A stretch of DNA of 64,000 nucleotides, taken from NCBI GenBank assembly GCA_945915475.1, contig CAMEFI010000006.1, positions 1 to 64,000 on the forward strand, given 5' to 3'. The notes under the pieces are model-generated. The model was not told the DNA's origin. It saw only the letters and a list, made by a program, of their open reading frames with translations, and made no database searches. This DNA is from an uncultured Clostridium sp. GTDB taxonomy: Bacteria > Bacillota > Clostridia > Lachnospirales > Lachnospiraceae. The translations under genes and the position numbers were made by a program. Positions 1 to 64,000 of this stretch are shown here, in pieces. How positions within the stretch are numbered: position 1 is the first letter of the stretch; each line of letters opens with the position of its first letter.

Positions 1-75
1 CGCAAGCGTGCCAGCGAGGATATTGTCAAATTGCACAACATTTATAGAAGATGCAGGAGTTTCGCAAACGCCTGA
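1..75. repeat. Right half of dispersed inverted-repeat element (copy 1, cut by window edge)
   Basis: Bases 1-47 are identical to 26201-26247 in the copy near 26 kb. The similarity then continues, less exactly, to an end resembling the other copy's terminus (ttcgcaa then cgcct versus ttcgcaattgcct). Only the right half is visible; the rest lies before the window. The terminus overlaps the last ten or so codons and the stop codon of the adjacent pseudouridine synthase gene. This is seen directly; classing it as a MITE-like or REP-like element is inference. Confidence 0.8.
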
Positions 76-1127
76 TTAAATATTGTATCTGCAATACTGC
101 AAAACTCTGCATCCGGCATTGCATAAAATGACTGACCTGCCAACATGTCAAAACCCATCTTGCCTAACTCATCCGGGAAATGGATATAAAACGCATGCAG
201 CAACTGATGCCGTAAACCAAACTCTTTCTTCATGTAAACATTAACGGTTTTCAATCCATACTTTCCATCTCCAACAATGGGATGACCCACACTTCTTAGA
301 TGTGCACGAATCTGATGTGTTTTTCCCGTAACTAACTTTACTCTAAGTAACGTAAATGCCTGTTTCCCATAAATGCCGTGTGAAACCGGCTCGTATCTTG
401 TCTCAATAAAAGCAGGCTTTTCATAACCATTTTTTATGGCTTCTTCTTTTGTACGAAAGACCACAACCTGATTATGATTTTTTCGTTTTCCAAGGAATCC
501 TCTTATTGTGGTTGCTTCCTTTACATCACCGCATACAATTGTAATATAGTATTTATCAAGAGTCCGTTCTTTCAGAATTTGGGACAGCATCTGCGTACCC
601 GGAAGAGACATGCCGGCCAAAATGATTCCACTGGTATTCCGGTCAAGCCGATTACAGACGGATGGAGTAAACATTGCATCCGCTTTACCAATCCATTTGT
701 AATAGTCCACAATCTGTTCATTCAAAGAATAATCAGAAGCAACTGCCTTTTGGGACAAAAGACCGGCTGGCTTGTTCAATATCAATACGTTCTCATCTTC
801 ATATAGAACCGGAATCCCCGCTAAAGGATTGCTGCCGTCCTCTTGTCTGAAAACGTCAGAAGAATCCATCTTTTCTTCATGTTTTGGAAACAATAAGACT
901 TTCCCATCCTTACGAAACTTCATAATGGTCTCATCCGTCATATAGATCTGCACAAGATCCCCATATTGCAATATTTCGCTTCCGTCTGCTTTTAATCTGT
1001 TATACTTAATATTTTTCTTACGCAACATTTTATAAATAAAACTTTGTGGCGCAGCATCTAAATATTTTGATAAAAACTTATTAAGGCGTTGCCCTGCATA
1101 TGCCTGCGTTATATATAATTCCTGCAT
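42..1127 (-). CDS. RluA-family 23S rRNA pseudouridine synthase
   Basis: Converts uridines in rRNA to pseudouridine in the cytoplasm. An N-terminal S4-like RNA-binding domain (residues about 10-75) precedes the catalytic domain. The RluA signature NRLDRNTSG is near residue 160, with the catalytic Asp at about 162, and the later motif KTGKTHQIRAHL-like segment is present (VTGKTHQIRAHL). Length, about 361 residues, is normal to slightly long for the family. The ORF track starts at a TTG; the ATG two codons later has GGAGG six bases upstream and is preferred. It follows the SDR gene by about 30 bases. The last residues (QAFAKLLHLL) and the TAA stop come from the terminus of a dispersed repeat, so the native C-terminus has probably been replaced. 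The exact target uridine (RluC, RluD or other) cannot be told from sequence alone. Confidence 0.9.
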   Translation of the reverse strand: MQELYITQAYAGQRLNKFLSKYLDAAPQSFIYKMLRKKNIKYNRLKADGSEILQYGDLVQIYMTDETIMKFRKDGKVLLFPKHEEKMDSSDVFRQEDGSNPLAGIPVLYEDENVLILNKPAGLLSQKAVASDYSLNEQIVDYYKWIGKADAMFTPSVCNRLDRNTSGIILAGMSLPGTQMLSQILKERTLDKYYITIVCGDVKEATTIRGFLGKRKNHNQVVVFRTKEEAIKNGYEKPAFIETRYEPVSHGIYGKQAFTLLRVKLVTGKTHQIRAHLRSVGHPIVGDGKYGLKTVNVYMKKEFGLRHQLLHAFYIHFPDELGKMGFDMLAGQSFYAMPDAEFCSIADTIFNQAFAKLLHLL

Positions 1128-1155
1128 TTTCAACCTCCACTGACATACCAGTCTA

Positions 1156-1896
1156 TCATACGTGTGGTAGGAATTTTGACGCCATGTAGACTGCCTTCAT
1201 TGGAAGACCATAAATAGAAAATGTGCGCTTTTTCCGTGCATCCACAAGTGCCTGCCTTACAACCGGCTCCGGCTTGACCATAAATAATTTCTTAATAGGA
1301 CTGTAGGAACGTCCCTCATTGGAAATTCGAAGAAACTCCGTGTCAACAGGCCCCGGACATACAATAGTAACAGAAATATTACGATCCCGTAATTCTGTCC
1401 GTAGTGCCAGGGAAAAACGAAGCACGAAGGATTTTGATGCTGCATAGACAGCAAATTCCTTCTGTGGGAAAAAAGCAGATGAGGAACAAAGTTGAAGGAT
1501 GCGACTGTGCTTTGTCATATACGGAAGCACCATATGGGTAACTGCAACCAATGCTTTATCATTCAAATCCACCATATTCACAGCTTCAGTTCTGGTGATT
1601 CCGGTAAACACTCCGGCACGTCCCACTCCGGCAGCATTTACAAGAATACGAACATTGGGCTGTTCTGCTTCTAACTGTTTATCCAGAATATCCCAGTCTG
1701 CTTCTTTGCAAAGATCCATGCCAATACATTTTACAGTACAATGTGTAATATTCCCTGCAAGCATTTCCAGATGTTCCTTCCTTCTGGCGATCATCCATAT
1801 TTCATCAATATGATGTACACTTGCATCCAACTGTCTTACAAATTCCCATCCCATTCCGGATGAGGCTCCGGTTACAATCGCAATTGCCTTTCCCAT
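1156..1896 (-). CDS. Short-chain dehydrogenase/reductase (SDR)
   Basis: A classical-type NAD(P)-dependent oxidoreductase. The Rossmann motif TGASSGMG lies near residues 10-17, NAAG follows near 88, and the catalytic Ser (CSSSAF) and YAASK pair are near 138-155. The substrate is not deducible. Length (246 residues) is typical for classical SDRs. The preferred start is the ATG that overlaps the stop of the upstream methyltransferase gene as TAATG, with GGAGG eight bases before it; the track's GTG start sits on top of the ribosome binding site. The overlap implies translational coupling to the RsmF-type gene, although no functional link between the two products is obvious. Confidence 0.85.
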   Translation of the reverse strand: MGKAIAIVTGASSGMGWEFVRQLDASVHHIDEIWMIARRKEHLEMLAGNITHCTVKCIGMDLCKEADWDILDKQLEAEQPNVRILVNAAGVGRAGVFTGITRTEAVNMVDLNDKALVAVTHMVLPYMTKHSRILQLCSSSAFFPQKEFAVYAASKSFVLRFSLALRTELRDRNISVTIVCPGPVDTEFLRISNEGRSYSPIKKLFMVKPEPVVRQALVDARKKRTFSIYGLPMKAVYMASKFLPHV

Positions 1897-3284
1897 TACA
1901 TCCACCTCCAGCCCGGTAAATATTTGTTCTTAATTCTTCCCCGGGAATTCTTTCCAAATCCAAGGGGATAACCCTCCACACATATAAGACAGATTCCGTC
2001 TTTCAATGCACTACTTTCCTGTTCAGACAGTTCAATGGTCTCCCCCTTTAAATACCGGACAACCCGTTCATCTGATACCGGAAGTTCTACCACGTTGGGG
2101 AACTCATTAGCATGCAGAAACATGGCAAGAGACTGGCTCGGTTCAAACCTGTTCTTCTTCATATCCCCCATATACAGCCCACAGCGAAGAATACGTAACC
2201 CCTTTACATATGGCATATGTTTCGGAATATAAAATACCCGTTCTTTTTGCACATCCATTCTTGACATGTCAAATGGATAGGCAAGAGAACGAATGAATTC
2301 TTCGGCTTCTTTACTTAGTTTTTCTTTGGAAAATACATATTCCGATACCGGACATGCAGCGAATTCATTGTCACGGACTCTTTTCCGTACCAATGCAACA
2401 AAATGTCCTTCTCCCTTGAGCCTGTGTGGCCACAGGCGGCGGCATTTTCTTAACTCTTCATTACCGGTATTTCCCCACTCCGGATGTCCGGTATCAAATC
2501 CATCAAACATGGGAAGCTCCACTAATTCCAATGCATCATCCAGGGATAACAGATATTCAATAGATTGTTCATTCTCCTCTTTTGAAAATGTACAGGTGGA
2601 ATAGATGATCATACCACCTGGTTTTAACATAGTAACCGCTTCTTTCAGAATCGAACGCTGTAAACCCACAAACAGATCCACACCATTACTTTCCCATGCC
2701 TTTGTCATATTATTCTGTTTCCGGAACATTCCCTCGCCGGAACATGGTGCATCAATCAATATCTTGTCAAAAAATACCGGAAATCGCTTTGCAAGAGTAT
2801 TGGGAGGCTCACTGGTTACTACCGCATTGCCAATACCAAATACTTCGATATTCTTAAGAAGTGCTTTTGCCCGTGAATTACTGATATCATTTGTAACCAG
2901 TATACCGGTTCCATGCAGTTTTGCTGCTAATTCCGTTGATTTCCCACCTGGGGCTGCACACAAATCCAACACGATATCCCCTTCTTCAACAGGAAGCAGA
3001 CTTGCAGTAGTCATGGCAGAAGGTTCCTGGATATAATATAGTCCCGCAAAATAATAAGGATGCTTGGCGGGTTTTTCCTGTTTTTCGTAATAGAATCCAT
3101 TCGGACACCAGGCAACCGGTTTAAGCTTATAAGGTGTAATTTCAAGAAATTCTTCCACACTGATCTTTGCAGTATTCACCCGGAGTCCCTGATGAGCGTC
3201 TTCGGCAAAAGAGGCCAGATAATTCTCATAATCTGGCCCTAACATCTCTTTCATTTTCTGTTCAAATGCAACCGGTAATTCCAT
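1896..3284 (-). CDS. RsmF/RsmB-type rRNA m5C methyltransferase (NOL1/NOP2/sun family)
   Basis: Predicted S-adenosylmethionine-dependent cytosine-C5 RNA methyltransferase. The SAM-binding motif LDLCAAPGGK is near residue 106. Both family cysteines are present: DAPCSGEGMFR near 180 and STCTF near 230. A C-terminal extension of about 170 residues resembles the RsmF (YebU) layout, with a PUA-like end, rather than RsmB, which carries an N-terminal NusB-like domain. The track start ATG has no ribosome binding site, whereas the ATG seven codons in is preceded by GGAGG at five bases and gives 462 residues. Its stop overlaps the start of the SDR gene. The methylated rRNA position is not deducible. Confidence 0.9.
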   Translation of the reverse strand: MELPVAFEQKMKEMLGPDYENYLASFAEDAHQGLRVNTAKISVEEFLEITPYKLKPVAWCPNGFYYEKQEKPAKHPYYFAGLYYIQEPSAMTTASLLPVEEGDIVLDLCAAPGGKSTELAAKLHGTGILVTNDISNSRAKALLKNIEVFGIGNAVVTSEPPNTLAKRFPVFFDKILIDAPCSGEGMFRKQNNMTKAWESNGVDLFVGLQRSILKEAVTMLKPGGMIIYSTCTFSKEENEQSIEYLLSLDDALELVELPMFDGFDTGHPEWGNTGNEELRKCRRLWPHRLKGEGHFVALVRKRVRDNEFAACPVSEYVFSKEKLSKEAEEFIRSLAYPFDMSRMDVQKERVFYIPKHMPYVKGLRILRCGLYMGDMKKNRFEPSQSLAMFLHANEFPNVVELPVSDERVVRYLKGETIELSEQESSALKDGICLICVEGYPLGFGKNSRGRIKNKYLPGWRWM

Positions 3285-3360
3285 ACCATCCTCCAAACTG
3301 TTCATTATTCAAACTGTAATACATACAGCGTGCGTTATTATATGTATATTCGTTATATCA

Positions 3361-4164
3361 TCATGCAAGACTCTGCGCCTTATATCCTTCTGAAATGATA
3401 TCAAGCTGCTTAGAGAATCTTTCTAACTGTTCTAAGTCACCAGTCTGGTACACTTTATAAAACTCATCCTGAATCTTAATAACTTCCCGCTTGTTGGCAA
3501 CCTTAAACAGATTCTGAATATTGATCAGGATATCCGATACCAGTGTTGCCTTCACCTGGAAAATATTCTGGGCATCCATAATCTCATCCCGAACAGAACC
3601 CATCTCCTCATCCAAAGTAATAATGGCATTGGATGCACTAAGCAGACGTTCCTTAATATGCTCCGGCATATTTCCCTTATACTTATACTGCAAAGAGTGC
3701 TCAATCGTCGCCCAGAAATTCATGGCAAGGGTTCTGATCTGAATCTCTGCCTGAATCCGCTTGGTGCCATCTAATGTATATACATCATAATATATGATCA
3801 TATGATAGCTTCGATAGCCGCTTTCTTTCATGTTATGGATATAATCCTTCTCCCGGATAACCTCCATATCTGTGCGGTTATGTATAATCTCAACAACCTT
3901 CTCAATATCCTCCACAAACTGACACATGATCCGGATTCCTGCCATATCCGATATCCGGTCATCAATCTCCTCAATTGCAATATTCTTCTTCTGCATCTTG
4001 TCAAGAATACTGGAAATTTTCTTCACACGCCCCGTCACCTGCTCAATCGGTGAATATAATCCGGCGTTACGGTATTCCTCAATAATATGATTAAACTTCA
4101 CGATCAGCTCATCTACAGCCAATCGGTAAGGGTCAAGTATCTCCCTCCAAAGCTGAATCTCCAT
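3361..4164 (-). CDS. relQ: Small alarmone synthetase, RelQ/YjbM-type GTP pyrophosphokinase
   Basis: Transfers pyrophosphate from ATP to GDP/GTP to make (p)ppGpp. The single RelA/SpoT synthetase domain shows MAGIRIMCQF near residue 73, GYRSYH near 115, and the EIQIRT...NFWATIEH segment near 140-155. There is no HD hydrolase, TGS or ACT domain, so the 267-residue protein is a synthetase-only enzyme. Start ATG has GAGGTG eight bases upstream. In Firmicutes these proteins respond to cell-wall stress and act beside a bifunctional Rel. The neighbours here include an M23 peptidase and other wall enzymes, which fits but does not prove that role. A TATAAT-like box lies in the 94-base upstream gap (4218-4223) with only a weak -35. 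Confidence 0.92.
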   Translation of the reverse strand: MEIQLWREILDPYRLAVDELIVKFNHIIEEYRNAGLYSPIEQVTGRVKKISSILDKMQKKNIAIEEIDDRISDMAGIRIMCQFVEDIEKVVEIIHNRTDMEVIREKDYIHNMKESGYRSYHMIIYYDVYTLDGTKRIQAEIQIRTLAMNFWATIEHSLQYKYKGNMPEHIKERLLSASNAIITLDEEMGSVRDEIMDAQNIFQVKATLVSDILINIQNLFKVANKREVIKIQDEFYKVYQTGDLEQLERFSKQLDIISEGYKAQSLA

Positions 4165-4258
4165 AGTAACTTCACCTCTTCATTATATATTCTTTTCCAC
4201 CACATATCTTTTGCACAATTATAGTTATTGTATCATATCTCCTAATAAAAGGAAAGTT

Positions 4259-4888
4259 TTACTGCTTTTCAATTTTCAACAAATAGGGATAAGAATTGAC
4301 CGCCTTCTCTTCTCCATTTTTTGAAGGACAGTAAATTCCAAAATGCAGATGCACAGGAAAGTTGCCACAGGTTCCTTCCTCCCCTTCTCCGGTACTTCCC
4401 ATGAATCCAAGAAGTTCACCTGCCTGAACCTTTCTGCCTGCTTCCATTCCATTGGCATAGGAAGATAAATGCGCATAATAATAATAGATTCCGGACCCTG
4501 CAGTGATTCCGATCCGATATCCGCCCAAATATAACCATCCAACATTGGTTACAACACCATCTGTAGCACTGACAACCGGTATCCTGCCTTCTATATTCCT
4601 GGTATCCATAATATCACAACCCTCATGTTTTCCCTGCACTCTGGAAGCGCCAAAAGAGTCTTCGTAGGTTACTTCCAAACGATAGGCAGCGGGAATTGGG
4701 AAATACTGCATATCTGACAGTATCTGTTCCTTTATAACTTTCTCCTGTTTCCCTTCTTCCTTTCTCATGTGTTCTCTCCATTGTAAAACTACCCGGATTC
4801 CGGCAATTCCAACAGCTTCCACCAATACAATCATTATACATAGAAAACATCTTTTCCAAACAGACGGATTGTGCACTTTATATCTCAC
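4259..4888 (-). CDS. Membrane-anchored M23 (LytM-type) metallopeptidase-like protein
   Basis: An N-terminal hydrophobic segment (residues about 10-35) would anchor it, with the M23 domain outside the cell. The domain shows HEGCDIM, with the zinc-ligand His and Asp, and the VHLHFGIY H-x-H motif near the C-terminus, so the metal ligands appear complete. Family members cleave peptidoglycan cross-bridges or act as wall-hydrolase scaffolds. The track start is a TTG overlapping the upstream stop. A GTG seven codons later has CGGAGG six bases before it and is preferred (209 residues). It lies immediately after the amidohydrolase gene. The GTG choice is inference from spacing. Confidence 0.8.
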   Translation of the reverse strand: MRYKVHNPSVWKRCFLCIMIVLVEAVGIAGIRVVLQWREHMRKEEGKQEKVIKEQILSDMQYFPIPAAYRLEVTYEDSFGASRVQGKHEGCDIMDTRNIEGRIPVVSATDGVVTNVGWLYLGGYRIGITAGSGIYYYYAHLSSYANGMEAGRKVQAGELLGFMGSTGEGEEGTCGNFPVHLHFGIYCPSKNGEEKAVNSYPYLLKIEKQ

Positions 4889-4905
4889 AAAAAACCTCCG
4901 CTCCC

Positions 4906-6219
4906 TCAACTGTTTTCCAATGTCAATTCAATTCTTCGGATAATGCAGTTCGCCTGTTCATAGATATCCAATGGATTCCCTGTCAAATGGTACTGGCCAT
5001 TCGTATATAGAATCTTCCCCGCTATCATTGTCATCAAAACATTTTCATTACTTCCACTATAGATCAGATTATTCACAAGATGATTCACCGGTTGCATGTT
5101 CGGTTTCAGCAGGTCAATTAATATGATATCTGCCTGTTTTCCCGGTGCAATTGCATTACATTTTTCTAATCCCAGCAGATTCGCACCATTTACCGTTGCC
5201 ATTGCCAGCACATCAATCGGGGTAACAGCAGCCGCATCATTATATTTAATCTTCTGTAAAGCTGCTGTCAAATACATCTCTTTAAAGAAATTCAGATTGT
5301 TATTGCTTGCCGGACCATCCGTTCCAATTGCAACTGTAATCCCTTTCTCTATATATTCTTTCACCGGAGCAATTCCACTTGCCAATTTTAGATTTGAAGA
5401 TGGGTTTGTGACAACATATATGCCCTTCTCTTTCAGAATCTCCCGATCATTTTCACTCGTATACACCATATGATGACCGGCTCCACCGTACTCAAACAGT
5501 CCCAACTGATCCATTAATTCCACAGGTGTCACTCCATATCGCTGCCTGCATGCTTCCACTTCCCGGATTGTCTCACTATTATGCATATATACCGGAGCTT
5601 TCAAAGTATGTGATAAGGAAGCAATCTCTTTTAATAATTCCTTACAGCAACTGTACTCTGAGTGAAATCCTAACCGGTAATCCACCAAAGGATGACATTC
5701 ATGAAATGTCTGATAATCTTTTTCCAGTGTCTTCATTGCATCCGATACTTGCGACGAATCTGCACCAAAAACCGTGCCGGACAACACAACCCGGTATCCC
5801 ATATCTATACAGGCACGTGCAATCATATCGGGATGAAAATACATCTCGAAACTTGTGGTAATGCCGCCCCGGATATATTCTAAGACAGCAAGCTGCATTA
5901 ATACATAAATATCTTTTTCCTGAAGCCTGGCTTCCGCAGGAAATATCTTCTCATTCAGCCATTCCTGTAACGGAAGGTCATCCGCATAAGAACGCAGAAA
6001 GGTCATAGGTCCATGTGCATGACAATTTTTAAAACCGGGTAATAACAGATTCCCCATACAGTCAATCTGCTGGTCAAATTTTTCTTCTGATAAAGAAATG
6101 GAATCTGTTTCCGAAATCACCCTCTCAATCACATCATCCTGTACCCATACTTCCCCCATAAATGGTTCCTGTCCGGGATTCATCGTTAAAACCCTTGCAT
6201 GATATAATCTAGTTCGCAT
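4906..6219 (-). CDS. Metal-dependent amidohydrolase, S-adenosylhomocysteine/5'-methylthioadenosine deaminase-like
   Basis: Belongs to the amidohydrolase superfamily group that includes MTA/SAH deaminase and related aminohydrolases. The N-terminal metal motif reads NCHAHGP near residue 63 (usual form H-x-H), the third His lies in FHSEYSC near 186, another in the HNSET region, and the final Asp in GTDGPASNN near 298. Size (437 residues) is normal. It sits two genes from purine-nucleoside phosphorylase, which suits purine-nucleoside salvage. The deaminase assignment is by family resemblance; guanine deaminase or a broader adenosine-analogue deaminase are alternatives. Start ATG has a GGTGGA site close upstream. 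Confidence 0.78.
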   Translation of the reverse strand: MRTRLYHARVLTMNPGQEPFMGEVWVQDDVIERVISETDSISLSEEKFDQQIDCMGNLLLPGFKNCHAHGPMTFLRSYADDLPLQEWLNEKIFPAEARLQEKDIYVLMQLAVLEYIRGGITTSFEMYFHPDMIARACIDMGYRVVLSGTVFGADSSQVSDAMKTLEKDYQTFHECHPLVDYRLGFHSEYSCCKELLKEIASLSHTLKAPVYMHNSETIREVEACRQRYGVTPVELMDQLGLFEYGGAGHHMVYTSENDREILKEKGIYVVTNPSSNLKLASGIAPVKEYIEKGITVAIGTDGPASNNNLNFFKEMYLTAALQKIKYNDAAAVTPIDVLAMATVNGANLLGLEKCNAIAPGKQADIILIDLLKPNMQPVNHLVNNLIYSGSNENVLMTMIAGKILYTNGQYHLTGNPLDIYEQANCIIRRIELTLENS

Positions 6220-6252
6220 TCCACCACACCCTTTTTACACCTCTGCATCCGA

Positions 6253-7074
6253 TCATAAATTTGCTATCACATGTTTCACTAACTTTTGAAATCTCGGTGC
6301 TGCTTCATCTGCTGCTGCTTTTACTTCCTCATGACATAACGGCACATCACTGATTCCTGCTGCCAGGTTTGATATAAAGGAAATTCCGCAGATATGCATT
6401 CCCATATGGTTTGCAACAATCGCCTCCACCGCTGTACTCATTCCAACTGCAGAAGCACCTAACACTTTGCACATACGAATCTCCGCAGGTGTCTCATAAC
6501 TTGGTCCTGTCAACTGTAAATACACTCCTTTTTTTAAGGAAATACCTAGCTGCGCCGCACTCTTTTCAATTATATCCTGTAAAGATTTGTCATAGATCTC
6601 ACTCATGTCCGGAAAACGAACACCCAGTTTGTCTTCATTCGGTCCTAACAGTGGATTCGGCACAAAACATGCTATATGATCTGTAATCAACATCAAATCA
6701 CCGCAAGAAAACCCCTCTCCAAGTCCACCAGCTGCATTTGTTAAAAATAATGTCTCTGCACCCATCGCATGTATCAGCCGTACCGGGAGAACCACATCTT
6801 CCATAGTATACCCTTCATAATAGTGTACCCGTCCCTGCATAATCACAAGTGGAGTCTTTTCCATATATCCAAAAACAAAACGTCCCTTATGACCGGCTAC
6901 AGTAGATCTGGGAAATCCAGTGATCTCACTATAATCCACTGTTGCCTCCACCTGAATCTGTTCAGCCAGATCCCCCAATCCGGATCCTAAAATCAACGCA
7001 ACCTTAGGTTGAAAATCTGTCTTCTTCCTTACACACGCAAGACATTCATCGATTCTATCCATAATTTCACCCAT
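6253..7074 (-). CDS. punA: Purine-nucleoside phosphorylase, PunA (trimeric) type
   Basis: Phosphorolyses purine (deoxy)nucleosides to free base and (deoxy)ribose-1-phosphate. The family motifs are clear: LILGSGLGDLA near residue 28, GRVHYYEGY near 80, LTNAAGGL near 110, and VGMSTAVEAIVA near 210, followed by the ISFISNLAAG purine-site segment. Length of 273 residues matches the PunA/PNP-II family rather than hexameric DeoD. The track GTG start is two codons upstream of an ATG that has AGGAG seven bases before it, so the ATG is preferred. deoB and a pyrimidine-nucleoside phosphorylase lie about 4-6 kb away on the same strand, giving a nucleoside salvage set. Confidence 0.93.
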   Translation of the reverse strand: MGEIMDRIDECLACVRKKTDFQPKVALILGSGLGDLAEQIQVEATVDYSEITGFPRSTVAGHKGRFVFGYMEKTPLVIMQGRVHYYEGYTMEDVVLPVRLIHAMGAETLFLTNAAGGLGEGFSCGDLMLITDHIACFVPNPLLGPNEDKLGVRFPDMSEIYDKSLQDIIEKSAAQLGISLKKGVYLQLTGPSYETPAEIRMCKVLGASAVGMSTAVEAIVANHMGMHICGISFISNLAAGISDVPLCHEEVKAAADEAAPRFQKLVKHVIANL

Positions 7075-7095
7075 ATGCACTCTCCTGTTTTCTCT

Positions 7096-8964
7096 TTATT
7101 TACGGTTCTCGTTATCCCAAAAATATACAACAACCGGATCACCAATCTCATAATTCTCATATAATGTCTTAGCCAGATCCAATGGTAAGTTCACGCAACC
7201 ATGGGAACCATTGTAATAATATATGCTTCCGCCATACTGACTTCTCCAGCCTGCCGCATCATGAAGACCGATACCACCATTAAACTGAATCCAGTATGTC
7301 ACTGGTGACTCATAGGAATATTCATAAGTTGTTGTTGTCTTCTCGACTTTTTTTCCTTTCTTATTCTTCTTGGTTACCGTCTTTGTTACCGGCACTTTCT
7401 CCCCGCGCAATACAGTAGGGCTTAATTTATCCTGAATCTTATATAATCCGATAGAGGTACCATTTCCAGCTGATTCCTTACCGGATACACAATCGCCTTC
7501 TGCAATCTTCTTACCATTCTTATATCCAAACACTTTCTGCTCAGACAGATTCACTTCAATATATGTATCGCCAATATCGTTATCTCCAATCAGAGAAATT
7601 CCTTTCTCGTCAAACACAACATCCACTTTTGCAGATTTGCCTGCTTTCAAAGCATTCAGCAACGCCTTAACAGTTTCTTCTTCATTTATCTGATATCCGA
7701 ACGCACTTCCATGTACTTTTACTTTCCTGTCATCGAAAGAAGTGGTAAAAGTACGGTCAGAGTCCACTGTATTATACTTCGCAGCCAATTGTGAAACATA
7801 TTTCTTTACTTTTGATTCTGAAAGTTCATAAGAATCTCCCTTTTTCTCAAGAACATTCTCATATAACTCCATACCAGGCTCTAATTCCAGATCATCCAGT
7901 TGTAATGCAATGTTGCACTCTGCATATTTACCCAGCGCCTTCAATTCATTCTGCAATTCTTCATCTGTAGAATACACTTTCGGCAATTCATAACAGTTGC
8001 TCTCTTTCAAATCCACTTCTGACTGAACATTTTTAAGATTCGTCTCAACAACTTCCTTAAATGTTTTAGTAATAATCGTAGAACCTGATTTCTCCTTAAT
8101 GATTTCAAACTTATCATCTTTCACGCCAACATATGCATCTTCCGGCTTTTCCATATTCTTAGTTTTCAATATTGCCATATCGTCATAGATTTCTTCTAAT
8201 GTATCCTCATTCCACGTTACATCTGCTGATACCTGATATTCATGGTGTTCAAAATAATTCACAAACCAGATATATGGTTTCTGTTCTTTGAGACATTTTT
8301 CAAAATCATCATGTAATTGAATCTGAATATCAATATCCTTGCCCTGGATTACAACACTCTCTTTATCAATGGTCTTCAAAGTCAATGAATAATTAGAATA
8401 GAACTGATCCAGTGTATTTTTCGCTGTGGCTTTATTCATGTTAGAAACAGAAATACCATTAATGGTTACATCCTTATAATAATGACCGGAAAAATACGCA
8501 AATCCTGCTACATATGCAATCATAACCAATCCCATAATGCAACCAAGCACAATGGCAAGACCTTTTCGGTCCTTCTTCTCTTCTTTCACTGAAGATTCTG
8601 TTTCTTCCTGGTTTTTCTTAGCTGCCTCCTGTGCTTCAGTAATCCTCTTACTCTGCGTTACCGCTCTATTGGATGAAGGCTCTTTTTTTGGTTTCTTCGC
8701 TTCTTCTGGTTTTTTTGAATCCTCTTTCTTGGAATTCTTCTCTTCCTTCGATTCTTCCGCCTTTTCTGAATCCTCTTTCTTGGAATTCTTCTCTTCCTTC
8801 GATTCTTCCGCCTTTTCTGAATCCTCTTTCTTTGATTCTTTTTCTTCCTTTGCTTCTTCCACCATTTCCGAATTCTCTTTTTTCGTATTCTCCTGCTTCT
8901 TCTCCTCCTCTGCCTTTTCCGTTTCCTTAATCACGTCAATGACGTCCTTATTATCTTTCATATC
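7096..8964 (-). CDS. L,D-transpeptidase (YkuD domain) with repetitive charged cytoplasmic N-terminus
   Basis: Predicted to make 3-3 peptidoglycan cross-links or attach proteins to the wall. The N-terminal region of about 135 residues is Lys/Glu/Ser-rich and contains a 17-residue tandem repeat (KKEDSEKAEESKEEKNS-like). One membrane segment follows (GLAIVLGCIMGLVMIAYVAG), then an extracellular part with two putative peptidoglycan-binding modules, and a C-terminal YkuD domain with the catalytic SHGCVNLP motif near residue 588. Length of 622 is long for YkuD proteins but usual for the PG-binding/YkuD architecture of Clostridia. The track start has no good ribosome binding site; the ATG eight codons in follows AGGGAGA and is preferred. 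It lies between the metallophosphoesterase and punA. Confidence 0.9.
   Translation of the reverse strand, partial: DMKDNKDVIDVIKETEKAEEEKKQENTKKENSEMVEEAKEEKESKKEDSEKAEESKEEKNSKKEDSEKAEESKEEKNSKKEDSKKPEEAKKPKKEPSSNRAVTQSKRITEAQEAAKKNQEETESSVKEEKKDRKGLAIVLGCIMGLVMIAYVAGFAYFSGHYYKDVTINGISVSNMNKATAKNTLDQFYSNYSLTLKTIDKESVVIQGKDIDIQIQLHDDFEKCLKEQKPYIWFVNYFEHHEYQVSADVTWNEDTLEEIYDDMAILKTKNMEKPEDAYVGVKDDKFEIIKEKSGSTIITKTFKEVVETNLKNVQSEVDLKESNCYELPKVYSTDEELQNELKALGKYAECNIALQLDDLELEPGMELYENVLEKKGDSYELSESKVKKYVSQLAAKYNTVDSDRTFTTSFDDRKVKVHGSAFGYQINEEETVKALLNALKAGKSAKVDVVFDEKGISLIGDNDIGDTYIEVNLSEQKVFGYKNGKKIAEGDCVSGKESAGNGTSIGLYKIQDKLSPTVLRGEKVPVTKTVTKKNKKGKKVEKTTTTYEYSYESPVTYWIQFNGGIGLHDAAGWRSQYGGSIYYYNGSHGCVNLPLDLAKTLYENYEIGDPVVVYFWDNENRK
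8717..8869. repeat. Three tandem 51-bp repeats inside the L,D-transpeptidase gene
   Basis: Two 51-bp units (8717-8767 and 8768-8818) read as identical; a third (8819-8869) is diverged. Each unit encodes 17 charged residues, so copy-number change would keep the frame. The repeat lies in the region before the membrane segment, which should be cytoplasmic. Confidence 0.85.
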
Positions 8965-9026
8965 AGTTCTCCCTGTATTTATATTCATATCCTATCAACA
9001 AGCCACAATCTGTAACTTCCTGATTA

Positions 9027-9911
9027 TCAATCATCATTTAATGTAACCAGAACAATCTCGGGCAGATTATTTACCCGAAACTTGAATGTATGATTACCCA
9101 GTCCACCACTTAATACCATATATTTTCCTTCCTGTTCAAACAGACCTTTGTCATACTTTGGAAAAAAATGAATCATTGGTGACAATGCTCCACCTAAAAA
9201 TGGAATTCGAATCATTCCACCATGTACATGCCCGGAAAATGTAAGATTAGCACCCCATGTGGCATATTCCCTAAAGTAATCCGGATTGTGTGCAAGAAAA
9301 ATGTGATATTGAGACCTGTCACATTCTCCAAACAGTCCACTAAGATATCCTGGTTCCATAGGCATGCGAATCATTCGCTTATAAAGTTCCGGTGTCAGAT
9401 TCAGACCGTGTAACAAGATGGAATCCCCACCCCGTTCTATTATTTCCGTTTGATCAAGCAACATATGAATCTCCGGACACAGCCGGTTCAAAAACCGCTG
9501 CCACATTTCTCCATAGGTCTCCGTATAAATACTGGCTCGAAGTTCATGATTCCCCATACTGAAATACACTGGTGCAATGTCACACAACGCATTCATGGTA
9601 TCTGCTGCAAACAGGACATCCCATCCTGGTTTTCCAACAATCATATCTCCTGTTACCAATATAATATCCGGACAGCATTGTCTTACCTTTTGTAATAATA
9701 TGGTATTATCTTCTCCAAAACACGCATTGTGCAGATCCGATAAGTGTACAATCCGCATATTATGAAAAGCAGTCGGGATCTTCTCATCCATAATGGAATA
9801 CTGAGTAATTACCAATTTACGGTTCTCAATGTAACTGATTATACAGATTCCAACTACGCATACAATTACAAGTATACTAATTATCGCCAATATGTTCAAG
9901 CATAATTTCAT
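9027..9911 (-). CDS. Membrane-anchored metallophosphoesterase (calcineurin-like, YkuE type)
   Basis: The five conserved blocks of the calcineurin-like family are visible: HLSDLHN near residue 55, VTGDMI near 88, MGNHELR near 120, LAHNPD near 204 and SGHVHGGMIRIP near 225. An N-terminal hydrophobic segment (CLNILAIISILVIVCVVGI) would anchor it in the membrane with the enzyme outside. Homologues of this kind have been discussed as phospholipid or wall-linked phosphodiesterases, but the substrate here is unknown. The track ATG has no ribosome binding site; an ATG four codons in follows GGAG at six bases and gives 294 residues. It lies downstream of a D,D-carboxypeptidase gene and upstream of the L,D-transpeptidase. 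Confidence 0.85.
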   Translation of the reverse strand: MKLCLNILAIISILVIVCVVGICIISYIENRKLVITQYSIMDEKIPTAFHNMRIVHLSDLHNACFGEDNTILLQKVRQCCPDIILVTGDMIVGKPGWDVLFAADTMNALCDIAPVYFSMGNHELRASIYTETYGEMWQRFLNRLCPEIHMLLDQTEIIERGGDSILLHGLNLTPELYKRMIRMPMEPGYLSGLFGECDRSQYHIFLAHNPDYFREYATWGANLTFSGHVHGGMIRIPFLGGALSPMIHFFPKYDKGLFEQEGKYMVLSGGLGNHTFKFRVNNLPEIVLVTLNDD

Positions 9912-9983
9912 CCTGTTCTCCATTCATGATATTAGAAATGATCTCCATCCAATATCCTATATTCTATCCATTCTCGTATTATT

Positions 9984-11237
9984 TTAATAGATATTAACAT
10001 ATCGTTCAATCAGTTGTATCAAAGCATGATGGTATTGTTGCTTCTCAACATCTTCTACTGCCACCAGGTTCACACTGCCCAACACATTACTATTTTGTGT
10101 ATATTCCATCTTTGCAACCACATCTCCCTTTTTAACCGGGCAATCTCCTTTTGTTACAACTAATTTTTTCTTGATTGTTTCTGTATCAGCATTCCCTACA
10201 AATACATAACGAAAATCATGTTCTGCTTTTACTGCAACATCCGGCATAACCCCACCCTTGATGGCAATTCTGCCTTCTCCATTCATCACCTTATTATCCT
10301 CATATATCTTGCAATTTGCAAACCCATAATCCAATAGCTTTGCAGCATCTGCATATCGGATATCCTTTGTTTCAGAACCCATTACAACCGCAATCAATGT
10401 AATTCCGTTACGTGTTGCGGTCGCCGACATGGAAAACCCGGCAGCGGATGTGTATCCTGTCTTCAAACCATTTGCGCCCTCATATTTTTTAAGGAATTTA
10501 TTCGTATTCGCAAGTCCAAACTCAGAATCACCTTTCTTGGTCTTATGAATGATCGTATCCATCCAGATTGTGGAATAATCCGTCACTTCCGGATGTTTCA
10601 ATAACAGTTCCCGGGAAAGAATAGCGATATCCCGTGCACTCATCATATGTCCTTCCGCTTCTAATCCGCATGCATTTTCAAAATGCGTATTGGTCATGCC
10701 AAGTTCTTTTGCCTTGTCATTCATCATTTGCACAAATGCCGGTTCACTTCCCGCAATCGCTTCTCCAATCGCCACCGCCGCATCATTAGCGGAAGATACG
10801 ATCATGCATTTCAACATATCCTGGACTGTCTGAGTTTCTCCAACTTCTAAGTACACCTGACTTCCACCCATTCCTGCTGCATGCTCTGATACGGAAATCC
10901 TATCCTCTAATGAGAATTTGCCTGCATCAATGGCATCAAACATTAACAACATGGTCATAATCTTCGTTACAGATGCCGGTCTTCTTGGCGTATCCGCATC
11001 CTTCTCATAAAGAATCTGCCCACTATTCAGTTCCATCAAAAGTGCAGATGGTGAGGTAATATCAATGGGCTGTTCTGTCTCATTCTGTGCAACCTCATTC
11101 TCCTTAAAAAAAGTCGGATTTCCCAAAAGATTCTCTTTTGCATATACAAGGTTCTGCCTATGAAAAGGTACCAAATTCCATGCAGATATTCCTATACATA
11201 ACACTAACATCCACACAATAGTTTTTGTCTTCTTCAT
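9984..11237 (-). CDS. D-alanyl-D-alanine carboxypeptidase, S11 family (DacF/PBP5-like), first of two
   Basis: Trims the terminal D-Ala of peptidoglycan pentapeptides outside the membrane. The penicilloyl-serine transferase motifs are complete: ASVTK (S-x-x-K near residue 89-92), SAN (near 150) and KTG (near 259). A C-terminal PBP5-type domain follows. With the start at MKKTKT the N-terminus is a classical signal peptide (IVWMLVLCIGISAW), giving 417 residues. The track start is a TTG that lies upstream of the transcription start predicted from the promoter at 11271-11299, so the later ATG is preferred. It follows the pyrimidine-nucleoside phosphorylase gene. Not to be confused with the second paralogue at 15.0-16.4 kb. 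Confidence 0.88.
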   Translation of the reverse strand: MKKTKTIVWMLVLCIGISAWNLVPFHRQNLVYAKENLLGNPTFFKENEVAQNETEQPIDITSPSALLMELNSGQILYEKDADTPRRPASVTKIMTMLLMFDAIDAGKFSLEDRISVSEHAAGMGGSQVYLEVGETQTVQDMLKCMIVSSANDAAVAIGEAIAGSEPAFVQMMNDKAKELGMTNTHFENACGLEAEGHMMSARDIAILSRELLLKHPEVTDYSTIWMDTIIHKTKKGDSEFGLANTNKFLKKYEGANGLKTGYTSAAGFSMSATATRNGITLIAVVMGSETKDIRYADAAKLLDYGFANCKIYEDNKVMNGEGRIAIKGGVMPDVAVKAEHDFRYVFVGNADTETIKKKLVVTKGDCPVKKGDVVAKMEYTQNSNVLGSVNLVAVEDVEKQQYHHALIQLIERYVNIY

Positions 11238-11270
11238 TTCAAACTGCCTATATTTGCTTAGTTCCATTCT

Positions 11271-11299
11271 ATTATACAAGATGTAAATATATGCATCAA
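11271..11299 (-). promoter_or_regulatory. Sigma-A type promoter for the D,D-carboxypeptidase gene
   Basis: Reads TTGATG, 17 bases, TATAAT on the minus strand. The -35 overlaps the stop codon of the upstream phosphorylase gene. The predicted start of transcription, near 11263, is downstream of the ORF-track TTG start, which supports the internal ATG start at 11237. Confidence 0.65.
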
Positions 11300-12648
11300 A
11301 GATTATTCTTCGTTATGATTTCATACACAATCCTATTATCAAAATGATTCTCCTCAGACAACGTATATGCCTGTGCAAAACGTTGTTTTGCTGCTACAAG
11401 CTTATCCGGATTGTTTCCATACAGTATAGCAACACAGTCATCTTCTGCAACCGGATCAGATAAATGCTTTTGCAACCGGATACCGACCGTCAGATCGATA
11501 GTGCTATCCTTCGTCTCCCGTCCACCACCAAGAATCAATGACGCCATTCCAATCTCCTGGTTGTTGCATGCTGACAGATATGCTCCTTTACAGGCAGCCG
11601 GAAATCCATTGGCAGTCATCAGATCACGCCCGGTCACTTCTAACTGAAGCTTTGCCTTGTCAAAACGTTCCGGATTATCCAGATACGCGGCATCACCGCC
11701 CTGGAATGCCACAAATTCCTTCATCTTCTCATAGGCTTTACCGGAAACAACCGCTTTCTCCACCAGTGCGAGTGCCTCTTCCTTCGAATCTGCTTTCTTC
11801 GCCGCTAACAGCATATAACACGCAAGTGTTTTTGACACTTCCATTAAGCGGGATTCCCCATATCCTTTTAGACACTCTGCCGCTTCTTCTACCTCAAGAA
11901 TATTGCCAACTGCATTGCCAAGGGGTTCATTCATGTCCGTAATAACTGCCGTCGTATCTTTTCCTGCCAGTGTTCCTATAGCCACCATTGTCTTTGCAAG
12001 TAACCGTGCATCTTCCAATGTCTTCATAAATGCACCACTACCAACCTTCACATCTAACACAATGGCATCCGCCCCTGCTGCCAGCTTCTTACTCATAATA
12101 CTTGCCGCGATGAGACTCACATTATCTACCGTCGCAGTCACATCCCTCAATGCATAGATTTTCTTATCAGCTGGTGCCAGATTCGCCGTCTGTCCCACAA
12201 TGGCAAGACCAATCTCATTTACCTGCCTTATGAAATCATTTTCTGCAATTGCTGTCTGAAATCCTGGTATTCCCTCTAACTTGTCAATGGTTCCTCCCGT
12301 ATGTCCAAGTCCACGTCCACTCATCTTTGCAACCGGAACACCAAGGCTTGCAAGGATCGGTCCTACGATCAGACTGGTTTTATCCCCAACACCCCCAGTA
12401 GAATGTTTATCCACTTTGATGCCCTGAATACCGGAAAGGTTCAACCGATCTCCGCTGTCTGCCATTGCCATGGTAAGCTGTGTCGTCTCTTCATGGTTCA
12501 TTCCCTGAAAATAGACTGCCATCAGAAATGCAGACATCTGATAATCCGGAATCACTCCTTTTGTAAATCCATTTACCATATATAGAATCTCATCCTGTGA
12601 CAGAACATGTCCATCCCTTTTCTTCATGATAATATCATATGTGTTCAT
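11296..12648 (-). CDS. pdp: Pyrimidine-nucleoside (thymidine/uridine) phosphorylase
   Basis: Phosphorolyses pyrimidine (deoxy)nucleosides. The phosphorylase signature is present as SGRGLGHTGGTIDKLE near residues 108-123, with the glycine-rich KHSTGGVGDKTS phosphate-binding segment near 80-92. At 450 residues it is slightly longer than typical members. The preferred ATG has GGAGG eight bases upstream; the track GTG is three codons earlier and overlaps the site. The gene starts 13 bases after the deoB stop, so the two form an operon: base release here yields (deoxy)ribose-1-phosphate, which DeoB isomerises. Pdp (Firmicutes, thymidine and uridine) is likelier than strict DeoA, but sequence alone does not settle specificity. 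Confidence 0.92.
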   Translation of the reverse strand: MNTYDIIMKKRDGHVLSQDEILYMVNGFTKGVIPDYQMSAFLMAVYFQGMNHEETTQLTMAMADSGDRLNLSGIQGIKVDKHSTGGVGDKTSLIVGPILASLGVPVAKMSGRGLGHTGGTIDKLEGIPGFQTAIAENDFIRQVNEIGLAIVGQTANLAPADKKIYALRDVTATVDNVSLIAASIMSKKLAAGADAIVLDVKVGSGAFMKTLEDARLLAKTMVAIGTLAGKDTTAVITDMNEPLGNAVGNILEVEEAAECLKGYGESRLMEVSKTLACYMLLAAKKADSKEEALALVEKAVVSGKAYEKMKEFVAFQGGDAAYLDNPERFDKAKLQLEVTGRDLMTANGFPAACKGAYLSACNNQEIGMASLILGGGRETKDSTIDLTVGIRLQKHLSDPVAEDDCVAILYGNNPDKLVAAKQRFAQAYTLSEENHFDNRIVYEIITKNNL

Positions 12649-12660
12649 GTTCTCCACCTC

Positions 12661-13839
12661 CTAGCATTCCAACAATTTCTTCTTGAAACTTGTTCCTACC
12701 GGTAACTTCTGCACACCAAAATTATCTGCAATGGTGGCACCAATATCCGCAAAAGTAGATAGCGTTCCTAAATTCATTCCATGTTGCATTTTTTTATGAT
12801 ACATCAACACCGGAATATATTCTCTTGTATGATCTGTTCCCCTGAATGTCGGATCACAGCCATGGTCTGCATTGATAATCAGCAAATCATCCTCATGCAT
12901 TTTAGCAAAAACACGTCCCAATTCCTCGTCAAAGGTCTCTAACCCCTGTGCATAGCCTTCCACATCCCGTCGATGCCCCCAGGTAGAATCAAACTCCACC
13001 AGATTTGTGAAGATCAGACCTTCATACTGGGTATCCATGAAATCCAACGTTTTATCCATACCGTCCACATTGCTCTTTGTATGAACGCAATCACCAATGC
13101 CCACTCCACAGAAGATATCCTCAATCTTACCAACCGCTGTTACACGATATCCTGCATCTTTCAGATATGGAAGCAGACTCTTCTCTGATGGTCTCAATGA
13201 AAAATCTCTACGATTAGATGTTCTTATATATTTACCATTCTCTTTTATAAAAGGTCTGGCAATCACCCGGGCAACGGCATCCTTTCCTGTCAATAGATCT
13301 CTTGCTTTCTCACATATCTTGTATAACTCCTTAACAGGAATCACATCCTCATGAGCTGCAATCTGAAACACGGAATCTGCCGAAGTGTAGACAATCGGAT
13401 ATCCGGTCTTCATATGCTCATCTCCAAGAACATTGATAATCTCTGTTCCACTTGCTACCTGATTTCCAAGAAATCCTTTACAACCTGTCTTCTCAACAAA
13501 CCTGCGCATAATATCTTCGGGAAATCCTTTTGGATATGTGGGAAATGGTTGTTTCGTCTCAATCCCCGTCATCTCCCAGTGTCCGGTGGTTGTATCTTTC
13601 CCCATGGAAATCTCTCTTGCCTTCCCATAAGCTCCAATGGGAACTGTATCTTTTTTAGGAAGGGATGTCCCTTCAATTGCAAATAATCCTAACTTCTCCA
13701 TATTCGGTACATGCAGTCTTCCTCTTGTACGAATAATATTACCGATGGTGTCTGCTCCCACATCACCAAATACATCTGCATCCGGGGCCGCCCCGATTCC
13801 CACGCTGTCAATAATGATCCATATCACTCTCTTAAACAT
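12661..13839 (-). CDS. deoB: Phosphopentomutase
   Basis: Interconverts (deoxy)ribose-1-phosphate and -5-phosphate, linking nucleoside breakdown to the pentose pathway. The alkaline-phosphatase-fold metal site is visible: an N-terminal IIDSVGIG with Asp near residue 11, a DSTWGHRRD segment near 284-292, and the late INADHGCDPTFRGTDHTRE block with paired Asp/His ligands. Length of 392 matches the family. The start ATG has GGAGGG at a good distance. It is the first gene after the aroF terminator and is followed closely by pdp. I see no clear promoter in the roughly 40 bases between terminator and ribosome binding site. Confidence 0.95.
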   Translation of the reverse strand: MFKRVIWIIIDSVGIGAAPDADVFGDVGADTIGNIIRTRGRLHVPNMEKLGLFAIEGTSLPKKDTVPIGAYGKAREISMGKDTTTGHWEMTGIETKQPFPTYPKGFPEDIMRRFVEKTGCKGFLGNQVASGTEIINVLGDEHMKTGYPIVYTSADSVFQIAAHEDVIPVKELYKICEKARDLLTGKDAVARVIARPFIKENGKYIRTSNRRDFSLRPSEKSLLPYLKDAGYRVTAVGKIEDIFCGVGIGDCVHTKSNVDGMDKTLDFMDTQYEGLIFTNLVEFDSTWGHRRDVEGYAQGLETFDEELGRVFAKMHEDDLLIINADHGCDPTFRGTDHTREYIPVLMYHKKMQHGMNLGTLSTFADIGATIADNFGVQKLPVGTSFKKKLLEC

Positions 13840-13879
13840 ATATAACCCTCCAGTTCACAAATCACCCAATTCCAGGCAG

Positions 13880-13923
13880 AAAAAAATCCGCCATACAAAT
13901 CTATCTTTAGTATAGCGGATTTT
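13880..13923 (-). terminator. Intrinsic terminator after the DAHP synthase gene
   Basis: On the minus strand, AAAATCCGC(T)ATAC pairs with GTAT(G)GCGGATTTT around a 13-base loop, followed by a run of seven T. It ends the aroF transcript before deoB. Confidence 0.85.
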
Positions 13924-13942
13924 GAACGAAATTACAATTTTT

Positions 13943-14974
13943 TTACAGTAGATCTGCCATCTCTAACAACAGTTTCTCTGATTTCTCCCATCCAAGACAT
14001 GGATCAGTAATGGACTTACCATAACAGCCTGCTCCAATTGGCTGATTACCATCTTCAATATAAGATTCCACCATAACACCTTTCACAAGCTTGGCAACAT
14101 CTTCGCTATGACGCATACTGTGAAGAATCTCCTTTACAATACGTGGTTGTTCTGCCCATTTCTTACCGGAATTATTATGGTTTGCATCCACAATAACTGC
14201 CGGATTCTTCAAAGTAGAGAACTTCTCATACGCTTCATGTAACATAATCAGGTCTTCATAGTGGTAATTCGGAACAGACACACCATGACGGTTCAGAGAA
14301 CCACGGAGAATACAGTGTGTATATGGATTACCATCTGACTTAACCTCCCATCCGGATGTCATAAAGGTATGTCCGGACTGTCCTGCCACACAGGAATTCA
14401 TCATAACGGAATAATCTCCGGATGTTGGATTCTTCATACCAACCGGCACATCAATACCGGAAGCAGTCAGACGATGAGACTGGTTCTCAACCGAACGTGC
14501 GCCAATTGCAACATAGGATAAAATGTCTGACATATATGGCCAGTTATCCGAATACAACATCTCATCTGCCGCTGTAAGACCGGTCTGTGCAATGGAATCA
14601 ATATGCATCTTACGAATCGCTTTCAAGCCTTCAATAAAATTCGGCTTTTCTTCCGGATTCGGCTGGTGCAACATTCCCTTATAGCCGGAACCGTTAGTTC
14701 TTGGCTTATTGGTATAAATCCTTGGAATGATGAGTATCTTATCTTTTACCTTCTCCTGCACCTTTGCGAGACGGGAAATATAATCTAACACCGCATCTTC
14801 ATTATCTGCAGAACAAGGGCCGATAATCGCTAAAAATTTATCTGATTCGCCGGTAAATACTTTCTTAATCTCGGCATCTCTTTCCTCTTTGATCTTTGTA
14901 AGTTCAGGACGCATCGGAAATAACTCTTTGATCTCTTCCGCCGATGGCACCTGAGAAATGTAATGTAAACCCAT
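13943..14974 (-). CDS. 3-deoxy-7-phosphoheptulonate (DAHP) synthase, class I AroF/AroG type
   Basis: Condenses phosphoenolpyruvate and erythrose-4-phosphate, the first step of aromatic amino-acid synthesis. Typical class I features include IIGPCSADNEDAV near residue 50, the PRIYTNKPRTNGSGYKG-like stretch near 105-120, and the late DANHNNSGKKW segment. At 343 residues it matches the E. coli AroG type rather than the AroQ-fused Bacillus type; no chorismate mutase domain is present. It appears to be a single-gene transcription unit, with a possible promoter upstream and a strong terminator downstream. Feedback specificity (Phe, Tyr or Trp) cannot be assigned. Start ATG has AAAGGAGA eight bases upstream. 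Confidence 0.93.
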   Translation of the reverse strand: MGLHYISQVPSAEEIKELFPMRPELTKIKEERDAEIKKVFTGESDKFLAIIGPCSADNEDAVLDYISRLAKVQEKVKDKILIIPRIYTNKPRTNGSGYKGMLHQPNPEEKPNFIEGLKAIRKMHIDSIAQTGLTAADEMLYSDNWPYMSDILSYVAIGARSVENQSHRLTASGIDVPVGMKNPTSGDYSVMMNSCVAGQSGHTFMTSGWEVKSDGNPYTHCILRGSLNRHGVSVPNYHYEDLIMLHEAYEKFSTLKNPAVIVDANHNNSGKKWAEQPRIVKEILHSMRHSEDVAKLVKGVMVESYIEDGNQPIGAGCYGKSITDPCLGWEKSEKLLLEMADLL

Positions 14975-15015
14975 AATCTAATCTCCTTTGTATATTGTTT
15001 CGTTACCGTTTAGCA

Positions 15016-15043
15016 GTTTAACACGTTGAAGTCAAAAAGTCAA
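15016..15043 (-). promoter_or_regulatory. Possible promoter of the DAHP synthase gene
   Basis: Reads TTGACT, 16 bases, TTAAAC. The -10 is imperfect. A second TTGACT eight bases downstream offers an alternative. GTTTA is repeated directly (GTTTAGCAGTTTA on the plus strand) over the -10, which could be an operator, but no regulator can be named. Confidence 0.35.
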
Positions 15044-16383
15044 CCTGTATATACAAGAAAATACATACGCAAAATCGACTTTAATACATAAACATATGTA
15101 ATCCTTGTCTTTCCTTCTCTGGCCAAAAGCGGAATCACTGTATATGGTTCGTCATTGATCTGAACAACCAGTTTTCCAATGGTTGCACCTTCTTTTACCG
15201 GGGCATTTAACCGGTTCGGCAAACTGATGTCAAAGGTAACATTTTCACTGGGCTGCAATAGCAATGCAACCGATTCTTCTGTATATGGAGTAACCGTTCC
15301 ACCTTCCACACTATTCGTAACCGGTATCTGCTGGAATTCCGTATCCTTCTTTACAATCTCTTTCATAGTAAATGCCTTGGTGCCATAGTCCATTAACCGA
15401 ATGGTATCTTTCCATTTATATGACTTATTCGGCGGCCAGCCACTTGCTAACACGACACTTACTAATTGTCTGTCATCCCTTCTCACCGCACCAACAAAAC
15501 AATATCCGGCATTACCGGTAAATCCGGTTTTTATCCCGATTGCACCCTCATAGGAGGTAAGAAACCGATCCTTGTTATTCACGGTAAAACTTTTTCCAGT
15601 CGTCTGTTCGTAAAATGTATAGGAAGGTGTCTGAATAATTTTGCAAAATTCCTCATTTTCAATGGCGCTGCTGGCAATTAAAGCAAGGTCATATGCCGTT
15701 GTGTAATGATTCTCAGCATCTAATCCATTGGGAGTTACAAAATTAGTGGAGTTAGCACCAAGTTCTTTTGCCTTTTCATTCATAAGTTTGGCAAATTCCT
15801 CCACGCTGCCTCCCACATGCTCTGCAATGGCAACTGCACTGTCATTGTGGGATTCTAACATCAAAGAATAGAGCAGATCTCCCAGACGGTACTGCTCGCC
15901 AGCCTTCATATGCAATTTCACATTCGGCATGGAAGCCGCATACTCAGAAACCGTAACCACGCTGTCCGGATTTCCCTGTTCTAACGCCACAAGCAATGTC
16001 ATAATCTTTGTTGTGCTTGCCATGGGTACTTTTGTATATCCATCCTTTTCAAATAACACCCGACGATTGCTTGCATCCATTAAAAGTGCATATCTCGCAT
16101 ACAGGGAATCCGGTTGTTTCACAGATGTATGATTTGTAACTTTGCCATCCACCGGATACATATCATTCGTTGTATCATAAGTGTCATATCCAATGGCATC
16201 AAGATGTATAACTGTCTTCGTACTTTGCTGCTGTTGCAACATTCTCTGATCTAACGGATAAATGATGGCACACCCCAACACTACAAAACAAGCAAAATAC
16301 CACAACGCTGCCGGATCTTCTATGTATTTACGAAAAAATGCAGAACCGGACAACCAACATTTTGACAAATGAAAAAATGACAT
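15040..16383 (-). CDS. D-alanyl-D-alanine carboxypeptidase, S11 family, second paralogue
   Basis: Complete active-site motifs are STTK (near residue 123-126), SHN (near 178-180; His in place of the more usual Ala/Gly) and KTG (near 281). A C-terminal domain follows. The N-terminus has a membrane segment (ALWYFACFVVLGCAIIYPL) preceded by about 25 hydrophilic residues, so it may be a type II anchor rather than a cleaved signal. At 447 residues it is longer than the paralogue near 10-11 kb. It lies 86 bases downstream of scpB, with a weak ribosome binding site (GTGAG). DacF-like enzymes in spore formers help tune cortex cross-linking, and location near scpAB and dacF-type genes is common in Firmicutes, but that role is inference. 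Confidence 0.86.
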   Translation of the reverse strand: MSFFHLSKCWLSGSAFFRKYIEDPAALWYFACFVVLGCAIIYPLDQRMLQQQQSTKTVIHLDAIGYDTYDTTNDMYPVDGKVTNHTSVKQPDSLYARYALLMDASNRRVLFEKDGYTKVPMASTTKIMTLLVALEQGNPDSVVTVSEYAASMPNVKLHMKAGEQYRLGDLLYSLMLESHNDSAVAIAEHVGGSVEEFAKLMNEKAKELGANSTNFVTPNGLDAENHYTTAYDLALIASSAIENEEFCKIIQTPSYTFYEQTTGKSFTVNNKDRFLTSYEGAIGIKTGFTGNAGYCFVGAVRRDDRQLVSVVLASGWPPNKSYKWKDTIRLMDYGTKAFTMKEIVKKDTEFQQIPVTNSVEGGTVTPYTEESVALLLQPSENVTFDISLPNRLNAPVKEGATIGKLVVQINDEPYTVIPLLAREGKTRITYVYVLKSILRMYFLVYTG

Positions 16384-16469
16384 ATACTCACGCTACTTCA
16401 TTATTCTTTCTACTATATGTCTGTACTACGAAACATATACCTTTATTTCCCATATTTCACTATACTTCA

Positions 16470-17054
16470 TCAGTCCTTCACCGGTGCAAAAGAAAGCTGT
16501 GCTTCCTCCATTGCCTGCTGTTTGAAATCCTCAATCTTATCCGGTGTGATAGTAGGCAGTTCATCTGTAGACTGCACACCGAAGCTTCTCAAAAATTCAT
16601 CTGTTGTCCCAAACAGAATTGGTCGGCCTGCCGCATCTAAACGTCCCACTTCATGAATAAGATTATATTCTACTAACTTATTCACAGCATGCACACAGGA
16701 TACACCACGAATGGCTTCAATCTCCTGTCTGGTAATGGGTTGCTTATACGCCACAATGGAAAGTGTCTCTAATAAAACATCTGTTAATACATGCTTCTTT
16801 GGAATATTGACAACTTTCACAAGGGCATCATAATAATCCATCTTTGTACACATCTGGAAAGAATCCTCTAATTCAATAATACGAACACCACGGTCTGCAC
16901 TATCATACTTATCCATCATATTATGTATAATCTTTACTACTGTATCCGTATCCAGTTCTAACGCTTTGGCAATCCTGTCACGTTCCACAGCTTCCCCTAC
17001 AGAAAATAGTATTGCCTCAATCTTTCCTTCTATTACATTGATATCCTGTTCCAT
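16470..17054 (-). CDS. scpB: Segregation and condensation protein B
   Basis: Partner of ScpA in the SMC-ScpAB complex that organises and segregates the chromosome. Two winged-helix units are suggested, with the conserved LETLSIVAYKQPITRQEIEAIRG-type stretch near residues 92-114 and RPILFGTT near 146. Length of 194 is typical. The start overlaps the scpA stop as TAATG, and GGAG lies upstream, so the two are translationally coupled, as usual in Firmicutes. Confidence 0.95.
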   Translation of the reverse strand: MEQDINVIEGKIEAILFSVGEAVERDRIAKALELDTDTVVKIIHNMMDKYDSADRGVRIIELEDSFQMCTKMDYYDALVKVVNIPKKHVLTDVLLETLSIVAYKQPITRQEIEAIRGVSCVHAVNKLVEYNLIHEVGRLDAAGRPILFGTTDEFLRSFGVQSTDELPTITPDKIEDFKQQAMEEAQLSFAPVKD

Positions 17055-17860
17055 TATTCTTCTCCTGTTGATTTGTTTATGGTATCTTGTTCCGCATTTA
17101 CATCACTCACATCAATCTCATCTAACGAATCAATTACAATTTCACCAAATATCTTCTCCTGACGGATGGTTATGGCTCCAACCTTCATCAATTCCAAAAC
17201 CGACATAAATGTGATAATAATATTCATTCTTGTAGGCTGTGACTCCAATAATGTACGGAAATTAATACCTTTCAGTCCCCTCACTTCTTCCCGTATCTGA
17301 ACCATCCGATCCTCAATATTAATCTCCTCTTTCTCAATGGTGCCAAACTTTGAACGAATGGGATCAATCTTGTCCACTTGCTTACGCATGATAGACTGAA
17401 AAATATCATTTAATTTGTTAAGTGTCAAACCATCCACTAACTCAGCCGGATCTACCTCTTCCCTGTATTCTTCTACTTCTTTTGGGATGGTAGGCTTCTT
17501 ATAAAAACTATGTGATGCATCTAACTCCATATCCTTAAGTTCCAATGCCGCATACTTATACATCTTATACTCCAGCAAACGTCGGACAAGTTCCGTTCTT
17601 GGATCCTCTTCCTCTTCTTCCTCTGTCTCTTCTTTGGGAAGGAGCATTTTAGACTTAATCTGCAAAAGCGTTCCTGCCATCATAAGGAACTCACTCATAA
17701 CATCCATATCCTGCTCCTGCATTTCACTGACATAGTCCAGATACTGCTCCGTAATTGTCACAATGGGAATATCATATATATCTACTTTATTCTTTTCGAT
17801 CAAATGTAAAAGCAGATCCAAAGGACCTTCAAATACATTCAGCTTGTACTCTATCTCCAT
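17054..17860 (-). CDS. scpA: Segregation and condensation protein A (kleisin)
   Basis: Kleisin subunit bridging SMC heads. The family hallmark FEGPLDLLLHLIEKNKVDIYDIPI is near residues 9-32, and the C-terminal winged-helix segment (FMSVLELMKVGAITI-like) is near 225. An acidic linker (EETEEEEEEDP) lies near 125. The track TTG start lies at the predicted transcription start; the ATG eleven codons later has GAGG eight bases upstream and gives 268 residues. It is the first gene of the scpA-scpB unit. Confidence 0.95.
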   Translation of the reverse strand: MEIEYKLNVFEGPLDLLLHLIEKNKVDIYDIPIVTITEQYLDYVSEMQEQDMDVMSEFLMMAGTLLQIKSKMLLPKEETEEEEEEDPRTELVRRLLEYKMYKYAALELKDMELDASHSFYKKPTIPKEVEEYREEVDPAELVDGLTLNKLNDIFQSIMRKQVDKIDPIRSKFGTIEKEEINIEDRMVQIREEVRGLKGINFRTLLESQPTRMNIIITFMSVLELMKVGAITIRQEKIFGEIVIDSLDEIDVSDVNAEQDTINKSTGEE

Positions 17861-17900
17861 CTTATTATCCTCACATCCACGTCCTTCAAACAACTAAAAT

Positions 17901-17929
17901 ATTATAGTATAATCCCTACAAAAACGCAA
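17901..17929 (-). promoter_or_regulatory. Sigma-A type promoter of scpAB
   Basis: Reads TTGCGT, 17 bases, TATAAT on the minus strand, just downstream of the spoIVA terminator. Transcription would begin near 17894, leaving a short leader before the ATG at 17860. Confidence 0.6.
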
Positions 17930-17960
17930 GCCGGCTATCACAGGAACAAAAAGACAAATC

Positions 17961-17991
17961 AAAAAAATCCGACAGCATACACCGTCGGATT
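17961..17991 (-). terminator. Intrinsic terminator after spoIVA
   Basis: On the minus strand AATCCGAC and GTCGGATT form an 8-bp stem around a 10-base loop, followed by TTTTT. Confidence 0.88.
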
Positions 17992-18011
17992 CTTATATTC
18001 CCTATAACTTC

Positions 18012-19487
18012 TTAAATGATAATAAACACCATTCCTCCATTGCTGTCATTGATGATCTTTTCCATAGTATCCTGTAAACGGATTTGGGAATCATCATTGA
18101 TCTTATTAGATTTGGAAATCAAACCCTCTTCCACCATTTGTTCCACTGTCTTACCAAAAATATTAATCTTCCATAGAGCTTCCGGTGAAGTTCGCAGCTG
18201 CTCCTTCATATTGGCAAGGAAATCCTTTGCCTGCTCTTCCGTTCCTACAATCGGTGCAATCTCAGTTGTCACATTGGCTTTTATAAAATGTAAGGATGGA
18301 GCATTTGCCTTAATCTTAATTCCATATTTCGTTCCATGTTTAATAAGCTCCGGTTCCTCTAATGTAATATTTTCCCGGTCCGGCATCACAAGACCATACC
18401 CCTTCATCTGGACACTGTTCATTGCAGATGCAACATGTTCATAGGCTGCTCTCTTTTCTGCGACCTCTTTTAATAGATTTAAGAAATCATATTCATTATC
18501 CACCGGAGCACCAAGGAGATTCGTTAACATCTCATAATAGTACTTCTCCGGTATGGTCAGCTTCAGATTCACTGTTCCATCTTTCAGATTCACATTTATC
18601 AAGGATGTTTCTTTTATAAATTCTGAATCTGCTAATGGCAACTGATAAATCTGTTTCATGCCGGTCACATCTGACAAGACTTCCCTCGCATAAGCGAGAA
18701 CTGCCTGTTTGATTGGATGGGTAGATTCTAATGTCTCTGCCCACTTTGGAATAAAGAATCGAATCTGGCTGATTGGAAATTCCAACAGAATATATTTTAG
18801 AATCTCTAAGATATCTTTTGCCCGCAATTGATCGCAATTCACAGGAAGTACTTTCACGCCATATTGATTTGTTAATTCTTCTGCCAGATCCACTGTTTCC
18901 GCACTTTGTGGTTTTACACTGTTCAATATAACAATAAATGGTTTCCCAAGGGCCTTCATTTCTTCCACAAACTCTTTTTCCACCGGATAGAACTGTTCCC
19001 GGCGAATTTCCCCAAAGCTGCCATCGGATGTGATCACAACACCAATGGTCGCATGATCTGTCATAACCTTTTTGGTTCCAATATGCGCAGCCTTAGAAAA
19101 TGGAATCTCATAATCATACCATGGTGTCTTCACCAGACGTTCCTTATCTTCTTCCATATGACCGGAAGCGCCATCTACCATATATCCTACACAGTCAATC
19201 AAACGCACATTTGCCTGTGTCTCTTTGTTTAAGAAAATGGTTGCAGCCTGTTTGGGAATGAACTTCGGTTCTGTGGTTGTAATCGTCTTGCCGGAACCAC
19301 TTTGTGGTAACTCATCAATCGTTCTCTGTTTTTCCGCGCCATTCTTCATTCCAGGCAAAACCAGCGTCTCCATGAACCGCTTGATAAATGTTGATTTCCC
19401 TGTCCGTACCGGTCCAACAACACCTATGTACATGTCGCCTCCGGTCCGCTCCTTTATATCCTGATACACATCAAACTGCTCTGCCAT
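18012..19487 (-). CDS. spoIVA: Stage IV sporulation protein A (spore coat morphogenetic ATPase)
   Basis: Builds the basement layer of the spore coat around the forespore by ATP-driven polymerisation. The Walker A motif GPVRTGKST is near residue 26, the Walker B-like RLIDCVGYMV near 97, and the protein is well conserved to the C-terminus. The start chosen is the ATG of MAEQFDVYQDI, preceded by GGAGG, which gives 491 residues, essentially the family length; the track start five codons upstream overlaps that site. It is a single-gene unit with a sigma-E-like promoter upstream and a terminator downstream. Its presence is the main evidence that the organism can sporulate or descends from a spore former. 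Confidence 0.97.
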   Translation of the reverse strand: MAEQFDVYQDIKERTGGDMYIGVVGPVRTGKSTFIKRFMETLVLPGMKNGAEKQRTIDELPQSGSGKTITTTEPKFIPKQAATIFLNKETQANVRLIDCVGYMVDGASGHMEEDKERLVKTPWYDYEIPFSKAAHIGTKKVMTDHATIGVVITSDGSFGEIRREQFYPVEKEFVEEMKALGKPFIVILNSVKPQSAETVDLAEELTNQYGVKVLPVNCDQLRAKDILEILKYILLEFPISQIRFFIPKWAETLESTHPIKQAVLAYAREVLSDVTGMKQIYQLPLADSEFIKETSLINVNLKDGTVNLKLTIPEKYYYEMLTNLLGAPVDNEYDFLNLLKEVAEKRAAYEHVASAMNSVQMKGYGLVMPDRENITLEEPELIKHGTKYGIKIKANAPSLHFIKANVTTEIAPIVGTEEQAKDFLANMKEQLRTSPEALWKINIFGKTVEQMVEEGLISKSNKINDDSQIRLQDTMEKIINDSNGGMVFIII

Positions 19488-19534
19488 AATATCCTCCTTC
19501 ATATCTACGTTCTACACATAGTTATCCTAAGAAG

Positions 19535-19562
19535 AATATATGCATCCATCTGTAATTTATGA
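19535..19562 (-). promoter_or_regulatory. Candidate sigma-E promoter of spoIVA
   Basis: Reads TCATAAAT, 12 bases, CATATATT on the minus strand. It resembles the Bacillus sigma-E pattern (about TCATATTT, 12-13 bases, CATACAAT). spoIVA is a mother-cell sigma-E gene in B. subtilis, so position and gene agree. The -10 ends about 48 bases before the start codon. Confidence 0.5.
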
Positions 19563-19563
19563 C

Positions 19564-19590
19564 AAAAAGAGTTTCGCTTAGAACACTCTT
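19564..19590 (-). terminator. Probable intrinsic terminator after gpsA
   Basis: On the minus strand AAGAGT and ACTCTT pair, with an inner TTC/GAA extension, followed by TTTTTG. It is modest in stability but well placed just after the gpsA stop. Confidence 0.6.
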
Positions 19591-19594
19591 CGGT

Positions 19595-20605
19595 TTATTC
19601 GTTCCAGGAAAGATTCTCAGATTCAGAGGTACGATCACGCATAAGAAGTTTCATGGATACTTCCCGTGCATCGGCTCCTTCGAATAAAACTTCATTTACC
19701 GCCTCTACAATTGGAAGAGATACATTATACTTTTTCCCTAAAGAAAGAGCAGATTTGGCCGAATAAACGCCTTCTACCACCATTTTAACCTCATCCATTG
19801 CTTCCTGATATGTTTTTCCCTGTCCCATTAAAAATCCGGCATTACGATTTCTGGAATGCTTGGAAGTACAGGTTACGATCAAATCACCAATCCCGGATAA
19901 TCCGGCAAGGGTTTCCATATGACCACCCATAGCAATGACCAAACGGCTCATTTCTGCAATACCCCGGGTCATAAGAGCTGCCTTTGTATTATCACCAAAG
20001 CCTAAACCATCCACAATACCGGCAGCAAGGGCTATGACATTCTTAAGGGAACCGCCTAACTCTATTCCAATGACATCCGGACTTGTATAGACACGGAACA
20101 CATCATTCATAAAGACATCCTGAATGGTCTCTGCTACTGCTCTATCCTTAGAACCGGCAACAATCGTGGTTGGTATCTTCCGTCCAACCTCCTCTGCATG
20201 GCTAGGTCCGGATAGAATTCCAACTCTTGCCTGTGGACATTCTTCCTCAATGACCGTTGTCATGGTCTTATCGGTCTCTTCCTCAATACCCTTTGCCACG
20301 TCTACAACAATCGTTCCACCTATAATATATTCAGAAGCCGCTTTGGTTGCAGAACGGACAAATGGTGACGGAACAGCACAGACTACCATCTCTGCTCCTT
20401 CTACTGCAAGCTGCATATCTGTGGTAAACTCTACGGTGCTTGGAACAATTACTCCTGGTAGTTTTTCCCGTTGTTCCCTATAATCTTTCAGCATCAACAC
20501 TTCTTCCGGATCAATGGACCACACCGTTACATCATGACCATTGCCAGCCAGCAGGATGGATAACGCTGTCCCCCAGCTGCCGGCACCTAAAATACCAATC
20601 TTCAT
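19595..20605 (-). CDS. gpsA: NAD(P)H-dependent glycerol-3-phosphate dehydrogenase
   Basis: Reduces dihydroxyacetone phosphate to sn-glycerol-3-phosphate for phospholipid synthesis. The Rossmann motif GAGSWGTALS is near residues 7-16, and the catalytic Lys lies in ELGGSLKNVIALAAG near 190. With the ATG start (GGGAGG seven bases upstream) it has 336 residues; the track TTG start overlaps the site. It follows plsY directly, so substrate maker and first acyltransferase are co-transcribed, and der precedes them, a common Firmicutes der-plsY-gpsA order. spoIVA next to gpsA is also seen in Bacillus. Confidence 0.96.
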   Translation of the reverse strand: MKIGILGAGSWGTALSILLAGNGHDVTVWSIDPEEVLMLKDYREQREKLPGVIVPSTVEFTTDMQLAVEGAEMVVCAVPSPFVRSATKAASEYIIGGTIVVDVAKGIEEETDKTMTTVIEEECPQARVGILSGPSHAEEVGRKIPTTIVAGSKDRAVAETIQDVFMNDVFRVYTSPDVIGIELGGSLKNVIALAAGIVDGLGFGDNTKAALMTRGIAEMSRLVIAMGGHMETLAGLSGIGDLIVTCTSKHSRNRNAGFLMGQGKTYQEAMDEVKMVVEGVYSAKSALSLGKKYNVSLPIVEAVNEVLFEGADAREVSMKLLMRDRTSESENLSWNE

Positions 20606-20623
20606 TGATCTACCTCCCAACTC

Positions 20624-21319
20624 TTACTCTGCTTCCTTTTGAACATCCTCAGGCTTCTTTGAAAAAATCTTATTCTCTTCCCCATGTATTAATCTGATAA
20701 TATTGGCCTTATGCCGGTAAAATGCCAGCGCAGCAAACAGGAAGATAATGATATAACTTTCCAGTAACTGACCATTTGTATATGCCACCCCTGTAGCAGG
20801 ATTCAGATATGCACCACGCATTCCCTCCACAAAGAAAGTCACCCAGAATAATGTCACAACAACAAGGGAACCCAATGAGACATAACGGGTGAGCAATACA
20901 CATACAACGAATGCCACCAGACATACCACAATAATATGCCAGTCCAGAATACCCAGCACAACGCCTGCTGTGGCCGCAATTCCTTTACCGCCTTTAAAAT
21001 TCATATAAAATGGGAAATTATGTCCGATTACAACACCCAGTCCACTCCATAATATCATCGGATATAAAATATCCGGAAAGAACATGGTTCCAATGACTCT
21101 TGCAAGTACACAGGCAACTACTGCCTTCAGCAAATCTCCAAGAAACACCACCAGTCCTGCTTTCTTGCCAAGTACACGCAAGGCATTGGTCGTGCCGGAA
21201 TTACCACTTCCATATTCTCTAATATCGATTCCATGCAGCTTTCCATAAATGTAAGCAGTTTGAATCAAGCCAAAACAATAACCAATAATAATGCAAAGAA
21301 TACGTATTAAAATCTCCAT
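20624..21319 (-). CDS. plsY: Glycerol-3-phosphate acyltransferase PlsY
   Basis: Membrane enzyme that acylates glycerol-3-phosphate from acyl-phosphate. Three PlsY motifs are visible: GSGNSGTTNALRVLG near residue 38-52, FKGGKGIAAT near 105-115, and HKANIIRLIHGEENK near the C-terminus. Five or so hydrophobic segments match the family topology. The track TTG start overlaps the der stop; the ATG four codons later, with an AGAAAGG site about 11 bases upstream, is preferred (231 residues). Its stop lies about 20 bases before gpsA. Confidence 0.95.
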   Translation of the reverse strand: MEILIRILCIIIGYCFGLIQTAYIYGKLHGIDIREYGSGNSGTTNALRVLGKKAGLVVFLGDLLKAVVACVLARVIGTMFFPDILYPMILWSGLGVVIGHNFPFYMNFKGGKGIAATAGVVLGILDWHIIVVCLVAFVVCVLLTRYVSLGSLVVVTLFWVTFFVEGMRGAYLNPATGVAYTNGQLLESYIIIFLFAALAFYRHKANIIRLIHGEENKIFSKKPEDVQKEAE

Positions 21320-21327
21320 TGAATCTT

Positions 21328-22653
21328 TCAACCTTTCTCTTTTCTCTCCCTATATATAAACCGTAGTGGTGTACCCTTAAACCCAAAGGCATCCCGAAAA
21401 CGGTTCTCAATGTATCTGGTATAAGAAAAATGCGTCAAATTCTTGTCATTTACAAAAATAACAAATGTCGGTGGCTTCACTGCAACCTCTGTTACATAGT
21501 ATAATCTTAATTTCTTACCCTTATCTGACGGCGGCTCCTGCATTGCAACTGCCTCCGTTAAGATCTCATTCAATACACCCGTACCAATCCGAAGTGCATG
21601 ATTATCCACAACTATATCTATAACATCAAACAGTTTAGGCATTCTCTGTCCCGTTTTTGCTGAAATAAAAATAATCTCCGCATATGGTAGAAAAGACAAA
21701 ATTCTTCGAATATCTTCCGTAAATTTGTAAATAGTCTTGTCATTCTTCTCAATAGCGTCCCATTTATTCACAGCAATAATCATACCCTTACCACGTTCAT
21801 GTGCAATTCCTGCGATCTTTGCATCCTGCTCTGTAACACCTTCTGTTGCATCGATCACTAACACACAGACATCTGCACGTTCTACTGCTGTCACAGTACG
21901 AATAATGGAAAAACGCTCTATCTCTTCTTTTATCTTGTTCTTACGCCGAAGTCCTGCCGTATCAATAAATACATATTCCCGGTCATTTCTCGTCACAACT
22001 GTATCAATCGCATCTCTCGTGGTTCCTGCAATATCAGAAACAATAACACGTTCTTCTCCTAATAACTTATTGATAATCGAACTCTTACCAACATTCGGTT
22101 TACCAATAATTGCGATCTTCGGTCTTTCATCCTCCTCGTCCACTTTCATCTCATCTGTAAAATGAGATACCACTTCATCTAGCATATCACCAAGTCCAAG
22201 CTGTGATGCTGCAGAGATTGGAAAGGGATCCCCCAGACCAAGATTGTAAAATTCGTATACATCCGGCATAAACTTTTCAAAGCTGTCCACCTTGTTCACC
22301 ACAAGAACAACCGGTTTATGGGAACGTCTAAGCATATCAGCAACTTTATGGTCTGCATCTACCAATCCCTGCCGGACATCCACTAAAAACATGATCACAT
22401 CTGCCGTATCCATGGCAATTTGTGCCTGTTCCCGCATACTTTTAATAATGATATCCTCACTTTCCGGTTCAATACCACCAGTATCAATCATAGTAAAATT
22501 ATAGTCTAACCAGTTCACATCTGCATAGATCCGGTCTCTTGTCACACCTGGTGTGTCTTTTACAATCGATATCTTCGAGCCTGCTAACACATTAAACAAC
22601 GTAGACTTTCCTACATTCGGCCGTCCTACAATGGCCACAATTGGTTTACTCAT
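21328..22653 (-). CDS. der: Ribosome-biogenesis GTPase Der (EngA)
   Basis: Double-GTPase factor needed for 50S subunit maturation. Two G domains in tandem: GRPNVGKST near residue 10, with DTPG, DTGG and NKVD, and GKPNVGKSS near 184, with [16 protein letters not shown] and NKWD. A C-terminal KH-like domain ends the 441-residue protein, normal length. It is first in a der-plsY-gpsA unit. The promoter region upstream is inside an inverted repeat. Confidence 0.97.
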
Positions 22654-22688
22654 TGTGCTTCTCCTTTACTTTCTTAACAACCTAGTCT

Positions 22689-22718
22689 AGTTTACAATAG
22701 CCTCATATATTTGTAAAC
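22689..22718 (-). promoter_or_regulatory. Possible der promoter lying in an 8-bp-arm inverted repeat
   Basis: Reads TTTACA, 17 bases, TAAACT on the minus strand. The same stretch is an inverted repeat, GTTTACAA, 13 bases, TTGTAAAC (22690-22697 and 22711-22718), with arms overlapping the -35 and -10. No T run follows, so it is not a typical terminator. An operator is possible; no regulator is named. Confidence 0.45.
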
Positions 22719-22727
22719 CCTTAATTC

Positions 22728-23582
22728 CTAATCTTCCCTCAACATCATGACTGCCGCCAGATTCCCCCGTTTACCATTGCTTGCCCTGTGAGAAAATAAA
22801 ATATCCGGATTACAACAGGTACAGATATCTGTTACATCCAGATTTTCCTGTCTGATTCCCGCATGTAAAAGCGTAACTTCACAGGCCTTGTGAAGATTCA
22901 ACTGATATTTTCCATTCTCCTTGCGATATAATAACATATCTCCATAAGAATCTCCAAATACTTCTAAAAAATGCAACGCAACATCTTCACTTACCTCATA
23001 ACAGTTCTGGCAGATAGAAGGTCCGATGGCGCAAATGATATCTTCCGGTTTACTACCATATTCTTTCCCCATAAACGCTATCATTTTCGCTCCAATTCGC
23101 TCTACCGTTCCTCTCCATCCGGAATGTGCCATTGCGATTACTTTCTTAGCCGAATCATAGAAAAATAACGGAACACAGTCCGCATAAAATGTGATTATGG
23201 GGATCCCCGGTTCATTGGTCACCAATCCATCAATCTCTTTGATATCACTTTCTTTCATAATTCCCTTACCGCAATCTTCCTTTGTCACCTTGTAAAAATG
23301 CGAAAGATGAACCTGATCAGAAAACACCAGTTTCTTCTCATCATACCCAAGAGCCCTTGCAAATCTCCTGTGATTCTCCAAGACTTTCTCCCTGTCATCC
23401 CCTCTTGTAAAACTAAGATTCATACTTCCCAAATATCCTTCTGACACACCCCCAAGTCTTGTGGAAAATCCATGTATCATATGTTTTCCATACTGTTCCA
23501 GTTTAGGAAATGTAATATATACTACATCTTTATAACGATTGATATTTGTACTTTTATTATCATTAAAATATTGAATATTCAT
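22728..23582 (-). CDS. pgeF: Peptidoglycan editing factor PgeF (YfiH/YlmD, laccase-domain family)
   Basis: Cu/Zn-dependent family once called polyphenol oxidase; E. coli YfiH removes wrongly incorporated residues from peptidoglycan precursors. Signature features are HGFSTRLGGVSEG near residues 38-50, MAHSGWRGTVERI near 151-163 (metal-binding His), the Cys of CQNCYEVS near 192, and the C-terminal FSHRASNGKRGN. Length of 284 is normal. GAGAGG lies six bases before the ATG. It ends the yraN cluster, 11 bases downstream of yraN. Confidence 0.92.
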   Translation of the reverse strand: MNIQYFNDNKSTNINRYKDVVYITFPKLEQYGKHMIHGFSTRLGGVSEGYLGSMNLSFTRGDDREKVLENHRRFARALGYDEKKLVFSDQVHLSHFYKVTKEDCGKGIMKESDIKEIDGLVTNEPGIPIITFYADCVPLFFYDSAKKVIAMAHSGWRGTVERIGAKMIAFMGKEYGSKPEDIICAIGPSICQNCYEVSEDVALHFLEVFGDSYGDMLLYRKENGKYQLNLHKACEVTLLHAGIRQENLDVTDICTCCNPDILFSHRASNGKRGNLAAVMMLRED

Positions 23583-23593
23583 TTCTAACCTCT

Positions 23594-23956
23594 CTAATAT
23601 ACAAAAGAAAATGCATTGGTAATATAATGTATTCTCCCCGGCGTAACCGCCGCCACATCAAAACGTACCGGTGTCGTATCCGGTAGTCCATGACTATACA
23701 TATAATATAGTGCCGCATGACTGATCCTTTTTTGTTTGGCAATCCCCACAGCTTCTTGCGGGCTTCCATACTTTGAAGAACTTCTGTATTTCACCTCAAT
23801 GAATACATAGTATTCTTCCTCCTTTGCAATAATGTCCACTTCCCCCTGTCTGCAACGATAATTCATCTCTAAAATCGTGTAATTATGGCAGGTCAGGTAA
23901 TCCTTCACCAGTTGCTCCACCTCTGCTCCAAGCTTTCTTTTGTTTCTCTGCTGCAT
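23594..23956 (-). CDS. YraN family (UPF0102) nuclease-fold protein
   Basis: Small protein with a restriction-endonuclease-like fold. The signature acidic/lysine set is GEVDIIA...FIEVKYR at about residues 37-58. In many bacteria it sits next to rnhB, as it nearly does here; the cellular role is unsettled. The track TTG overlaps the ribosome binding site; the ATG four codons later (AGAGG, four bases) gives 120 residues. It directly follows the FhlB-like gene. Confidence 0.88.
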   Translation of the reverse strand: MQQRNKRKLGAEVEQLVKDYLTCHNYTILEMNYRCRQGEVDIIAKEEEYYVFIEVKYRSSSKYGSPQEAVGIAKQKRISHAALYYMYSHGLPDTTPVRFDVAAVTPGRIHYITNAFSFVY

Positions 23957-23968
23957 ATAACCTCTCAA

Positions 23969-24247
23969 TCAATGTTTCTTTAATTTGCTCTTAATCTTAT
24001 CCATCTTATCCACATAGATAAGGATCTCTGCAACCACACCATATAATTCCGGCGGAATCATATCCCCGATATCCAGTTTCAAAAGAGTGTCTGCAAGACC
24101 TTCATCCTGATAAGTTGCAACATCATGTTCTTTTGCTTTCTCAATAATCCGGTCTGCAACGGCTCCCTGTCCGGATGCAACTACCTGTGGTGCCTGATTT
24201 GACGGATCATAATTAAGGGCAACTGCTTTTCGTTTCTTTTTATCCAT
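23969..24247 (-). CDS. FhlB: free-standing FlhB C-terminal-domain-like protein
   Basis: A 92-residue homologue of the cytoplasmic domain of flagellar export gate protein FlhB. It aligns by eye with the end of the FlhB encoded at 59.5-60.6 kb: shared features are AVAL-Y, (P)QVVA, DRIIEKAKEHDV and MIPPELYGVVAEILIYV. It lacks the membrane part and the NPTH autocleavage site. It is equivalent to B. subtilis YlqH. Such proteins are thought able to act in flagellar export-specificity control, but evidence is limited. It sits directly after a FliK-like gene, so both partners of the FliK/FlhB switch have paralogues here, away from the main flagellar operon. Confidence 0.85.
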   Translation of the reverse strand: MDKKKRKAVALNYDPSNQAPQVVASGQGAVADRIIEKAKEHDVATYQDEGLADTLLKLDIGDMIPPELYGVVAEILIYVDKMDKIKSKLKKH

Positions 24248-24265
24248 ATTCCATCCATCCCTTCA

Positions 24266-26026
24266 TCACGTTCTCGCATCAAATGTATACCGTTTAATAC
24301 TTCGTTCCGCATTCTCATCCACCACTTCATCCACCACCTTATTGATGGAGTCAGCCGGCTGTCGTTTCACCACCTCATTGGTCAGAGAAAATCCCCGGTC
24401 AGCCAATTGTCCTGCCAGCATTTTCATGTTATCTGCAACAATATCCACACTTTCCTGATCATTGAGATAGAATCTTGCATGGACATTGCTTCCCGTTAAT
24501 GTTACTTTCACGTCCGTTGCCCCAAGATGATCCATATCTAAATGTAACATGACACTGATACTATCTTTTTTCTGCTGAAGTTTTCCCTTATCTGCATAGA
24601 TATATAACTCAGAGTTCGTCTGCCTGTTTGATAATGTTATGGGCATCTGCGCATAAATCATCTGTTGATTTAACTGATTCATGAAATTGAGATTCTGCCG
24701 CATATTCTGAAAATCCTGTTGAAATCCTTTTGTATCCCCTCCATGGGAACAAATGATATCATCAAATTTTTTCGTATTTTTAAGTAAAGACTCATACAGA
24801 TCATCTATCTCCTTCGGATCCTTCATCTGTTGCGGATTCAAAGAAAAGCCCTTTTTGATAACCTCAGACATCAGATTCCGGAAGCTATCATTTTGTAGGA
24901 AATGTTGCAGCATATCCTGTGGTACATCGCTTTTTTCCAGTGTCTGTAATACATTCTTTAACAGTGTTTCTTCTGACTGTGACTTTAAAAATGTCTGTAC
25001 AATATCCGAATCTGATACATTGGTCTTTTGCATAGCATCTGCTAGTTTCAACATTCCATCCTTTGCGGCACTGACATCTTCGTTGGAACTAATATTCATT
25101 TGTCTGATTAAGGTTTGGACACCCTGTTCTATCATAGGTTCTCGGTCTGGCATCCGGGAATCCGAAACTCCATCTGCATCCTGCATATCCGGTGCTGCCT
25201 TCATTACATCCTCTCCATCTGCCGGCTGCGGTGCCTGCGACATTTCTCCTTCCACCTTTTTTCCATCAGACAGAATCCCCTCATCCACGGAAGAATCCAT
25301 ATTCAAAGGAAGCATGTTATCTTTCACAAATAGATCCGTTATCTCATTTGCAACTGTAAGAAGCGTCTTTCCATCCACATTTTGCGAAAATGCTCTTGTA
25401 AAATCTGCCATAGCATCCGCAGTCTCACTGATATCTCCCATCAGCTGATGCTGCATATTCTCGTATCGTTCAAATTGTGTAATATTCTCCTCCGTAACCG
25501 GAATATTCATCTTGGTAAGCGATACCAGTGTCCGCAAAGAAGTTCCTTCATATTTCATACTTTGAGACAAAATATTGACAATGCTTCCTTTATCCACCGG
25601 CATTCCTGCATCCATAAGTTCTTTCGCCACCGTGAAATTCTTTTCCGTGGGCGAAAGACCGGCAATATCCAGTGCCTTCTCTAAGACCTGTGTCTGTGCG
25701 CTATAAATAGAATCAAACATAGGCTTTAACAATATCTGCTTTGATGTATTCTCTTTCACGGAAAACAGAAGTTTATCCCCTACACCAAGCTCAACACCCG
25801 CCTGTAACCGTGCCATCAACTTCGCCTGATTCTCCAAAGAAATCGTAACTTTATCCCCTACAATATCCAATACCTCACCACGGAACACTGCCCCTTCATT
25901 CAGTCCGGATAAATCAACGGAGGATTTCCCTGCAGATGTCTGTTCTACATTCTGGGCATGTCCTACCGTAACCTGCTCCTGCAGGTTATTATCATATCCT
26001 GTCACCAGATGGTTTCCAATCTGCAT
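24266..26026 (-). CDS. FliK-like (YlqG-type) hook-length-control domain protein
   Basis: The C-terminal 130 residues look like the FliK/Flg_hook domain: ISVMLHLDMDHLGATDVKVTLTG-type strand-rich region followed by a helix with LAGQLADRGF. The N-terminal 90 residues resemble the conserved start of Firmicutes YlqG proteins (VFRGEVLDIVGDKVTI and VGDKLLFSVKEN), and a long Gln/Met/Asp-rich middle separates them. No signal peptide or membrane segment. Next gene is FhlB, matching ylqG-ylqH order in B. subtilis, and rnhB is upstream as there. FliK sets hook length and switches export substrate; whether this paralogue does so is unknown. Strong AAGGAGG before the ATG. Confidence 0.8.
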   Translation of the reverse strand: MQIGNHLVTGYDNNLQEQVTVGHAQNVEQTSAGKSSVDLSGLNEGAVFRGEVLDIVGDKVTISLENQAKLMARLQAGVELGVGDKLLFSVKENTSKQILLKPMFDSIYSAQTQVLEKALDIAGLSPTEKNFTVAKELMDAGMPVDKGSIVNILSQSMKYEGTSLRTLVSLTKMNIPVTEENITQFERYENMQHQLMGDISETADAMADFTRAFSQNVDGKTLLTVANEITDLFVKDNMLPLNMDSSVDEGILSDGKKVEGEMSQAPQPADGEDVMKAAPDMQDADGVSDSRMPDREPMIEQGVQTLIRQMNISSNEDVSAAKDGMLKLADAMQKTNVSDSDIVQTFLKSQSEETLLKNVLQTLEKSDVPQDMLQHFLQNDSFRNLMSEVIKKGFSLNPQQMKDPKEIDDLYESLLKNTKKFDDIICSHGGDTKGFQQDFQNMRQNLNFMNQLNQQMIYAQMPITLSNRQTNSELYIYADKGKLQQKKDSISVMLHLDMDHLGATDVKVTLTGSNVHARFYLNDQESVDIVADNMKMLAGQLADRGFSLTNEVVKRQPADSINKVVDEVVDENAERSIKRYTFDART

Positions 26027-26066
26027 AGAGATCCTCCTTTTCTTCCTTTATTCTATAGGATTATAT

Positions 26067-26272
26067 AGGTAATTGCGAAACTCTTAAAAATGTATATTGA
26101 GTTGTGCAGATTTGACAAGTATCCTAAGCAGGTGCTTTGAGACCGCCGGTACTTAACGAGTGTGAAACACGAGTTTAGTACCGCTGCGAGGCGAGAGCAG
26201 CGCAAGCGTGCCAGCGAGGATATTGTCAAATTGCACAACATTTATAGGAAAAGAGGAGCTTCGCAATTGCCT
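26067..26272. repeat. Dispersed inverted-repeat element (complete copy), MITE-like or REP-like
   Basis: About 206 bp with imperfect inverted ends. The left arm (about 26067-26124) and right arm (about 26216-26272) are reverse complements over roughly 55-60 bp with small gaps; shared blocks include AATTGCGAA, TTGTGCA, ATTTGACAA and TATCCT. The middle is GC-rich compared with its surroundings and holds further small hairpins: GGTACT...AGTACC, GCTGC...GCAGC and CGCAAGCG. Bases 26201-26247 are identical to window positions 1-47. No transposase and no clear target duplication seen. It fills the gap between rnhB and the FliK-like gene; the 62-residue ORF reported inside it looks like noise. Confidence 0.85.
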
Positions 26273-26280
26273 ACTTCATT

Positions 26281-27033
26281 CTAAATAAAGTTCCCTATAA
26301 ATGATCTGCGATGAATCTTACATGGTCCTATCGTCTTCAATGCTTCAATATGTTTCGCGCTGCCATATCCTTTGTTACTTGCAAAATCATACCCCGGATA
26401 GACCGCATCCATATCCACCATATAACGATCTCTTGTTACCTTTGCAACGATACTTGCTGCCGCAATGGATACACTCTTTGCATCTCCTTTAATAATGGAT
26501 TCCTGTGGAATTGTAACTTCCGGAATCGTCACAGCATCATTTAATAATATATCGGGTGTAACATCAAGTTTGCTGAGAGCCATCCGCATTGCTACATAAT
26601 CTGCCTGCAATATATTGATCTCGTCAATGCACGCCTCGTCCGCATATCCAATCCCCACTGCAACGGCTTTCTCCATAATTTCCTCATAGAGCTGTTCCCT
26701 CTTCTTCGCTGACAACTGCTTGGAATCATTTAGATAATATATGTCAATATCTTTGGGCAGTATGACGGCAGCTGCCACTACCGGCCCCGCAAGAGGCCCT
26801 CTTCCAACCTCATCAATCCCACATATATACTGATAATCCGCATATTTACGTTCATATGCCTGCATTGCATATGTACGTTTCACTTCATTCTCAAAAGCTA
26901 TAATCTTCTTTTTCGCACTCTGGGCAAGTTTCTGAACACCTGCACGCTCATCTGCTTCCCAATCTGCAACTTTGTTTTTTAATTCATCTATAGAAGCCGT
27001 TTTTATATACTCTTTGATTTCATTAATTCCCAT
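26281..27033 (-). CDS. rnhB: Ribonuclease HII
   Basis: Removes ribonucleotides from RNA-DNA hybrids. Catalytic acids are in YICGIDEVGRGPLAG near residue 70-84 (Asp, Glu) with later Asp residues in LLNDAVTIP near 162 and in the DAKSVSIAAASIVAKVTRD block near 178-196. An N-terminal extension of about 65 residues before the catalytic core is common in Firmicutes RnhB. The track TTG start is replaced by the ATG eight codons in, preceded by GAGTGAGG, giving 250 residues. The stop codon lies about 10 bases before the repeat element, so the coding sequence is intact. Confidence 0.95.
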   Translation of the reverse strand: MGINEIKEYIKTASIDELKNKVADWEADERAGVQKLAQSAKKKIIAFENEVKRTYAMQAYERKYADYQYICGIDEVGRGPLAGPVVAAAVILPKDIDIYYLNDSKQLSAKKREQLYEEIMEKAVAVGIGYADEACIDEINILQADYVAMRMALSKLDVTPDILLNDAVTIPEVTIPQESIIKGDAKSVSIAAASIVAKVTRDRYMVDMDAVYPGYDFASNKGYGSAKHIEALKTIGPCKIHRRSFIGNFI

Positions 27034-27040
27034 ATGTACC

Positions 27041-27646
27041 TCACTCAATCTTACCAAAAGAAGATAATGGCCATAGCCGGAATACCGCTTTCCCTATTAA
27101 GTCCTCCCGTTTCACATTACCCACAATATCAAAACGGGAATCTTCACTCTCATTTCGGTTATCACCCATTACAAAATATTCATCTTCCCCCAGGGTTACT
27201 CCATCAAGAGCTCGCCCGGTCATCCCCGGCTCAATCGTTTCATAACCATAATCTTCCTGAAGCATTTTTCCGTTAATATAGATATTACCGTCATAATCAA
27301 TACGGACAGTTTCTCCCGGAAGACCAATAATTCGTTTGATAAAAAATTCCTCCCCATCATACATAGGAAATACAACAATATCAAAACGTTCCGGTTCCTT
27401 AAAATGATAGGAAAATTTGTCAACCCATAAATTATCATTATGATGAAGTGTATCATACATAGATTCCCCATTCACCACCGTACGCTGTCCCACAAAAGTT
27501 ACAATCAGCCATACTGCTACGAACAGAAATACAAGATAGGCAAGGGTATCTATAATCTCACGCTTCATGCTTTTTGTCTTCTCCTCTGTCCCCATTGGTT
27601 CTGTCCCACTCTTCTCTTTCTCTATCTTTTCTTTCTTCTTACTCAT
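27041..27646 (-). CDS. Type I signal peptidase, paralogue 1 of 3
   Basis: Cleaves signal peptides from secreted proteins at the outer membrane face. One N-terminal membrane segment (IDTLAYLVFLFVAVWLIVTFV) is preceded by a Lys/Glu-rich cytoplasmic stretch. Catalytic Ser is in GESMYDTL near residue 74 and Lys in FIKRIIGLPGE near 117; the late FVMGDNRNESEDSRF box is intact. Start ATG (three codons after the track GTG) has AGGTG upstream. Two further homologues lie next to it, and rnhB follows. Length 201. Confidence 0.92.
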   Translation of the reverse strand: MSKKKEKIEKEKSGTEPMGTEEKTKSMKREIIDTLAYLVFLFVAVWLIVTFVGQRTVVNGESMYDTLHHNDNLWVDKFSYHFKEPERFDIVVFPMYDGEEFFIKRIIGLPGETVRIDYDGNIYINGKMLQEDYGYETIEPGMTGRALDGVTLGEDEYFVMGDNRNESEDSRFDIVGNVKREDLIGKAVFRLWPLSSFGKIE

Positions 27647-27655
27647 ATCAATCAC

Positions 27656-28228
27656 CTACTCAACCTTCCCAAATTTTGAAAGTGGCCAGATTCGAAATAC
27701 CGCTTTTCCTTCTAATTCATCCTTATGAATATTGCCAACATCCTCAAAGCGGGAATCTTTACTATCATTTCGATTATCACCCATTACAAAATATTCATCT
27801 TCTCCCAATATGATATTACTTTTAGCTCGGCCGATCATATTAGGCGAAATGATTTCATAACCATAATTCTCTTCCAATGGCTCATTATTGATATAGATCG
27901 TTCCGTCTTCTTCTATCCTGATACGCTCTCCGGGCAAACCAATAATCCTTTTAATATAATAAACGGAACTATCCTGATACGGAAATACAACAATATCAAA
28001 TCTCTTCGGATCACGGAACCGGTATGATAACTTATCAATCCATAGATTATCACCATCTTCCAGGGTATCATACATAGAGTTACCAACCACCTCTGTTCTC
28101 TGTCCCACAAATGTCAGGATAAACCACACTGCCAGAATTACAAAAGCAATGTATAGCACCATACTTACTATCTCTTTTACTATATTGATCTCTTCGGAAA
28201 ATTGACTCTCCCTTTCCTTCTTTGCCAT
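27656..28228 (-). CDS. Type I signal peptidase, paralogue 2 of 3
   Basis: The same architecture as its neighbour: membrane segment IVSMVLYIAFVILAVWFILTFVG, catalytic GNSMYDTL and YIKRIIGLPGE, and FVMGDNRNDSKDSRF. It is very like paralogue 1 across the catalytic domain, suggesting a fairly recent tandem duplication. The track ATG has no good site; the ATG of MAKKER has AAAGGA eight bases upstream and gives 190 residues. It ends about 10 bases before paralogue 1 and follows rbgA. Confidence 0.92.
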   Translation of the reverse strand: MAKKERESQFSEEINIVKEIVSMVLYIAFVILAVWFILTFVGQRTEVVGNSMYDTLEDGDNLWIDKLSYRFRDPKRFDIVVFPYQDSSVYYIKRIIGLPGERIRIEEDGTIYINNEPLEENYGYEIISPNMIGRAKSNIILGEDEYFVMGDNRNDSKDSRFEDVGNIHKDELEGKAVFRIWPLSKFGKVE

Positions 28229-28267
28229 AAATACCGTCCTTTCCCATCCACATGATATTTCCATGAC

Positions 28268-29110
28268 CTATTCCGGATATTCCACTGATATAGCTCCCAG
28301 TTTTCCACTTCGAAAATCTTCTAATAAAATACCTGCTGCTTTCTCATAATCCAACTCCTGCCCCTTCATAAGGCAGCCTCTATTCCTTGCAATCTCGTGA
28401 AGAATCGTTGCCGGAGATTCCGTTTCATTGACCTCATAACGTTCCTTTAACAGATTAGGATAGTGTTCCACCAAAAAAGCGATCAAATCACAGGCAAGCT
28501 CTGTTTTTTGTAAAATATCGTCATTAATGGAACCAATAAATGCCAAATGTTCTCCCACTGATTGATCCTCAAACTTAGGCCAGAGAATTCCCGGTGTGTC
28601 AAGAAGTTCCACATTCTTATTAATCTTAATCCATTGTTTTCCTTTTGTAACCCCTGGCTTATTGCCAACCTTTGTACAGGCTTTTCTGGCATAGGAATTA
28701 ATAAAGGTTGATTTACCAACATTAGGTATCCCTACAATCATCGCCCGGATTGGGCGATTCATAATTCCCCGTTTGCGGTCACGTTCAATCTTTTCCTTAC
28801 ATGCCTCCTGCACCTTAGCCGTAATCGCTTTCATCCCCTGTCCATCTCTTGCATTAATGGTTACAACCAGAATTCCCTGATTCTTAAAATAATTCTCCCA
28901 CTGTGCGGTCACTTTACTGTCAGCAAGATCACATTTATTAAGCAATACAAGTCGATACTTATTGTTTGCAAGGGAATCAATATCCGGATTCCGACTGCTG
29001 AATGGAACTCTTGCATCGAGTAACTCGATTACAATATCAATTAATTTCATATCCTCCTGCATCATACGCTTTGCCTTCGTCATATGACCAGGATACCATT
29101 GAATATTCAT
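28268..29110 (-). CDS. rbgA: Ribosome-biogenesis GTPase RbgA (YlqF)
   Basis: Circularly permuted GTPase that assists late 50S assembly. Motif order is permuted: LLNKCDLAD (G4) near residue 56-64 comes before GIPNVGKSTFIN (G1) near 127-138, followed by the G3 region DTPGILWPKFED near 171. The N-terminal IQWYPGHMTKA is typical. Length of 280 is normal. It sits between two signal peptidase genes, as in Bacillus where ylqF is near sip/lepB-like genes, rplS and rnhB. Confidence 0.96.
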   Translation of the reverse strand: MNIQWYPGHMTKAKRMMQEDMKLIDIVIELLDARVPFSSRNPDIDSLANNKYRLVLLNKCDLADSKVTAQWENYFKNQGILVVTINARDGQGMKAITAKVQEACKEKIERDRKRGIMNRPIRAMIVGIPNVGKSTFINSYARKACTKVGNKPGVTKGKQWIKINKNVELLDTPGILWPKFEDQSVGEHLAFIGSINDDILQKTELACDLIAFLVEHYPNLLKERYEVNETESPATILHEIARNRGCLMKGQELDYEKAAGILLEDFRSGKLGAISVEYPE

Positions 29111-29137
29111 ATATTAACTCCTTATCCGATGTTATTC

Positions 29138-29722
29138 TCATTTCACAAAGCCCCACTTACTTCTTGGAGAAATACGAAATACTATCTTGCCGCAAATCTC
29201 CTTATCAGAAATATTGCCAATATTTACATAACGGGAATCTTCACTGTTATTACAGTTATCACCAATTACAAAATATTCTTCTTCTCCTAGTGTAACACCT
29301 TCTAGAGCGATTCCTTCTGTCATAATCAGATCATCAAAAGGTAAATCCGTAAGAGCATTTCCATCAATAAAAATCCTTCCATTCTTAATCTGTACGGTCT
29401 CTCCCGGAAGACCGACAATCCTCTTTATTGTAAAATATCCATCCGTATCTTCCTTTAACTTAAATGAAATAATATCGTATCTTTTCGGACTACCAAACAT
29501 ATATGCTGCCTTATTTAATAAAAGCACATCCTGATTCGATAACGCAGGATTCATGCTTTGTCCAATCATTGTAACCGTCTGCATACCAAAGGTCACAATA
29601 CTATAAGCAAGAATCACGACAACCAGAATGGAAATAGCCCAATGTCCAGCTTCCGACATGAAATCCTTTACATCAAATTCTTCCCGCTCATAACTGCTCC
29701 GATATCTTCTGCGTCGTCTCAT
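29138..29722 (-). CDS. Type I signal peptidase, paralogue 3 of 3
   Basis: More diverged than the other two. It has an Arg-rich start (MRRRRRYRSS), one membrane segment (WAISILVVVILAYSIVTFG), catalytic Ser in GQSMNPAL near residue 65, Lys in FTIKRIVGLPGE near 108, and FVIGDNCNNSEDSRY, where Cys replaces the usual Arg after GDN. The catalytic dyad is intact, so activity is likely. TAGGAGG precedes the ATG. It comes after rplS and before rbgA. Length 194. Confidence 0.92.
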   Translation of the reverse strand: MRRRRRYRSSYEREEFDVKDFMSEAGHWAISILVVVILAYSIVTFGMQTVTMIGQSMNPALSNQDVLLLNKAAYMFGSPKRYDIISFKLKEDTDGYFTIKRIVGLPGETVQIKNGRIFIDGNALTDLPFDDLIMTEGIALEGVTLGEEEYFVIGDNCNNSEDSRYVNIGNISDKEICGKIVFRISPRSKWGFVK

Positions 29723-29790
29723 ACAGTCCTCCTAACAAATAATAGAACAAAAGGCTAGAGTAAATACTCCAGCCCTTCATCTCGAAAAGA

Positions 29791-30138
29791 TTATTTTACT
29801 AATTCTTTTACTCTTGCTGCCTTACCTACTCTATCACGTAAGTAGTATAATTTAGCACGTCTAGCCTTACCATGTCTAACAACCTCAATCTTCTCTACGA
29901 TTGGAGAATGTAATGGCCATGTCTTCTCAACACCAACACCGTTAGAATTCTTACGAACAGTAAATGTCTCACGGTTGCTTCCGCCCTGACGCTTAATTAC
30001 GGTTCCTTCAAAAACCTGAATTCTTTCTCTGTTTCCTTCTTTTACCTTTGCAGATACCTTAACGGTATCACCTACCTTGAAGTCTGCAACTTCTGACTTT
30101 AACTGAGCAACTTCAATGTTCTTAATAATATCGTTCAT
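29791..30138 (-). CDS. rplS: 50S ribosomal protein L19
   Basis: Sits at the 30S-50S interface. Highly conserved stretches include [22 protein letters not shown], the [21 protein letters not shown] segment and the Arg/Lys-rich end [16 protein letters not shown]. The ORF track overextends the start by 31 codons; the ATG of MNDIIKN has AAGGAGG six bases upstream and gives the normal 115 residues. It has its own promoter and a structured leader upstream, so its expression can be set apart from trmD, although both lie in the same gene run. Confidence 0.97.
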
Positions 30139-30267
30139 AATGAACCTCCTTAGAATATAAGACGTTCTTGCAAGGGTTGTACGCAGGTATATTACGTACG
30201 TTTTCAATATAACTTGCAGAGGACCATCCAAAATATATGGGATTCTCTACTTGAGAGAAGTCACAAC
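30139..30267 (-). promoter_or_regulatory. rplS 5' leader, probable L19 leader RNA
   Basis: The 129-base untranslated region before rplS contains a hairpin TTCTCT/AGAGAA near its 5' part, then TGCAAG pairing with CTTGCA and enclosing a GTACG/CGTAC stem. Firmicutes rplS genes often carry an L19 leader for autogenous control. That this is the same RNA family is inference from position and helices; a covariance-model search would decide. Confidence 0.5.
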
Positions 30268-30273
30268 TTATTC

Positions 30274-30302
30274 AATGTACCATATAACTCTTCAAAATGC
30301 AA
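30274..30302 (-). promoter_or_regulatory. Promoter of rplS
   Basis: Reads TTGCAT, 17 bases, TACATT with an upstream TG (extended -10). It is preceded by AAAAAATGC. The same layout (AAAATGC-TTGCAT-17-) occurs before rimP. Confidence 0.55.
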
Positions 30303-30312
30303 GCATTTTTTA

Positions 30313-31395
30313 TTACTTTTCATCAAATTCATTCCCATCAAGCATCCTGCGTTTCTCCTTCACTTTATTCCGTTCTTTTTCATAATTTTCTTTATTTTCA
30401 ATAAATTCTTTTCTTTGCTCTCCATACGGAGTCATTCCATGGGTGAAGGCATAATCTGCAACCAGCGGATGTTCATGTTCCACAAGATATCTTAAAATTG
30501 GTTGTTTGCACCATCGTTCTAAGATAAAAATACCAATCACACTTGCTATGATACAAAGAAAGCTGCTGATTGTATATAGAATGCCGGATGTTGCCTGCTG
30601 CACCACAATGATTATAATAAAAATAATAACAGCAAGTAACAAAGTCTTCTTAACCGATGCAAACTCTTCCTCTACCATCATGATTTCCTTGTTAAAAAAT
30701 TGAATCCGATTATCCATATGGGATATCAAACGATTCAGATACTCCTCTTCTTTTCGATAAAACTCATCTAATTCCTGTATACTGTTTGTCCAGCTATCCT
30801 CCTGTTTCAAACTGAATCCACTAGATGATTTACCGGGATTTTCATCAAACAAAATACCCTTCTTACGTAGGACTTCTTCTTTCTGCTGTTTCTTCTTAAT
30901 GAGACTCTGTTTCTCTTCCGTAAGTTCTTCAATTTTTCTGTCATATTCATCAATTTGGGATAACAGAATATCTATTTTCTTTTTTGTACGCAGTTTGTCA
31001 TTTTGAAAAGTATCAATATCCAGCCTGGCTGCAAGGGTCTTCATCCGACCAGGATTCCAATCATAGGAAAGTTGAAATAACATTTTCAATTCCCGTTTTA
31101 CTAATTTGAATTCCGCATAAGCTAAAAAAGGCATCAAAAAGATAAATAAATCAAGAGAAACCATATCACAGCCCTCTATAATATAATACAGTGCTAAGGC
31201 AATGATTACAATAAAAATCAGCCGAAATAACACCTCATGTTGTACAAGTCTTTTTCTTTTCCCTATATAATCATAATGAAACCGGGTATTACCTAGCTCC
31301 AGTTCTAATTTTTCTTTTTCATTTTTACATTGATATATCTGCTCTGCTAATTGAACCAGGTCCGGTTTTTCATAACCATAACCACCCATCTCCAT
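30313..31395 (-). CDS. Unknown membrane protein with long coiled coils
   Basis: I do not recognise a family. The 360-residue protein has a predicted coiled coil (residues about 10-45), two membrane segments (LFRLIFIVIIALALYYII and MVSLDLFIFLMPFLAYAEF), a long charged coiled-coil middle (about 125-245) and a second membrane pair (LLLAVIIFIIIIVVQ and YTISSFLCIIASVIGIFIL), then a charged C-terminal tail. Both ends are likely cytoplasmic. The track start lies inside trmD; the ATG one base after the trmD stop has GAGGG eight bases upstream, so it is probably coupled to trmD. It interrupts the usual trmD-rplS adjacency. A scaffold or membrane-shape role is only a guess. Confidence 0.75.
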   Translation of the reverse strand: MEMGGYGYEKPDLVQLAEQIYQCKNEKEKLELELGNTRFHYDYIGKRKRLVQHEVLFRLIFIVIIALALYYIIEGCDMVSLDLFIFLMPFLAYAEFKLVKRELKMLFQLSYDWNPGRMKTLAARLDIDTFQNDKLRTKKKIDILLSQIDEYDRKIEELTEEKQSLIKKKQQKEEVLRKKGILFDENPGKSSSGFSLKQEDSWTNSIQELDEFYRKEEEYLNRLISHMDNRIQFFNKEIMMVEEEFASVKKTLLLAVIIFIIIIVVQQATSGILYTISSFLCIIASVIGIFILERWCKQPILRYLVEHEHPLVADYAFTHGMTPYGEQRKEFIENKENYEKERNKVKEKRRMLDGNEFDEK

Positions 31396-31396
31396 A

Positions 31397-32101
31397 TCAT
31401 TTTCCCTCATATCTCTCCCATAGATCAGGACGTCTTTCTTTTGTTCGCTCAATCGATTGTTCTTGTCGCCAGGCCTCTATATTCTTATGATGACCGCTTA
31501 GCAGGACATCCGGTACACGCTCCCCCATAAATTCCTCCGGTCTTGTATACTGTGGATATTCCAAAAGATTATCATGAAATGTCTCAAACTCCGCACTGAC
31601 ATCATTGTGAAGCACACCCGGAACCATCCGGGATACCGCATCAATCACAACCATAGCCGGTAACTCCCCACCGGTTAAGACATAATCTCCAATGGAAATG
31701 TTATCGGTCACAATCCGTTTTAACACCCGCTCATCAATTCCTTCGTAATGACCACATAGAATAACCAGGTCTTCTTCCTGCGCCAATTCTTTTGCAAGTG
31801 CCTGATTAAACACCTTACCCTGCGGTGTCATGTAAACAACACGCAGTTTTTTCTCCTGTTTCATGCCAATCCTCTTTTTCACAGCCTCATAGGCACGGTA
31901 TACCGGTCCCGGCTGCATCACCATACCTGCGCCACCACCATATGGATAATCATCTACCTGACCGTGCTTATTCTCTGCATAATCCCGGATATTGATTGCA
32001 TCTACGGATATGGTCCCCTTCTTTATGGCCCTGCCCGTTATGGAAGTTCCAAGTCCATCTAATACCATATCCGGAAATAAAGTCAATATATGAAAATGCA
32101 T
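31397..32101 (-). CDS. trmD: tRNA (guanine-N1)-methyltransferase TrmD
   Basis: Makes m1G37 in tRNAs to prevent frameshifting. The trefoil-knot SAM site is seen in [12 protein letters not shown] near residues 113-124 and [13 protein letters not shown] near 136-148, with [13 protein letters not shown] near 57. Length of 234 is normal. It follows rimM with a gap of one base, matching the widespread rpsP-rimM-trmD-rplS operon. Its stop is followed at once by the start of the unknown membrane protein. Confidence 0.97.
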
Positions 32102-32102
32102 T

Positions 32103-32612
32103 CTACTCCTCCATTCCCTTCATCAGACGAACAATCATTTTCCTGTCTTCCAAATTCACATCCATAATACATTCTTTGATTGCCGGAATCAGCAATTCCT
32201 TCCTCTTATCACTTGTTACCACATAAACATCATTGGCACCGGTGGGAATAATCTCCGTAAGGGTTCCTAATACAGTACCATCCTCTTTTTCCACCGTAAG
32301 ATCGATAAGATCCGTCATAAAATACTCATCATCCTCTAACGTAACAGCATGCTCTCTGTCCACATACAGATTACAATTGCGATATTGCTCCACATCATTG
32401 ATATTATCAATACCTTCAAACTTTAGTATTACCATATTTTTAAAAAACTTCGCTCCTTGCACATGGATTGGCAACAGCTCATTCTTATATTCCAAATAAC
32501 ATTCTTTTAATTTCTTAAATCTTTTATTATCATCCGTTGTGGGAAATACTTTCACTTCTCCCCGCACACCATGGGTCGAAGTAATTACACCAACCTGTAA
32601 TAAATCTTCCAT
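32103..32612 (-). CDS. rimM: 16S rRNA processing/30S maturation protein RimM
   Basis: Helps assemble the head of the 30S subunit through ribosomal protein S19. The N-terminal beta-barrel begins [18 protein letters not shown], and the C-terminal PRC-barrel-like part includes [11 protein letters not shown] and [10 protein letters not shown]. Length of 169 is normal. It lies between khpA and trmD. A terminator-like hairpin sits between khpA and rimM. Confidence 0.95.
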
Positions 32613-32650
32613 TCCAATATTCTTCCTTTACACATTACCCTATAATAAAG

Positions 32651-32692
32651 TAAAAAGGGAAGGACCATAACACAATGTGTGACAATCCTTCC
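32651..32692 (-). terminator. Terminator-like hairpin between khpA and rimM
   Basis: On the minus strand GGAAGGA and TCCTTCC pair around a 21-base loop that has a small CACA/TGTG stem, followed by CTTTTTACTTT. It may act as a partial terminator that lowers rimM/trmD relative to rpsP. A TATTAT box (possible -10 for an internal promoter) follows, but with a poor -35. Confidence 0.6.
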
Positions 32693-32708
32693 ACAAGATG
32701 TGATATCT

Positions 32709-32936
32709 CTACTTGATATCTACAATTACCTTCTTATCACCCTTTGAAGCAGCTGCTTTCACAACTGTACGGATAGATTTTGCAATTCTACCCTGCTTAC
32801 CGATTACTTTTCCCATATCTTCCTGGGCAACCTTAAGCTCAACATAAATGGCGTCATCTTTTGAGGTCTCGATTACCTCAACTTCCTCCGGGTGATCAAC
32901 TAGGGACTTTGCTATTACTTCTACCAATTCTTTCAT
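32709..32936 (-). CDS. khpA: KH-domain RNA-binding protein KhpA (YlqC)
   Basis: A 75-residue single KH domain: the GxxG-type loop is GKQGRIAKSIRTVVKAAA near residues 45-62. In Firmicutes, KhpA pairs with KhpB (Jag) and affects cell division and small-RNA biology. Position right after rpsP is the usual one. GGAGG precedes the ATG. Confidence 0.93.
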   Translation of the reverse strand: MKELVEVIAKSLVDHPEEVEVIETSKDDAIYVELKVAQEDMGKVIGKQGRIAKSIRTVVKAAASKGDKKVIVDIK

Positions 32937-32957
32937 CTACGAATAACCTCCCAAGTC

Positions 32958-33203
32958 CTATTTCTCAATACCGGCCTGCTTTAAAAGCTTAGCAACTGTA
33001 TCTGTTGGCTGAGCACCGTTAGCTAACCACTTCTTTGCCAATTCTTCGTCAATCTTAACTACGCTTGGCTCCTGATTAGGATCGTAAGTACCGATTTCTT
33101 CGATGAATCTACCATCTCTTGGAGAACGTGCATCTGCTACAATTACTCTATAGAAAGGATGTCTCTTATATCCCATTCTCTTCAATCTCATCTTAACTGC
33201 CAT
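32958..33203 (-). CDS. rpsP: 30S ribosomal protein S16
   Basis: Early-assembly 30S protein. Conserved start [30 protein letters not shown]-like is at the N-terminus, with [10 protein letters not shown] near 38. The ORF track overextends by 13 codons; the ATG of MAVKMR has GGAGGTG nine bases upstream and gives 81 residues. It lies between ffh and khpA. Confidence 0.97.
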
Positions 33204-33289
33204 TGTCTTATTCACCTCCTTCATAATTCTGTACATCATCATGTACTGCTATAACTTATATGTCTAAACCATATTGGTTTGTACATCCA

Positions 33290-34630
33290 TTAAAAACCAA
33301 AAGGCATCCGGAATCGTTTGCCCCGTTTACCACCCATCATACCAGACATCTGCTTCATCATCTTCTTCATCTGGTCAAACTGCTTAATAAGGCGGTTCAC
33401 TTCGCTGATGTCTACCCCGGCTCCGGCTGCAATTCTTCGCTTACGGCTTGGATTGATTATATCCGGATTCGACCGTTCCTCCTTTGTCATAGACAAGATA
33501 ATGGCTTTCGGCCGATTCATCTGTTTTTCATCAATCTCAACATTTTTAAGCTGATTGCCCATACCCGGAATCATAGAAAGCATATCCTGCATACTTCCCA
33601 TTTTCTCCATTTGGGCTAAACTATCTAAAAAGTCATTGAAATCAAAAGACGCTTTTCTCATCTTCTGTTCCATTTCCCTGGCTTTTTCTTCATCTATGGC
33701 ACCCTGTGCCTTCTCAATAAGGGATTCCACATCTCCCATTCCAAGAATACGACTTGCCATTCTTGACGGATAGAACTGCTCTAAATCAGAAAGTTTCTCA
33801 CCCATGCCTACATAAAAGATTGGCTTACCGGTTACAGCACGAATGGAAAGTGCTGCACCACCGCGGGTATCACCATCTAACTTTGTAAGAATAACACCGT
33901 CAATTCCTATCTGCTCATTAAAGCTTGTTGCAATATTCACTGCGTCCTGACCGGTCATTGCATCAACTGTCAGAATCGTATAGGTTACAGAAACACTCTT
34001 CTTAATCTCCTGCAGCTCCTCCATCATGGATTCATCAATATGAAGTCGGCCAGCCGTATCTAAAAACACAATCTGAATATTATTCTTAGCAGCATGTTCC
34101 ACTGCAGCTTTAGCAATATCCACCGGTGAATTCTGTGTTCCCATGGTAAATACCGGAACTCCCTGCTTCTCACCATTAATCTCCAACTGTTTGATTGCCG
34201 CCGGACGATATACATCACAGGCGGTAAGAAGACATTTCTTACCACGTTCCTTATACTTTCCTGCAAGCTTGGCAACCGTTGTTGTCTTACCTGCACCCTG
34301 AAGACCACACATCATAATGACTGTGACTTCATTAGAAGGAAGAAGCTTGATCTCAGTTGTTTCCGAACCCATGAGCTTATCCATCTCTTCCTTGACAATC
34401 TTAATGACCATCTGTCCGGGATTCAATCCTTTCAGAACATCCTCACCAACTGCGCGTTCACTCACCGAATTAATGAATTGTTTCACAACCTTGAAGTTAA
34501 CATCTGCCTCCAACAGTGCACGCTTTACTTCTTTCATTGCTTCCTTGACATCTGCTTCCGTCAAAGAACCTTTGCTTCTCAACTTCTTAAATGCATTTTG
34601 TAATTTATCTGATAAACTCTCAAATGCCAT
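33290..34630 (-). CDS. ffh: Signal recognition particle protein Ffh (SRP54)
   Basis: GTPase that binds signal sequences and the SRP RNA and targets ribosomes to the membrane. The N domain is followed by the G domain with GLQGAGKTTTVAKLAG near residue 107, DVYRPAAIKQL, DTAGRLHIDE and TKLDGDTRGGAALS. The C-terminal M domain is Met-rich (MKQMSGMMGGKRGKRFRMPF). Length of 446 is normal. ylxM lies 29 bases upstream, the classic ylxM-ffh pair. Confidence 0.98.
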   Translation of the reverse strand: MAFESLSDKLQNAFKKLRSKGSLTEADVKEAMKEVKRALLEADVNFKVVKQFINSVSERAVGEDVLKGLNPGQMVIKIVKEEMDKLMGSETTEIKLLPSNEVTVIMMCGLQGAGKTTTVAKLAGKYKERGKKCLLTACDVYRPAAIKQLEINGEKQGVPVFTMGTQNSPVDIAKAAVEHAAKNNIQIVFLDTAGRLHIDESMMEELQEIKKSVSVTYTILTVDAMTGQDAVNIATSFNEQIGIDGVILTKLDGDTRGGAALSIRAVTGKPIFYVGMGEKLSDLEQFYPSRMASRILGMGDVESLIEKAQGAIDEEKAREMEQKMRKASFDFNDFLDSLAQMEKMGSMQDMLSMIPGMGNQLKNVEIDEKQMNRPKAIILSMTKEERSNPDIINPSRKRRIAAGAGVDISEVNRLIKQFDQMKKMMKQMSGMMGGKRGKRFRMPFGF

Positions 34631-34659
34631 ATATTACCTCCGGGCAAACTGTATTGCCT

Positions 34660-35016
34660 TCAATAACTCTCATAAATTGCTTTGGATATCTCCTCAATTG
34701 CATTAATCTTTTCCTGTAATTCGGGATTATTCGTCATTCCCTTCAAGTCTGTCGCCAATTCGTGAATCTCACTTACCCGTTCCTTGGTGTCTAAAAACTT
34801 CTCAACCAGTAAAAGCTTACTCTCATAATCTTCTAAAATCTTATCGCAACGCTTCACTAAGTCATAGACACCCTGACGGCTGATACCCTCATCTCTCGCA
34901 ACCTCTGAATATGATAAATCATTCAGAACAATATCCGAATAGACTGATTTCTGATGCTCCGTTAACAGTTCACCATAAAAATCGTACAATAAAGCCTGTC
35001 TGACGATCTTCTCCAT
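34660..35016 (-). CDS. ylxM: YlxM, SRP-associated helix-turn-helix protein
   Basis: Small all-helical protein (118 residues) with a sigma-70 region-4-like helix-turn-helix: LNDLSYSEVARDEGISRQGVYD near residues 32-52. In streptococci and bacilli YlxM modulates SRP GTPase activity rather than acting as a regulator. It is the first gene of the ffh-rpsP-trmD run. AAGGA lies about eight bases before the ATG. Confidence 0.92.
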   Translation of the reverse strand: MEKIVRQALLYDFYGELLTEHQKSVYSDIVLNDLSYSEVARDEGISRQGVYDLVKRCDKILEDYESKLLLVEKFLDTKERVSEIHELATDLKGMTNNPELQEKINAIEEISKAIYESY

Positions 35017-35063
35017 CTGTTCACTTCCTTGTAAAGTATTTTCTCTTTACATCATCCTTGCAT

Positions 35064-35092
35064 AGTATATATAAAGAAAGAGCAGTTGTCAA
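35064..35092 (-). promoter_or_regulatory. Strong sigma-A promoter of the ylxM-ffh operon
   Basis: Reads TTGACA, 17 bases, TATACT on the minus strand, a near-consensus promoter preceded by an A-tract. Its -35 is inside the right arm of the ribF terminator hairpin. Confidence 0.8.
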
Positions 35093-35117
35093 GCATTTTT
35101 TCTTGACAGCCACTCTT
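35070..35117 (-). terminator. ribF terminator hairpin overlapping the ylxM promoter
   Basis: AAGAGTGGCTGTCAAG pairs with CTTGACAACTGCTCTT (16 positions, one clear mismatch when G-U pairs are allowed) around an 8-base loop, followed by T-rich TCTTTATATAT. It ends ribF transcripts and at the same time carries the -35 box of the next operon. The plus-strand reading has an even better T run, but no plus-strand gene ends here. Confidence 0.7.
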
Positions 35118-35120
35118 TTT

Positions 35121-36035
35121 TTAATCTTGTTCTAACATTAACCGTATATCATTATGAATCTGCTTCTTTAGCGCATCCACACTGGTAAATTTTTCCTCCG
35201 AACGGATAAAATACAAAAGTTCCGTTTTTAATTTACGGCCATAGAGATTATCCGAGTAATCCAGTAAATATGTTTCCAAGCCAACGTGATGTGTACCGCT
35301 AACTGTAGGTTTTTTGCCCAGATTACTGATTCCCCGGTATATCACACCATCAATCTTTACACGGCTTGCGTAGACACCATATGCCGGAAGTAATTTCTGT
35401 TCCGAAATCTCCTGATTCATGGTAGGAAAACCGATGGTATGCCCTAAATGCTGTCCGTGAATAACTTCACCATATATAAAGTATGGATTGCCGAGCATCT
35501 CATTTGCAATATGGAAATGAGACTCTAACATATCCCGAATTGTTGTGGAACTGACAACCTTACCATGTAATGTCTTCTTCTGTAACGCATGCACCTCAAA
35601 ATGATGCTGTTCTCCCAGTGCTTCCAGCAAAGCCACATTACCACTTCTTCCTTTTCCAAAATGATAATCTGAACCCACATAAACAGACTGCACCCCCAGC
35701 TGATGCACCAGGCAGTTCACTACAAAATCCTCCGGTGACATTGCCGCAAATTCCCTTGTAAAGGGATAATCCAATAAAACATCTACCCCCAACTCTTCAA
35801 AATATAATGCCTTTTCCTGTGCCGTATATATATTCTTATGAACCCTTCCATTCAATACTGAATTCGGAGTATTCCCGAAGGTAAAAACCAGTGCACTTCT
35901 TCCAAGCTTTTTCTCTCGTTTTAGTCCATCAATCAGCATTTGATGTCCTACATGAATCCCATCAAACTTGCCAAGTGCAATTGCGGTTCCTACTGTATGA
36001 AATTGTTTTGCATCATCATCTCGTAAATATATCAT
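35121..36035 (-). CDS. ribF: Bifunctional riboflavin kinase/FAD synthetase RibF
   Basis: Makes FMN and FAD from riboflavin. The N-terminal adenylyltransferase domain has GKFDGIHVGHQ near residues 22-32 and the later SSTTIRDML (nucleotidyltransferase ISSTxIR motif) near 163. The C-terminal kinase domain has GHTIGFPTMN near 193-202 and an ETYLLDY segment. Length of 304 is normal. It is last in the rimP-to-ribF operon, following truB as in Bacillus (truB-ribC). No FMN riboswitch is seen. Confidence 0.96.
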   Translation of the reverse strand: MIYLRDDDAKQFHTVGTAIALGKFDGIHVGHQMLIDGLKREKKLGRSALVFTFGNTPNSVLNGRVHKNIYTAQEKALYFEELGVDVLLDYPFTREFAAMSPEDFVVNCLVHQLGVQSVYVGSDYHFGKGRSGNVALLEALGEQHHFEVHALQKKTLHGKVVSSTTIRDMLESHFHIANEMLGNPYFIYGEVIHGQHLGHTIGFPTMNQEISEQKLLPAYGVYASRVKIDGVIYRGISNLGKKPTVSGTHHVGLETYLLDYSDNLYGRKLKTELLYFIRSEEKFTSVDALKKQIHNDIRLMLEQD

Positions 36036-36048
36036 ACCATTTATCCTT

Positions 36049-36966
36049 TTACAAAAACATCTTATCTGCCTTCCATGCCTGTAACTTTATCTGATAACAA
36101 TAAATAGCCCGAAACACCCCATCTTTATCATAAACTAAACAGGAATCCCCATCTGACACCGCAGAATTCACATCTACAAAATCCGCATATTTCAGAAGAT
36201 TACCATTCATTAGCCGATCATGAGCTTTCTTTGTTACTCTGTAATGCGGAAGCTTTGGAAACAGCTGGTCAATGGGGATTATATGGGCATCCAACTGCTT
36301 GTTTTGTGCCAGATTCTCCACATCGGAAAGCCTTAATGCATCCGCTTCACGAAAGATAAAACCGGTCTCCTGTGCATTAACACTTGTACGAAGCAGTTCC
36401 TCTAGCACTGCCCCACAACCAAGCTTTATCCCGATGTCCCTGCAAAGACTGCGAATATACGTACCTTTACTGCAGGATACCATAATCGTTACCAATGGCA
36501 GTTCTATCTCACATATCTGAATTTCATGGATTATAACCGGTCTCGGTTTCCGTTCCACCTCAATTCCCTGTCTTGCCAATTCGTAAAGCTTCTTACCGTT
36601 AACTTTAATAGCCGAATACATCGGCGGAATTTGCTGATATTCACCCTCAAAGGAACGAATTGCAGTTCGTATCTCATCCTCCGTTACATTTACCTCACAG
36701 GTAGACTGTACGGTTCCGGAACTGTCCTCTGTATCCGTAGTCACACCAAGTCGGAATGTAGCTTTATAACATTTATTCTTATCTGTCAAAATGTCACAAA
36801 GCTTTGTTGCCTTACCTAAACATACAACAAGCACGCCTTCCGCATCCGGATCTAATGTTCCGGTATGACCAATTTTCTTCTGTTTCAAAATACCACGAAG
36901 TTTTGCCACCACATCAAAGGAAGTGAATCCTTTTTCTTTATATATATTTATCACACCATCGAACAT
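36049..36966 (-). CDS. truB: tRNA pseudouridine-55 synthase
   Basis: Makes pseudouridine 55 in the T-loop of tRNAs. Key motif GHTGTLDPDAEGVL is near residues 33-46 with the catalytic Asp near 39; YSAIKVNGKKLYELARQG near 117-134 and the SKGTYIRSLCRDIG stretch near 170 also fit. A C-terminal PUA-like end gives 305 residues. It lies between nrnA and ribF in the usual order. Confidence 0.97.
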   Translation of the reverse strand: MFDGVINIYKEKGFTSFDVVAKLRGILKQKKIGHTGTLDPDAEGVLVVCLGKATKLCDILTDKNKCYKATFRLGVTTDTEDSSGTVQSTCEVNVTEDEIRTAIRSFEGEYQQIPPMYSAIKVNGKKLYELARQGIEVERKPRPVIIHEIQICEIELPLVTIMVSCSKGTYIRSLCRDIGIKLGCGAVLEELLRTSVNAQETGFIFREADALRLSDVENLAQNKQLDAHIIPIDQLFPKLPHYRVTKKAHDRLMNGNLLKYADFVDVNSAVSDGDSCLVYDKDGVFRAIYCYQIKLQAWKADKMFL

Positions 36967-36989
36967 TCATCTAATCCTTTACTTTCCAC

Positions 36990-37946
36990 CTATGCATTAT
37001 CTAACTGTGCCTTAATCATTTCCGTTACTTTCAAAATGATTGTATCCTTGTCACCCTCTACTTCGCATCCGGCAGCACGCACATGTCCACCACCACCAAG
37101 TGAGCCTGCAATCATACTGACATTAACAATCTCGTTGGAACGAAGGGAACATTTGAACACGCCCTTTTTCGGATACTCATACATCCACAGGGCACATTCA
37201 ACACCTTCTGTAATGCGCAAAGCATCTACCACTCCATCCGTATCGAGATTTGTTGCCTCATTTTCATCAAAGACATCCTTTGTAAGACAGGACACAATAA
37301 CCTTGCCATCAAACATCAAAAATGCTGCATCTAACGCTTTGGCAAGCATCTTATTTTGTTTAAATGTCTTCTGATAAAACGTGCCATCAATCACTAACTG
37401 ACTTCTGGCGCCTTTTTCAATCAGTATGCCGGCAATCTCCATTGTCTGTCTGGTTGTATTGGTATATTTAAATACCCCTGTGTCATGCACAATTCCTAAA
37501 TACAAACACTCTGCACACCGTTGGGAAATCTTGTCTTCTTCTAGCAAAGTAAAAACAACTTCTGCCGCTGCACTACAGTCTGTCTTCAAAAAACAGACAT
37601 CCCCAAATCCCTGATTACTTATGTGATGATCGATACACATAGTTCTCTTTGCACTATCATAATATGTTGCAAAGTCACCGTGACGATCCAGATCCCCACT
37701 GTCCATAGAAATACAAAGATCATAGGTCCTGTCTTTTTTTTCATGCAATATTGTATCTGCACCGTTCAAAAACATAAACTCCTGTTTGAAGGCATCTAAA
37801 TAAATATCTATTTGCTTATCCGGATAATTATCTAAAATATAATTATACACTCCCAGACAAGAACCAACACAGTCACCATCCGGACGCATGTGCCCCAAAA
37901 TTACAATATCCTGCGCTTTTTCTATTTCTTTAATAAAATCGTTCAT
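36990..37946 (-). CDS. nrnA: DHH/DHHA1 phosphoesterase NrnA (oligoribonuclease/pAp phosphatase type)
   Basis: Degrades short oligonucleotides and 3'-phosphoadenosine 5'-phosphate. Metal-binding motifs: GHMRPDGDCVGS near residues 17-28, SMDSGD near 76, DHHISNQG near 101 and the DHHA1 signature GGGGHVRAAG near 288. The ATG 16 codons after the track start has AAGGAG right upstream and is placed two bases past the rbfA stop; 318 residues result. It sits between rbfA and truB, as in many Firmicutes. Confidence 0.92.
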   Translation of the reverse strand: MNDFIKEIEKAQDIVILGHMRPDGDCVGSCLGVYNYILDNYPDKQIDIYLDAFKQEFMFLNGADTILHEKKDRTYDLCISMDSGDLDRHGDFATYYDSAKRTMCIDHHISNQGFGDVCFLKTDCSAAAEVVFTLLEEDKISQRCAECLYLGIVHDTGVFKYTNTTRQTMEIAGILIEKGARSQLVIDGTFYQKTFKQNKMLAKALDAAFLMFDGKVIVSCLTKDVFDENEATNLDTDGVVDALRITEGVECALWMYEYPKKGVFKCSLRSNEIVNVSMIAGSLGGGGHVRAAGCEVEGDKDTIILKVTEMIKAQLDNA

Positions 37947-37947
37947 T

Positions 37948-38343
37948 CTACTCCTTATCCGAATCGATATTTTCCTGTTGATGTGCCTGCTCACGACTCA
38001 TAACATCGTCAATCTTCTTGGACATATTAATAGCATACTCTATCGATTCATCAATATAAAAGGTGATTTCCGGCGTATTTCTCAAATTAATACTTCTGGC
38101 AAGTTCCTTCCGGATATATCCGGAAGCACTCTTTAAGCCAGCTAATGTGTCTTCTTTTGCCTGTTCGTCCCCTAAGACAGAAATGTATGCCTTACATTCT
38201 TTCAGGTCCGGGGTAACCATAACCTGAGTAACAGAAGTCATGGCATGAATCCGCGGATCTTTAATCTCACGACTGATAATTCTTGATAATTCCTTCTGCA
38301 CTTCTCCGTTAATTCTTGTGTTCTTAATACTTGTGCGTCTCAT
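37948..38343 (-). CDS. rbfA: Ribosome-binding factor A
   Basis: 30S maturation factor with a KH-like fold. Conserved stretches are LSRIISREIKDPRI near residues 19-32 and VTPDLKECKAYISVLG near 46-61, with RNTPEITFYIDES near 93. Length of 131 is typical; the acidic tail (ENIDSDKE) is short. It follows infB and is next to nrnA. Confidence 0.96.
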   Translation of the reverse strand: MRRTSIKNTRINGEVQKELSRIISREIKDPRIHAMTSVTQVMVTPDLKECKAYISVLGDEQAKEDTLAGLKSASGYIRKELARSINLRNTPEITFYIDESIEYAINMSKKIDDVMSREQAHQQENIDSDKE

Positions 38344-38372
38344 ATACTCTCCATTCTATTATATCTGTTAGT

Positions 38373-41054
38373 CTAACGAGGCACCTCAACCATTTCATAG
38401 GCTTCAATCTGGTCATCTTCTTTCAGATCGTTGAAGTTTTCAAGAACAATACCACACTCAAAACCATTCTTTACCTCTTTCACATCATCCTTGAAGCGCT
38501 TCAATGATGCAAGAGGACCTTCATAAATCTGTTCCCCATCTCTTGTGACACGAACAGTGGACTTCTTCTTGATCACACCATCTAATACAAAAGAACCTGC
38601 AATGGTACCAACACCAGATGCCTTAAATGTCTGACGAACTACCAGATGACCTGTTACCTGCTCCTCATATACCGGATCCAACATTCCCTTCATAGCCGCC
38701 TCAATATCTTCAATTGCGTTATAAATAACCTTATATAATCTCAGATCTACTTTCTCACGTTCTGCAACATCCTTTGCCTGGGCATCCGGACGTACATTAA
38801 ATCCGATAATGATGGCGTTAGATGCAGATGCCAGAATAACATCTGACTCATTAATTGCACCAACACCGGCATGAATGACTTTGATTACTACTTCCTCATT
38901 AGAAAGCTTTAATAAACTCTGTTTTACAGCTTCTACAGAACCCTGCACATCCGCCTTTACTACCAAGTTAAGCTCTTTTACATTACCAGCCTGAATCTGA
39001 GAGAACAGATCATCCAATGACATCTTTGCCTTTGTCTCAGCAAGAAGTTTCTCTTTATCACATGCAATATAGGTCTCAGCCATTGCACGTGCTTCTTTCT
39101 CATTCTTAGTAGCCAGGAAGATCTCACCGGCAGCAGGTACTCCATTTAAACCAAGAATCTCCACCGGCTGAGAAGGTCCTGCTTCCTTTACATTCTGTCC
39201 TTTGTCATTCAACATGGCACGAACCCTGCCATATGCACTTCCTACCGTAATGGTGTCACCAACCTTCAGTGTACCTTTCTGCACCAGAATAGTTGCAACC
39301 GGTCCACGGCCTTTATCCAATTCTGCCTCAATAACAATACCACGGGCTTTCCGGTTCGGATTTGCTTTCAGCTCTAATACTTCAGCAGTAAGAAGGATCA
39401 TCTCTAATAAGTTATCAATACCTTCCTTAGTATGTGCAGAAACCGGACAAAATACAGTAGAACCACCCCAATCCTCAGCAATCAGTTCATACTCAACCAA
39501 TTCCTGCTTTACACGCTCTACATTTGCGCTTTCCTTATCAATTTTATTTACCGCAACAATAATTTCAATACCAGCGGCCTTTGCATGGTTAATCGCCTCA
39601 ACCGTCTGTGGCATAACACCATCATCCGCAGCAACCACAAGGATTGCTATATCTGTAGCCTGAGCACCACGCATACGCATGGCTGTAAAGGCCTCATGCC
39701 CCGGTGTATCCAAAAATGTAATCTGCTGACCATTTACATCTACTGTATAGGCACCAATATGCTGCGTAATACCACCGGCTTCCCCAGAAGTAACAGAGGT
39801 CTCGCGAATAGCATCCAAAAGGGAAGTTTTCCCGTGGTCGACATGACCCATAACACAGACAACCGGCGGACGCTCTACCAATAAGGATTCATCCTCTTCC
39901 TCTTCTTTGAGCATCTCCTCAATAACATCTACCTTTACTTCTTCCTCTGCAATGCAATTATACTCTAATGCAATTTCTGCTGCTTTTTCAAAATCAAGAT
40001 CTGTATTCACAGTAACCATCTCACCGGCTAAAAACAATTTCTTGATCAACTGGGATACCGGTGTCTTTACTTTATCCGCAAGTTCCTGAACCGTTAATAC
40101 CTCAGGAAGTTCAATGGTACGAATCACAGGTTCTTCCGGCTCCTTTGGCTTCGGTTTTGCAGCCGGCTTATTGACCGGCTTTGTTCCTTTTACTGTAAAA
40201 TGCTCATTCTTCTTACGGCTTCTCTTTCTGCTATCGCCATCTTCATACAAAGAGCTCTTATCTCTCTCTTTCTTGTCCTTATGACGATCCATACGATCTC
40301 TGTCCATTGAGGCACGATCCATTGGTGCAGGGATGGAAATCTTCTCTTCTCTTCTACCGTCCCGGCGTCCACTATTTCCACCACCCTGTCCCGGTCTGCC
40401 ATTATTAAAGCCACCACGGTTGCCATTAAAGTCTCTTCTATCACCCTGTGGTCTTCCATTTCTATCGCCTTGTGGACGATTTCCATTAAAGTCTCTTCTA
40501 TCGCCCTGTGGTCTTCCGTTTCTGTCGCCCTGTGGGCGATTCCCATTATAGTCTCTTCTGTCACCCTGGGGACGTCTGTCGCCCTGTGGACGATTTCCAT
40601 TAAAGTCTCTTCTATCACCCTGGGGTCTTCCATTTCTGTCACCTTGTGGGCGATTTCCATTAAAATCCCTTCTATCACTCTGGGATTTTCCATTTCTGTC
40701 GCTCTGTGGACGATTCCCATTATAGTCTCTTCTGTCACCCTGGGGACGTCTGTCGCCTTGTGGACGATTTCCAGTTACAACCTGAGAACGATTCTCACTC
40801 TGTGCATTATTTCTTGGCTGTTCCGGTTTTCCTGTCTGTTCTGCCGGTTTTGTCTGCTGTGGAGCCGATTTTTTTACAACTGGCTCAGGTGAAGCTTTCG
40901 CTGCAAAACGTGCTCTTACCTTGCCTGCATCCTCATCGGAAACTGAACTCATATGATTTTTTACTTCCACACCATTCTTCTTCAATATTTCAAGGATTTC
41001 TTTGCTATCTTTATTCAAACTTTTCGCTAATTCATATACTCTGATTTTTGCCAA
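38373..41054 (-). CDS. infB: Translation initiation factor IF-2 with Arg-Gly-Asp-Gln repeat region
   Basis: GTPase that recruits initiator tRNA to the 30S subunit. An IF2_N helical domain (residues 1-50) is followed by a linker, then a 119-residue low-complexity repeat (residues about 95-213) made of [20 protein letters not shown] units, a Lys/Arg-rich stretch, a second IF2_N-like domain near 320-370, and the G domain with [22 protein letters not shown] and NKIDK, then domains II-IV. Length of 893 reflects the extra region. The start codon is TTG (AAAATC follows), with GGAGG nine bases upstream and no better ATG in frame. It follows ylxQ by four bases. Confidence 0.97.
40416..40772. repeat. 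Tandem repeats of about 60 bp in the infB N-terminal region
   Basis: Six occurrences of GNRPQ(G/S)D at about 20-residue spacing, with shorter RPQGDRR units between. The DNA copies are very similar, so slippage or recombination could change copy number without breaking the frame. The alternative-frame ORFs listed over this stretch (for example 40190-40738) are shadows of the repeat. Confidence 0.85.
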
Positions 41055-41058
41055 ATCA

Positions 41059-41385
41059 TCACACCTCCATATTTTCGTTGCTATCTATATGCTTTACAAC
41101 TGCCTTTGCAAGGCCTTGATCCGTAACTGCTAAAGATGCACGAAATTCTTTACCACAGGCATTTCCAATAGATATCTTATCGGAAAATACCCTTATTGTT
41201 ACATGATAATAATCACACATGTTTTGAAATTTCTTCTTTGTATTGTCCGATGCATCTTCCGCCACAACAACTAAATGAGCTTTTCCCTCTTTGACCGCTT
41301 TTTCCGTTGAAAATTCTCCCGTCACAGTCTTTCCTGCCTTAGTTGCAAGGGAAAGCATAGACATTGCTTTATGATTTTGTCTCAA
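41059..41385 (-). CDS. ylxQ: YlxQ, L7Ae-family RNA-binding protein
   Basis: Small L7Ae/L30e/S12e-fold protein (108 residues) encoded between nusA and infB in Firmicutes. The N-terminal [26 protein letters not shown]-type segment and [14 protein letters not shown] near 40-53 match the family. Members bind kink-turn RNAs. The start codon is TTG, with AAAGGAG about ten bases upstream, and it overlaps the end of ylxR by about 17 bases. Confidence 0.88.
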
Positions 41386-41644
41386 TTTCTGAAAGCTCCT
41401 TTTCTAATTGTTCATATATCTCTGCACGGATTGCCATCTTAAAGGATCGCTCTAAACCTTTTGATTTCATAGCCTTTTCCAAGCATTCCCGATTCATGTG
41501 CACATAGGCGCCACGACCATTTTCTTTGCCGGTGGGATCTAACTTAATCTCATTGTCCTTTGTCTTGATAATTCGAAGCAGTTCTTTCTTTGCAATCATT
41601 TCACCACACCCGACACATTTACGAAGCGGCGTTTTCTTTGCCAT
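41369..41644 (-). CDS. ylxR: YlxR (RnpM) RNA-binding protein
   Basis: A 91-residue protein with the DUF448 signature LRKCVGCGEMIAKKELLRI near residues 6-25 and GRGAYVHMNRECLEKA near 44-59. Recent work in B. subtilis describes it as a modulator of RNase P. It follows nusA and overlaps ylxQ, the normal Firmicutes order. The two Cys are a C-x-x-C pair. Confidence 0.92.
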   Translation of the reverse strand: MAKKTPLRKCVGCGEMIAKKELLRIIKTKDNEIKLDPTGKENGRGAYVHMNRECLEKAMKSKGLERSFKMAIRAEIYEQLEKELSEIETKS

Positions 41645-41716
41645 TTCATCACATCCAATCTATTCACAATCCATCTATCTTAAAAGCTTACGCAAAAAGA
41701 AACATGTTTATGCCAT

Positions 41717-42889
41717 TTAGGCATCCTCATTTTCTTCTGTGTATTCGCCATCATTATAATCGTCATCCGCACGATAGCCTTCTTCTTCCTCATAAGAATC
41801 ATAATCGTCATCATAATTCTCATCATAATCATCATAATCATCATAGCCATATGCATCTCTTGCCTGTGACTCACTCTTGATATCAATCTTGTATCCGGTT
41901 AATCTTGCGGCTAATCTCGCATTCTGTCCCTCTTTACCAATTGCTAAAGAAAGCTGATAATCCGGAACTACAACTCTTGCACTCTTGTCCTCTTCGTCTA
42001 CCTGGACGGAAACTACTTTAGATGGACTTAAAGCATTCTCAATAAAAGTAGCCGGATCTTCGCTCCATGTTATAATATCTATCTTCTCACCCTTTAAGTC
42101 ATCCACAATATTATTCACACGGTTTCCATTCATACCAACACAGGCACCTACCGGGTCAACATTTGGATCATTTGACCACACAGCAATCTTAGACCGTGAA
42201 CCTGCTTCTCTTGAAATTGACTTAATCTCAACGGTTCCATCTGCAACTTCTGTTACTTCCTTCTCAAACAGACGCTTTACCAGTTCTGGATGGGTACGGG
42301 ATACAATCACCTTCGTTCCCTTTGTTGTTTTCTTAACTTCAACAATATAGAGCTTGATTCGATCCGTCGGACGATAATGTTCTGTCTTCACCTGTTCATT
42401 TTCCATTAACAAAGCATCCATCTTGTCATCTAAACTTACAGAAATATTCTTACCAACATATCTTTGGACTACACCGGTTACAACATCTTTTTCCTTTGCA
42501 TAAAAATGATCAAAAATAGCATTTTTCTCTTCTTCTTTGATTGTCTGCACAATAACACTTCTAGCCTGCTGTGCTGCAATACGTCCAAAATTTTTCGGTG
42601 TGATTTCTACATTTACGATGTCACCAACCGCATATTTTGAACTAATCATCAATGCCTTTTCTAATGATATTTCCGTTGCAGGATCTTCCACAGTCTCAAC
42701 AACCGTCTTGGCTGCATATACCTCGATGGCACCAGTCTCACGATCCATATTCACCGTTACATTCTCGCTTTTTCCGAAATCTTTCTTACATGCATCCAAT
42801 AACGATTTCTCAATTGCATCAATAATTACCTCTTTTGAAATTCCTTTCTCCTTCTCAATCTGCTCTAATGCAAGCATTAATTCTGACAT
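41717..42889 (-). CDS. nusA: Transcription termination/antitermination factor NusA with acidic tail
   Basis: Binds RNA polymerase and nascent RNA to control pausing and termination. The order is N-terminal polymerase-binding domain (1-125), S1 domain (DVVTGVVQRYVGKNISV near 135-150), KH1 and KH2 (ACVGMNGNRVNNIV near 248 and AIGKEGQNARLAARLTGYKIDI near 318-340). After KH2 comes a roughly 45-residue tail very rich in Asp, Glu and Tyr (DDYDDYDENYDDDYDSYEE). Many Firmicutes NusA proteins stop soon after KH2, so the tail is unusual. It follows rimP by about 20 bases. Confidence 0.97.
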   Translation of the reverse strand: MSELMLALEQIEKEKGISKEVIIDAIEKSLLDACKKDFGKSENVTVNMDRETGAIEVYAAKTVVETVEDPATEISLEKALMISSKYAVGDIVNVEITPKNFGRIAAQQARSVIVQTIKEEEKNAIFDHFYAKEKDVVTGVVQRYVGKNISVSLDDKMDALLMENEQVKTEHYRPTDRIKLYIVEVKKTTKGTKVIVSRTHPELVKRLFEKEVTEVADGTVEIKSISREAGSRSKIAVWSNDPNVDPVGACVGMNGNRVNNIVDDLKGEKIDIITWSEDPATFIENALSPSKVVSVQVDEEDKSARVVVPDYQLSLAIGKEGQNARLAARLTGYKIDIKSESQARDAYGYDDYDDYDENYDDDYDSYEEEEGYRADDDYNDGEYTEENEDA

Positions 42890-42912
42890 TTTTCTGACTC
42901 CTCCTTTATTCT

Positions 42913-43386
42913 TTAAAACTCAAATGCTAATCTGATCAATGCCAGGTTACTTCGATCAATGTCTATCTCTTCATCATTTTCCAAAATAACCTTTATTATC
43001 TTATCATCAAATTCTTTCAGTTCTGCTTCGAATTCTTTCACCTTAGTCTCAGCAAGCGGCTTATATAACTTTATCTCCACCATCTTGCCAAGATTTCTTG
43101 CAAAATCCTTATCCTTCTTAAGCGGGCGTAATAATCCAGGCGAACTTACTTCCAAAATGTAAGCATCCTTAAATTCCTTTTCGTATGCATCCAGCTTTGG
43201 ATTCAATTCCCGGCTTATCTCCACGCAATCATCAATTGTGATTCCGCCGGGCTTATCCGCATACACACGCAAATAGTATGTGGAACCCTCTTTCACATAC
43301 TCCACATCCACCAGTTCAAATCCATGGCGTTCAATGATGGGAACAACAAGTTCTTCACAGGTAGATTCAATCTCCTTCTTAGTCAT
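42913..43386 (-). CDS. rimP: Ribosome maturation factor RimP
   Basis: 30S assembly factor. An N-terminal alpha/beta domain (ELVDVEYVKEGSTYYLRVYADKPGGITIDDC-type stretch, residues about 23-53) is followed by YILEVSSPGLLRPLK near 80-94 and a C-terminal SH3-like part. Length of 157 is normal. It leads the rimP-nusA-ylxR-ylxQ-infB-rbfA-nrnA-truB-ribF operon, with a promoter and a leader hairpin upstream. Confidence 0.96.
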   Translation of the reverse strand: MTKKEIESTCEELVVPIIERHGFELVDVEYVKEGSTYYLRVYADKPGGITIDDCVEISRELNPKLDAYEKEFKDAYILEVSSPGLLRPLKKDKDFARNLGKMVEIKLYKPLAETKVKEFEAELKEFDDKIIKVILENDEEIDIDRSNLALIRLAFEF

Positions 43387-43431
43387 AAATGACCCCTTTC
43401 CATATGCAATTGTATAACATGCTACAACATA

Positions 43432-43460
43432 AAGAGAGTGGACAATACGCCCACTCTCTT
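43432..43460 (-). promoter_or_regulatory. Leader hairpin between the rimP promoter and rimP
   Basis: A perfect 10-bp stem, AAGAGAGTGG with CCACTCTCTT, and a 9-base loop lie in the 5' leader of the rimP operon. The T run after it is weak (TTTATGTTG), so it may be an attenuator, a stabilising structure or a protein-binding site rather than an efficient terminator. Confidence 0.6.
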
Positions 43461-43483
43461 ACTCGTTAATATGCTACTATATT

Positions 43484-43512
43484 AGAATACCACTACTTTC
43501 CGGAAAATGCAA
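43484..43512 (-). promoter_or_regulatory. Promoter of the rimP-nusA-infB operon
   Basis: Reads TTGCAT, 17 bases, TATTCT with an upstream TG (extended -10) on the minus strand. It is preceded by GAAAATGC, which with the -35 forms a small palindrome (GAAAATGC-TT-GCATTTTC). The same arrangement precedes rplS. Confidence 0.6.
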
Positions 43513-43548
43513 GCATTTTCTTACAGAAAATCAACAGTATTCTTTCCA

Positions 43549-44637
43549 TTACATTCCCATCTGAGCTGCAACTTCTGCTGCAAAATCCTCGTTCTTTTTC
43601 TCCATTCCTTCACCAACTTCGAAACGAACAAACTTAGCAATCTTAAGATCTTTGTTAACAGACTCAAGATATTTAGCAACAGACTGCTTACCATCCTCAG
43701 CTTTCACATATGTCTGATCAAGAAGACTGATCTCTTTTACCTGCTTAGAAATACGTCCTTCTACAAGACCATTGAAAATCTTATTGCCAACAATAGCATC
43801 CTTATCAGCCATAGCCAGCTCTGCTAATGTGTTCTTAGCTTCTGTTGAAAGGAAGTTAGGCAAATAATTCATATTACTCTTCTTCTCTTCATAAATAGCG
43901 ATGTCCTCATCACTCCACTTCTTATCATTTACAGCCTTGTCAAGCAATCCCTGTAAGATTGGCTTAGGAAGTGAAAATGGATCATTTAAAGCACTATCAA
44001 TTGTAATCTCTTTTAATTTTGCCATTTCATCTGCAGAGATATCAGCTCTACAAATGTATTGTGGATTCATAGCAGCAATCTGCATAGCAACATTAGCAAG
44101 TGCCTCCTTTACAGAATCATCTGCAGCACCCTCACCAGATACTAATACACCAATACGTCCACCACCGTGTAAATAAGATACTACACAATCACCAGTTACC
44201 TTCTCAAATCTACGGAATGATAATTTCTCGCCGATTGTAGCTGTCTTCTCAACAAGGGCATCCTTTAAACCATTCTCTTCTAATAATGCTGCAACATCCT
44301 CACCATTCTTTCCACCATTTAATGATGAAACAAGTGCCTGATCAGCAATCTGCTGAACAAATGACTGGAACACTTCATTCTTGGCAACGAAATCAGTCTC
44401 AGAGTTCACTTCAACAACAACTCCAGTCTTTGCATCTGCAGCAATAGCAGCTCTTGCAATACCTTCTGCTGCAATTCTGCTTGCTTTCTTCTCAGCCTTA
44501 GCTGCACCACTCTTACGAAGTGCTTCTACCGCAGCATCCATATTACCATCACACTCTGTAAGTGCTTTCTTACAATCCATCATACCAGCTCCTGTTAACT
44601 CACGGAGCTCTTTTACCATACTTGCTGTAATAGCCAT
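43549..44637 (-). CDS. tsf: Elongation factor Ts
   Basis: Guanine-nucleotide exchange factor for EF-Tu. The N-terminal UBA-like domain carries LRELTGAGMMDCKKAL near residues 8-23, and the core has the SETDFVAKNEVF motif near 75-86. At 362 residues it is longer than the roughly 290 of Bacillus EF-Ts and closer to a form with an extra insertion in the core (DPFSLPKPILQGLL to KSNMNYLPNF region). The track start is five codons too early; the ATG of MAITAS has GGAGG eight bases upstream. It follows rpsB past a terminator-like hairpin. Confidence 0.96.
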   Translation of the reverse strand: MAITASMVKELRELTGAGMMDCKKALTECDGNMDAAVEALRKSGAAKAEKKASRIAAEGIARAAIAADAKTGVVVEVNSETDFVAKNEVFQSFVQQIADQALVSSLNGGKNGEDVAALLEENGLKDALVEKTATIGEKLSFRRFEKVTGDCVVSYLHGGGRIGVLVSGEGAADDSVKEALANVAMQIAAMNPQYICRADISADEMAKLKEITIDSALNDPFSLPKPILQGLLDKAVNDKKWSDEDIAIYEEKKSNMNYLPNFLSTEAKNTLAELAMADKDAIVGNKIFNGLVEGRISKQVKEISLLDQTYVKAEDGKQSVAKYLESVNKDLKIAKFVRFEVGEGMEKKNEDFAAEVAAQMGM

Positions 44638-44664
44638 CTCTAATTCCTCCATATATCACTTTTC

Positions 44665-44720
44665 TTAAAAATAGCTGTCGCACTTAGATAATATCACGAT
44701 AGGTTCCGTACGACAGCTTT
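44665..44720 (-). terminator. Intercistronic terminator/attenuator between rpsB and tsf
   Basis: On the minus strand AGCTGTCGTAC pairs with GTGCGACAGCT (one G-U pair) around a 24-base loop, followed by ATTTTTAAG. It should let part of the transcripts stop after rpsB. Confidence 0.75.
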
Positions 44721-44745
44721 GCATTTCTTATTCAATCAAATTAGA

Positions 44746-45477
44746 TTATTCCTCAGCAGCAACCTCTTCTGCCACTTCCTCTGTCTCAGCATCCACACCC
44801 TGATTAGCCTCAATAACAGCATCTGCCATCTTAGCAACGATTAATTTAACAGCACGGATTGCATCATCATTACCAGGAATTACATAATCCAACTCTTCCG
44901 GATCACAGTTTGTATCTGCAATGCCAACCAAAGGAATACCTAATGAATGAGCTTCCTGAATACAGATTCTTTCCTTGCGTGGATCAACAACAAAGATCAT
45001 ATCCGGAGCTCCGCCCATTTCCTTAATACCACCTAAATTCTTCTGAAGCTTATCCATCTCTTTCTTGATGTTGATAACTTCTTTCTTAGGAAGTACATCA
45101 AAGGTTCCATCTTCTTCCATCTTCTCATACTTCTTCAAGGTAGCGATACGAGTCTCGATTGTTCTCCAGTTCGTAAGCATACCACCTAACCATCTCTCAT
45201 TAACATAGTACATACCACATCTCTCTGCCTCTGTCTTAACAGAATCCTGAGCCTGCTTCTTCGTACCTACAAATAAAATCTTGCCACCCTCTGCAGCACA
45301 TTTCTTAATTGCCTCGTAAGCTTCATCTACCTTGCCAACTGACTTCTGTAAGTCGATGATGTAGATACCATTACGCTCAGTATAAATGTACTCAGCCATC
45401 TTAGGGTTCCATCTTCTTGTCTGGTGTCCGAAATGTACACCTGCTTCCAATAACTGTTTCATTGAAATAACGCTCAT
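44746..45477 (-). CDS. rpsB: 30S ribosomal protein S2
   Basis: Conserved S2 segments: [22 protein letters not shown] near residues 6-27, [14 protein letters not shown] near 31-44, [11 protein letters not shown] near 65 and [26 protein letters not shown]-type block near 180-205. The track start is nine codons too early; the ATG of MSVISMKQ has AGGAGG seven bases upstream and gives 243 residues with a Glu-rich tail. It has its own promoter after the flagellar operon. Confidence 0.97.
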
Positions 45478-45602
45478 AATAATACCTCCTGGTTTGTCTT
45501 CCAACGACTTCCCATACCCGGAAACAGATCTATAACACGCGTCCTTTGATTATAAATCTGCACCAATCCGAATCATCCACCGTTGTGTTTTATTTTTTAC
45601 CG
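45478..45602 (-). other. rpsB 5' leader, about 125 bases, no known motif recognised
   Basis: From the predicted transcription start to the start codon there are about 125 bases with no ORF. Short complementary patches (AACAC and GTGTT) suggest some folding. Autogenous control of rpsB by S2 is known in proteobacteria; I cannot match a known leader family here. Confidence 0.35.
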
Positions 45603-45603
45603 A

Positions 45604-45637
45604 GTGGTATTATAGCATAGGAACGCTAATACCACAA
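45604..45637 (-). promoter_or_regulatory. Promoter of rpsB, spanned by a 9-bp-arm inverted repeat
   Basis: Reads TTGTGG, 17 bases, TATAAT with an extended TG (TGCTATAAT). The region is an inverted repeat, GTGGTATTA, 14 bases, TAATACCAC (45604-45612 and 45627-45635), one arm touching the -35 and the other the -10. Confidence 0.65.
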
Positions 45638-45677
45638 GGATTTTTTTCATTTTTTGATATTCTTAACACCATTTTAT

Positions 45678-46193
45678 TTACATAGGATCTGAAATCGCCT
45701 CAGCAATCGTATGAAAGTCCATCCCTTTTGTAAGAGCATGTGTCCCCACACGAATCCGTGATGCATAACCGTTCTCAATCAAATAATCATCAAACTCAGC
45801 AGCATCCGCAACCATTCCCAGCTCCTGCAATTGCTGCGCAACTGCATAGGAATTGGTTCCCTTTTCCACCGTTACGGAAACACTTTCTGCAACTGTCATA
45901 TTTTCTGTGGTTACAGCCTCTGTTGTTGCTTCTGCCGTAGAAACGGTTGCCTCCTCCGATGAAGCTTCTGTATCCGATACGTTTTTATCCATATGGTTTT
46001 CTATATCTGTATTTGATTCCAGCAAATCTTTAATCGAGGTATCCGGTTCTACCATTCCCAATTCCTTGGCACGCTCCATAACTTGTTGATCTGTCATTTT
46101 TGTTGTGCCCATCTGTCTATATGCCACAAAAAAAATAATAGATGCAAATACAATACCAACACCCAGTCCTCTTAAAAAATACTTGAATTTCAT
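45678..46193 (-). CDS. Membrane-anchored protein with MltG/YceG N-domain-like segment, no catalytic domain
   Basis: 171 residues: one membrane segment (GLGVGIVFASIIFFVAY), a Ser/Thr/Glu-rich linker, and a C-terminal 65 residues resembling the LysM-like N-terminal module of MltG (VEKGTNSYAVAQQLQELGMV...IRVGTHALTKGMDFHTIAEAI). The glycosyltransferase-like catalytic domain of MltG is absent, so lytic activity is unlikely. It is the last gene of the flagellar run and overlaps the DUF6115-like gene by ATGA. A role at the wall around the flagellar base is only inferred from location. Confidence 0.7.
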   Translation of the reverse strand: MKFKYFLRGLGVGIVFASIIFFVAYRQMGTTKMTDQQVMERAKELGMVEPDTSIKDLLESNTDIENHMDKNVSDTEASSEEATVSTAEATTEAVTTENMTVAESVSVTVEKGTNSYAVAQQLQELGMVADAAEFDDYLIENGYASRIRVGTHALTKGMDFHTIAEAISDPM

Positions 46194-47047
46194 GACATTT
46201 CTCCTTGATACAAATCAATTACCAGCTTCACTTCACCTATGCCAAGACCCAACTGCTTTGCAATATCTACTATACTGTTACCATTTCGGTGCATTTCCAG
46301 GATAATATCATTTGAGTTTGCATTCTCCTCAAACTCTTCATCCAATACATTTTCCAGATCCGGATTTGATTCTGCCATCTCATCAAATACATCCTTCTCA
46401 TCCATATCAGAGATAACAAGACTATCCCCAGGAATGTTCTCCTGCTGTTTTGCAGTCACATTGTGGGATGCTACCTGTTCCAATCCTGTATTATTATGTG
46501 TATTCTCCTGTGTTTCAGAAAGTATATCCGTATTCCTTGCAACAGATACGGTTGATTGTGTTTGCTCACTCTCCGCCTGCGGAGATGTTCTTTTAATAGA
46601 TGGCATGATCTGTTCAACTGTAATACGTTTCGTCAGTAATTCTGAGATTTGCTTTTTCATATCATCTACTTCTCTTACCGTATTCATAATTTCTTTTTGC
46701 TTATCATCCAACATACTGTATAGGAACATTACCTCTTTATGATTTTTCTCAATCTGGTCGCATACAGCAACTGCATAATCGCCAAGCGCCATTGTCTTTT
46801 CATTAGCCATGGATGAAAGCGACTCATTTGTTTCATACAATATATCTTTTGCCTGTTTTGCAATCACATCTTCAATTTTTCTTTTGATAATATTAAGCTC
46901 TCTTTCCGAAAATTCATAATCATCATTCACAGTTAACAGATCAATATTAAAATCGGATTCTTTTTTCGTAAATTTTTCCGAAATAAAGAAACTTGCAAAG
47001 ATAAATATGATTCCAATAATAATCATTATAATAATTGAAAGTGTCAT
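46190..47047 (-). CDS. DUF6115-like membrane protein of the flagellar cluster
   Basis: 285 residues with an N-terminal membrane segment (LSIIIMIIIGIIFIFASFFI), a predicted coiled-coil region (about 50-150), a variable linker, and a C-terminal helix-turn-helix-like stretch (ILEMHRNGNSIVDIAKQLGLGIGEVKLVIDLY). This arrangement occurs in Clostridia flagellar operons near fliA and DUF342 genes. Function unknown. The track start is 17 codons early; the ATG of MTLSII has AGGAG six bases upstream. Overlaps its downstream neighbour by four bases. Confidence 0.7.
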   Translation of the reverse strand: MTLSIIIMIIIGIIFIFASFFISEKFTKKESDFNIDLLTVNDDYEFSERELNIIKRKIEDVIAKQAKDILYETNESLSSMANEKTMALGDYAVAVCDQIEKNHKEVMFLYSMLDDKQKEIMNTVREVDDMKKQISELLTKRITVEQIMPSIKRTSPQAESEQTQSTVSVARNTDILSETQENTHNNTGLEQVASHNVTAKQQENIPGDSLVISDMDEKDVFDEMAESNPDLENVLDEEFEENANSNDIILEMHRNGNSIVDIAKQLGLGIGEVKLVIDLYQGEMS

Positions 47048-47060
47048 AGTATACTCCTGC

Positions 47061-47399
47061 CTATATCTGTATATTAATTCTCGGTGATAATTTTTCATTC
47101 ACCTCATCTGTTTCCCTATCATTCTTATTCTCTTCCTCATCCTTTGCATTCTTCTGCCGCCGTTTTCTTCTGGAATCCTGATAAGTTCCATTTCCTTCTT
47201 CCTTTGCATCATATTGATATTCTGCAAACTGATTGGCATCCTTTTTTATAACGGTTTCACTGTTATGCTGCACTTCCTTTTGCACCTCATTGGCTGCAAA
47301 ATGATTTTCATTCACAATCTGACGATTTTCAAAATGTTTTTCCGAACCTACAGATTCCGTTCTTGGTAATAGCATCTGCATTTCAATGGGACGTATCAT
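47061..47399 (-). CDS. Small hydrophilic protein of unknown function in the flagellar cluster
   Basis: 112 residues, strongly charged, with an Arg/Lys patch (SRRKRRQKN) and no membrane segment or Cys. I do not recognise a domain. A strong AGGAGGG site precedes the ATG, and the gene fits tightly between the DUF342 gene and the DUF6115-like gene (gaps about 12-13 bases), which supports it being real. Small genes of this kind follow DUF342 genes in related flagellar operons; the function is unknown. Confidence 0.6.
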   Translation of the reverse strand: MIRPIEMQMLLPRTESVGSEKHFENRQIVNENHFAANEVQKEVQHNSETVIKKDANQFAEYQYDAKEEGNGTYQDSRRKRRQKNAKDEEENKNDRETDEVNEKLSPRINIQI

Positions 47400-47411
47400 A
47401 ACTAAACCCTC

Positions 47412-49013
47412 CTATATGGATGAACTTACAACATCTGCACCATCTAAACGGAACTGACATCTACTTAGAATATCTTTCACAGGATATATCCGGTTTGCTA
47501 TATGAATGGTAACTCCCGGATAAACCGTATAATTTACTACAACACGACCACCCTTTTTCTCTTCAATGGTCTGTTTTAATTGCATATATTCTGCAGATTC
47601 AGACTCTAATTCTGCATTCAATTGTTTGAAGCGCTCAGCCGCTTGTTTTGCAGTTACAAGCTGATTTGGCAGCAATTTGACACCCTCCGCCATTTTCTTG
47701 CGAAGAGTTTCTAAAATTTGCTTATTTTCAATTAATTCATCCTGCTTTGTCTTGATAGAAACGCTCAGATCTTTAAAGCGATCTAGAATCTCCGGTTCTA
47801 CACCTACTTTAATATTGGTAGCCGTATTCATCTTATTGCCAAACACACTGGCTTCTATACGTTGTCCTGCTGATACATTTCCACCAATCACAAATCCTTT
47901 TCTTCCACTCACGACAACGGTTTCACCGGCATCTACATCCGAATGGAGACAGGAACCGATATTAACCGTTCTTCCCGCTTTCGCTTTACAACTTTCTAAA
48001 AACTTGGCAACAATATCATTTCCCGCCTGTAACAAACAACGGTTCATCCCCTGCACGCCTCGTTTTAACACAATATTGCCGCCAGCAATCAATGTGGCTC
48101 CCTCTACAACACCATCCACTTCAATATCACCGGATGCTTCCACTGTAAAACCGGCGCAGACATTGCCAGGTATTACAATATTGCCATTATAATGTAAATC
48201 TCCCGTAGATGGATCCACATTGGCAGCAACCCGGTAGGTATTGGATACAAACACGGTATCACCTTCTAGTTTGACATCTCCATCAACCAGAGAATATATC
48301 TTCAGACGATCTTCTGATGCTTCAATATTCTTTCCAAACTTAAGAACACCTTTTCGAATCTTGGCTGGTATAATCACATTTCCAAAAATATCTTTTCCCG
48401 GTGTTCCTTCTTTTTCAGGAGTCAGTTCTGCAAGTAAATCTCCCTCTTTAACAGAAGTAAATAAATTCAATTCATGAAAATCAACACTTCCGTCCTCTAA
48501 CAGTTTTGGCCTTGCTGTAGGCTCTGTATTAAACATATAGCGGATTTTTGCATCTGTTCCCTGAATAACGGCGGTTCCCTTTGCAATAGGAATATCCCTG
48601 CAATATTGCGGACCGGCAACAAACGCTCTGATCATCTTTGTCGAAATCCCTTCGGTGATCTTATTCGCTTTTAATTCATTCTCAATATCTTTTTCCGTCA
48701 TGCGCTTTCCATTCTCGGAAGGAGGATAAAAACGCATAATGGCAAGCATCCTGTCGTCAGAAACCCTTATATCTGCCATCTCATTTACTTCTGAAACAGT
48801 CATTTGTGATACAAAGATTTCTTTCACATCCTGTGCTTTCGATACTTCTTGTGTAAGCTTAGGAACGTCAACATCAGTAATGCCGCATTTTTGTAAATAT
48901 TTAACAAGTTCTACCATTACAATGGGTTTACCATTTTCCTGCGGGGGGAAAATGCGTACAAATACACCATTTGCTCGAATCACTAACTGAAAATAAGCAT
49001 TCGAATATCTCAT
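47412..49013 (-). CDS. DUF342/FapA-family flagellar assembly-associated protein
   Basis: 533 residues. An N-terminal region with repeated ENGKP/ENGKR-type sequences is followed by a right-handed beta-helix-like core (GNIVIPGNVCAGFTVEASGDIEVDGVVEGA-type repeats of Gly/Val/Ile), a coiled coil near 400-470 and a short C-terminal beta domain. Matches the FapA/DUF342 family, often in flagellar or chemotaxis operons and sometimes linked to cell-envelope or polar placement; mechanism unclear. It lies directly downstream of fliA. AAGGAGG precedes the ATG. Confidence 0.85.
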   Translation of the reverse strand: MRYSNAYFQLVIRANGVFVRIFPPQENGKPIVMVELVKYLQKCGITDVDVPKLTQEVSKAQDVKEIFVSQMTVSEVNEMADIRVSDDRMLAIMRFYPPSENGKRMTEKDIENELKANKITEGISTKMIRAFVAGPQYCRDIPIAKGTAVIQGTDAKIRYMFNTEPTARPKLLEDGSVDFHELNLFTSVKEGDLLAELTPEKEGTPGKDIFGNVIIPAKIRKGVLKFGKNIEASEDRLKIYSLVDGDVKLEGDTVFVSNTYRVAANVDPSTGDLHYNGNIVIPGNVCAGFTVEASGDIEVDGVVEGATLIAGGNIVLKRGVQGMNRCLLQAGNDIVAKFLESCKAKAGRTVNIGSCLHSDVDAGETVVVSGRKGFVIGGNVSAGQRIEASVFGNKMNTATNIKVGVEPEILDRFKDLSVSIKTKQDELIENKQILETLRKKMAEGVKLLPNQLVTAKQAAERFKQLNAELESESAEYMQLKQTIEEKKGGRVVVNYTVYPGVTIHIANRIYPVKDILSRCQFRLDGADVVSSSI

Positions 49014-49035
49014 ATGACGCCCTCCTTATTCTGTG

Positions 49036-49800
49036 TTATCCCATTAATATCTCAAAATACTTGCCTAAATGTTTCTTCATCTTTTCAAGCGCCTTTGAAT
49101 GTAATTGAGAAATACGCGACTCCGAAACTTCTAACACCTTCGCCACCTCTTTTAAAGTAAGATCTTCGTAATAATATAATAACACAACTTTGCGTTCCTT
49201 CTCCGTCAATAATTCCAATGCATCCATAAGCATTTTTTTAACCTCTTCACGGTTAACAGCCTCTTCCGGCTCAATATATGTTGTATTACGAAATTCTCTT
49301 ACACCGTTATCATTTCCCTGTTCCATAAACTCATCTAAGGATGCAACATTCGAAATATTCGTAAGGCTCTCCCAACTACGATATTCATCTAAGCTGATTC
49401 CAAGTTCCTGTGCAATATCCTTATCTTTTACATTTGCACCCTTTTCTTTTTCAAGTTTTGCAATCACGCTTTCCATCTGTTTCTGTTTCTGTCTGACAGA
49501 ACGGGGAATCCAGTCCATCTTTCGGATCTGATCCAATATGGAGCCTCGTATACGCAGACTCGCATACGTTTCAAATTTGATACCTTTCCCATAATCAAAC
49601 TTATCAATAGCATCAATGAGTCCAAAAATTCCATAACTAACTAAATCATCATATTCAACTGTATATCCTAAATACATATTCAAACGACCGGCAACCAGCT
49701 TCACCAAAGGAACATATTCCACAATAATCTGTTCTCTCAGTTTCTCTGACTTTGTCTTTATGTATTCTTCCCACAACTTATTTCTTTTGGTCTCATCCAT
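49036..49800 (-). CDS. fliA: Flagellar sigma factor FliA/SigD (sigma-28)
   Basis: Directs RNA polymerase to late flagellar and chemotaxis genes. Region 2 includes YVPLVKLVAGRL and YDDLVSYGIFGLIDAIDKFDY near residues 28-70; region 3 follows; region 4 has LKEVAKVLEVSESRISQLHSKAL near 219-241. Length of 254 (ATG with GGGG eight bases upstream; track GTG is three codons early) is as in B. subtilis SigD. I see no sigma-28-type promoter within this window, so its targets (flagellin, hook-cap genes, methyl-accepting proteins) are presumably elsewhere. Anti-sigma FlgM is not in the window. Confidence 0.95.
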   Translation of the reverse strand: MDETKRNKLWEEYIKTKSEKLREQIIVEYVPLVKLVAGRLNMYLGYTVEYDDLVSYGIFGLIDAIDKFDYGKGIKFETYASLRIRGSILDQIRKMDWIPRSVRQKQKQMESVIAKLEKEKGANVKDKDIAQELGISLDEYRSWESLTNISNVASLDEFMEQGNDNGVREFRNTTYIEPEEAVNREEVKKMLMDALELLTEKERKVVLLYYYEDLTLKEVAKVLEVSESRISQLHSKALEKMKKHLGKYFEILMG

Positions 49801-49848
49801 CGTAAACACCCCAGTACTCCATGATACCAGTTATCTAACTACAACTGA

Positions 49849-50151
49849 TTATATCTCTTCTTCATCCTCGTCAAAACCCACCGACTCTGTTATCTTACCT
49901 TCATTCTCACCATCAGCGTCCGCAACCACATCATCTGTCGTTGCTGCTGAAGCTGAAACATCCTTCTCAGCCTGTTCCATACCCTTTTGTAATATCTCTA
50001 TAACAAGTGTACCAATCACATAGAATATCAGGATTGTGATCAGAACAATAAATAGCGAAAGTGTTATTTGTCTTTTCAAACAAATATTAATGATTAAAGC
50101 AATTAATCCTGCCAATAACACGATAAATGCTCTGACATACCGCAGTTTCAT
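49849..50151 (-). CDS. Small two-span membrane protein of unknown function
   Basis: 100 residues: two membrane segments (YVRAFIVLLAGLIALIINICL and ITLSLFIVLITILIFYVIGTLVIEIL) and a very acidic, Ala/Asp/Glu-rich cytoplasmic tail. AGGAGATGG precedes the ATG and the gene is tightly packed between cheD and fliA. I do not recognise a family; short proteins of this type occur at this position in related flagellar operons. Confidence 0.65.
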   Translation of the reverse strand: MKLRYVRAFIVLLAGLIALIINICLKRQITLSLFIVLITILIFYVIGTLVIEILQKGMEQAEKDVSASAATTDDVVADADGENEGKITESVGFDEDEEEI

Positions 50152-50161
50152 ATTCCATCTC

Positions 50162-50647
50162 CTATATTACCTTCTCGCCTTTTCCTGCACTTCGGATTGT
50201 TAACTTTTTCGTCACATTGTCAAACACAATCGTTCTACCGTAATCAGCACCTGTATCCTCGGCGACGATGGGAATCTTTAATTCAGAAAGCACTTCCTTC
50301 ACTGACTTCACATTACGTTCTCCAACACTTGCCAAATCTGTCTTGGATGAAAACTGGAACATTGCAGCTCCCCCAGCAATCTTAGCAGAAAGAAATGACT
50401 TTTTCACACCCTTTTCCTCTAATGCATGCAGCAGATCTTCAATCCCAGTGTCAGCAAATTTTGCACGATTTGCATTATTCTTAATTTCTTTACTTGACGG
50501 TAGCATTATATGAACCATACCGCAATATTCATCTTTCAGTGTATATAACACAATTCCAACACAAGAGCCTAACCCAATTGTTGTAATGGTGTCGGGATTC
50601 TTACATATCTTCCAATCAGCAATTCCAACTTTGATTATCTCTGCCAT
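50162..50647 (-). CDS. cheD: Chemoreceptor glutamine deamidase CheD
   Basis: Deamidates receptor Gln residues and stimulates CheC. The catalytic Cys, His and Thr context is present: GLGSCVGIVLY near residues 26-36 and GMVHIMLPS near 43-51, with a Thr nearby; FGGRIFGG-like region appears as AKIAGGAAMFQF near 89-100. Length of 161 is typical. It is directly after cheC, so the Bacillus-type CheC/CheD adaptation system is complete. Confidence 0.95.
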   Translation of the reverse strand: MAEIIKVGIADWKICKNPDTITTIGLGSCVGIVLYTLKDEYCGMVHIMLPSSKEIKNNANRAKFADTGIEDLLHALEEKGVKKSFLSAKIAGGAAMFQFSSKTDLASVGERNVKSVKEVLSELKIPIVAEDTGADYGRTIVFDNVTKKLTIRSAGKGEKVI

Positions 50648-50651
50648 AACT

Positions 50652-51266
50652 TCACCCGATTCCTAATGCCTGAAAAATGTGTTCATAGGACATCTCATCC
50701 GTCACAAAAAGCAGAAAACCATTGATTGGTCTTTGATTATCTAAGAACTTGGAATCAATAATAAGCGCTTTATCACCGATCTGTCCCAGTTCACTAATAG
50801 GAAGACTCAGCACTGATCCTGCCATATCTACACAAATAGCAGGTGGTGCTATGGTTAACTTCAGATTTGTCAATGTACTGATGGATGAAATATAAGAACT
50901 CATCAGAATATTACCAATCTCCTTCAGTGCAGACTTATCCATATGATCAAATTCAACAAAATCATCACCATAAGTCTTACCAAGCATAGTCCCGGCAAGA
51001 TTCTTTGCTTCTTCTAACTCTAAAACAAACAATGTCATGCCACTGACTTCACCTGTAAAATGCGTAAGTACTGCTGCAACAATGGTATCCGGACCACCAA
51101 TCATATCTGCTATCCCATCAAAACTGAGAATCTTCACAACCGGAACTTCTACTCTCAATCCAGAATTCAACATAACAGACAGCGCAGTTGTTGCATTTCC
51201 TGCCCCAATATTCCCAATTTCTCTCAAAACATCCAGCTTCATACTGGTCAATTCCTGATTCTCCAT
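50652..51266 (-). CDS. cheC: CheY-P phosphatase CheC
   Basis: Removes phosphate from CheY-P in Gram-positive chemotaxis. Two active-site repeats are seen: LREIGNIGAGNATTAL near residues 13-28 and LKEIGNILMSSYISSIS near 113-129, each with Glu and Asn (second Asn present). Length of 204 is normal. It is between cheW and cheD. The same fold recurs in FliY, encoded at the window's right end. Confidence 0.95.
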   Translation of the reverse strand: MENQELTSMKLDVLREIGNIGAGNATTALSVMLNSGLRVEVPVVKILSFDGIADMIGGPDTIVAAVLTHFTGEVSGMTLFVLELEEAKNLAGTMLGKTYGDDFVEFDHMDKSALKEIGNILMSSYISSISTLTNLKLTIAPPAICVDMAGSVLSLPISELGQIGDKALIIDSKFLDNQRPINGFLLFVTDEMSYEHIFQALGIG

Positions 51267-51274
51267 CTAATCAC

Positions 51275-51724
51275 CTATGCATTATCCAAATCTTGAATGA
51301 TACCTTGAATGTTCAACAAAGAAATTAATGTATCATTGTATTTACCAACACCTATCAGATTGCTTCCCTGCTCATCATAAACCGCTTTTTCAATATTCTC
51401 TTCTTCGAGAGTAACCACCTCTCGTACCTCATCAACCAACACACCAATCTTTGCATTGCTTTCCGGCTTCAAAATGATAATTCTTGTTGCATTCGTATAT
51501 TCCTTATCAGGCAAATCGAACTTTGTTCTAAGACACATAACCGGAATAATCTCACCACGAAGATTAATCACCCCTGCAAAATAAGACTGTGCCTTTGGAA
51601 CTCTTGTAATCTGTTGCATCCGGACAATATTATCAATATATGAAATATCAATTCCGTACTGCTCATTGTCTAGTTTCACAACAATGTACTGCTTTACATC
51701 ATTTACGACTGTATTCTCTTCCAT
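51275..51724 (-). CDS. cheW: Chemotaxis coupling protein CheW
   Basis: Links receptors to CheA. The 149-residue protein is a single CheW domain with INLRGEIIPVMCLRTKF near residues 48-64 and VGVLVDEV-like IGVLVDEVREVVTL near 92-105. AAGGAGG lies before the ATG. It is between cheA and cheC. Confidence 0.95.
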   Translation of the reverse strand: MEENTVVNDVKQYIVVKLDNEQYGIDISYIDNIVRMQQITRVPKAQSYFAGVINLRGEIIPVMCLRTKFDLPDKEYTNATRIIILKPESNAKIGVLVDEVREVVTLEEENIEKAVYDEQGSNLIGVGKYNDTLISLLNIQGIIQDLDNA

Positions 51725-51736
51725 GAAAACCCCTCC

Positions 51737-53785
51737 TTATACTAATGCATTCGAATCAATAATCAATGCTACTTCTCCATCACCTAAGATAGTCGCACCA
51801 CTAATCATTCTATGAATATTAATATATTTACCAAGTGGCTTGATTACAATTTCCTGCTGACCAAGTAAATTGTCAATAACAAGTCCTGTCTGTTTATCAC
51901 CCTTCTTCACGATGACAACGATCAGGTTCTCCTGTTCTTCTTCCTGTTGCGGACAATCCAACACTTCATCTAAACGAACAAGCGGTATTACCATTCCCCG
52001 CAGATTAATTACTTCTTTCTGCTGAACATATTTGATATCATCTATTGATACATCTTCAATTGTAACAATAGAATTCAAAGGTATCGCATATTTCTCCTGT
52101 CTGACTTCTACCATCAATGCCTGAATGATTGCAAGCGTTAATGGAAGACGTACTGTAAATTTGGTTCCTTCTCCCAGCTTTGTGGATACCTCCACATCAC
52201 CGCCTAATCCCTCAATCTTATTCTTAACAACATCAAGGCCAACACCACGACCGGATACGTCAGTGATTTTCTCCGATGTAGAAAATGCCGGGCGAAACAG
52301 CAAATCAATAGCCTCTTTCTCCGTCATCATCTCTGCCTGTTCTTCCGTAATCGTCCCCTTCTTAACAGCAGAAGCCTTAACTTTCTCCACATCAATACCT
52401 GCACCGTCATCAATAACTTCAATGGTTACATTATTACCATCCTGATAAGCATTCAACTGAATCGTTCCAACCTGCGGTTTACCAAGCTTCAATCGTTCAA
52501 TTGTCGGTTCTAATCCGTGGTCAGCGGAATTTCTTAACATATGCATCAACGGATCTCCGATTTCATCAATAACCGTACGGTCAAGTTCTGTATCTTCACC
52601 TGTCATAATCAGTTCCATCTCTTTCCCGAGCTTCTTAGACAGGTCACGGATCATTCTTGGGAAACGGTTCACAACACTCTCAATTGGAACCATTCGAACC
52701 TTCATAACAGACTCATGCAAATTCGTTGTAATTCGCTCAAGATATTCAATCTGTTCATTAAAACTTTGCATGGAAGTCTTGCCATCTTCCTGATTGCTGA
52801 CAGAAACCAATCCATTCTTTGCAATAATCAACTCACTCACTAAGTTCATCAAAACATCTAATTTTTCAATATCTACACGAACGGAACGATTAGCAACCGG
52901 CTTAGCTGCCTTAGCCGGTGCAGCCTTTTTCTTTTTGCTCTCCTCTTTTTCCGGCTCCTTTTCTTCTTTTTGAACAGAACTTACAACGTTAGCATCACTT
53001 GGAATCTCATAATTCTCAATCACAACTTCTTTAATCTCTGATACATTCGATATAATTTTCTTAATTTCTTCTAAAGATTTCTCAGAAATGATCAGCATTG
53101 AAAAATCAAAATCAAATTTCTCATCTTCGATATCCTGTACCCCTGGCACAGATTTGATAATCTCGCCGGCATTCTCTAATCCCTTGAATACAAGAAATGC
53201 TCTCGCCGCCTTCAAAATACAATTTTCATCAATATATACGGTTACCCCATACACATTAAGATTCTTGGCCTTAGCTTCTGTAATGGCATTTTTCTCAAAA
53301 TCAGCAATATCAATATGTAAAAATTTGCGTTTATCCCCATCTTCTGCAGACTTTTCTTCTTTCTTCTCTTCTTTTGCTGCCGGAGCAGATTCCGGAGCCC
53401 CTTCTGCATTGAGACAGGCATTCAACATATTGATCAGCTCTTCATTATCATTCTCGCCTTCATCCGAAGTGTTGATGATACAATCCAGATACTCCTCTAT
53501 TGCATCCAGACACTTAAACACAATATCAACCAAATCCGGTGTTACACTCATCTTCCCATTACGGATCTCTGAAAACACATTCTCCATATCATGGGTTAAC
53601 CGTTGCATTCTCTTAAATCCCATGGTACCTGCCATACCTTTTAAAGAATGTGCTGCACGGAAAATTTCATTAATGGTATCGATGTTATCCGGTTCCGCCT
53701 CTAATACAAGTACCTGATCGTTCAAGTTCTGCAAGTGTTCCTTTGTTTCATCAATAAACATCTCTAGATATTGACTTAAATCCAT
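51737..53785 (-). CDS. cheA: Chemotaxis histidine kinase CheA
   Basis: Receptor-controlled kinase that phosphorylates CheY. Order: P1 Hpt domain with the phospho-accepting His in AAHSLKGMAGTMGF near residue 46; a P2-like CheY-binding region (about 150-260); Lys/Glu/Ala-rich linker (about 275-300); P3 dimerisation; P4 kinase with HMLRNSADHG (N box), DDGAGID (G1) and GRGVGLDVV (G2); and a CheW-like P5 at the end. Length of 682 is normal. The 50-base N-terminal Hpt is intact and no receiver domain is attached. Confidence 0.97.
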   Translation of the reverse strand: MDLSQYLEMFIDETKEHLQNLNDQVLVLEAEPDNIDTINEIFRAAHSLKGMAGTMGFKRMQRLTHDMENVFSEIRNGKMSVTPDLVDIVFKCLDAIEEYLDCIINTSDEGENDNEELINMLNACLNAEGAPESAPAAKEEKKEEKSAEDGDKRKFLHIDIADFEKNAITEAKAKNLNVYGVTVYIDENCILKAARAFLVFKGLENAGEIIKSVPGVQDIEDEKFDFDFSMLIISEKSLEEIKKIISNVSEIKEVVIENYEIPSDANVVSSVQKEEKEPEKEESKKKKAAPAKAAKPVANRSVRVDIEKLDVLMNLVSELIIAKNGLVSVSNQEDGKTSMQSFNEQIEYLERITTNLHESVMKVRMVPIESVVNRFPRMIRDLSKKLGKEMELIMTGEDTELDRTVIDEIGDPLMHMLRNSADHGLEPTIERLKLGKPQVGTIQLNAYQDGNNVTIEVIDDGAGIDVEKVKASAVKKGTITEEQAEMMTEKEAIDLLFRPAFSTSEKITDVSGRGVGLDVVKNKIEGLGGDVEVSTKLGEGTKFTVRLPLTLAIIQALMVEVRQEKYAIPLNSIVTIEDVSIDDIKYVQQKEVINLRGMVIPLVRLDEVLDCPQQEEEQENLIVVIVKKGDKQTGLVIDNLLGQQEIVIKPLGKYINIHRMISGATILGDGEVALIIDSNALV

Positions 53786-53786
53786 C

Positions 53787-54383
53787 TTAACGCACCCCCG
53801 TTTTTTTCATTATTTCATGTCCAATATCATCTAATGGAAGTACCGCATCTGCAAGTCCATTCTCAACAATTGCTTTCGGCATTCCATATACAACACAAGA
53901 TTCTTTCTCCTGTGCAATTGTGTAAATATGCTTGTTCTTTTTTAGCTCTTTCACTCCCTGGTATCCATCTGCACCCATTCCTGTCAATACAACACAGACA
54001 ACAAAGTCTAATGAAACTTCATTCAGACTTTGAAACGTAATATTTGCACAAGGTCTCAATCCATTAACCGGATCTTTCTCATTCTCGCAAAATGTGAGAT
54101 TCCCTTTTCGATCCTGTACAATTTCTAAATGTTTGCCGCCTTTTGCAAGATAGACATGACCTTTTTTAAGCGGTTCTCCGTTTACGACTTCACTAACAGG
54201 TATATTGCTTCTACTGTTCAATCTGTCTGCCAATGTATTGGTAAATCCTTTCGGCATATGCTGTACAATTACAACCGGTGCATCCAGATCAGCCGAAAGT
54301 TCTGGAATGACTCTATGAAGTGCCTTCGGTCCACCTGTAGAGCTGGCAATCACAACAAGTTTTCTGTTTCCGCTGCCTGCCAT
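53787..54383 (-). CDS. CheB-type methylesterase domain protein lacking the receiver domain
   Basis: Hydrolyses receptor glutamyl methyl esters. The 198 residues are just the catalytic domain: Ser in ASSTGGPKAL near residue 14, His in VQHMPKG near 42, and Asp in LTGMGADG near 138. Standard CheB has about 150 more N-terminal residues forming a CheY-like receiver; none is encoded in the 88 bases upstream, where the PilZ gene ends. It is therefore a complete single-domain protein, not a window artefact or visible frameshift. The ATG of MAGSGN has GAGGTG six bases upstream and is preferred to the track start. Activity should not depend on phosphorylation by CheA; it may be regulated another way. 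Confidence 0.88.
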   Translation of the reverse strand: MAGSGNRKLVVIASSTGGPKALHRVIPELSADLDAPVVIVQHMPKGFTNTLADRLNSRSNIPVSEVVNGEPLKKGHVYLAKGGKHLEIVQDRKGNLTFCENEKDPVNGLRPCANITFQSLNEVSLDFVVCVVLTGMGADGYQGVKELKKNKHIYTIAQEKESCVVYGMPKAIVENGLADAVLPLDDIGHEIMKKTGVR

Positions 54384-54420
54384 AAGTTTCACCTCATATA
54401 CTTCCATACTTTATATTCTC

Positions 54421-54449
54421 ATTATACCAAATTCATTTCTACACATAAG
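54421..54449 (-). promoter_or_regulatory. Possible internal promoter before cheB
   Basis: TATAAT on the minus strand with a poor -35 (CTTATG at 17 bases, or TTATGT at 16). The 88-base gap between the PilZ gene and cheB is the longest in this part of the operon, which supports a possible internal promoter. Confidence 0.3.
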
Positions 54450-54471
54450 TGCATAGTAATATTTTTATAAA

Positions 54472-55203
54472 TTATTCCATCCCCATTTCTTTCATTCGGT
54501 TCTTACGCTGAATTTCAAAAATAAAACGAATAATCCTTTCTCTCATTGCACGATCCATCCGATAAAACTGTACTCTTTGTTCATAAATCCGGTTATTGTT
54601 CTGATTCTGAACAGACAACAATAAGTTTGCTAATGTAAAGATAACCTCAGAATTCTCTTCTGTTTCCAGATCGAATTTAAGCTCTATCAGATTCCCCACC
54701 TGTTCTTTGGAAGGAGATACAAACCGCATTCCACCACCACTGATATCTAAAGTAATACCATTTTTCCATTCTATTTCCATTTCATCAGAATTATAAGCCT
54801 TTCCTTCTTCTATATAACGTTGTTCCACTTCTCCAAGCACTCGATATTGTATGGGAATTCTACGCTCTAATCGGTAATACTCTCTCCGCTGTATCTTTTC
54901 CAAAGGACTTCTGTTCTCAATCTCCAATAAAAAGAGTTGACCTTTTTTATATCGTCCGGTCACCACCACCTTACATGCAAGCAGACCGCTCTTTGTATAT
55001 ATTGTCGCCTCAAATTCCTGATTGACTCCAAGCGGAACAATCGTTCCACCCTGTATCGGCATGGAAACCAGCATTCTACCATTCACCATTTCATCCAAAA
55101 CCTGGCTTACATAAACTTTTGGTTTCTCCTCAGCATTGACATAAAGTCTTTTTTCAATTTTCTTTAATTCTAACTTATCTCCAATTTGAATTCGTTCATC
55201 CAT
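54472..55203 (-). CDS. PilZ-domain protein, YcgR-type flagellar brake
   Basis: N-terminal YcgR-like domain (about 1-95) and C-terminal PilZ domain (about 100-230). Both cyclic-di-GMP binding motifs are present: RREYYRLERR (R-x-x-x-R, near residues 108-117) and DISGGGMRF (D-x-S-x-x-G, near 154-162). Cyclic-di-GMP-bound YcgR-type proteins slow the flagellar motor. Its place inside the flagellar operon, between flhG and cheB, supports that role. No start problem: GTAAGAG lies just before the ATG, though the site is not strong. Confidence 0.88.
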   Translation of the reverse strand: MDERIQIGDKLELKKIEKRLYVNAEEKPKVYVSQVLDEMVNGRMLVSMPIQGGTIVPLGVNQEFEATIYTKSGLLACKVVVTGRYKKGQLFLLEIENRSPLEKIQRREYYRLERRIPIQYRVLGEVEQRYIEEGKAYNSDEMEIEWKNGITLDISGGGMRFVSPSKEQVGNLIELKFDLETEENSEVIFTLANLLLSVQNQNNNRIYEQRVQFYRMDRAMRERIIRFIFEIQRKNRMKEMGME

Positions 55204-55207
55204 ACTC

Positions 55208-56095
55208 TTACCCGTTTATTTTCTTTGTTTTAATGAAACGTAGAAACACTTTTGCAATCCCACTTTTTGTTTCTTCCAGTTCTTTAATATCCAAAAGCTT
55301 ATTACACATTTTCTTAATCTGCTTTGCAGGTTCTCCATTCGGCTCTCGAATCAATACCGGTGTTTGCTCTAATACCGAATCAGACACCCCATTATCTTGT
55401 GGAATATAACCTAAATATTCTAAATTAATATTAAGGAACTTAGAAACCACAATGCTGATCTTGTCGTATATTTCCGCACCTTCTTCTTGATTTTGCACCC
55501 GATTTGTTATCACTTTAATGGATTTCTCTTCGCGATCAAAATCCTTCTTTCTGTTAACAGCCTTCAAAAGGGAATATGAATCTGTGATGGATGTGGGTTC
55601 TGGTGTAACCACTAACAACACTTCCGGTGAACTGATAACAAATTCAATAACAGAATCCGAAATTCCCGCTCCGGTATCAATTATTATCACATCATACATA
55701 CTATCAAGCTTAACCATTTTGCTGATTAATTTTTTCAGGCTAATCTTATCGAGATTCACTAAATCCTGCACACCGGAACCGCCCGATATAAAACCGATTC
55801 CATTCGGTCCCTGTGTGATGATTTCATCAACCGATTTTCCATTATAGATCAGATCAGCCAGATTATATTGCGGTCGAATACCCAACATGACCTCAACATT
55901 TGCAAGTCCAAAATCTGCATCTATAATGACGACTTTCTTTCCCAGGTTCTGTAACTGCAGTGCCAAATTAACCGAAATACTAGTCTTACCAACACCGCCT
56001 TTTCCACTTGTAACTGCAATAACCCTGGAAGAAGGTGCCTGTTCTTTTAACTGTTCTACTTTTTTGCGTAATTCATCTGCCTGATCCATAGCCAT
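55208..56095 (-). CDS. flhG: FlhG (YlxH/FleN), MinD-like ATPase for flagellar number and placement
   Basis: Walker-type ATPase partnered with FlhF. Deviant Walker [17 protein letters not shown] near residues 28-43, [14 protein letters not shown] near 60-73 and a switch-II DTGAG near 140. An N-terminal helical extension (about 25 residues) precedes the ATPase; such extensions activate FlhF GTPase. The track GTG overlaps the site; of two ATGs, the first (AGGAGG, five bases) is chosen, but one four codons on is also possible. It overlaps the end of flhF. Confidence 0.93.
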
Positions 56096-57353
56096 CTCCA
56101 CCTCCTAGTACCTGTTTTGCAATCACCTGTGGATTCATCACTTCAATATCATCCGGAACATTTTGTCCATAAGACACATAGGATAACGACATACCTGTAT
56201 CTAATTTAATATTCAAAATATTGCCAATGGCATCTGTCTCATCCAATTTTGTAAAGATGAGATTACATTCAGATATATCATCGTAAAGTGCTGTAATTTT
56301 TTTCAAATCTTTGTATTTTGTTGTTGCGCTCAATACAAGATACGTAGAAATATTATATTTAAAAAATGTCTCCATAAAACCTTTTAAATCATCCATACGA
56401 TTCTTATTTTTATGAGACCGGCCGGCCGTATCTACCAGCACATAATCATAATCCTTGTACTTTGGAAGAATATCTTCTATCTCTTCTTTTTCATAGACAA
56501 CCTCAACAGGAATTGACAAAATGCTGGCATAAGTTTTTATCTGTTCTACGGCTGAAATCCGATAGGTGTCTGCTGTCAGTATTGCAATCTTCTTCTTTTG
56601 TTCAAGTATGAGTTTAGAAGACAGTTTGGCAATTGTAGTCGTTTTCCCAACCCCGGTGGGTCCGATAAATAAAATAATCTTAGGCCTCTTTTCATCGTTT
56701 TTCAATGAAATTGGTTGTACCTGTCCAAGTTTTAATATGATCTTCTGGTAAACACCAGACAACATATCATCCAATGTACGAACATTTCCGGTATGTGTAA
56801 TCTCTTCTATGATCTGTTTTGCATATGTATAGGACACTTCATTTGCTGTCAATTGCTCCATAATCAAATCAATCGATTTCTGTCGAACAGACTCCTTTGC
56901 ATCCGCCTTCTCTTTCTTACTATCATGTTTATTATCTTCTGATACCTCTTCCTTATTATCAGATAACATTTTTTTCTCTTCATCCGGCTTTATCTTTGAT
57001 GTCTTCTCTTCTTTTTTCTGGCTTTCTATTTGTTCCTCTAACAGCTTGGCAAGACTGTTTAATTTCTCATTCAACGCTTTTGTTTCATCATCTTCCGCTT
57101 TTTGTTCCGGATGCAGTTTCTCATTGATCTTGTCATTAAACTGTGCTGATACCTTACTTTCTGATTTCTTCGGCTCCTCTGTATTCTCATCAACAGCAGC
57201 TGTCACTTCCACCTGTGTCTTTCGGAACATCTTGAATAAGCCCTTGGGCTTAATTGTCTTAATGTTCATTACTATGGCATCTTTTCCAAGATCTTCTTTT
57301 GCCAGCATAATCGCTTCCGTTTCTGTGTTACCCTGAAATTTCTTAATTATCAT
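56073..57353 (-). CDS. flhF: Flagellar SRP-type GTPase FlhF
   Basis: SRP-like GTPase that sets where flagella assemble. The N-terminal B domain (1-90) is followed by a long Lys/Glu-rich linker, then N and G domains with [18 protein letters not shown] near residue 222-239, [24 protein letters not shown] and [11 protein letters not shown]. Length of 426 is normal for Clostridia. It overlaps flhA at one end and flhG at the other, giving a coupled flhA-flhF-flhG set. Confidence 0.95.
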
Positions 57354-59409
57354 TATATGTCACCACCCCTATTGATTGTAATTCTACATCTGATTCGATC
57401 TCATTATACGACACAACAATCAAATCTTTAAAATAATCTTTTGTTAATTTCTTAAAATACATTCGGACAATCGGAGAAGTGATAATAATAGGAGATTTTC
57501 CCTGACTTTCCAATTTCTTAATCTCATTCTCAACAGAATTTAATATCTTCTTTGTTGCTGCAGGATCCAAAGTAATATAAGCTCCCTGTTCAGTCTGCTT
57601 GACAGAATTCATAATATCCTGTTCCACCTTCGGATCCAATGTTACAACTGTTGTCATCTCTCCATCCGAAAAATATGTATTTGAGATTGCTCTCTTTAAT
57701 CGCTGTCTTACATATTCTGTTAAAATATCGGTATCTCTGGTGGTCGCCGCATAGTCTGCCAGCGTCTCAAATATAGTAACAAGATCCCGGATGGAAATAC
57801 CTTCCGATAATAAATTCTGTAATACTTTCTGTATTTCTCCAACACCTAGTAGCTTTGGAACCAGTTCATCAATAAGCGTTGTATTGTTCTCTTTCACATT
57901 ATTGATCAGATTCTGAACATCCTGTCTCGTCAACAATTCATCTAAATGGCTCTTGATTACCTCTGTCAAATGCGTTGCAATGATAGATGGCGGATCCACA
58001 ACTGTATAACCCATAGACTCCGCACGTTCTCTCTGACTTTCCGTAATCCAGATAGCCGGCAGATGAAAGGATGGCTCAAAGGTGGGAATACCTGTAATCT
58101 CTTCTTCCACATAACCGGGATTCATTGCCATATAATGATCAAATAAAATCTCTCCTTCACTAATCTGAATCCCCTTAATCTTAATGATATACTGGTTCGG
58201 ATTCAGCTGAATATTATCGCGTAAACGAATAATCGGAACAACTGCTCCTAATTCCAATGCAATCTGTCTTCGAATCATAACCACACGATCCAGCAAATCC
58301 CCTCCCTGATTCACATCCGCAAGAGGAATAATGCCATAACCGAATTCTAGTTCTATCGGATCAACCTGTAACAATGCATTTACATTCTCATGCCGTCTGA
58401 TCTCGTCTGCCTGTACCTCTTCTTCTTTCACTTCTTCTTCAATGGATTCCACTTCCTTTGAATGCTCCACTAAGCGTCCAAAAACAATAAGTCCTAATCC
58501 AAATGCCAGGTAAATAAGAATTCTTCCCTCACTTCTAAGAGGTGTAAAAACACCCAGAAAGCATAACGTTCCCCCTACAATATACATAACCTTCGGCAGA
58601 TGGAACAACTGGCTGAACATCATATCCCCTATATTATCCGCTTTTGCACCTTTTGTAACCAATATACCGGTTGCAATAGAAATAAGCATAGAAGGAATCT
58701 GGGATACCAGACCGTCACCAATCGTAAGAATCGTGTACTTAGAAAGAGCTTCCTGTAGCTCCATTCCCTGCATCGATACACCCATAATAATACCACCTAC
58801 AATATTAATCATGGTAATGATCAAACCTGCTGTAGCATCTCCTTTTACATATTTCGTAGCACCATCCATGGATCCATAAAATGCAGACTCCTGCTGAATC
58901 TTCTCACGTCGTTCCATGGCTTCTTTATCTGTAATTGCACCAGTATTCAAATCTGCATCAATGGCCATCTGTTTACCCGGCATTGCATCCAATGTAAATC
59001 GGGCTGTTACTTCCGAAACACGCTCTGATCCCTTGTTGATAACAACCATCTGTACAATAACAAGAACTATGAAGATAATAGCACCAACTACCAGATTCCC
59101 TCCACCTACAAAATTACCAAAGGTCTGTACAACAACACCAGGATCACCTGTTGTTAATATTAATTTGGTTGAAGAAATATTCAACGCAATCCTAAATACA
59201 GTAGAAAACAGTAATATTGTCGGAAAACTCGACATATCCAGTGTCTCAGCAGCATAGAGACAATTAAAGAGAATAAATAATGAAATCATAATATTCACTG
59301 TAATTAATATATCTAATAAAAGAGAAGGTATTGGAATAATGAATAAAATAATTGCAGCTAACAAATAAAGACCGACAAATAAATCTGCCCGAAATGCAAT
59401 CTTTTTCAT
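57343..59409 (-). CDS. flhA: Flagellar export-gate protein FlhA
   Basis: Large membrane component of the type III export apparatus. The N-terminal 310 residues hold about eight membrane segments and the conserved FHIPEP-family block (FILFNCLYAAETLDMSSFPTILL region and DAMPGKQMAIDADLNTGAI near 140-158). The C-terminal half is the cytoplasmic chaperone/substrate-docking ring domain. Length of 688 is normal. It follows flhB and overlaps flhF. Confidence 0.97.
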   Translation of the reverse strand: MKKIAFRADLFVGLYLLAAIILFIIPIPSLLLDILITVNIMISLFILFNCLYAAETLDMSSFPTILLFSTVFRIALNISSTKLILTTGDPGVVVQTFGNFVGGGNLVVGAIIFIVLVIVQMVVINKGSERVSEVTARFTLDAMPGKQMAIDADLNTGAITDKEAMERREKIQQESAFYGSMDGATKYVKGDATAGLIITMINIVGGIIMGVSMQGMELQEALSKYTILTIGDGLVSQIPSMLISIATGILVTKGAKADNIGDMMFSQLFHLPKVMYIVGGTLCFLGVFTPLRSEGRILIYLAFGLGLIVFGRLVEHSKEVESIEEEVKEEEVQADEIRRHENVNALLQVDPIELEFGYGIIPLADVNQGGDLLDRVVMIRRQIALELGAVVPIIRLRDNIQLNPNQYIIKIKGIQISEGEILFDHYMAMNPGYVEEEITGIPTFEPSFHLPAIWITESQRERAESMGYTVVDPPSIIATHLTEVIKSHLDELLTRQDVQNLINNVKENNTTLIDELVPKLLGVGEIQKVLQNLLSEGISIRDLVTIFETLADYAATTRDTDILTEYVRQRLKRAISNTYFSDGEMTTVVTLDPKVEQDIMNSVKQTEQGAYITLDPAATKKILNSVENEIKKLESQGKSPIIITSPIVRMYFKKLTKDYFKDLIVVSYNEIESDVELQSIGVVTYNDN

Positions 59410-59460
59410 TATTCTAACACCTCCTTTTTCTAAACTCCATCATGTGTTTACGAAACTATA

Positions 59461-60585
59461 CTAACTAACCTTATTATGTAATTGATATACATATGCTAAT
59501 ACTTCTGCCACCGCCTGATATAATTCCGGAGGAATCTCAGCTCCTAATTCCACATTATAATATAACATTCTGGCCAGTGGTTTATTTTCAACAATCTCCA
59601 CCTGATTCTCTCTTGCAACTTCTTTGATCCGTCCTGCCAAAAAATCTGCTCCCTTTGCCACAACAATTGGTGCCTGCCCCTGACCAGCCTTATAAGAAAG
59701 CGCTACCGCAAAATGTGTCGGGTTTGTAATCACCACATCCGCTTCCGGAATGGCTGCCATCATACGACGCTGGGAAGCCTGTTGCATACGTTGACGCTGC
59801 TGACCTTTTACTTTCGGATCTCCTTCCTGATTTTTATACTCATCCTTTACTTCCTGTTTGGTCATCTTATTATCCGTCTTGAATTTCCATTTCTGATAAA
59901 GAAAATCCGCGGCACTGATGGCACAGAACAACAAACAAATCTTAAGTGAAAGCTCCATAACAATATCATACATCAGGCTCACACTCTGCATAACAGACAT
60001 ATCAAAGATTAAATATATTTCCTTCACATGCTCCACAAATACTCCATAAGCAAGATAGGAAATCATTACCACCTTCACAATAGATTTCAGAAGTTCCACC
60101 AACGTGTTAAGCGAAAACATACGCTTCACACCATTCACGGGATTCAACTTGTTAAATTTGGGCATTAACGGCTTCGATGTCACTTTAAATTTGAATTGTA
60201 AAGCATTACTTAAAAATGCAACCACAAATCCAAGCAAAAGAAAAGGAGCAATGGTAATTGCAATATTCATAATTGCTTTCAACATCAGAAAATTAAATGC
60301 CTTTACATCAATTCCGTCTACTGCATACCGGGTAATCATGGAATAGAAATCTTTAAATGTAGCAATCAAACGATTTCCAATAAATCCTACCGCAAATTTC
60401 AAACACACAAATAAAGCAAGCAATGTTGCTGTTGTAGAGACCTCCACACTCTTTGCAACATTACCTTCTTCTCTGACATCCTCTAACTTCTTTGTTGTTG
60501 CATCCTCTGTTTTTTCACCACCGGGACCTTCTTTTGCAAACATCTGCAAATCCAGCGGCATTCTAATTTGATATTCGTAATCCAC
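59461..60585 (-). CDS. flhB: Flagellar export-gate and substrate-switch protein FlhB
   Basis: Four membrane segments (residues about 50-230) and a cytoplasmic C-terminal domain with the autocleavage motif NPTH near residue 288 ([15 protein letters not shown]). The N-terminus carries the FlhB-type [23 protein letters not shown] signal-like stretch near 23-45, preceded by an extra 20 residues. Start GTG has AAGGGA about ten bases upstream; no ATG with a better site exists until nine codons later. The free FhlB paralogue at 24 kb resembles its last 85 residues. Confidence 0.95.
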
Positions 60586-60659
60586 TTAATCACAATCCCT
60601 TATATAATATTGTAACACCAGCCAAAATGGAATCAACTAATCACACTCTATCCAAATCA

Positions 60660-61439
60660 TCACATAAATGCTTTTATCACATTTGTAACAATGGTCTGCA
60701 TTTCTTCAAATATATATTCTGTGATTGTCGGCAGGAAACCAATGGTAACAAACAATACTGCAAAGCCAAGAAAAATCTTTAACTGAATACCAATCACAAA
60801 CATATTCATCTGCGGTGCTGTCTTTGCAAGTACACCCAATACCACATTCAAAAGCATAATTGCAATCATAACGGGAAGTGCAATTCGAATAGCAATAATA
60901 AAATAATCCCCAATATACTGAATCATCGTATCATATAAAGTCCCTGTATCAATCGCAACCTGTCCAAGAGGTATTAACTGAAAAGAATCTGACAGAGCAG
61001 AAAGGATAAAGTAATGCATATTGGAACATAACATAATAACCATCACTAACATATTATAAAACTCTGCTGTAATCGTTATCTCCGAATTCATACTCTGATC
61101 AAATTCAGACACCATGGAAAATCCAATTTCTCTGTCAATAAACTGACCCGCCGCATTAATAATGGATAATGTTACATTTGACATAAATCCTATGGTAATT
61201 CCAACAACCAATTCCTTAAGCAACAATACTGTGTATTCCAAAAAAGTAGTATATCCCAGTGAAACATACGGATTTGCCGTAAATATAGCAAGTGCACATG
61301 CTATTCCAATAAAAATGCGCACTCTTCTGGTCACTGCCCGATTACCAAAAATGGGTGCAAAGGCCATTGCACCCATTACTCTGACAAAAATGGCTAAGTA
61401 ATATTCTAAATGCGCAATAGAAAATGAATATTCAATCAT
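60660..61439 (-). CDS. fliR: Flagellar export protein FliR
   Basis: Polytopic membrane protein of the FliPQR core. About six hydrophobic segments are spread over 259 residues, with the conserved FMSNVTLSIINAAGQFIDREIGF-like stretch near 98-120 and LLNVVLGVLAKTAPQMNMFVIGIQLK near 205-230. It is encoded right after fliQ, in the usual fliO-fliP-fliQ-fliR-flhB-flhA order. Confidence 0.95.
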   Translation of the reverse strand: MIEYSFSIAHLEYYLAIFVRVMGAMAFAPIFGNRAVTRRVRIFIGIACALAIFTANPYVSLGYTTFLEYTVLLLKELVVGITIGFMSNVTLSIINAAGQFIDREIGFSMVSEFDQSMNSEITITAEFYNMLVMVIMLCSNMHYFILSALSDSFQLIPLGQVAIDTGTLYDTMIQYIGDYFIIAIRIALPVMIAIMLLNVVLGVLAKTAPQMNMFVIGIQLKIFLGFAVLFVTIGFLPTITEYIFEEMQTIVTNVIKAFM

Positions 61440-61442
61440 ATA

Positions 61443-61712
61443 CTACCTCACATAGGTCGAAAAATTCTCGAATAATTTCTCCATAAAATCTACAATATTA
61501 TTCATAATCCATCCGCCACACAGAATGATCATAATAAAAATACTAAGTATCTTTGGTACAAATGTAAGCGTCTGTTCCTGAATAGATGTCACTGTCTGAA
61601 AAATACTGATAACAAGACCAACAACTAACGAGACAAGTAACAACGGTGCCGAACATTTGATAATCAACCATAATGCCTCTCTTGCAATATCAATTACAAC
61701 TTCTGTTGTCAT
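61443..61712 (-). CDS. fliQ: Flagellar export protein FliQ
   Basis: 89 residues, two membrane hairpin helices. Conserved segment SLVVGLVISIFQTVTSIQEQTLTFVPKI near residues 27-54. Gap to fliR is only a few bases. Confidence 0.96.
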   Translation of the reverse strand: MTTEVVIDIAREALWLIIKCSAPLLLVSLVVGLVISIFQTVTSIQEQTLTFVPKILSIFIMIILCGGWIMNNIVDFMEKLFENFSTYVR

Positions 61713-61733
61713 TTACACACTTCCTATCTACCG

Positions 61734-62600
61734 TCAATAATGAAAACTCTTCACCAACTGCCCAATCACCAAATTCCATCCGTCTGCCATAATAAAGAGC
61801 AAAATTTTAAATGGCATGGAAATCGTAGTCGGTGGCAACATCATCATACCCATCGCCATCAGAGTTGAAGCGACAACCATATCAATAATAATAAACGGAA
61901 TATAGATCAAGAAACCAATAATAAAGGATTTCCGAAGCTCCCCTAACATAAATGCAGGAATTAACACAGAATTCGGAATATCTGAGACATCTTCCACACT
62001 CTTCACTCTAGACATCTCAAGGAAAAAATTAATATCTTTGGTCTCAACATTATCCAGCATAAAATCCCGAAGCGGTTCCATGCAGGCCTTCAACCCCTCT
62101 TCCTGCGTAATCTCACCCTTTGCAAGCGGATCGATTCCTTCTGTCTTAATACGTTCCATTGTTGGCGTCATAATAAAGAGGGTTAAAAACAACGCAAGCC
62201 CTATCAGAACATTATTCGGAGGCGCCGATTGCGTACCAAGTGCAGTTCTCAAAAAATGAAAAACAACAATAATCCTGGTAAAAGACGTCATCATAATAAC
62301 GATTGATGGAGCCAGGGAAATAACAGTAATCACCAATAACATCTGCAATGTTCCCGCAAGAGTGCCTTCTTCATTATTCGTATCCACTGTTACACCTAAT
62401 GAAAAGGGAACATCATTCTCTAAATTGGTCAGATTCTCTCTCTGCTCACCATTTATATTCTCTGTTGTTGCAGTTGCTTTTACCTGACAGCCAATGCATA
62501 ATACAGAGAATATAATAATGTAAGCAATTATAAACTTTTTAAAATGAATTCTCTTTCGAATTCCTTGTAAATGTAAATTATTCTTTATCTTGTTTTTCAT
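61734..62600 (-). CDS. fliP: Flagellar export protein FliP
   Basis: Core of the export channel. The N-terminus is a long signal-peptide-like region (KKFIIAYIIIFSVLCIGC near 21-40), then conserved FliP segments PSIVIMMTSFTRIIVVFHFLRTALGTQ near 95-121, NVLIGLALFLTLFIM, FMLGELRKSFIIGFLIYIPFIIIDMV near 216-242 and MMMLPP near 255. Length of 288 exceeds that of the mature protein because of the leader. It overlaps the end of fliO by about 23 bases; the site before its ATG is weak, which suits translational coupling. Confidence 0.95.
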   Translation of the reverse strand: MKNKIKNNLHLQGIRKRIHFKKFIIAYIIIFSVLCIGCQVKATATTENINGEQRENLTNLENDVPFSLGVTVDTNNEEGTLAGTLQMLLVITVISLAPSIVIMMTSFTRIIVVFHFLRTALGTQSAPPNNVLIGLALFLTLFIMTPTMERIKTEGIDPLAKGEITQEEGLKACMEPLRDFMLDNVETKDINFFLEMSRVKSVEDVSDIPNSVLIPAFMLGELRKSFIIGFLIYIPFIIIDMVVASTLMAMGMMMLPPTTISMPFKILLFIMADGWNLVIGQLVKSFHY

Positions 62601-62946
62601 TTTTCATCTTATCCAATATGTGTTTAAAATTAATGGGTTCTATTGTAGCCTCATGCATTACAATCTCATCCTCATCTAATTCTGTTAAGAGCGTAACTTC
62701 ATCTTTTCCTACTGCAATGGCAAGATAACGTTTTCCAATCTTAACAATTTCGATCATCTTATTATTTGATAACCGATATGCTTCAATTATACGAATGTTA
62801 CTTTTCTTATTGATTACATTCGATTGATAACTTCCAGCAATTCTTGCAGCTATATAAGCAAGAAAAAGGACAAAGAAAAATAGCAAAACAACACAAATCA
62901 ACTGTGCAATACCCTCTGCACCAGAAGACGACTGTACTAAAAACAT
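62578..62946 (-). CDS. fliO: Flagellar biosynthetic protein FliO
   Basis: Bitopic membrane protein assisting FliP assembly: one membrane segment (IAQLICVVLLFFFVLFLAYIAARIAG), then a cytoplasmic domain with IRIIEAYRLSNNKMIEIVKIGKRYLAIAVGKDEVTLLTEL-type FliO core. The ATG placed one base after the cheY stop is preferred to the track TTG that overlaps cheY; 122 residues. A firm ribosome binding site is not obvious, so coupling to cheY is likely. Confidence 0.88.
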   Translation of the reverse strand: MFLVQSSSGAEGIAQLICVVLLFFFVLFLAYIAARIAGSYQSNVINKKSNIRIIEAYRLSNNKMIEIVKIGKRYLAIAVGKDEVTLLTELDEDEIVMHEATIEPINFKHILDKMKNEKQDKE

Positions 62947-62947
62947 A

Positions 62948-63310
62948 TTATTCAACAGCTTTCTTAACAGCCTCTAATACACGATCCGGCTGGAATGGTT
63001 TCACGATAAAATCTCTTGCACCTGACTGGATACTTTCTATTACCATTGCCTGCTGTCCCATTGCAGAACACATTACAACACTTGCATTTGGATCTGCTTC
63101 TTTAATCTTTTTAAGAGCCTGAATACCATCCATCTCTGGCATAGTAATATCCATTAATACAAGATCCGGCTGTGTCTCAGCATATTTTTCAACAGCCTTC
63201 AGACCATTCTCTGCTTCTCCGGCAATGGTATACCCATTCTTTACTAAAATATCCTTGATCATCATTCTCATAAACGCTGCATCATCACAAATTAAAATAC
63301 TTTTTGCCAT
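62948..63310 (-). CDS. cheY: Chemotaxis response regulator CheY
   Basis: Single receiver domain of 120 residues. Acidic pocket ICDDAAFM near residues 7-14, phospho-acceptor Asp in LMDITMPEMDG near 55, Thr/Ser position CSAMGQ near 85, and Lys in IVKPFQ near 107. Carried in the flagellar operon between fliY and fliO, as in B. subtilis. Confidence 0.96.
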   Translation of the reverse strand: MAKSILICDDAAFMRMMIKDILVKNGYTIAGEAENGLKAVEKYAETQPDLVLMDITMPEMDGIQALKKIKEADPNASVVMCSAMGQQAMVIESIQSGARDFIVKPFQPDRVLEAVKKAVE

Positions 63311-63340
63311 ATTATCTTATTCTCCATTTCATATAATACT

Positions 63341-64000
63341 TTATTCTTTAATGATGTCAGTTACTCTGACACCAAAGCTCTCTTCAATTACAACAACCTC
63401 GCCTTTGGCAACCAGCTTGCCGTTAACCAATACATCAATAGGTTCCCCAGCAATCTTATCTAACTCAATAATGGTTCCGGGTGAAAATTCAAGTATATCT
63501 TTGATGCTCTTCTTCGTTCTACCTAGTTCAACCGTTACCTCCAGTGGAACATCCATAATCAGATCAATGTTCTCCTGTTGCGTGATTGGATTCACTCCCA
63601 TATTAAATGGCTGGAACTGTACTGGCTGCACATTCACATCCTGAACCGGTGGAACATAATTATATGCCATTGTTTGCCCTGCCGGTATCTGGCCCATTCC
63701 CATCATCGGCTGCCCCATAGGCGTATGCTCCGGTATTGACTGTGACGTTTGCATTTGAGGTTGCGGTTGTGGCGGTGCCGGTGCCGTTTCCTCCTTCTTT
63801 ACCTCTGGTTTCGTACTAACTTCTGGTTCTTTTGTAGACGCAAACTTACGATACAATTCTTTCGCCAGATCAACCGGGTACAACTGCATGATGCTGCTAT
63901 CAACCAGATCTCCAATCTCCATTTTGAAGAACACTTTGACAAATGTATTATTCAAAAAAGCACCTGCTTTTTGGGAATCAAGATCATCAAGCAAATTTAG
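63341..64000 (-). CDS. fliY: Flagellar motor-switch phosphatase FliY (FliN-type C-terminus), 5' part outside window
   Basis: The last 85 residues are a FliN/SpoA domain ([36 protein letters not shown] and [25 protein letters not shown]), following a Pro/Gln/Met-rich linker and the end of a CheC-like domain ([24 protein letters not shown]). The reading frame stays open to the window edge (codons CTA AAT before the track ATG), so the track start is not the real start; most of the CheC-like phosphatase domain and the CheY-binding N-terminus lie beyond 64000. It is next to cheY, as expected. Confidence 0.92.

Follow-up and report, generated by a model that had tools for sequence, protein, structure and literature searches.

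In Salmonella, FliK acts on the C-terminal domain of FlhB in the change of flagellar export from early to late substrates. Early substrates dock in a pocket of FlhB that comprises A286, P287, A341, and L344 (PMC9307174), the last five residues of FliK are important for switching (PMC10965912), and a 2026 report describes FliK-dependent loss of the FlhB C-terminal domain as the event that flips export from early to late, with early secretion failing when the domain is missing (PMC13344023). FlhX of Helicobacter pylori (HP1575, FlhB2), a stand-alone FlhB C-terminal domain, is reported to act as a "spare part" that permits export when the FlhB C-terminal domain is deleted (Wand 2006, cited in PMC3040844). 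In Nitratiruptor, flhX lies next to fliK outside the main flagellar cluster, the partner gene being named simply fliK (PMC9321776), and FlhX is counted among the flagellar export proteins in surveys (PMC10746217 and PMC9321776). The family itself (YlqH/FlhX, TIGR00789) and this kind of flagellar accessory are already known.

The gene pair described here, flhX and fliK2, is found in a 64,000-nucleotide stretch of a Lachnospiraceae genome, referred to as the window. It shares with the Salmonella FlhB/FliK switch a common fold, the substrate pocket, and the FliK core and tail, but FlhX does not arise by autocleavage and FliK2 contains barrel and helical domains rather than a long disordered ruler. 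H. pylori FlhX is likewise a stand-alone domain, although from a different phylum, and the window partner, which like the fliK of Nitratiruptor lies next to flhX, is a second FliK in its genome. The pair of the Bacillus subtilis YlqG–YlqH type, as seen in the bacillar-type genome G485, has the same order after rnhB, the same proteins, and the same FliK-type tail; the Lachnospiraceae pair differs from it in scoring below the TIGR00789 cut-off and in being followed by yraN instead of sucC. What is new here is the test of co-occurrence, the co-retention of the two genes after unlinking, the analysis of pocket and tail, and a concrete hypothesis for the function of the pair.

Identity and surroundings of the gene pair

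A preliminary description of the window had seen paralogues of both hook-switch partners side by side, a reading that was borne out by the ORFs, which are real and lie in tandem on the minus strand with 18 bp between them (Table 1), and by their family matches. PF01312 matches FlhX at profile positions 262–335 with 71.9 bits against a cut-off of 24.4, which makes it a member of the FlhB/SctU C-terminal domain family, and PF02120 (Flg_hook) matches FliK2 residues 481–556 with 45.1 bits against a cut-off of 29.8, which identifies a FliK-family core. The best NCBIfam model for FlhX is TIGR00789 (flhB_rel), at 105.4 bits and thus short of the 117.35 needed for membership; this cut-off was passed by none of the 200 Lachnospiraceae genomes and by the bacillar-type genomes G485 and G328. 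FlhX is not a full FlhB, because it has only 92 amino acids and contains neither the transmembrane part nor the NPTH autocleavage site. The claim that it keeps the FlhB C-terminal core without this site extends to its relatives: NP[TL]H/NPTH was absent from all 129 FlhX sequences and present in all 20 FlhB sequences that could be read, seven further FlhB loci having given no readable ORF with the motif. A FastTree phylogeny placed 20 FlhB and 126 FlhX sequences in separate clades (support 0.99, branch 0.72).

Table 1. Positions of the gene pair and of reference features in the window
Feature	Position	Strand	Remarks
yraN	23594..23968	-	downstream neighbour, directly adjoins flhX
flhX (ylqH-type)	23969..24247	-	stand-alone FlhB C-terminal domain, 92 aa, without NPTH
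fliK2 (ylqG-type)	24266..26026	-	FliK-family partner, 586 aa
fliK2, protein parts			N-terminal OB/S1-like barrel (about 45-103); helical regions; FliK core (about 456-554); terminal tail FDART
fliK2, extreme C-terminal tail codons	24266..24283	-	FDART = residues 582-586, plus stop
MITE-like hairpin repeat	26060..26280	.	between rnhB and fliK2; about 205-220 bp; 41 matches in genome
rnhB	26281..27057	-	lies upstream of fliK2; in many relatives the two genes overlap or almost touch
flhA	57343..59409	-	flagellar export apparatus marker
true flhB	59461..60585	-	carries NPTHF cleavage site; 33.4 kb from pair

The pair sits in a block with the order rplS, lepB, rbgA, two more lepB, rnhB, fliK2, flhX, yraN, pgeF, and der, where rbgA, lepB, der, and pgeF are named from their sequences. 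On the other side of the block, trmD, rimM, ffh, ylxM, ribF, truB, infB, nusA, rimP, tsf, and rpsB lead to fapA, sigD, and the che and flh genes, and the canonical FliK of the same genome is found just beyond the window (G000:C6:70780-71013). The pair had been described as far from the flagellar operon; this holds for the distance to flhB but less so for the flagellar and chemotaxis genes as a whole, which end at sigD/fapA (about 47–50 kb), only about 20–21 kb from the pair. In G485 the order is ffh-rimM-trmD-rplS-rbgA-rnhB-partner-flhX-sucC, the order known for Bacillus, with the fla genes about 20 kb further on. The suggestion of a long-conserved place with synteny like that of B. subtilis ylqG-ylqH is upheld by this bacillar-type order of rnhB, partner, and flhX. 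Conservation outside the flagellar operon applies to the window genome but not to G127, G046, and G029, in which the pair lies inside flagellar or chemotaxis loci, among fapA/flgG/sigD/flhA or cheA/cheW/cheB. Two further features of the block were noted: three signal peptidase I (lepB) paralogues are gathered around rbgA within 2.7 kb (window 27041-29722), and a 379-amino acid ORF between rplS and trmD (window 30313-31452) had no NCBIfam match at 1e-15.

Co-occurrence with the flagellum and between the two genes

Matches to TIGR00789, FlhA, and PF02120 were each found in 100 of 200 Lachnospiraceae genomes and, with few exceptions, in the same ones. Nearly all positive genomes gave exactly two TIGR00789 matches, one short (FlhX) and one long (FlhB). 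G044 contains FlhB and lacks FlhX, G197 contains FlhX without FlhA, and the FlhA match of G085 scored 18.6 bits and was treated as chance. Across the phylum sample, TIGR00789 and FlhA were each matched in 250 of 300 genomes, and the two genome lists, which were matched up by eye, disagreed only for G222 and G418, in both of which flhB is cut by a contig end. Three candidates for FlhX without a flagellum were rejected: flhB runs off the contig in G222; fliK stops at the contig end in G197, and its flagellar genes were not recovered; and G123 has a real flhB–flhA deletion fusion, but the remaining operon is present.

Because the distribution of the pair follows the flagellum across the 200 family and 300 phylum genomes, it very probably has a flagellar role. 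The preliminary description, which rightly proposed a function under selection, had left open whether this function is flagellar, and the presence check in relatives answers this in favour of the flagellum, with which the pair is gained and lost; a conserved Gram-positive pair of no assigned function is now tied firmly to that organelle. It could be supposed from the neighbours rplS, rnhB, rbgA, and yraN, and from the resemblance of the FliK2 barrel to S1/IF1/eIF2-alpha OB folds, that the pair drives a non-flagellar process such as ribosome or RNA metabolism, but it is absent from the sampled non-flagellated genomes even though rnhB and yraN are housekeeping genes, and in one lineage it lies inside flagellar loci. 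This explanation is largely refuted by the co-occurrence and is considered highly improbable. A single TIGR00789 match was found in 67 of 250 phylum flagellates, so that about a quarter are without FlhX, which is therefore dispensable for having a flagellum.

The two genes also follow each other. Among the 183 genomes with two or more TIGR00789 matches, 112 had a second Flg_hook match, whereas only 2 of the 67 genomes with a single TIGR00789 match did (Fisher 6e-19, a p-value that overstates independence because the genomes are related; some divergent partners are also missed by Pfam). Eighty further flhX loci were taken from named contigs with a narrower FlhX alignment, the all-clade alignment being too divergent; two of these are at contig ends, and a partner ORF is upstream of flhX in all 78 loci that have upstream sequence. 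More distant genomes also have the partner directly upstream of flhX, sometimes too diverged for Pfam.

That fliK2 and flhX are always adjacent was considered and rejected, because in about ten Lachnospiraceae genomes they are no longer linked, lying on different contigs or distant from each other, with both genes and the FliK2 tail kept (L228-L247). This co-retention after unlinking speaks for the two genes working together and against mere operon inertia. It is usually fliK2 that has moved in the unlinked genomes, whereas in G178 it is flhX; in G007, flhX directly follows rnhB, and a second FliK was not located.

Further arrangements were noted in these genomes. The fusion in G123 (L034:8922-10790) is natural and in frame: the membrane part of FlhB, up to about residue 200, continues into the C-terminal part of FlhA to give a protein of 622 amino acids. 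It lacks the FlhB C-terminal domain and the greater part of the FlhA membrane domain, with fliK2-flhX intact elsewhere in the genome. Two short FlhX-type matches besides FlhB are found in G283, G474, G238, and G245. The window genome also encodes a third FliK-like protein of 1137 amino acids (L039:2071-5484, G000:C3), with DUF6240, a weak C-terminal Flg_hook match, and no FD-x-R-x tail. Its gene immediately precedes one for flagellin, an arrangement also present in G044 (L056).

Pocket, tail, and a candidate accessory export switch

The AlphaFold model of FlhX (pLDDT 83) superposes on the Aquifex FlhB cytoplasmic domain 3b1s with TM scores of 0.82/0.89 and on 3b0z with 0.79/0.86. FlhX begins just past the point at which FlhB is cleaved and has a basic residue in place of the FlhB histidine. 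Across 129 FlhX sequences the FlhB pocket is kept, with A286 and P287 at 100%, A341 at 98%, and L344 at 94%; the corresponding residues in the window are A19, P20, A73, and L76. FlhX departs from FlhB at nearly FlhB-fixed positions, namely K292, D295, R320, and a one-residue gap at 323, and because of these differences it may not fit the same site as the FlhB C-terminal domain.

The FliK2 model (pLDDT 75) consists of a disordered start, an N-terminal barrel, helical regions, a linker, a FliK-type core, and a disordered end. The likeness of the barrel to S1/IF1/eIF2-alpha OB folds is weak (E about 2e-3 at best; none <0.001), the C-terminal domain gives a weak fold match to the PscP switch domain 5cuk (TMt 0.59), and a profile search against PDB sequences returned chance matches only. 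With its folded barrel at residues 47–103, its helical domains, and no long unfolded N terminus, the model does not place FliK2 among the FliK hook-length rulers. In the tail, F582 and D583 are invariant (59/59), R585 is 95% conserved, and FD[VMAILR][RK]x ends all 78 partners, which assigns them to the proteins with a FliK switch tail. Despite being flanked by variable disordered sequence, these final residues are better conserved than any other stretch of FliK2, and the FD-x-R/K-x pattern matches the five-residue switching tail of Salmonella FliK.

One explanation of these features is that FliK2 alone fine-tunes hook length and that FlhX serves as its chaperone or export escort. The conserved partner-flhX order, with genes usually overlapping or close, would agree with this, as would the correspondence of the FlhX pocket to the export-signal-binding pocket of FlhB, but FliK2 has no long ruler at its start, where a disordered stretch is followed by a folded barrel, and the general absence of a second FliK from flagellates without FlhX favours neither order of dependency. 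An escort role is regarded as unlikely.

A free C-terminal domain with the FlhB pocket, accompanied by a FliK that shares the core and tail, is consistent with a switch that is accessory or resettable. FlhX would be a version of the FlhB cytoplasmic C-terminal domain that is synthesized on its own and cannot be cleaved, its pocket docking rod/hook-type substrates, and would be able to take or retake the position of the cleaved FlhB domain. FliK2 would be the FliK-type partner that, through its core and C-terminal tail, inactivates or removes FlhX and possibly also acts on FlhB, such that the early-to-late switch is adjusted or reset. We infer that FlhX enters the export gate, that FliK2 binds FlhX, and in which direction the effect runs here. 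An accessory export-switch module, with FlhX as a replaceable FlhB C-terminal domain and FliK2 as its cognate switch protein, is proposed with moderate confidence; the changed FlhB-fixed positions, the probable transcription with housekeeping genes, the quarter or so of flagellates without FlhX, and a folded N-terminal barrel unlike that of a secreted ruler count against it. More speculatively, FlhX could be a renewable replacement for the FlhB domain removed by FliK, with FliK2 as its dedicated remover. The early-to-late switch, held to be one-way in Salmonella, would then be resettable or doubly gated in carriers of the pair.

A soluble FlhX mimic could instead act as a decoy or buffer, titrating FliK2, canonical FliK, or early substrates in the cytoplasm and setting the switch threshold outside the export gate. 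The conserved pocket in a protein without membrane part or NPTH would suit a decoy, expression of the pair is probably independent of the flagellar cascade, and the conserved FlhX-specific changes (G28, D48, and loss of R320) may signal that FlhX docks in another state. A pure decoy is nevertheless disfavoured because it would not permit export without the FlhB C-terminal domain, as H. pylori FlhX is reported to do, and this alternative is judged possible but rather doubtful. For the accessory switch, the intact pocket of FlhX and the invariant tail of FliK2 point to residues for mutation, and the pair makes it possible to ask directly whether removal of the FlhB C-terminal domain by FliK, as reported in 2026, can be undone by a spare domain.

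Transcriptional context and the upstream repeat

The genes rnhB and fliK2 overlap, or have no more than 10 nt between them, in 33 of 75 relatives, and from this arrangement fliK2-flhX is probably expressed with the housekeeping unit and not obviously with the flagellar regulon. A candidate sigma-D promoter upstream of fliK2 (TAAA-N12-GCCGATAA, in about ten relatives) was rejected because its copies fall within rnhB, in the conserved VPIIK codons. Sigma-70-like sites near fliK2 numbered 8 against 8.2 expected, no excess over chance.

In the window genome, a MITE-like hairpin repeat parts fliK2 from the rnhB transcription unit. No Rfam match was found for this repeat, which has terminal inverted repeats (TAGGCAATTGCGAAAC) and a strong hairpin (z -7.8), with target duplications of 13–16 bp in at least three copies. 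Of its genome matches, 35 of 41 are near full length, at 89–100% (G000 contigs C1-C46). The element also occupies window 1-73, at the start of contig C6, which ends in a copy as well.

Follow-up and report, generated by a model that had tools for sequence, protein, structure and literature searches.

The window analysed here, the whole 64,000-nucleotide stretch of DNA under study, comes from a Lachnospiraceae genome (draft, 97.9% complete, 81 contigs). Its chemotaxis genes lie on the reverse strand in the order cheB-cheA-cheW-cheC-cheD, and the most distal gene of the cluster encodes a sigma factor. Read in the direction of transcription, the features are:

54472 to 55203, reverse strand: PilZ/YcgR-like gene, upstream of the element (Pfam PilZNR and PilZ)
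54421 to 54459, reverse strand: element TTACTATGCACTTATGTGTAG-N9-TGGTATAAT, read as a non-coding remnant of the receiver 5' end and a probable extended -10 promoter (conservation; dual coding in relatives)
54421 to 54426, reverse strand: TATAAT, -10-like, with TG at 54428-54429 (invariant in 20 of 20 loci of the genus)
54390 to 54395, reverse strand: GAGGTG, probable ribosome binding site of cheB (sequence reading; GAGGTG or GGGGTG at the same place in most members of the genus)
53787 to 54383, reverse strand: cheB, methylesterase domain only, 198 aa, start ATG at 54383-54381 (Pfam, PDB, ribosome binding site, start region conserved in the genus)
51737 to 53785, reverse strand: cheA, with Hpt (P1), P2, dimerisation, ATPase and CheW domains (Pfam)
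51275 to 51724, reverse strand: cheW (Pfam)
50652 to 51266, reverse strand: cheC, with two CheC motifs (Pfam)
50162 to 50647, reverse strand: cheD (Pfam)
49036 to 49809, reverse strand: sigD/fliA-like sigma factor (open reading frame, named by sequence and position; ortholog at the same place in relatives)

The same order, with cheBAWCD after pilZ and fliA last, has been published for the Lachnospiraceae flgB-fliA locus; the passages of that paper on cheB and the promoter mention no promoter inside cheB (PMC3720852). A second full-length CheB was sought in the window's genome, as the sequence-only reading had proposed, and a single PF01339 match was obtained, giving one CheB beside one CheR. 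The genome also encodes one CheA, two CheW, ten MCP signalling domains and one CheW-receiver fusion (CheV; the CheV search covered this genome only). A second CheY-like single-domain receiver was noted outside the fla/che cluster, beside a 334-aa protein (G000:C24:39504-39920; L176:3005-3421).

The cheB gene and the loss of its receiver

The longest open cheB frame, from the open reading frame listing and the PF01339 search of the genome itself, runs from 54407 to 53787 (about 206-207 aa). The start at 54383, giving 198 aa, is better supported than 54407, since GAGGTG precedes this ATG and a stop codon lies just 5' in relatives. CheB_methylest (PF01339) is the sole Pfam domain of the 198-aa protein and is complete (1-174 of 174, E 9e-62); no Response_reg match, and thus no receiver with a phospho-acceptor Asp, was found in it. 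The PDB search gave the catalytic domain of a CheB as the nearest solved structure (3sft, E 8e-45), and NCBIfam models of full-length CheB matched with their C-terminal half alone, below the cut-off (234.8 of 293 bits). The Ser-His-Asp triad motifs SSTGG, QHMP and LTGMGADG are intact here and in all 19 relatives of the genus examined, and dN/dS values of 0.04-0.16 point to purifying selection. These results support the view that the window's CheB is a genuine receiver-less enzyme, competent-looking in its catalytic residues and under purifying selection. The sequence-only reading had described a methylesterase domain with its catalytic Ser, His and Asp and with receiver and linker missing, and this description is borne out. 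Typical CheB (PF01339; structures 1a2o and 3sft) shares with it the complete catalytic domain, the triad motifs and an operon with cheA, cheW, cheC and cheD, but also carries the N-terminal receiver, linker and phosphorylation site that are missing here.

All 22 undamaged operonic cheB copies of the genus (26 genomes) have frames of about 200-216 aa and no receiver. The syntenic gene of the wider family, in the order flhF-flhG-pilZ-cheB-cheA-cheW-cheC-cheD-sigD, is 357-434 aa long with an N-terminal receiver. In trees of concatenated neighbour genes, 20 receiver-less members of the genus group with full support as a single clade that sits within receiver-bearing relatives, and the receiver is intact in the nearest row outside this clade (L129). 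Judged from these comparisons, receiver loss in the genus is real and old. That an assembly or frameshift artefact conceals a receiver is hardly conceivable even for a draft of 81 contigs: the identical architecture recurs in 22 genomes of the genus, many of them independent assemblies whose agreement excludes assembly error, and the gap 5' of cheB is far below receiver size. The survey of orthologues, which the sequence-only reading had expected to expose such an error if the receiver were in frame in close relatives, found in-frame receivers outside the genus only.

The same reading had held that a separate gene encoding the CheB receiver would overturn it. No stand-alone CheB-type receiver gene was found in the window's genome with a CheB-receiver HMM, and a receiver split off as a separate gene was rejected, because the best receivers of the genome, the operon CheY (86 bits) and a CheY-like protein (76 bits), score below the CheB receiver of the nearest outside relative (104 bits). 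A short CheB isoform from a conserved internal start in full-length relatives was likewise discarded, with a candidate start in only 6 of 60. The seeming absence of the receiver in L117 was treated as an artefact: 288 nt of the locus precede the match, and the receiver is present in a close sister. The short CheBs of G063, G102, G203 and G291 (198-226 aa) lie in different chemosensory clusters.

Several departures from the common pattern were observed. Some members of the genus have an additional full-length CheB outside the fla/che cluster; those of L008, L009, L010 and L020/L023 (loci L182-L185) are isolated, cluster with other Lachnospiraceae CheBs and do not carry the full DNA element described below, and their sequences suggest horizontal re-acquisition of a receiver-bearing CheB. 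A separate Lachnospiraceae clade (L089, L094, L106, L119, L126, L140) has kept the CheB receiver with the phospho-acceptor Asp replaced by Asn or Glu; in four of its members the receiver Lys is also replaced, by His or Arg, and the DNA element is largely kept. This clade represents a second route to losing phospho-control of CheB. In L040 a non-operonic CheB has a receiver without key residues, including the phospho-acceptor Asp and Lys. In G020 (L029) and G233 (L056), in or near the genus, the CheB catalytic domain lies within open frames of about 1270 aa, possibly CheB-CheR fusion proteins.

A conserved element that is part of cheB in relatives

The element begins about 11 nt downstream of the pilZ stop codon (gap measured in the window). 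In the pilZ-cheB gap of all 20 genus loci compared it consists of TTAYTATRCACTTATGTGNAG, 8 or 9 bases, TG, one base and TATAAT. Its pairwise identity within the genus is 93-97%, against 30-40% for the flanks, a value near random for the local composition. In genomes with full-length CheB the site lies inside cheB and encodes the first conserved receiver peptide, DDSALMRRV.(C/S)DII; an example of the coding form is GAT GAC TCT GCA CTC ATG AGA AGG ... TGT GAT ATA AT. The window's element aligns position by position with this coding sequence, and the spacing to TATAAT agrees within one base. Since the site encodes receiver peptide in relatives, the window's copy is an untranslated remnant of the receiver coding stretch, contrary to the statement of the sequence-only reading that no remnant lies upstream.

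A pattern search for the element matched 100 of 299 Lachnospiraceae genomes, almost always at one site each, with no matches to a backwards control pattern; an order-wide search gave one stray match outside the family. The full element is present in 57 of 60 operonic cheB genes and in none of the 32 non-operonic ones. TATTAT replaces TATAAT in L092 and L099, and the element is absent from L137, which has a different gene context.

Codon choice was measured against the usage of each genome in a set of 55 dereplicated, full-length operonic cheB genes; a protein-based search had supplied the set, which is hence unselected for the motif. Ser is encoded by TCT in 55 of 55 genes (7.8 expected, z 18) and Ile by ATA in 53 of 55 (12.5 expected, z 14); Ala is GCA in all 55, Leu is CTY, and Arg is AGA in 54. 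Over the codons SALMR and I of DSALMR..CDI the synonymous constraint reaches z 10-18, against a background of mean 2.3 and sd 1.8 over 1450 conserved columns. The cheA ribosome binding site within the 3' end of cheB was recovered as a positive control. In six operonic CheBs (L041, L085, L088, L101, L109, L120) the Asp codon has changed to Gly or Ala and the DNA TG.TATAAT is kept; where this codon has changed, conservation is stronger for the DNA than for the protein. At column 501 of the cheA alignment (R of KVRMVP), CGA is also strongly preferred in the family (35 observed, 3 expected); this preference was rejected as an element, there being no obvious contiguous constrained stretch around it.

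The constrained codons lie about 7-20 codons past the start, as they would under a translation-initiation constraint (low structure or a codon ramp) with no DNA element, but this explanation can be virtually dismissed: it is refuted by persistence of the sequence where it is untranslated, particular codons are fixed rather than a general A+T richness, and the non-operonic CheBs of L008, L009 and L010 encode a near-identical peptide with free codons.

The element has also survived without its coding role in other lineages. Catalytic-only CheBs occur in G172/L098, where a related site lies 5' of the gene or right at its beginning, and in G653 (L273), where TTACTATGCACTTATGAGTAG...TGTGGTATAAT lies 5' of it. 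In G117 (L261) cheB has been lost, with no CheB match in the genome, and ATTACTTTGCACTTATGAGAAGGG...TGGTATAAT lies between pilZ and cheA; cheA, cheW, cheC and cheD follow in the usual order. In the tree these lineages stand on branches separate from the window's genus, several of them being long branches of unsure placement. L273 falls near the genus, where parsimony does not distinguish two losses from one loss followed by a regain. Before the box, the non-coding lineages all have TTACT in place of the GAYTCT of the coding version. With excess synonymous constraint and survival after loss of coding both found in these alignments, the element is best described as a dual-coded DNA signal.

Probable promoter activity of the element and control of CheB

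The sequence of the element suggests a promoter, and a regulated one. TG-N-TATAAT, an extended -10 motif, is as invariant in the genus as noted above and is present in the same 57 of 60 full-length operonic genes. No -35 hexamer TTGACA was found, a CTTATG-like sequence occupying that position. An extended -10 promoter can dispense with a -35. In at least 7 of the 20 genus loci a strong intrinsic terminator follows pilZ ahead of the element, and G653 has a hairpin with a T-run there. Given these, transcription of cheB and the genes behind it would need a start at or near the element in those species. In the window itself no terminator separates pilZ from the element, and transcripts from upstream could therefore read through. 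A promoter and terminator scan of the window gave about as many promoter-like sites as shuffled sequence, and the element was not among the sites listed.

We consider it probable that cheB was reduced to its methylesterase/deamidase domain, that receiver and linker were mostly lost in the ancestor of the genus, and that about 40 bp were kept for a function at the DNA level, most likely as a promoter. On this account the ancestor would have lost roughly 130-150 codons of receiver and linker from the cheB of the fla/che cluster, and the 40 bp of receiver 5' coding sequence would have been retained because of their second function. The retained DNA, the extended -10 with its conserved upstream box, would drive cheB-cheA-cheW-cheC-cheD-sigD as a housekeeping-type promoter pointing toward cheB and sigD, with the box covering roughly -25 to -45.

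The stretch might instead act as RNA, as a processing site, an sRNA target or a translational control. We regard this as improbable. It would suit the position of the stretch, which in the non-coding cases lies a short way 5' of the translated region, and no DNA-binding partner is known for the box 5' of TATAAT; against it stand the invariant TG and TATAAT, which have the form of an extended -10, the 8 or 9 nt from the box to TG, the terminator a short distance upstream in several loci, and the lack of any Rfam match for the element. No small open reading frame is conserved over it either: such a frame was considered and rejected, as the frames vary among relatives and in some of them a TGA follows the ATG of the box immediately.

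It is also unlikely that the locus holds a plain receiver-less CheB, constitutive or controlled by dosage, with an ordinary new promoter unrelated to the receiver. Receiver-less CheB is already known from Campylobacter: the C. jejuni CheB, without a response regulator domain, is a methylesterase domain alone (PMC340952, PMC2147049), so that the enzyme part is the same in kind. What disfavours this explanation is the element, which aligns with the receiver coding DNA of relatives at matching spacing, is frozen at synonymous sites in those relatives and is kept in other lineages that lost the coding.

A wider form of the promoter reading is one that we hold tentatively, seeing rather more room for doubt than for confidence. 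The element would be a family-wide, dedicated regulatory promoter for cheA to sigD inside the cheB receiver, with a regulator binding TTACTnTGCACTYATG; it would have constrained receiver evolution and outlived the receiver in several lineages, and control of CheB would have passed from phosphorylation to transcription. A palindromic operator was rejected as a general feature, its CAC..GTG symmetry being limited to the window's genus, with ATGAG elsewhere.

In the absence of the receiver, CheA-phosphate cannot directly control the window's CheB, and the enzyme is presumably active without phosphorylation. CheB output would depend on the amount of CheB and the state of the receptors, global feedback via CheA would be lost, and CheR, CheC/CheD and CheV would remain in the pathway. 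The sequence-only reading had placed CheC and CheD two genes away and had adaptation control shift to them. Both are present, behind cheA and cheW, but the shift lacks support: relatives whose CheB is full-length have them in the same position, and their presence is therefore no evidence of compensation.

Known systems resemble this one in part. The C. jejuni CheB, like the window's, which is likewise the sole CheB of its genome, consists of the methylesterase domain alone; C. jejuni belongs to another phylum and its CheA has a fused CheY-like domain, which the window's CheA lacks, whereas the window's genus has CheC/CheD alongside and a remnant of receiver DNA. The isolated CheB catalytic domain of E. 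coli has the same domain content, and its network adapts precisely with bimodal kinase activity; that construct is engineered, and the bimodality is expected to impair chemotaxis (PMC5809149). Regulator binding and internal promoters within bacterial coding regions are a general phenomenon (PMC9600179). These intragenic promoters and the B. subtilis fla/che promoters PA and PD3 (PMC3874003) likewise place promoter-like sequence in a gene or a motility operon with sigD distal. PA and PD3 lie upstream of their operon, whereas the Lachnospiraceae element is dual-coded within cheB; unlike both, it is conserved throughout the family at synonymous positions and persists after the coding sequence has gone. 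As far as the literature was searched, the dual-coded cheB element, its family-wide conservation and its survival after loss of receiver or gene are new.

What CheB phosphorylation does in B. subtilis has been described as unknown (PMC340952). The genus offers a clade-wide natural replacement with receiver-less CheB in a CheC/CheD/CheV-type pathway, with the states before and after defined, and comparison with close relatives makes the purpose of CheB phosphorylation in Firmicutes testable. The larger point is a conserved, dual-coded DNA signal that occupies the same place across a large gut-commensal family and is so positioned that it could set expression from cheA to sigD. From it one would expect a transcription start, and probably a regulator of motility, that have so far gone unrecognised in organisms such as relatives of Roseburia and Agathobacter.
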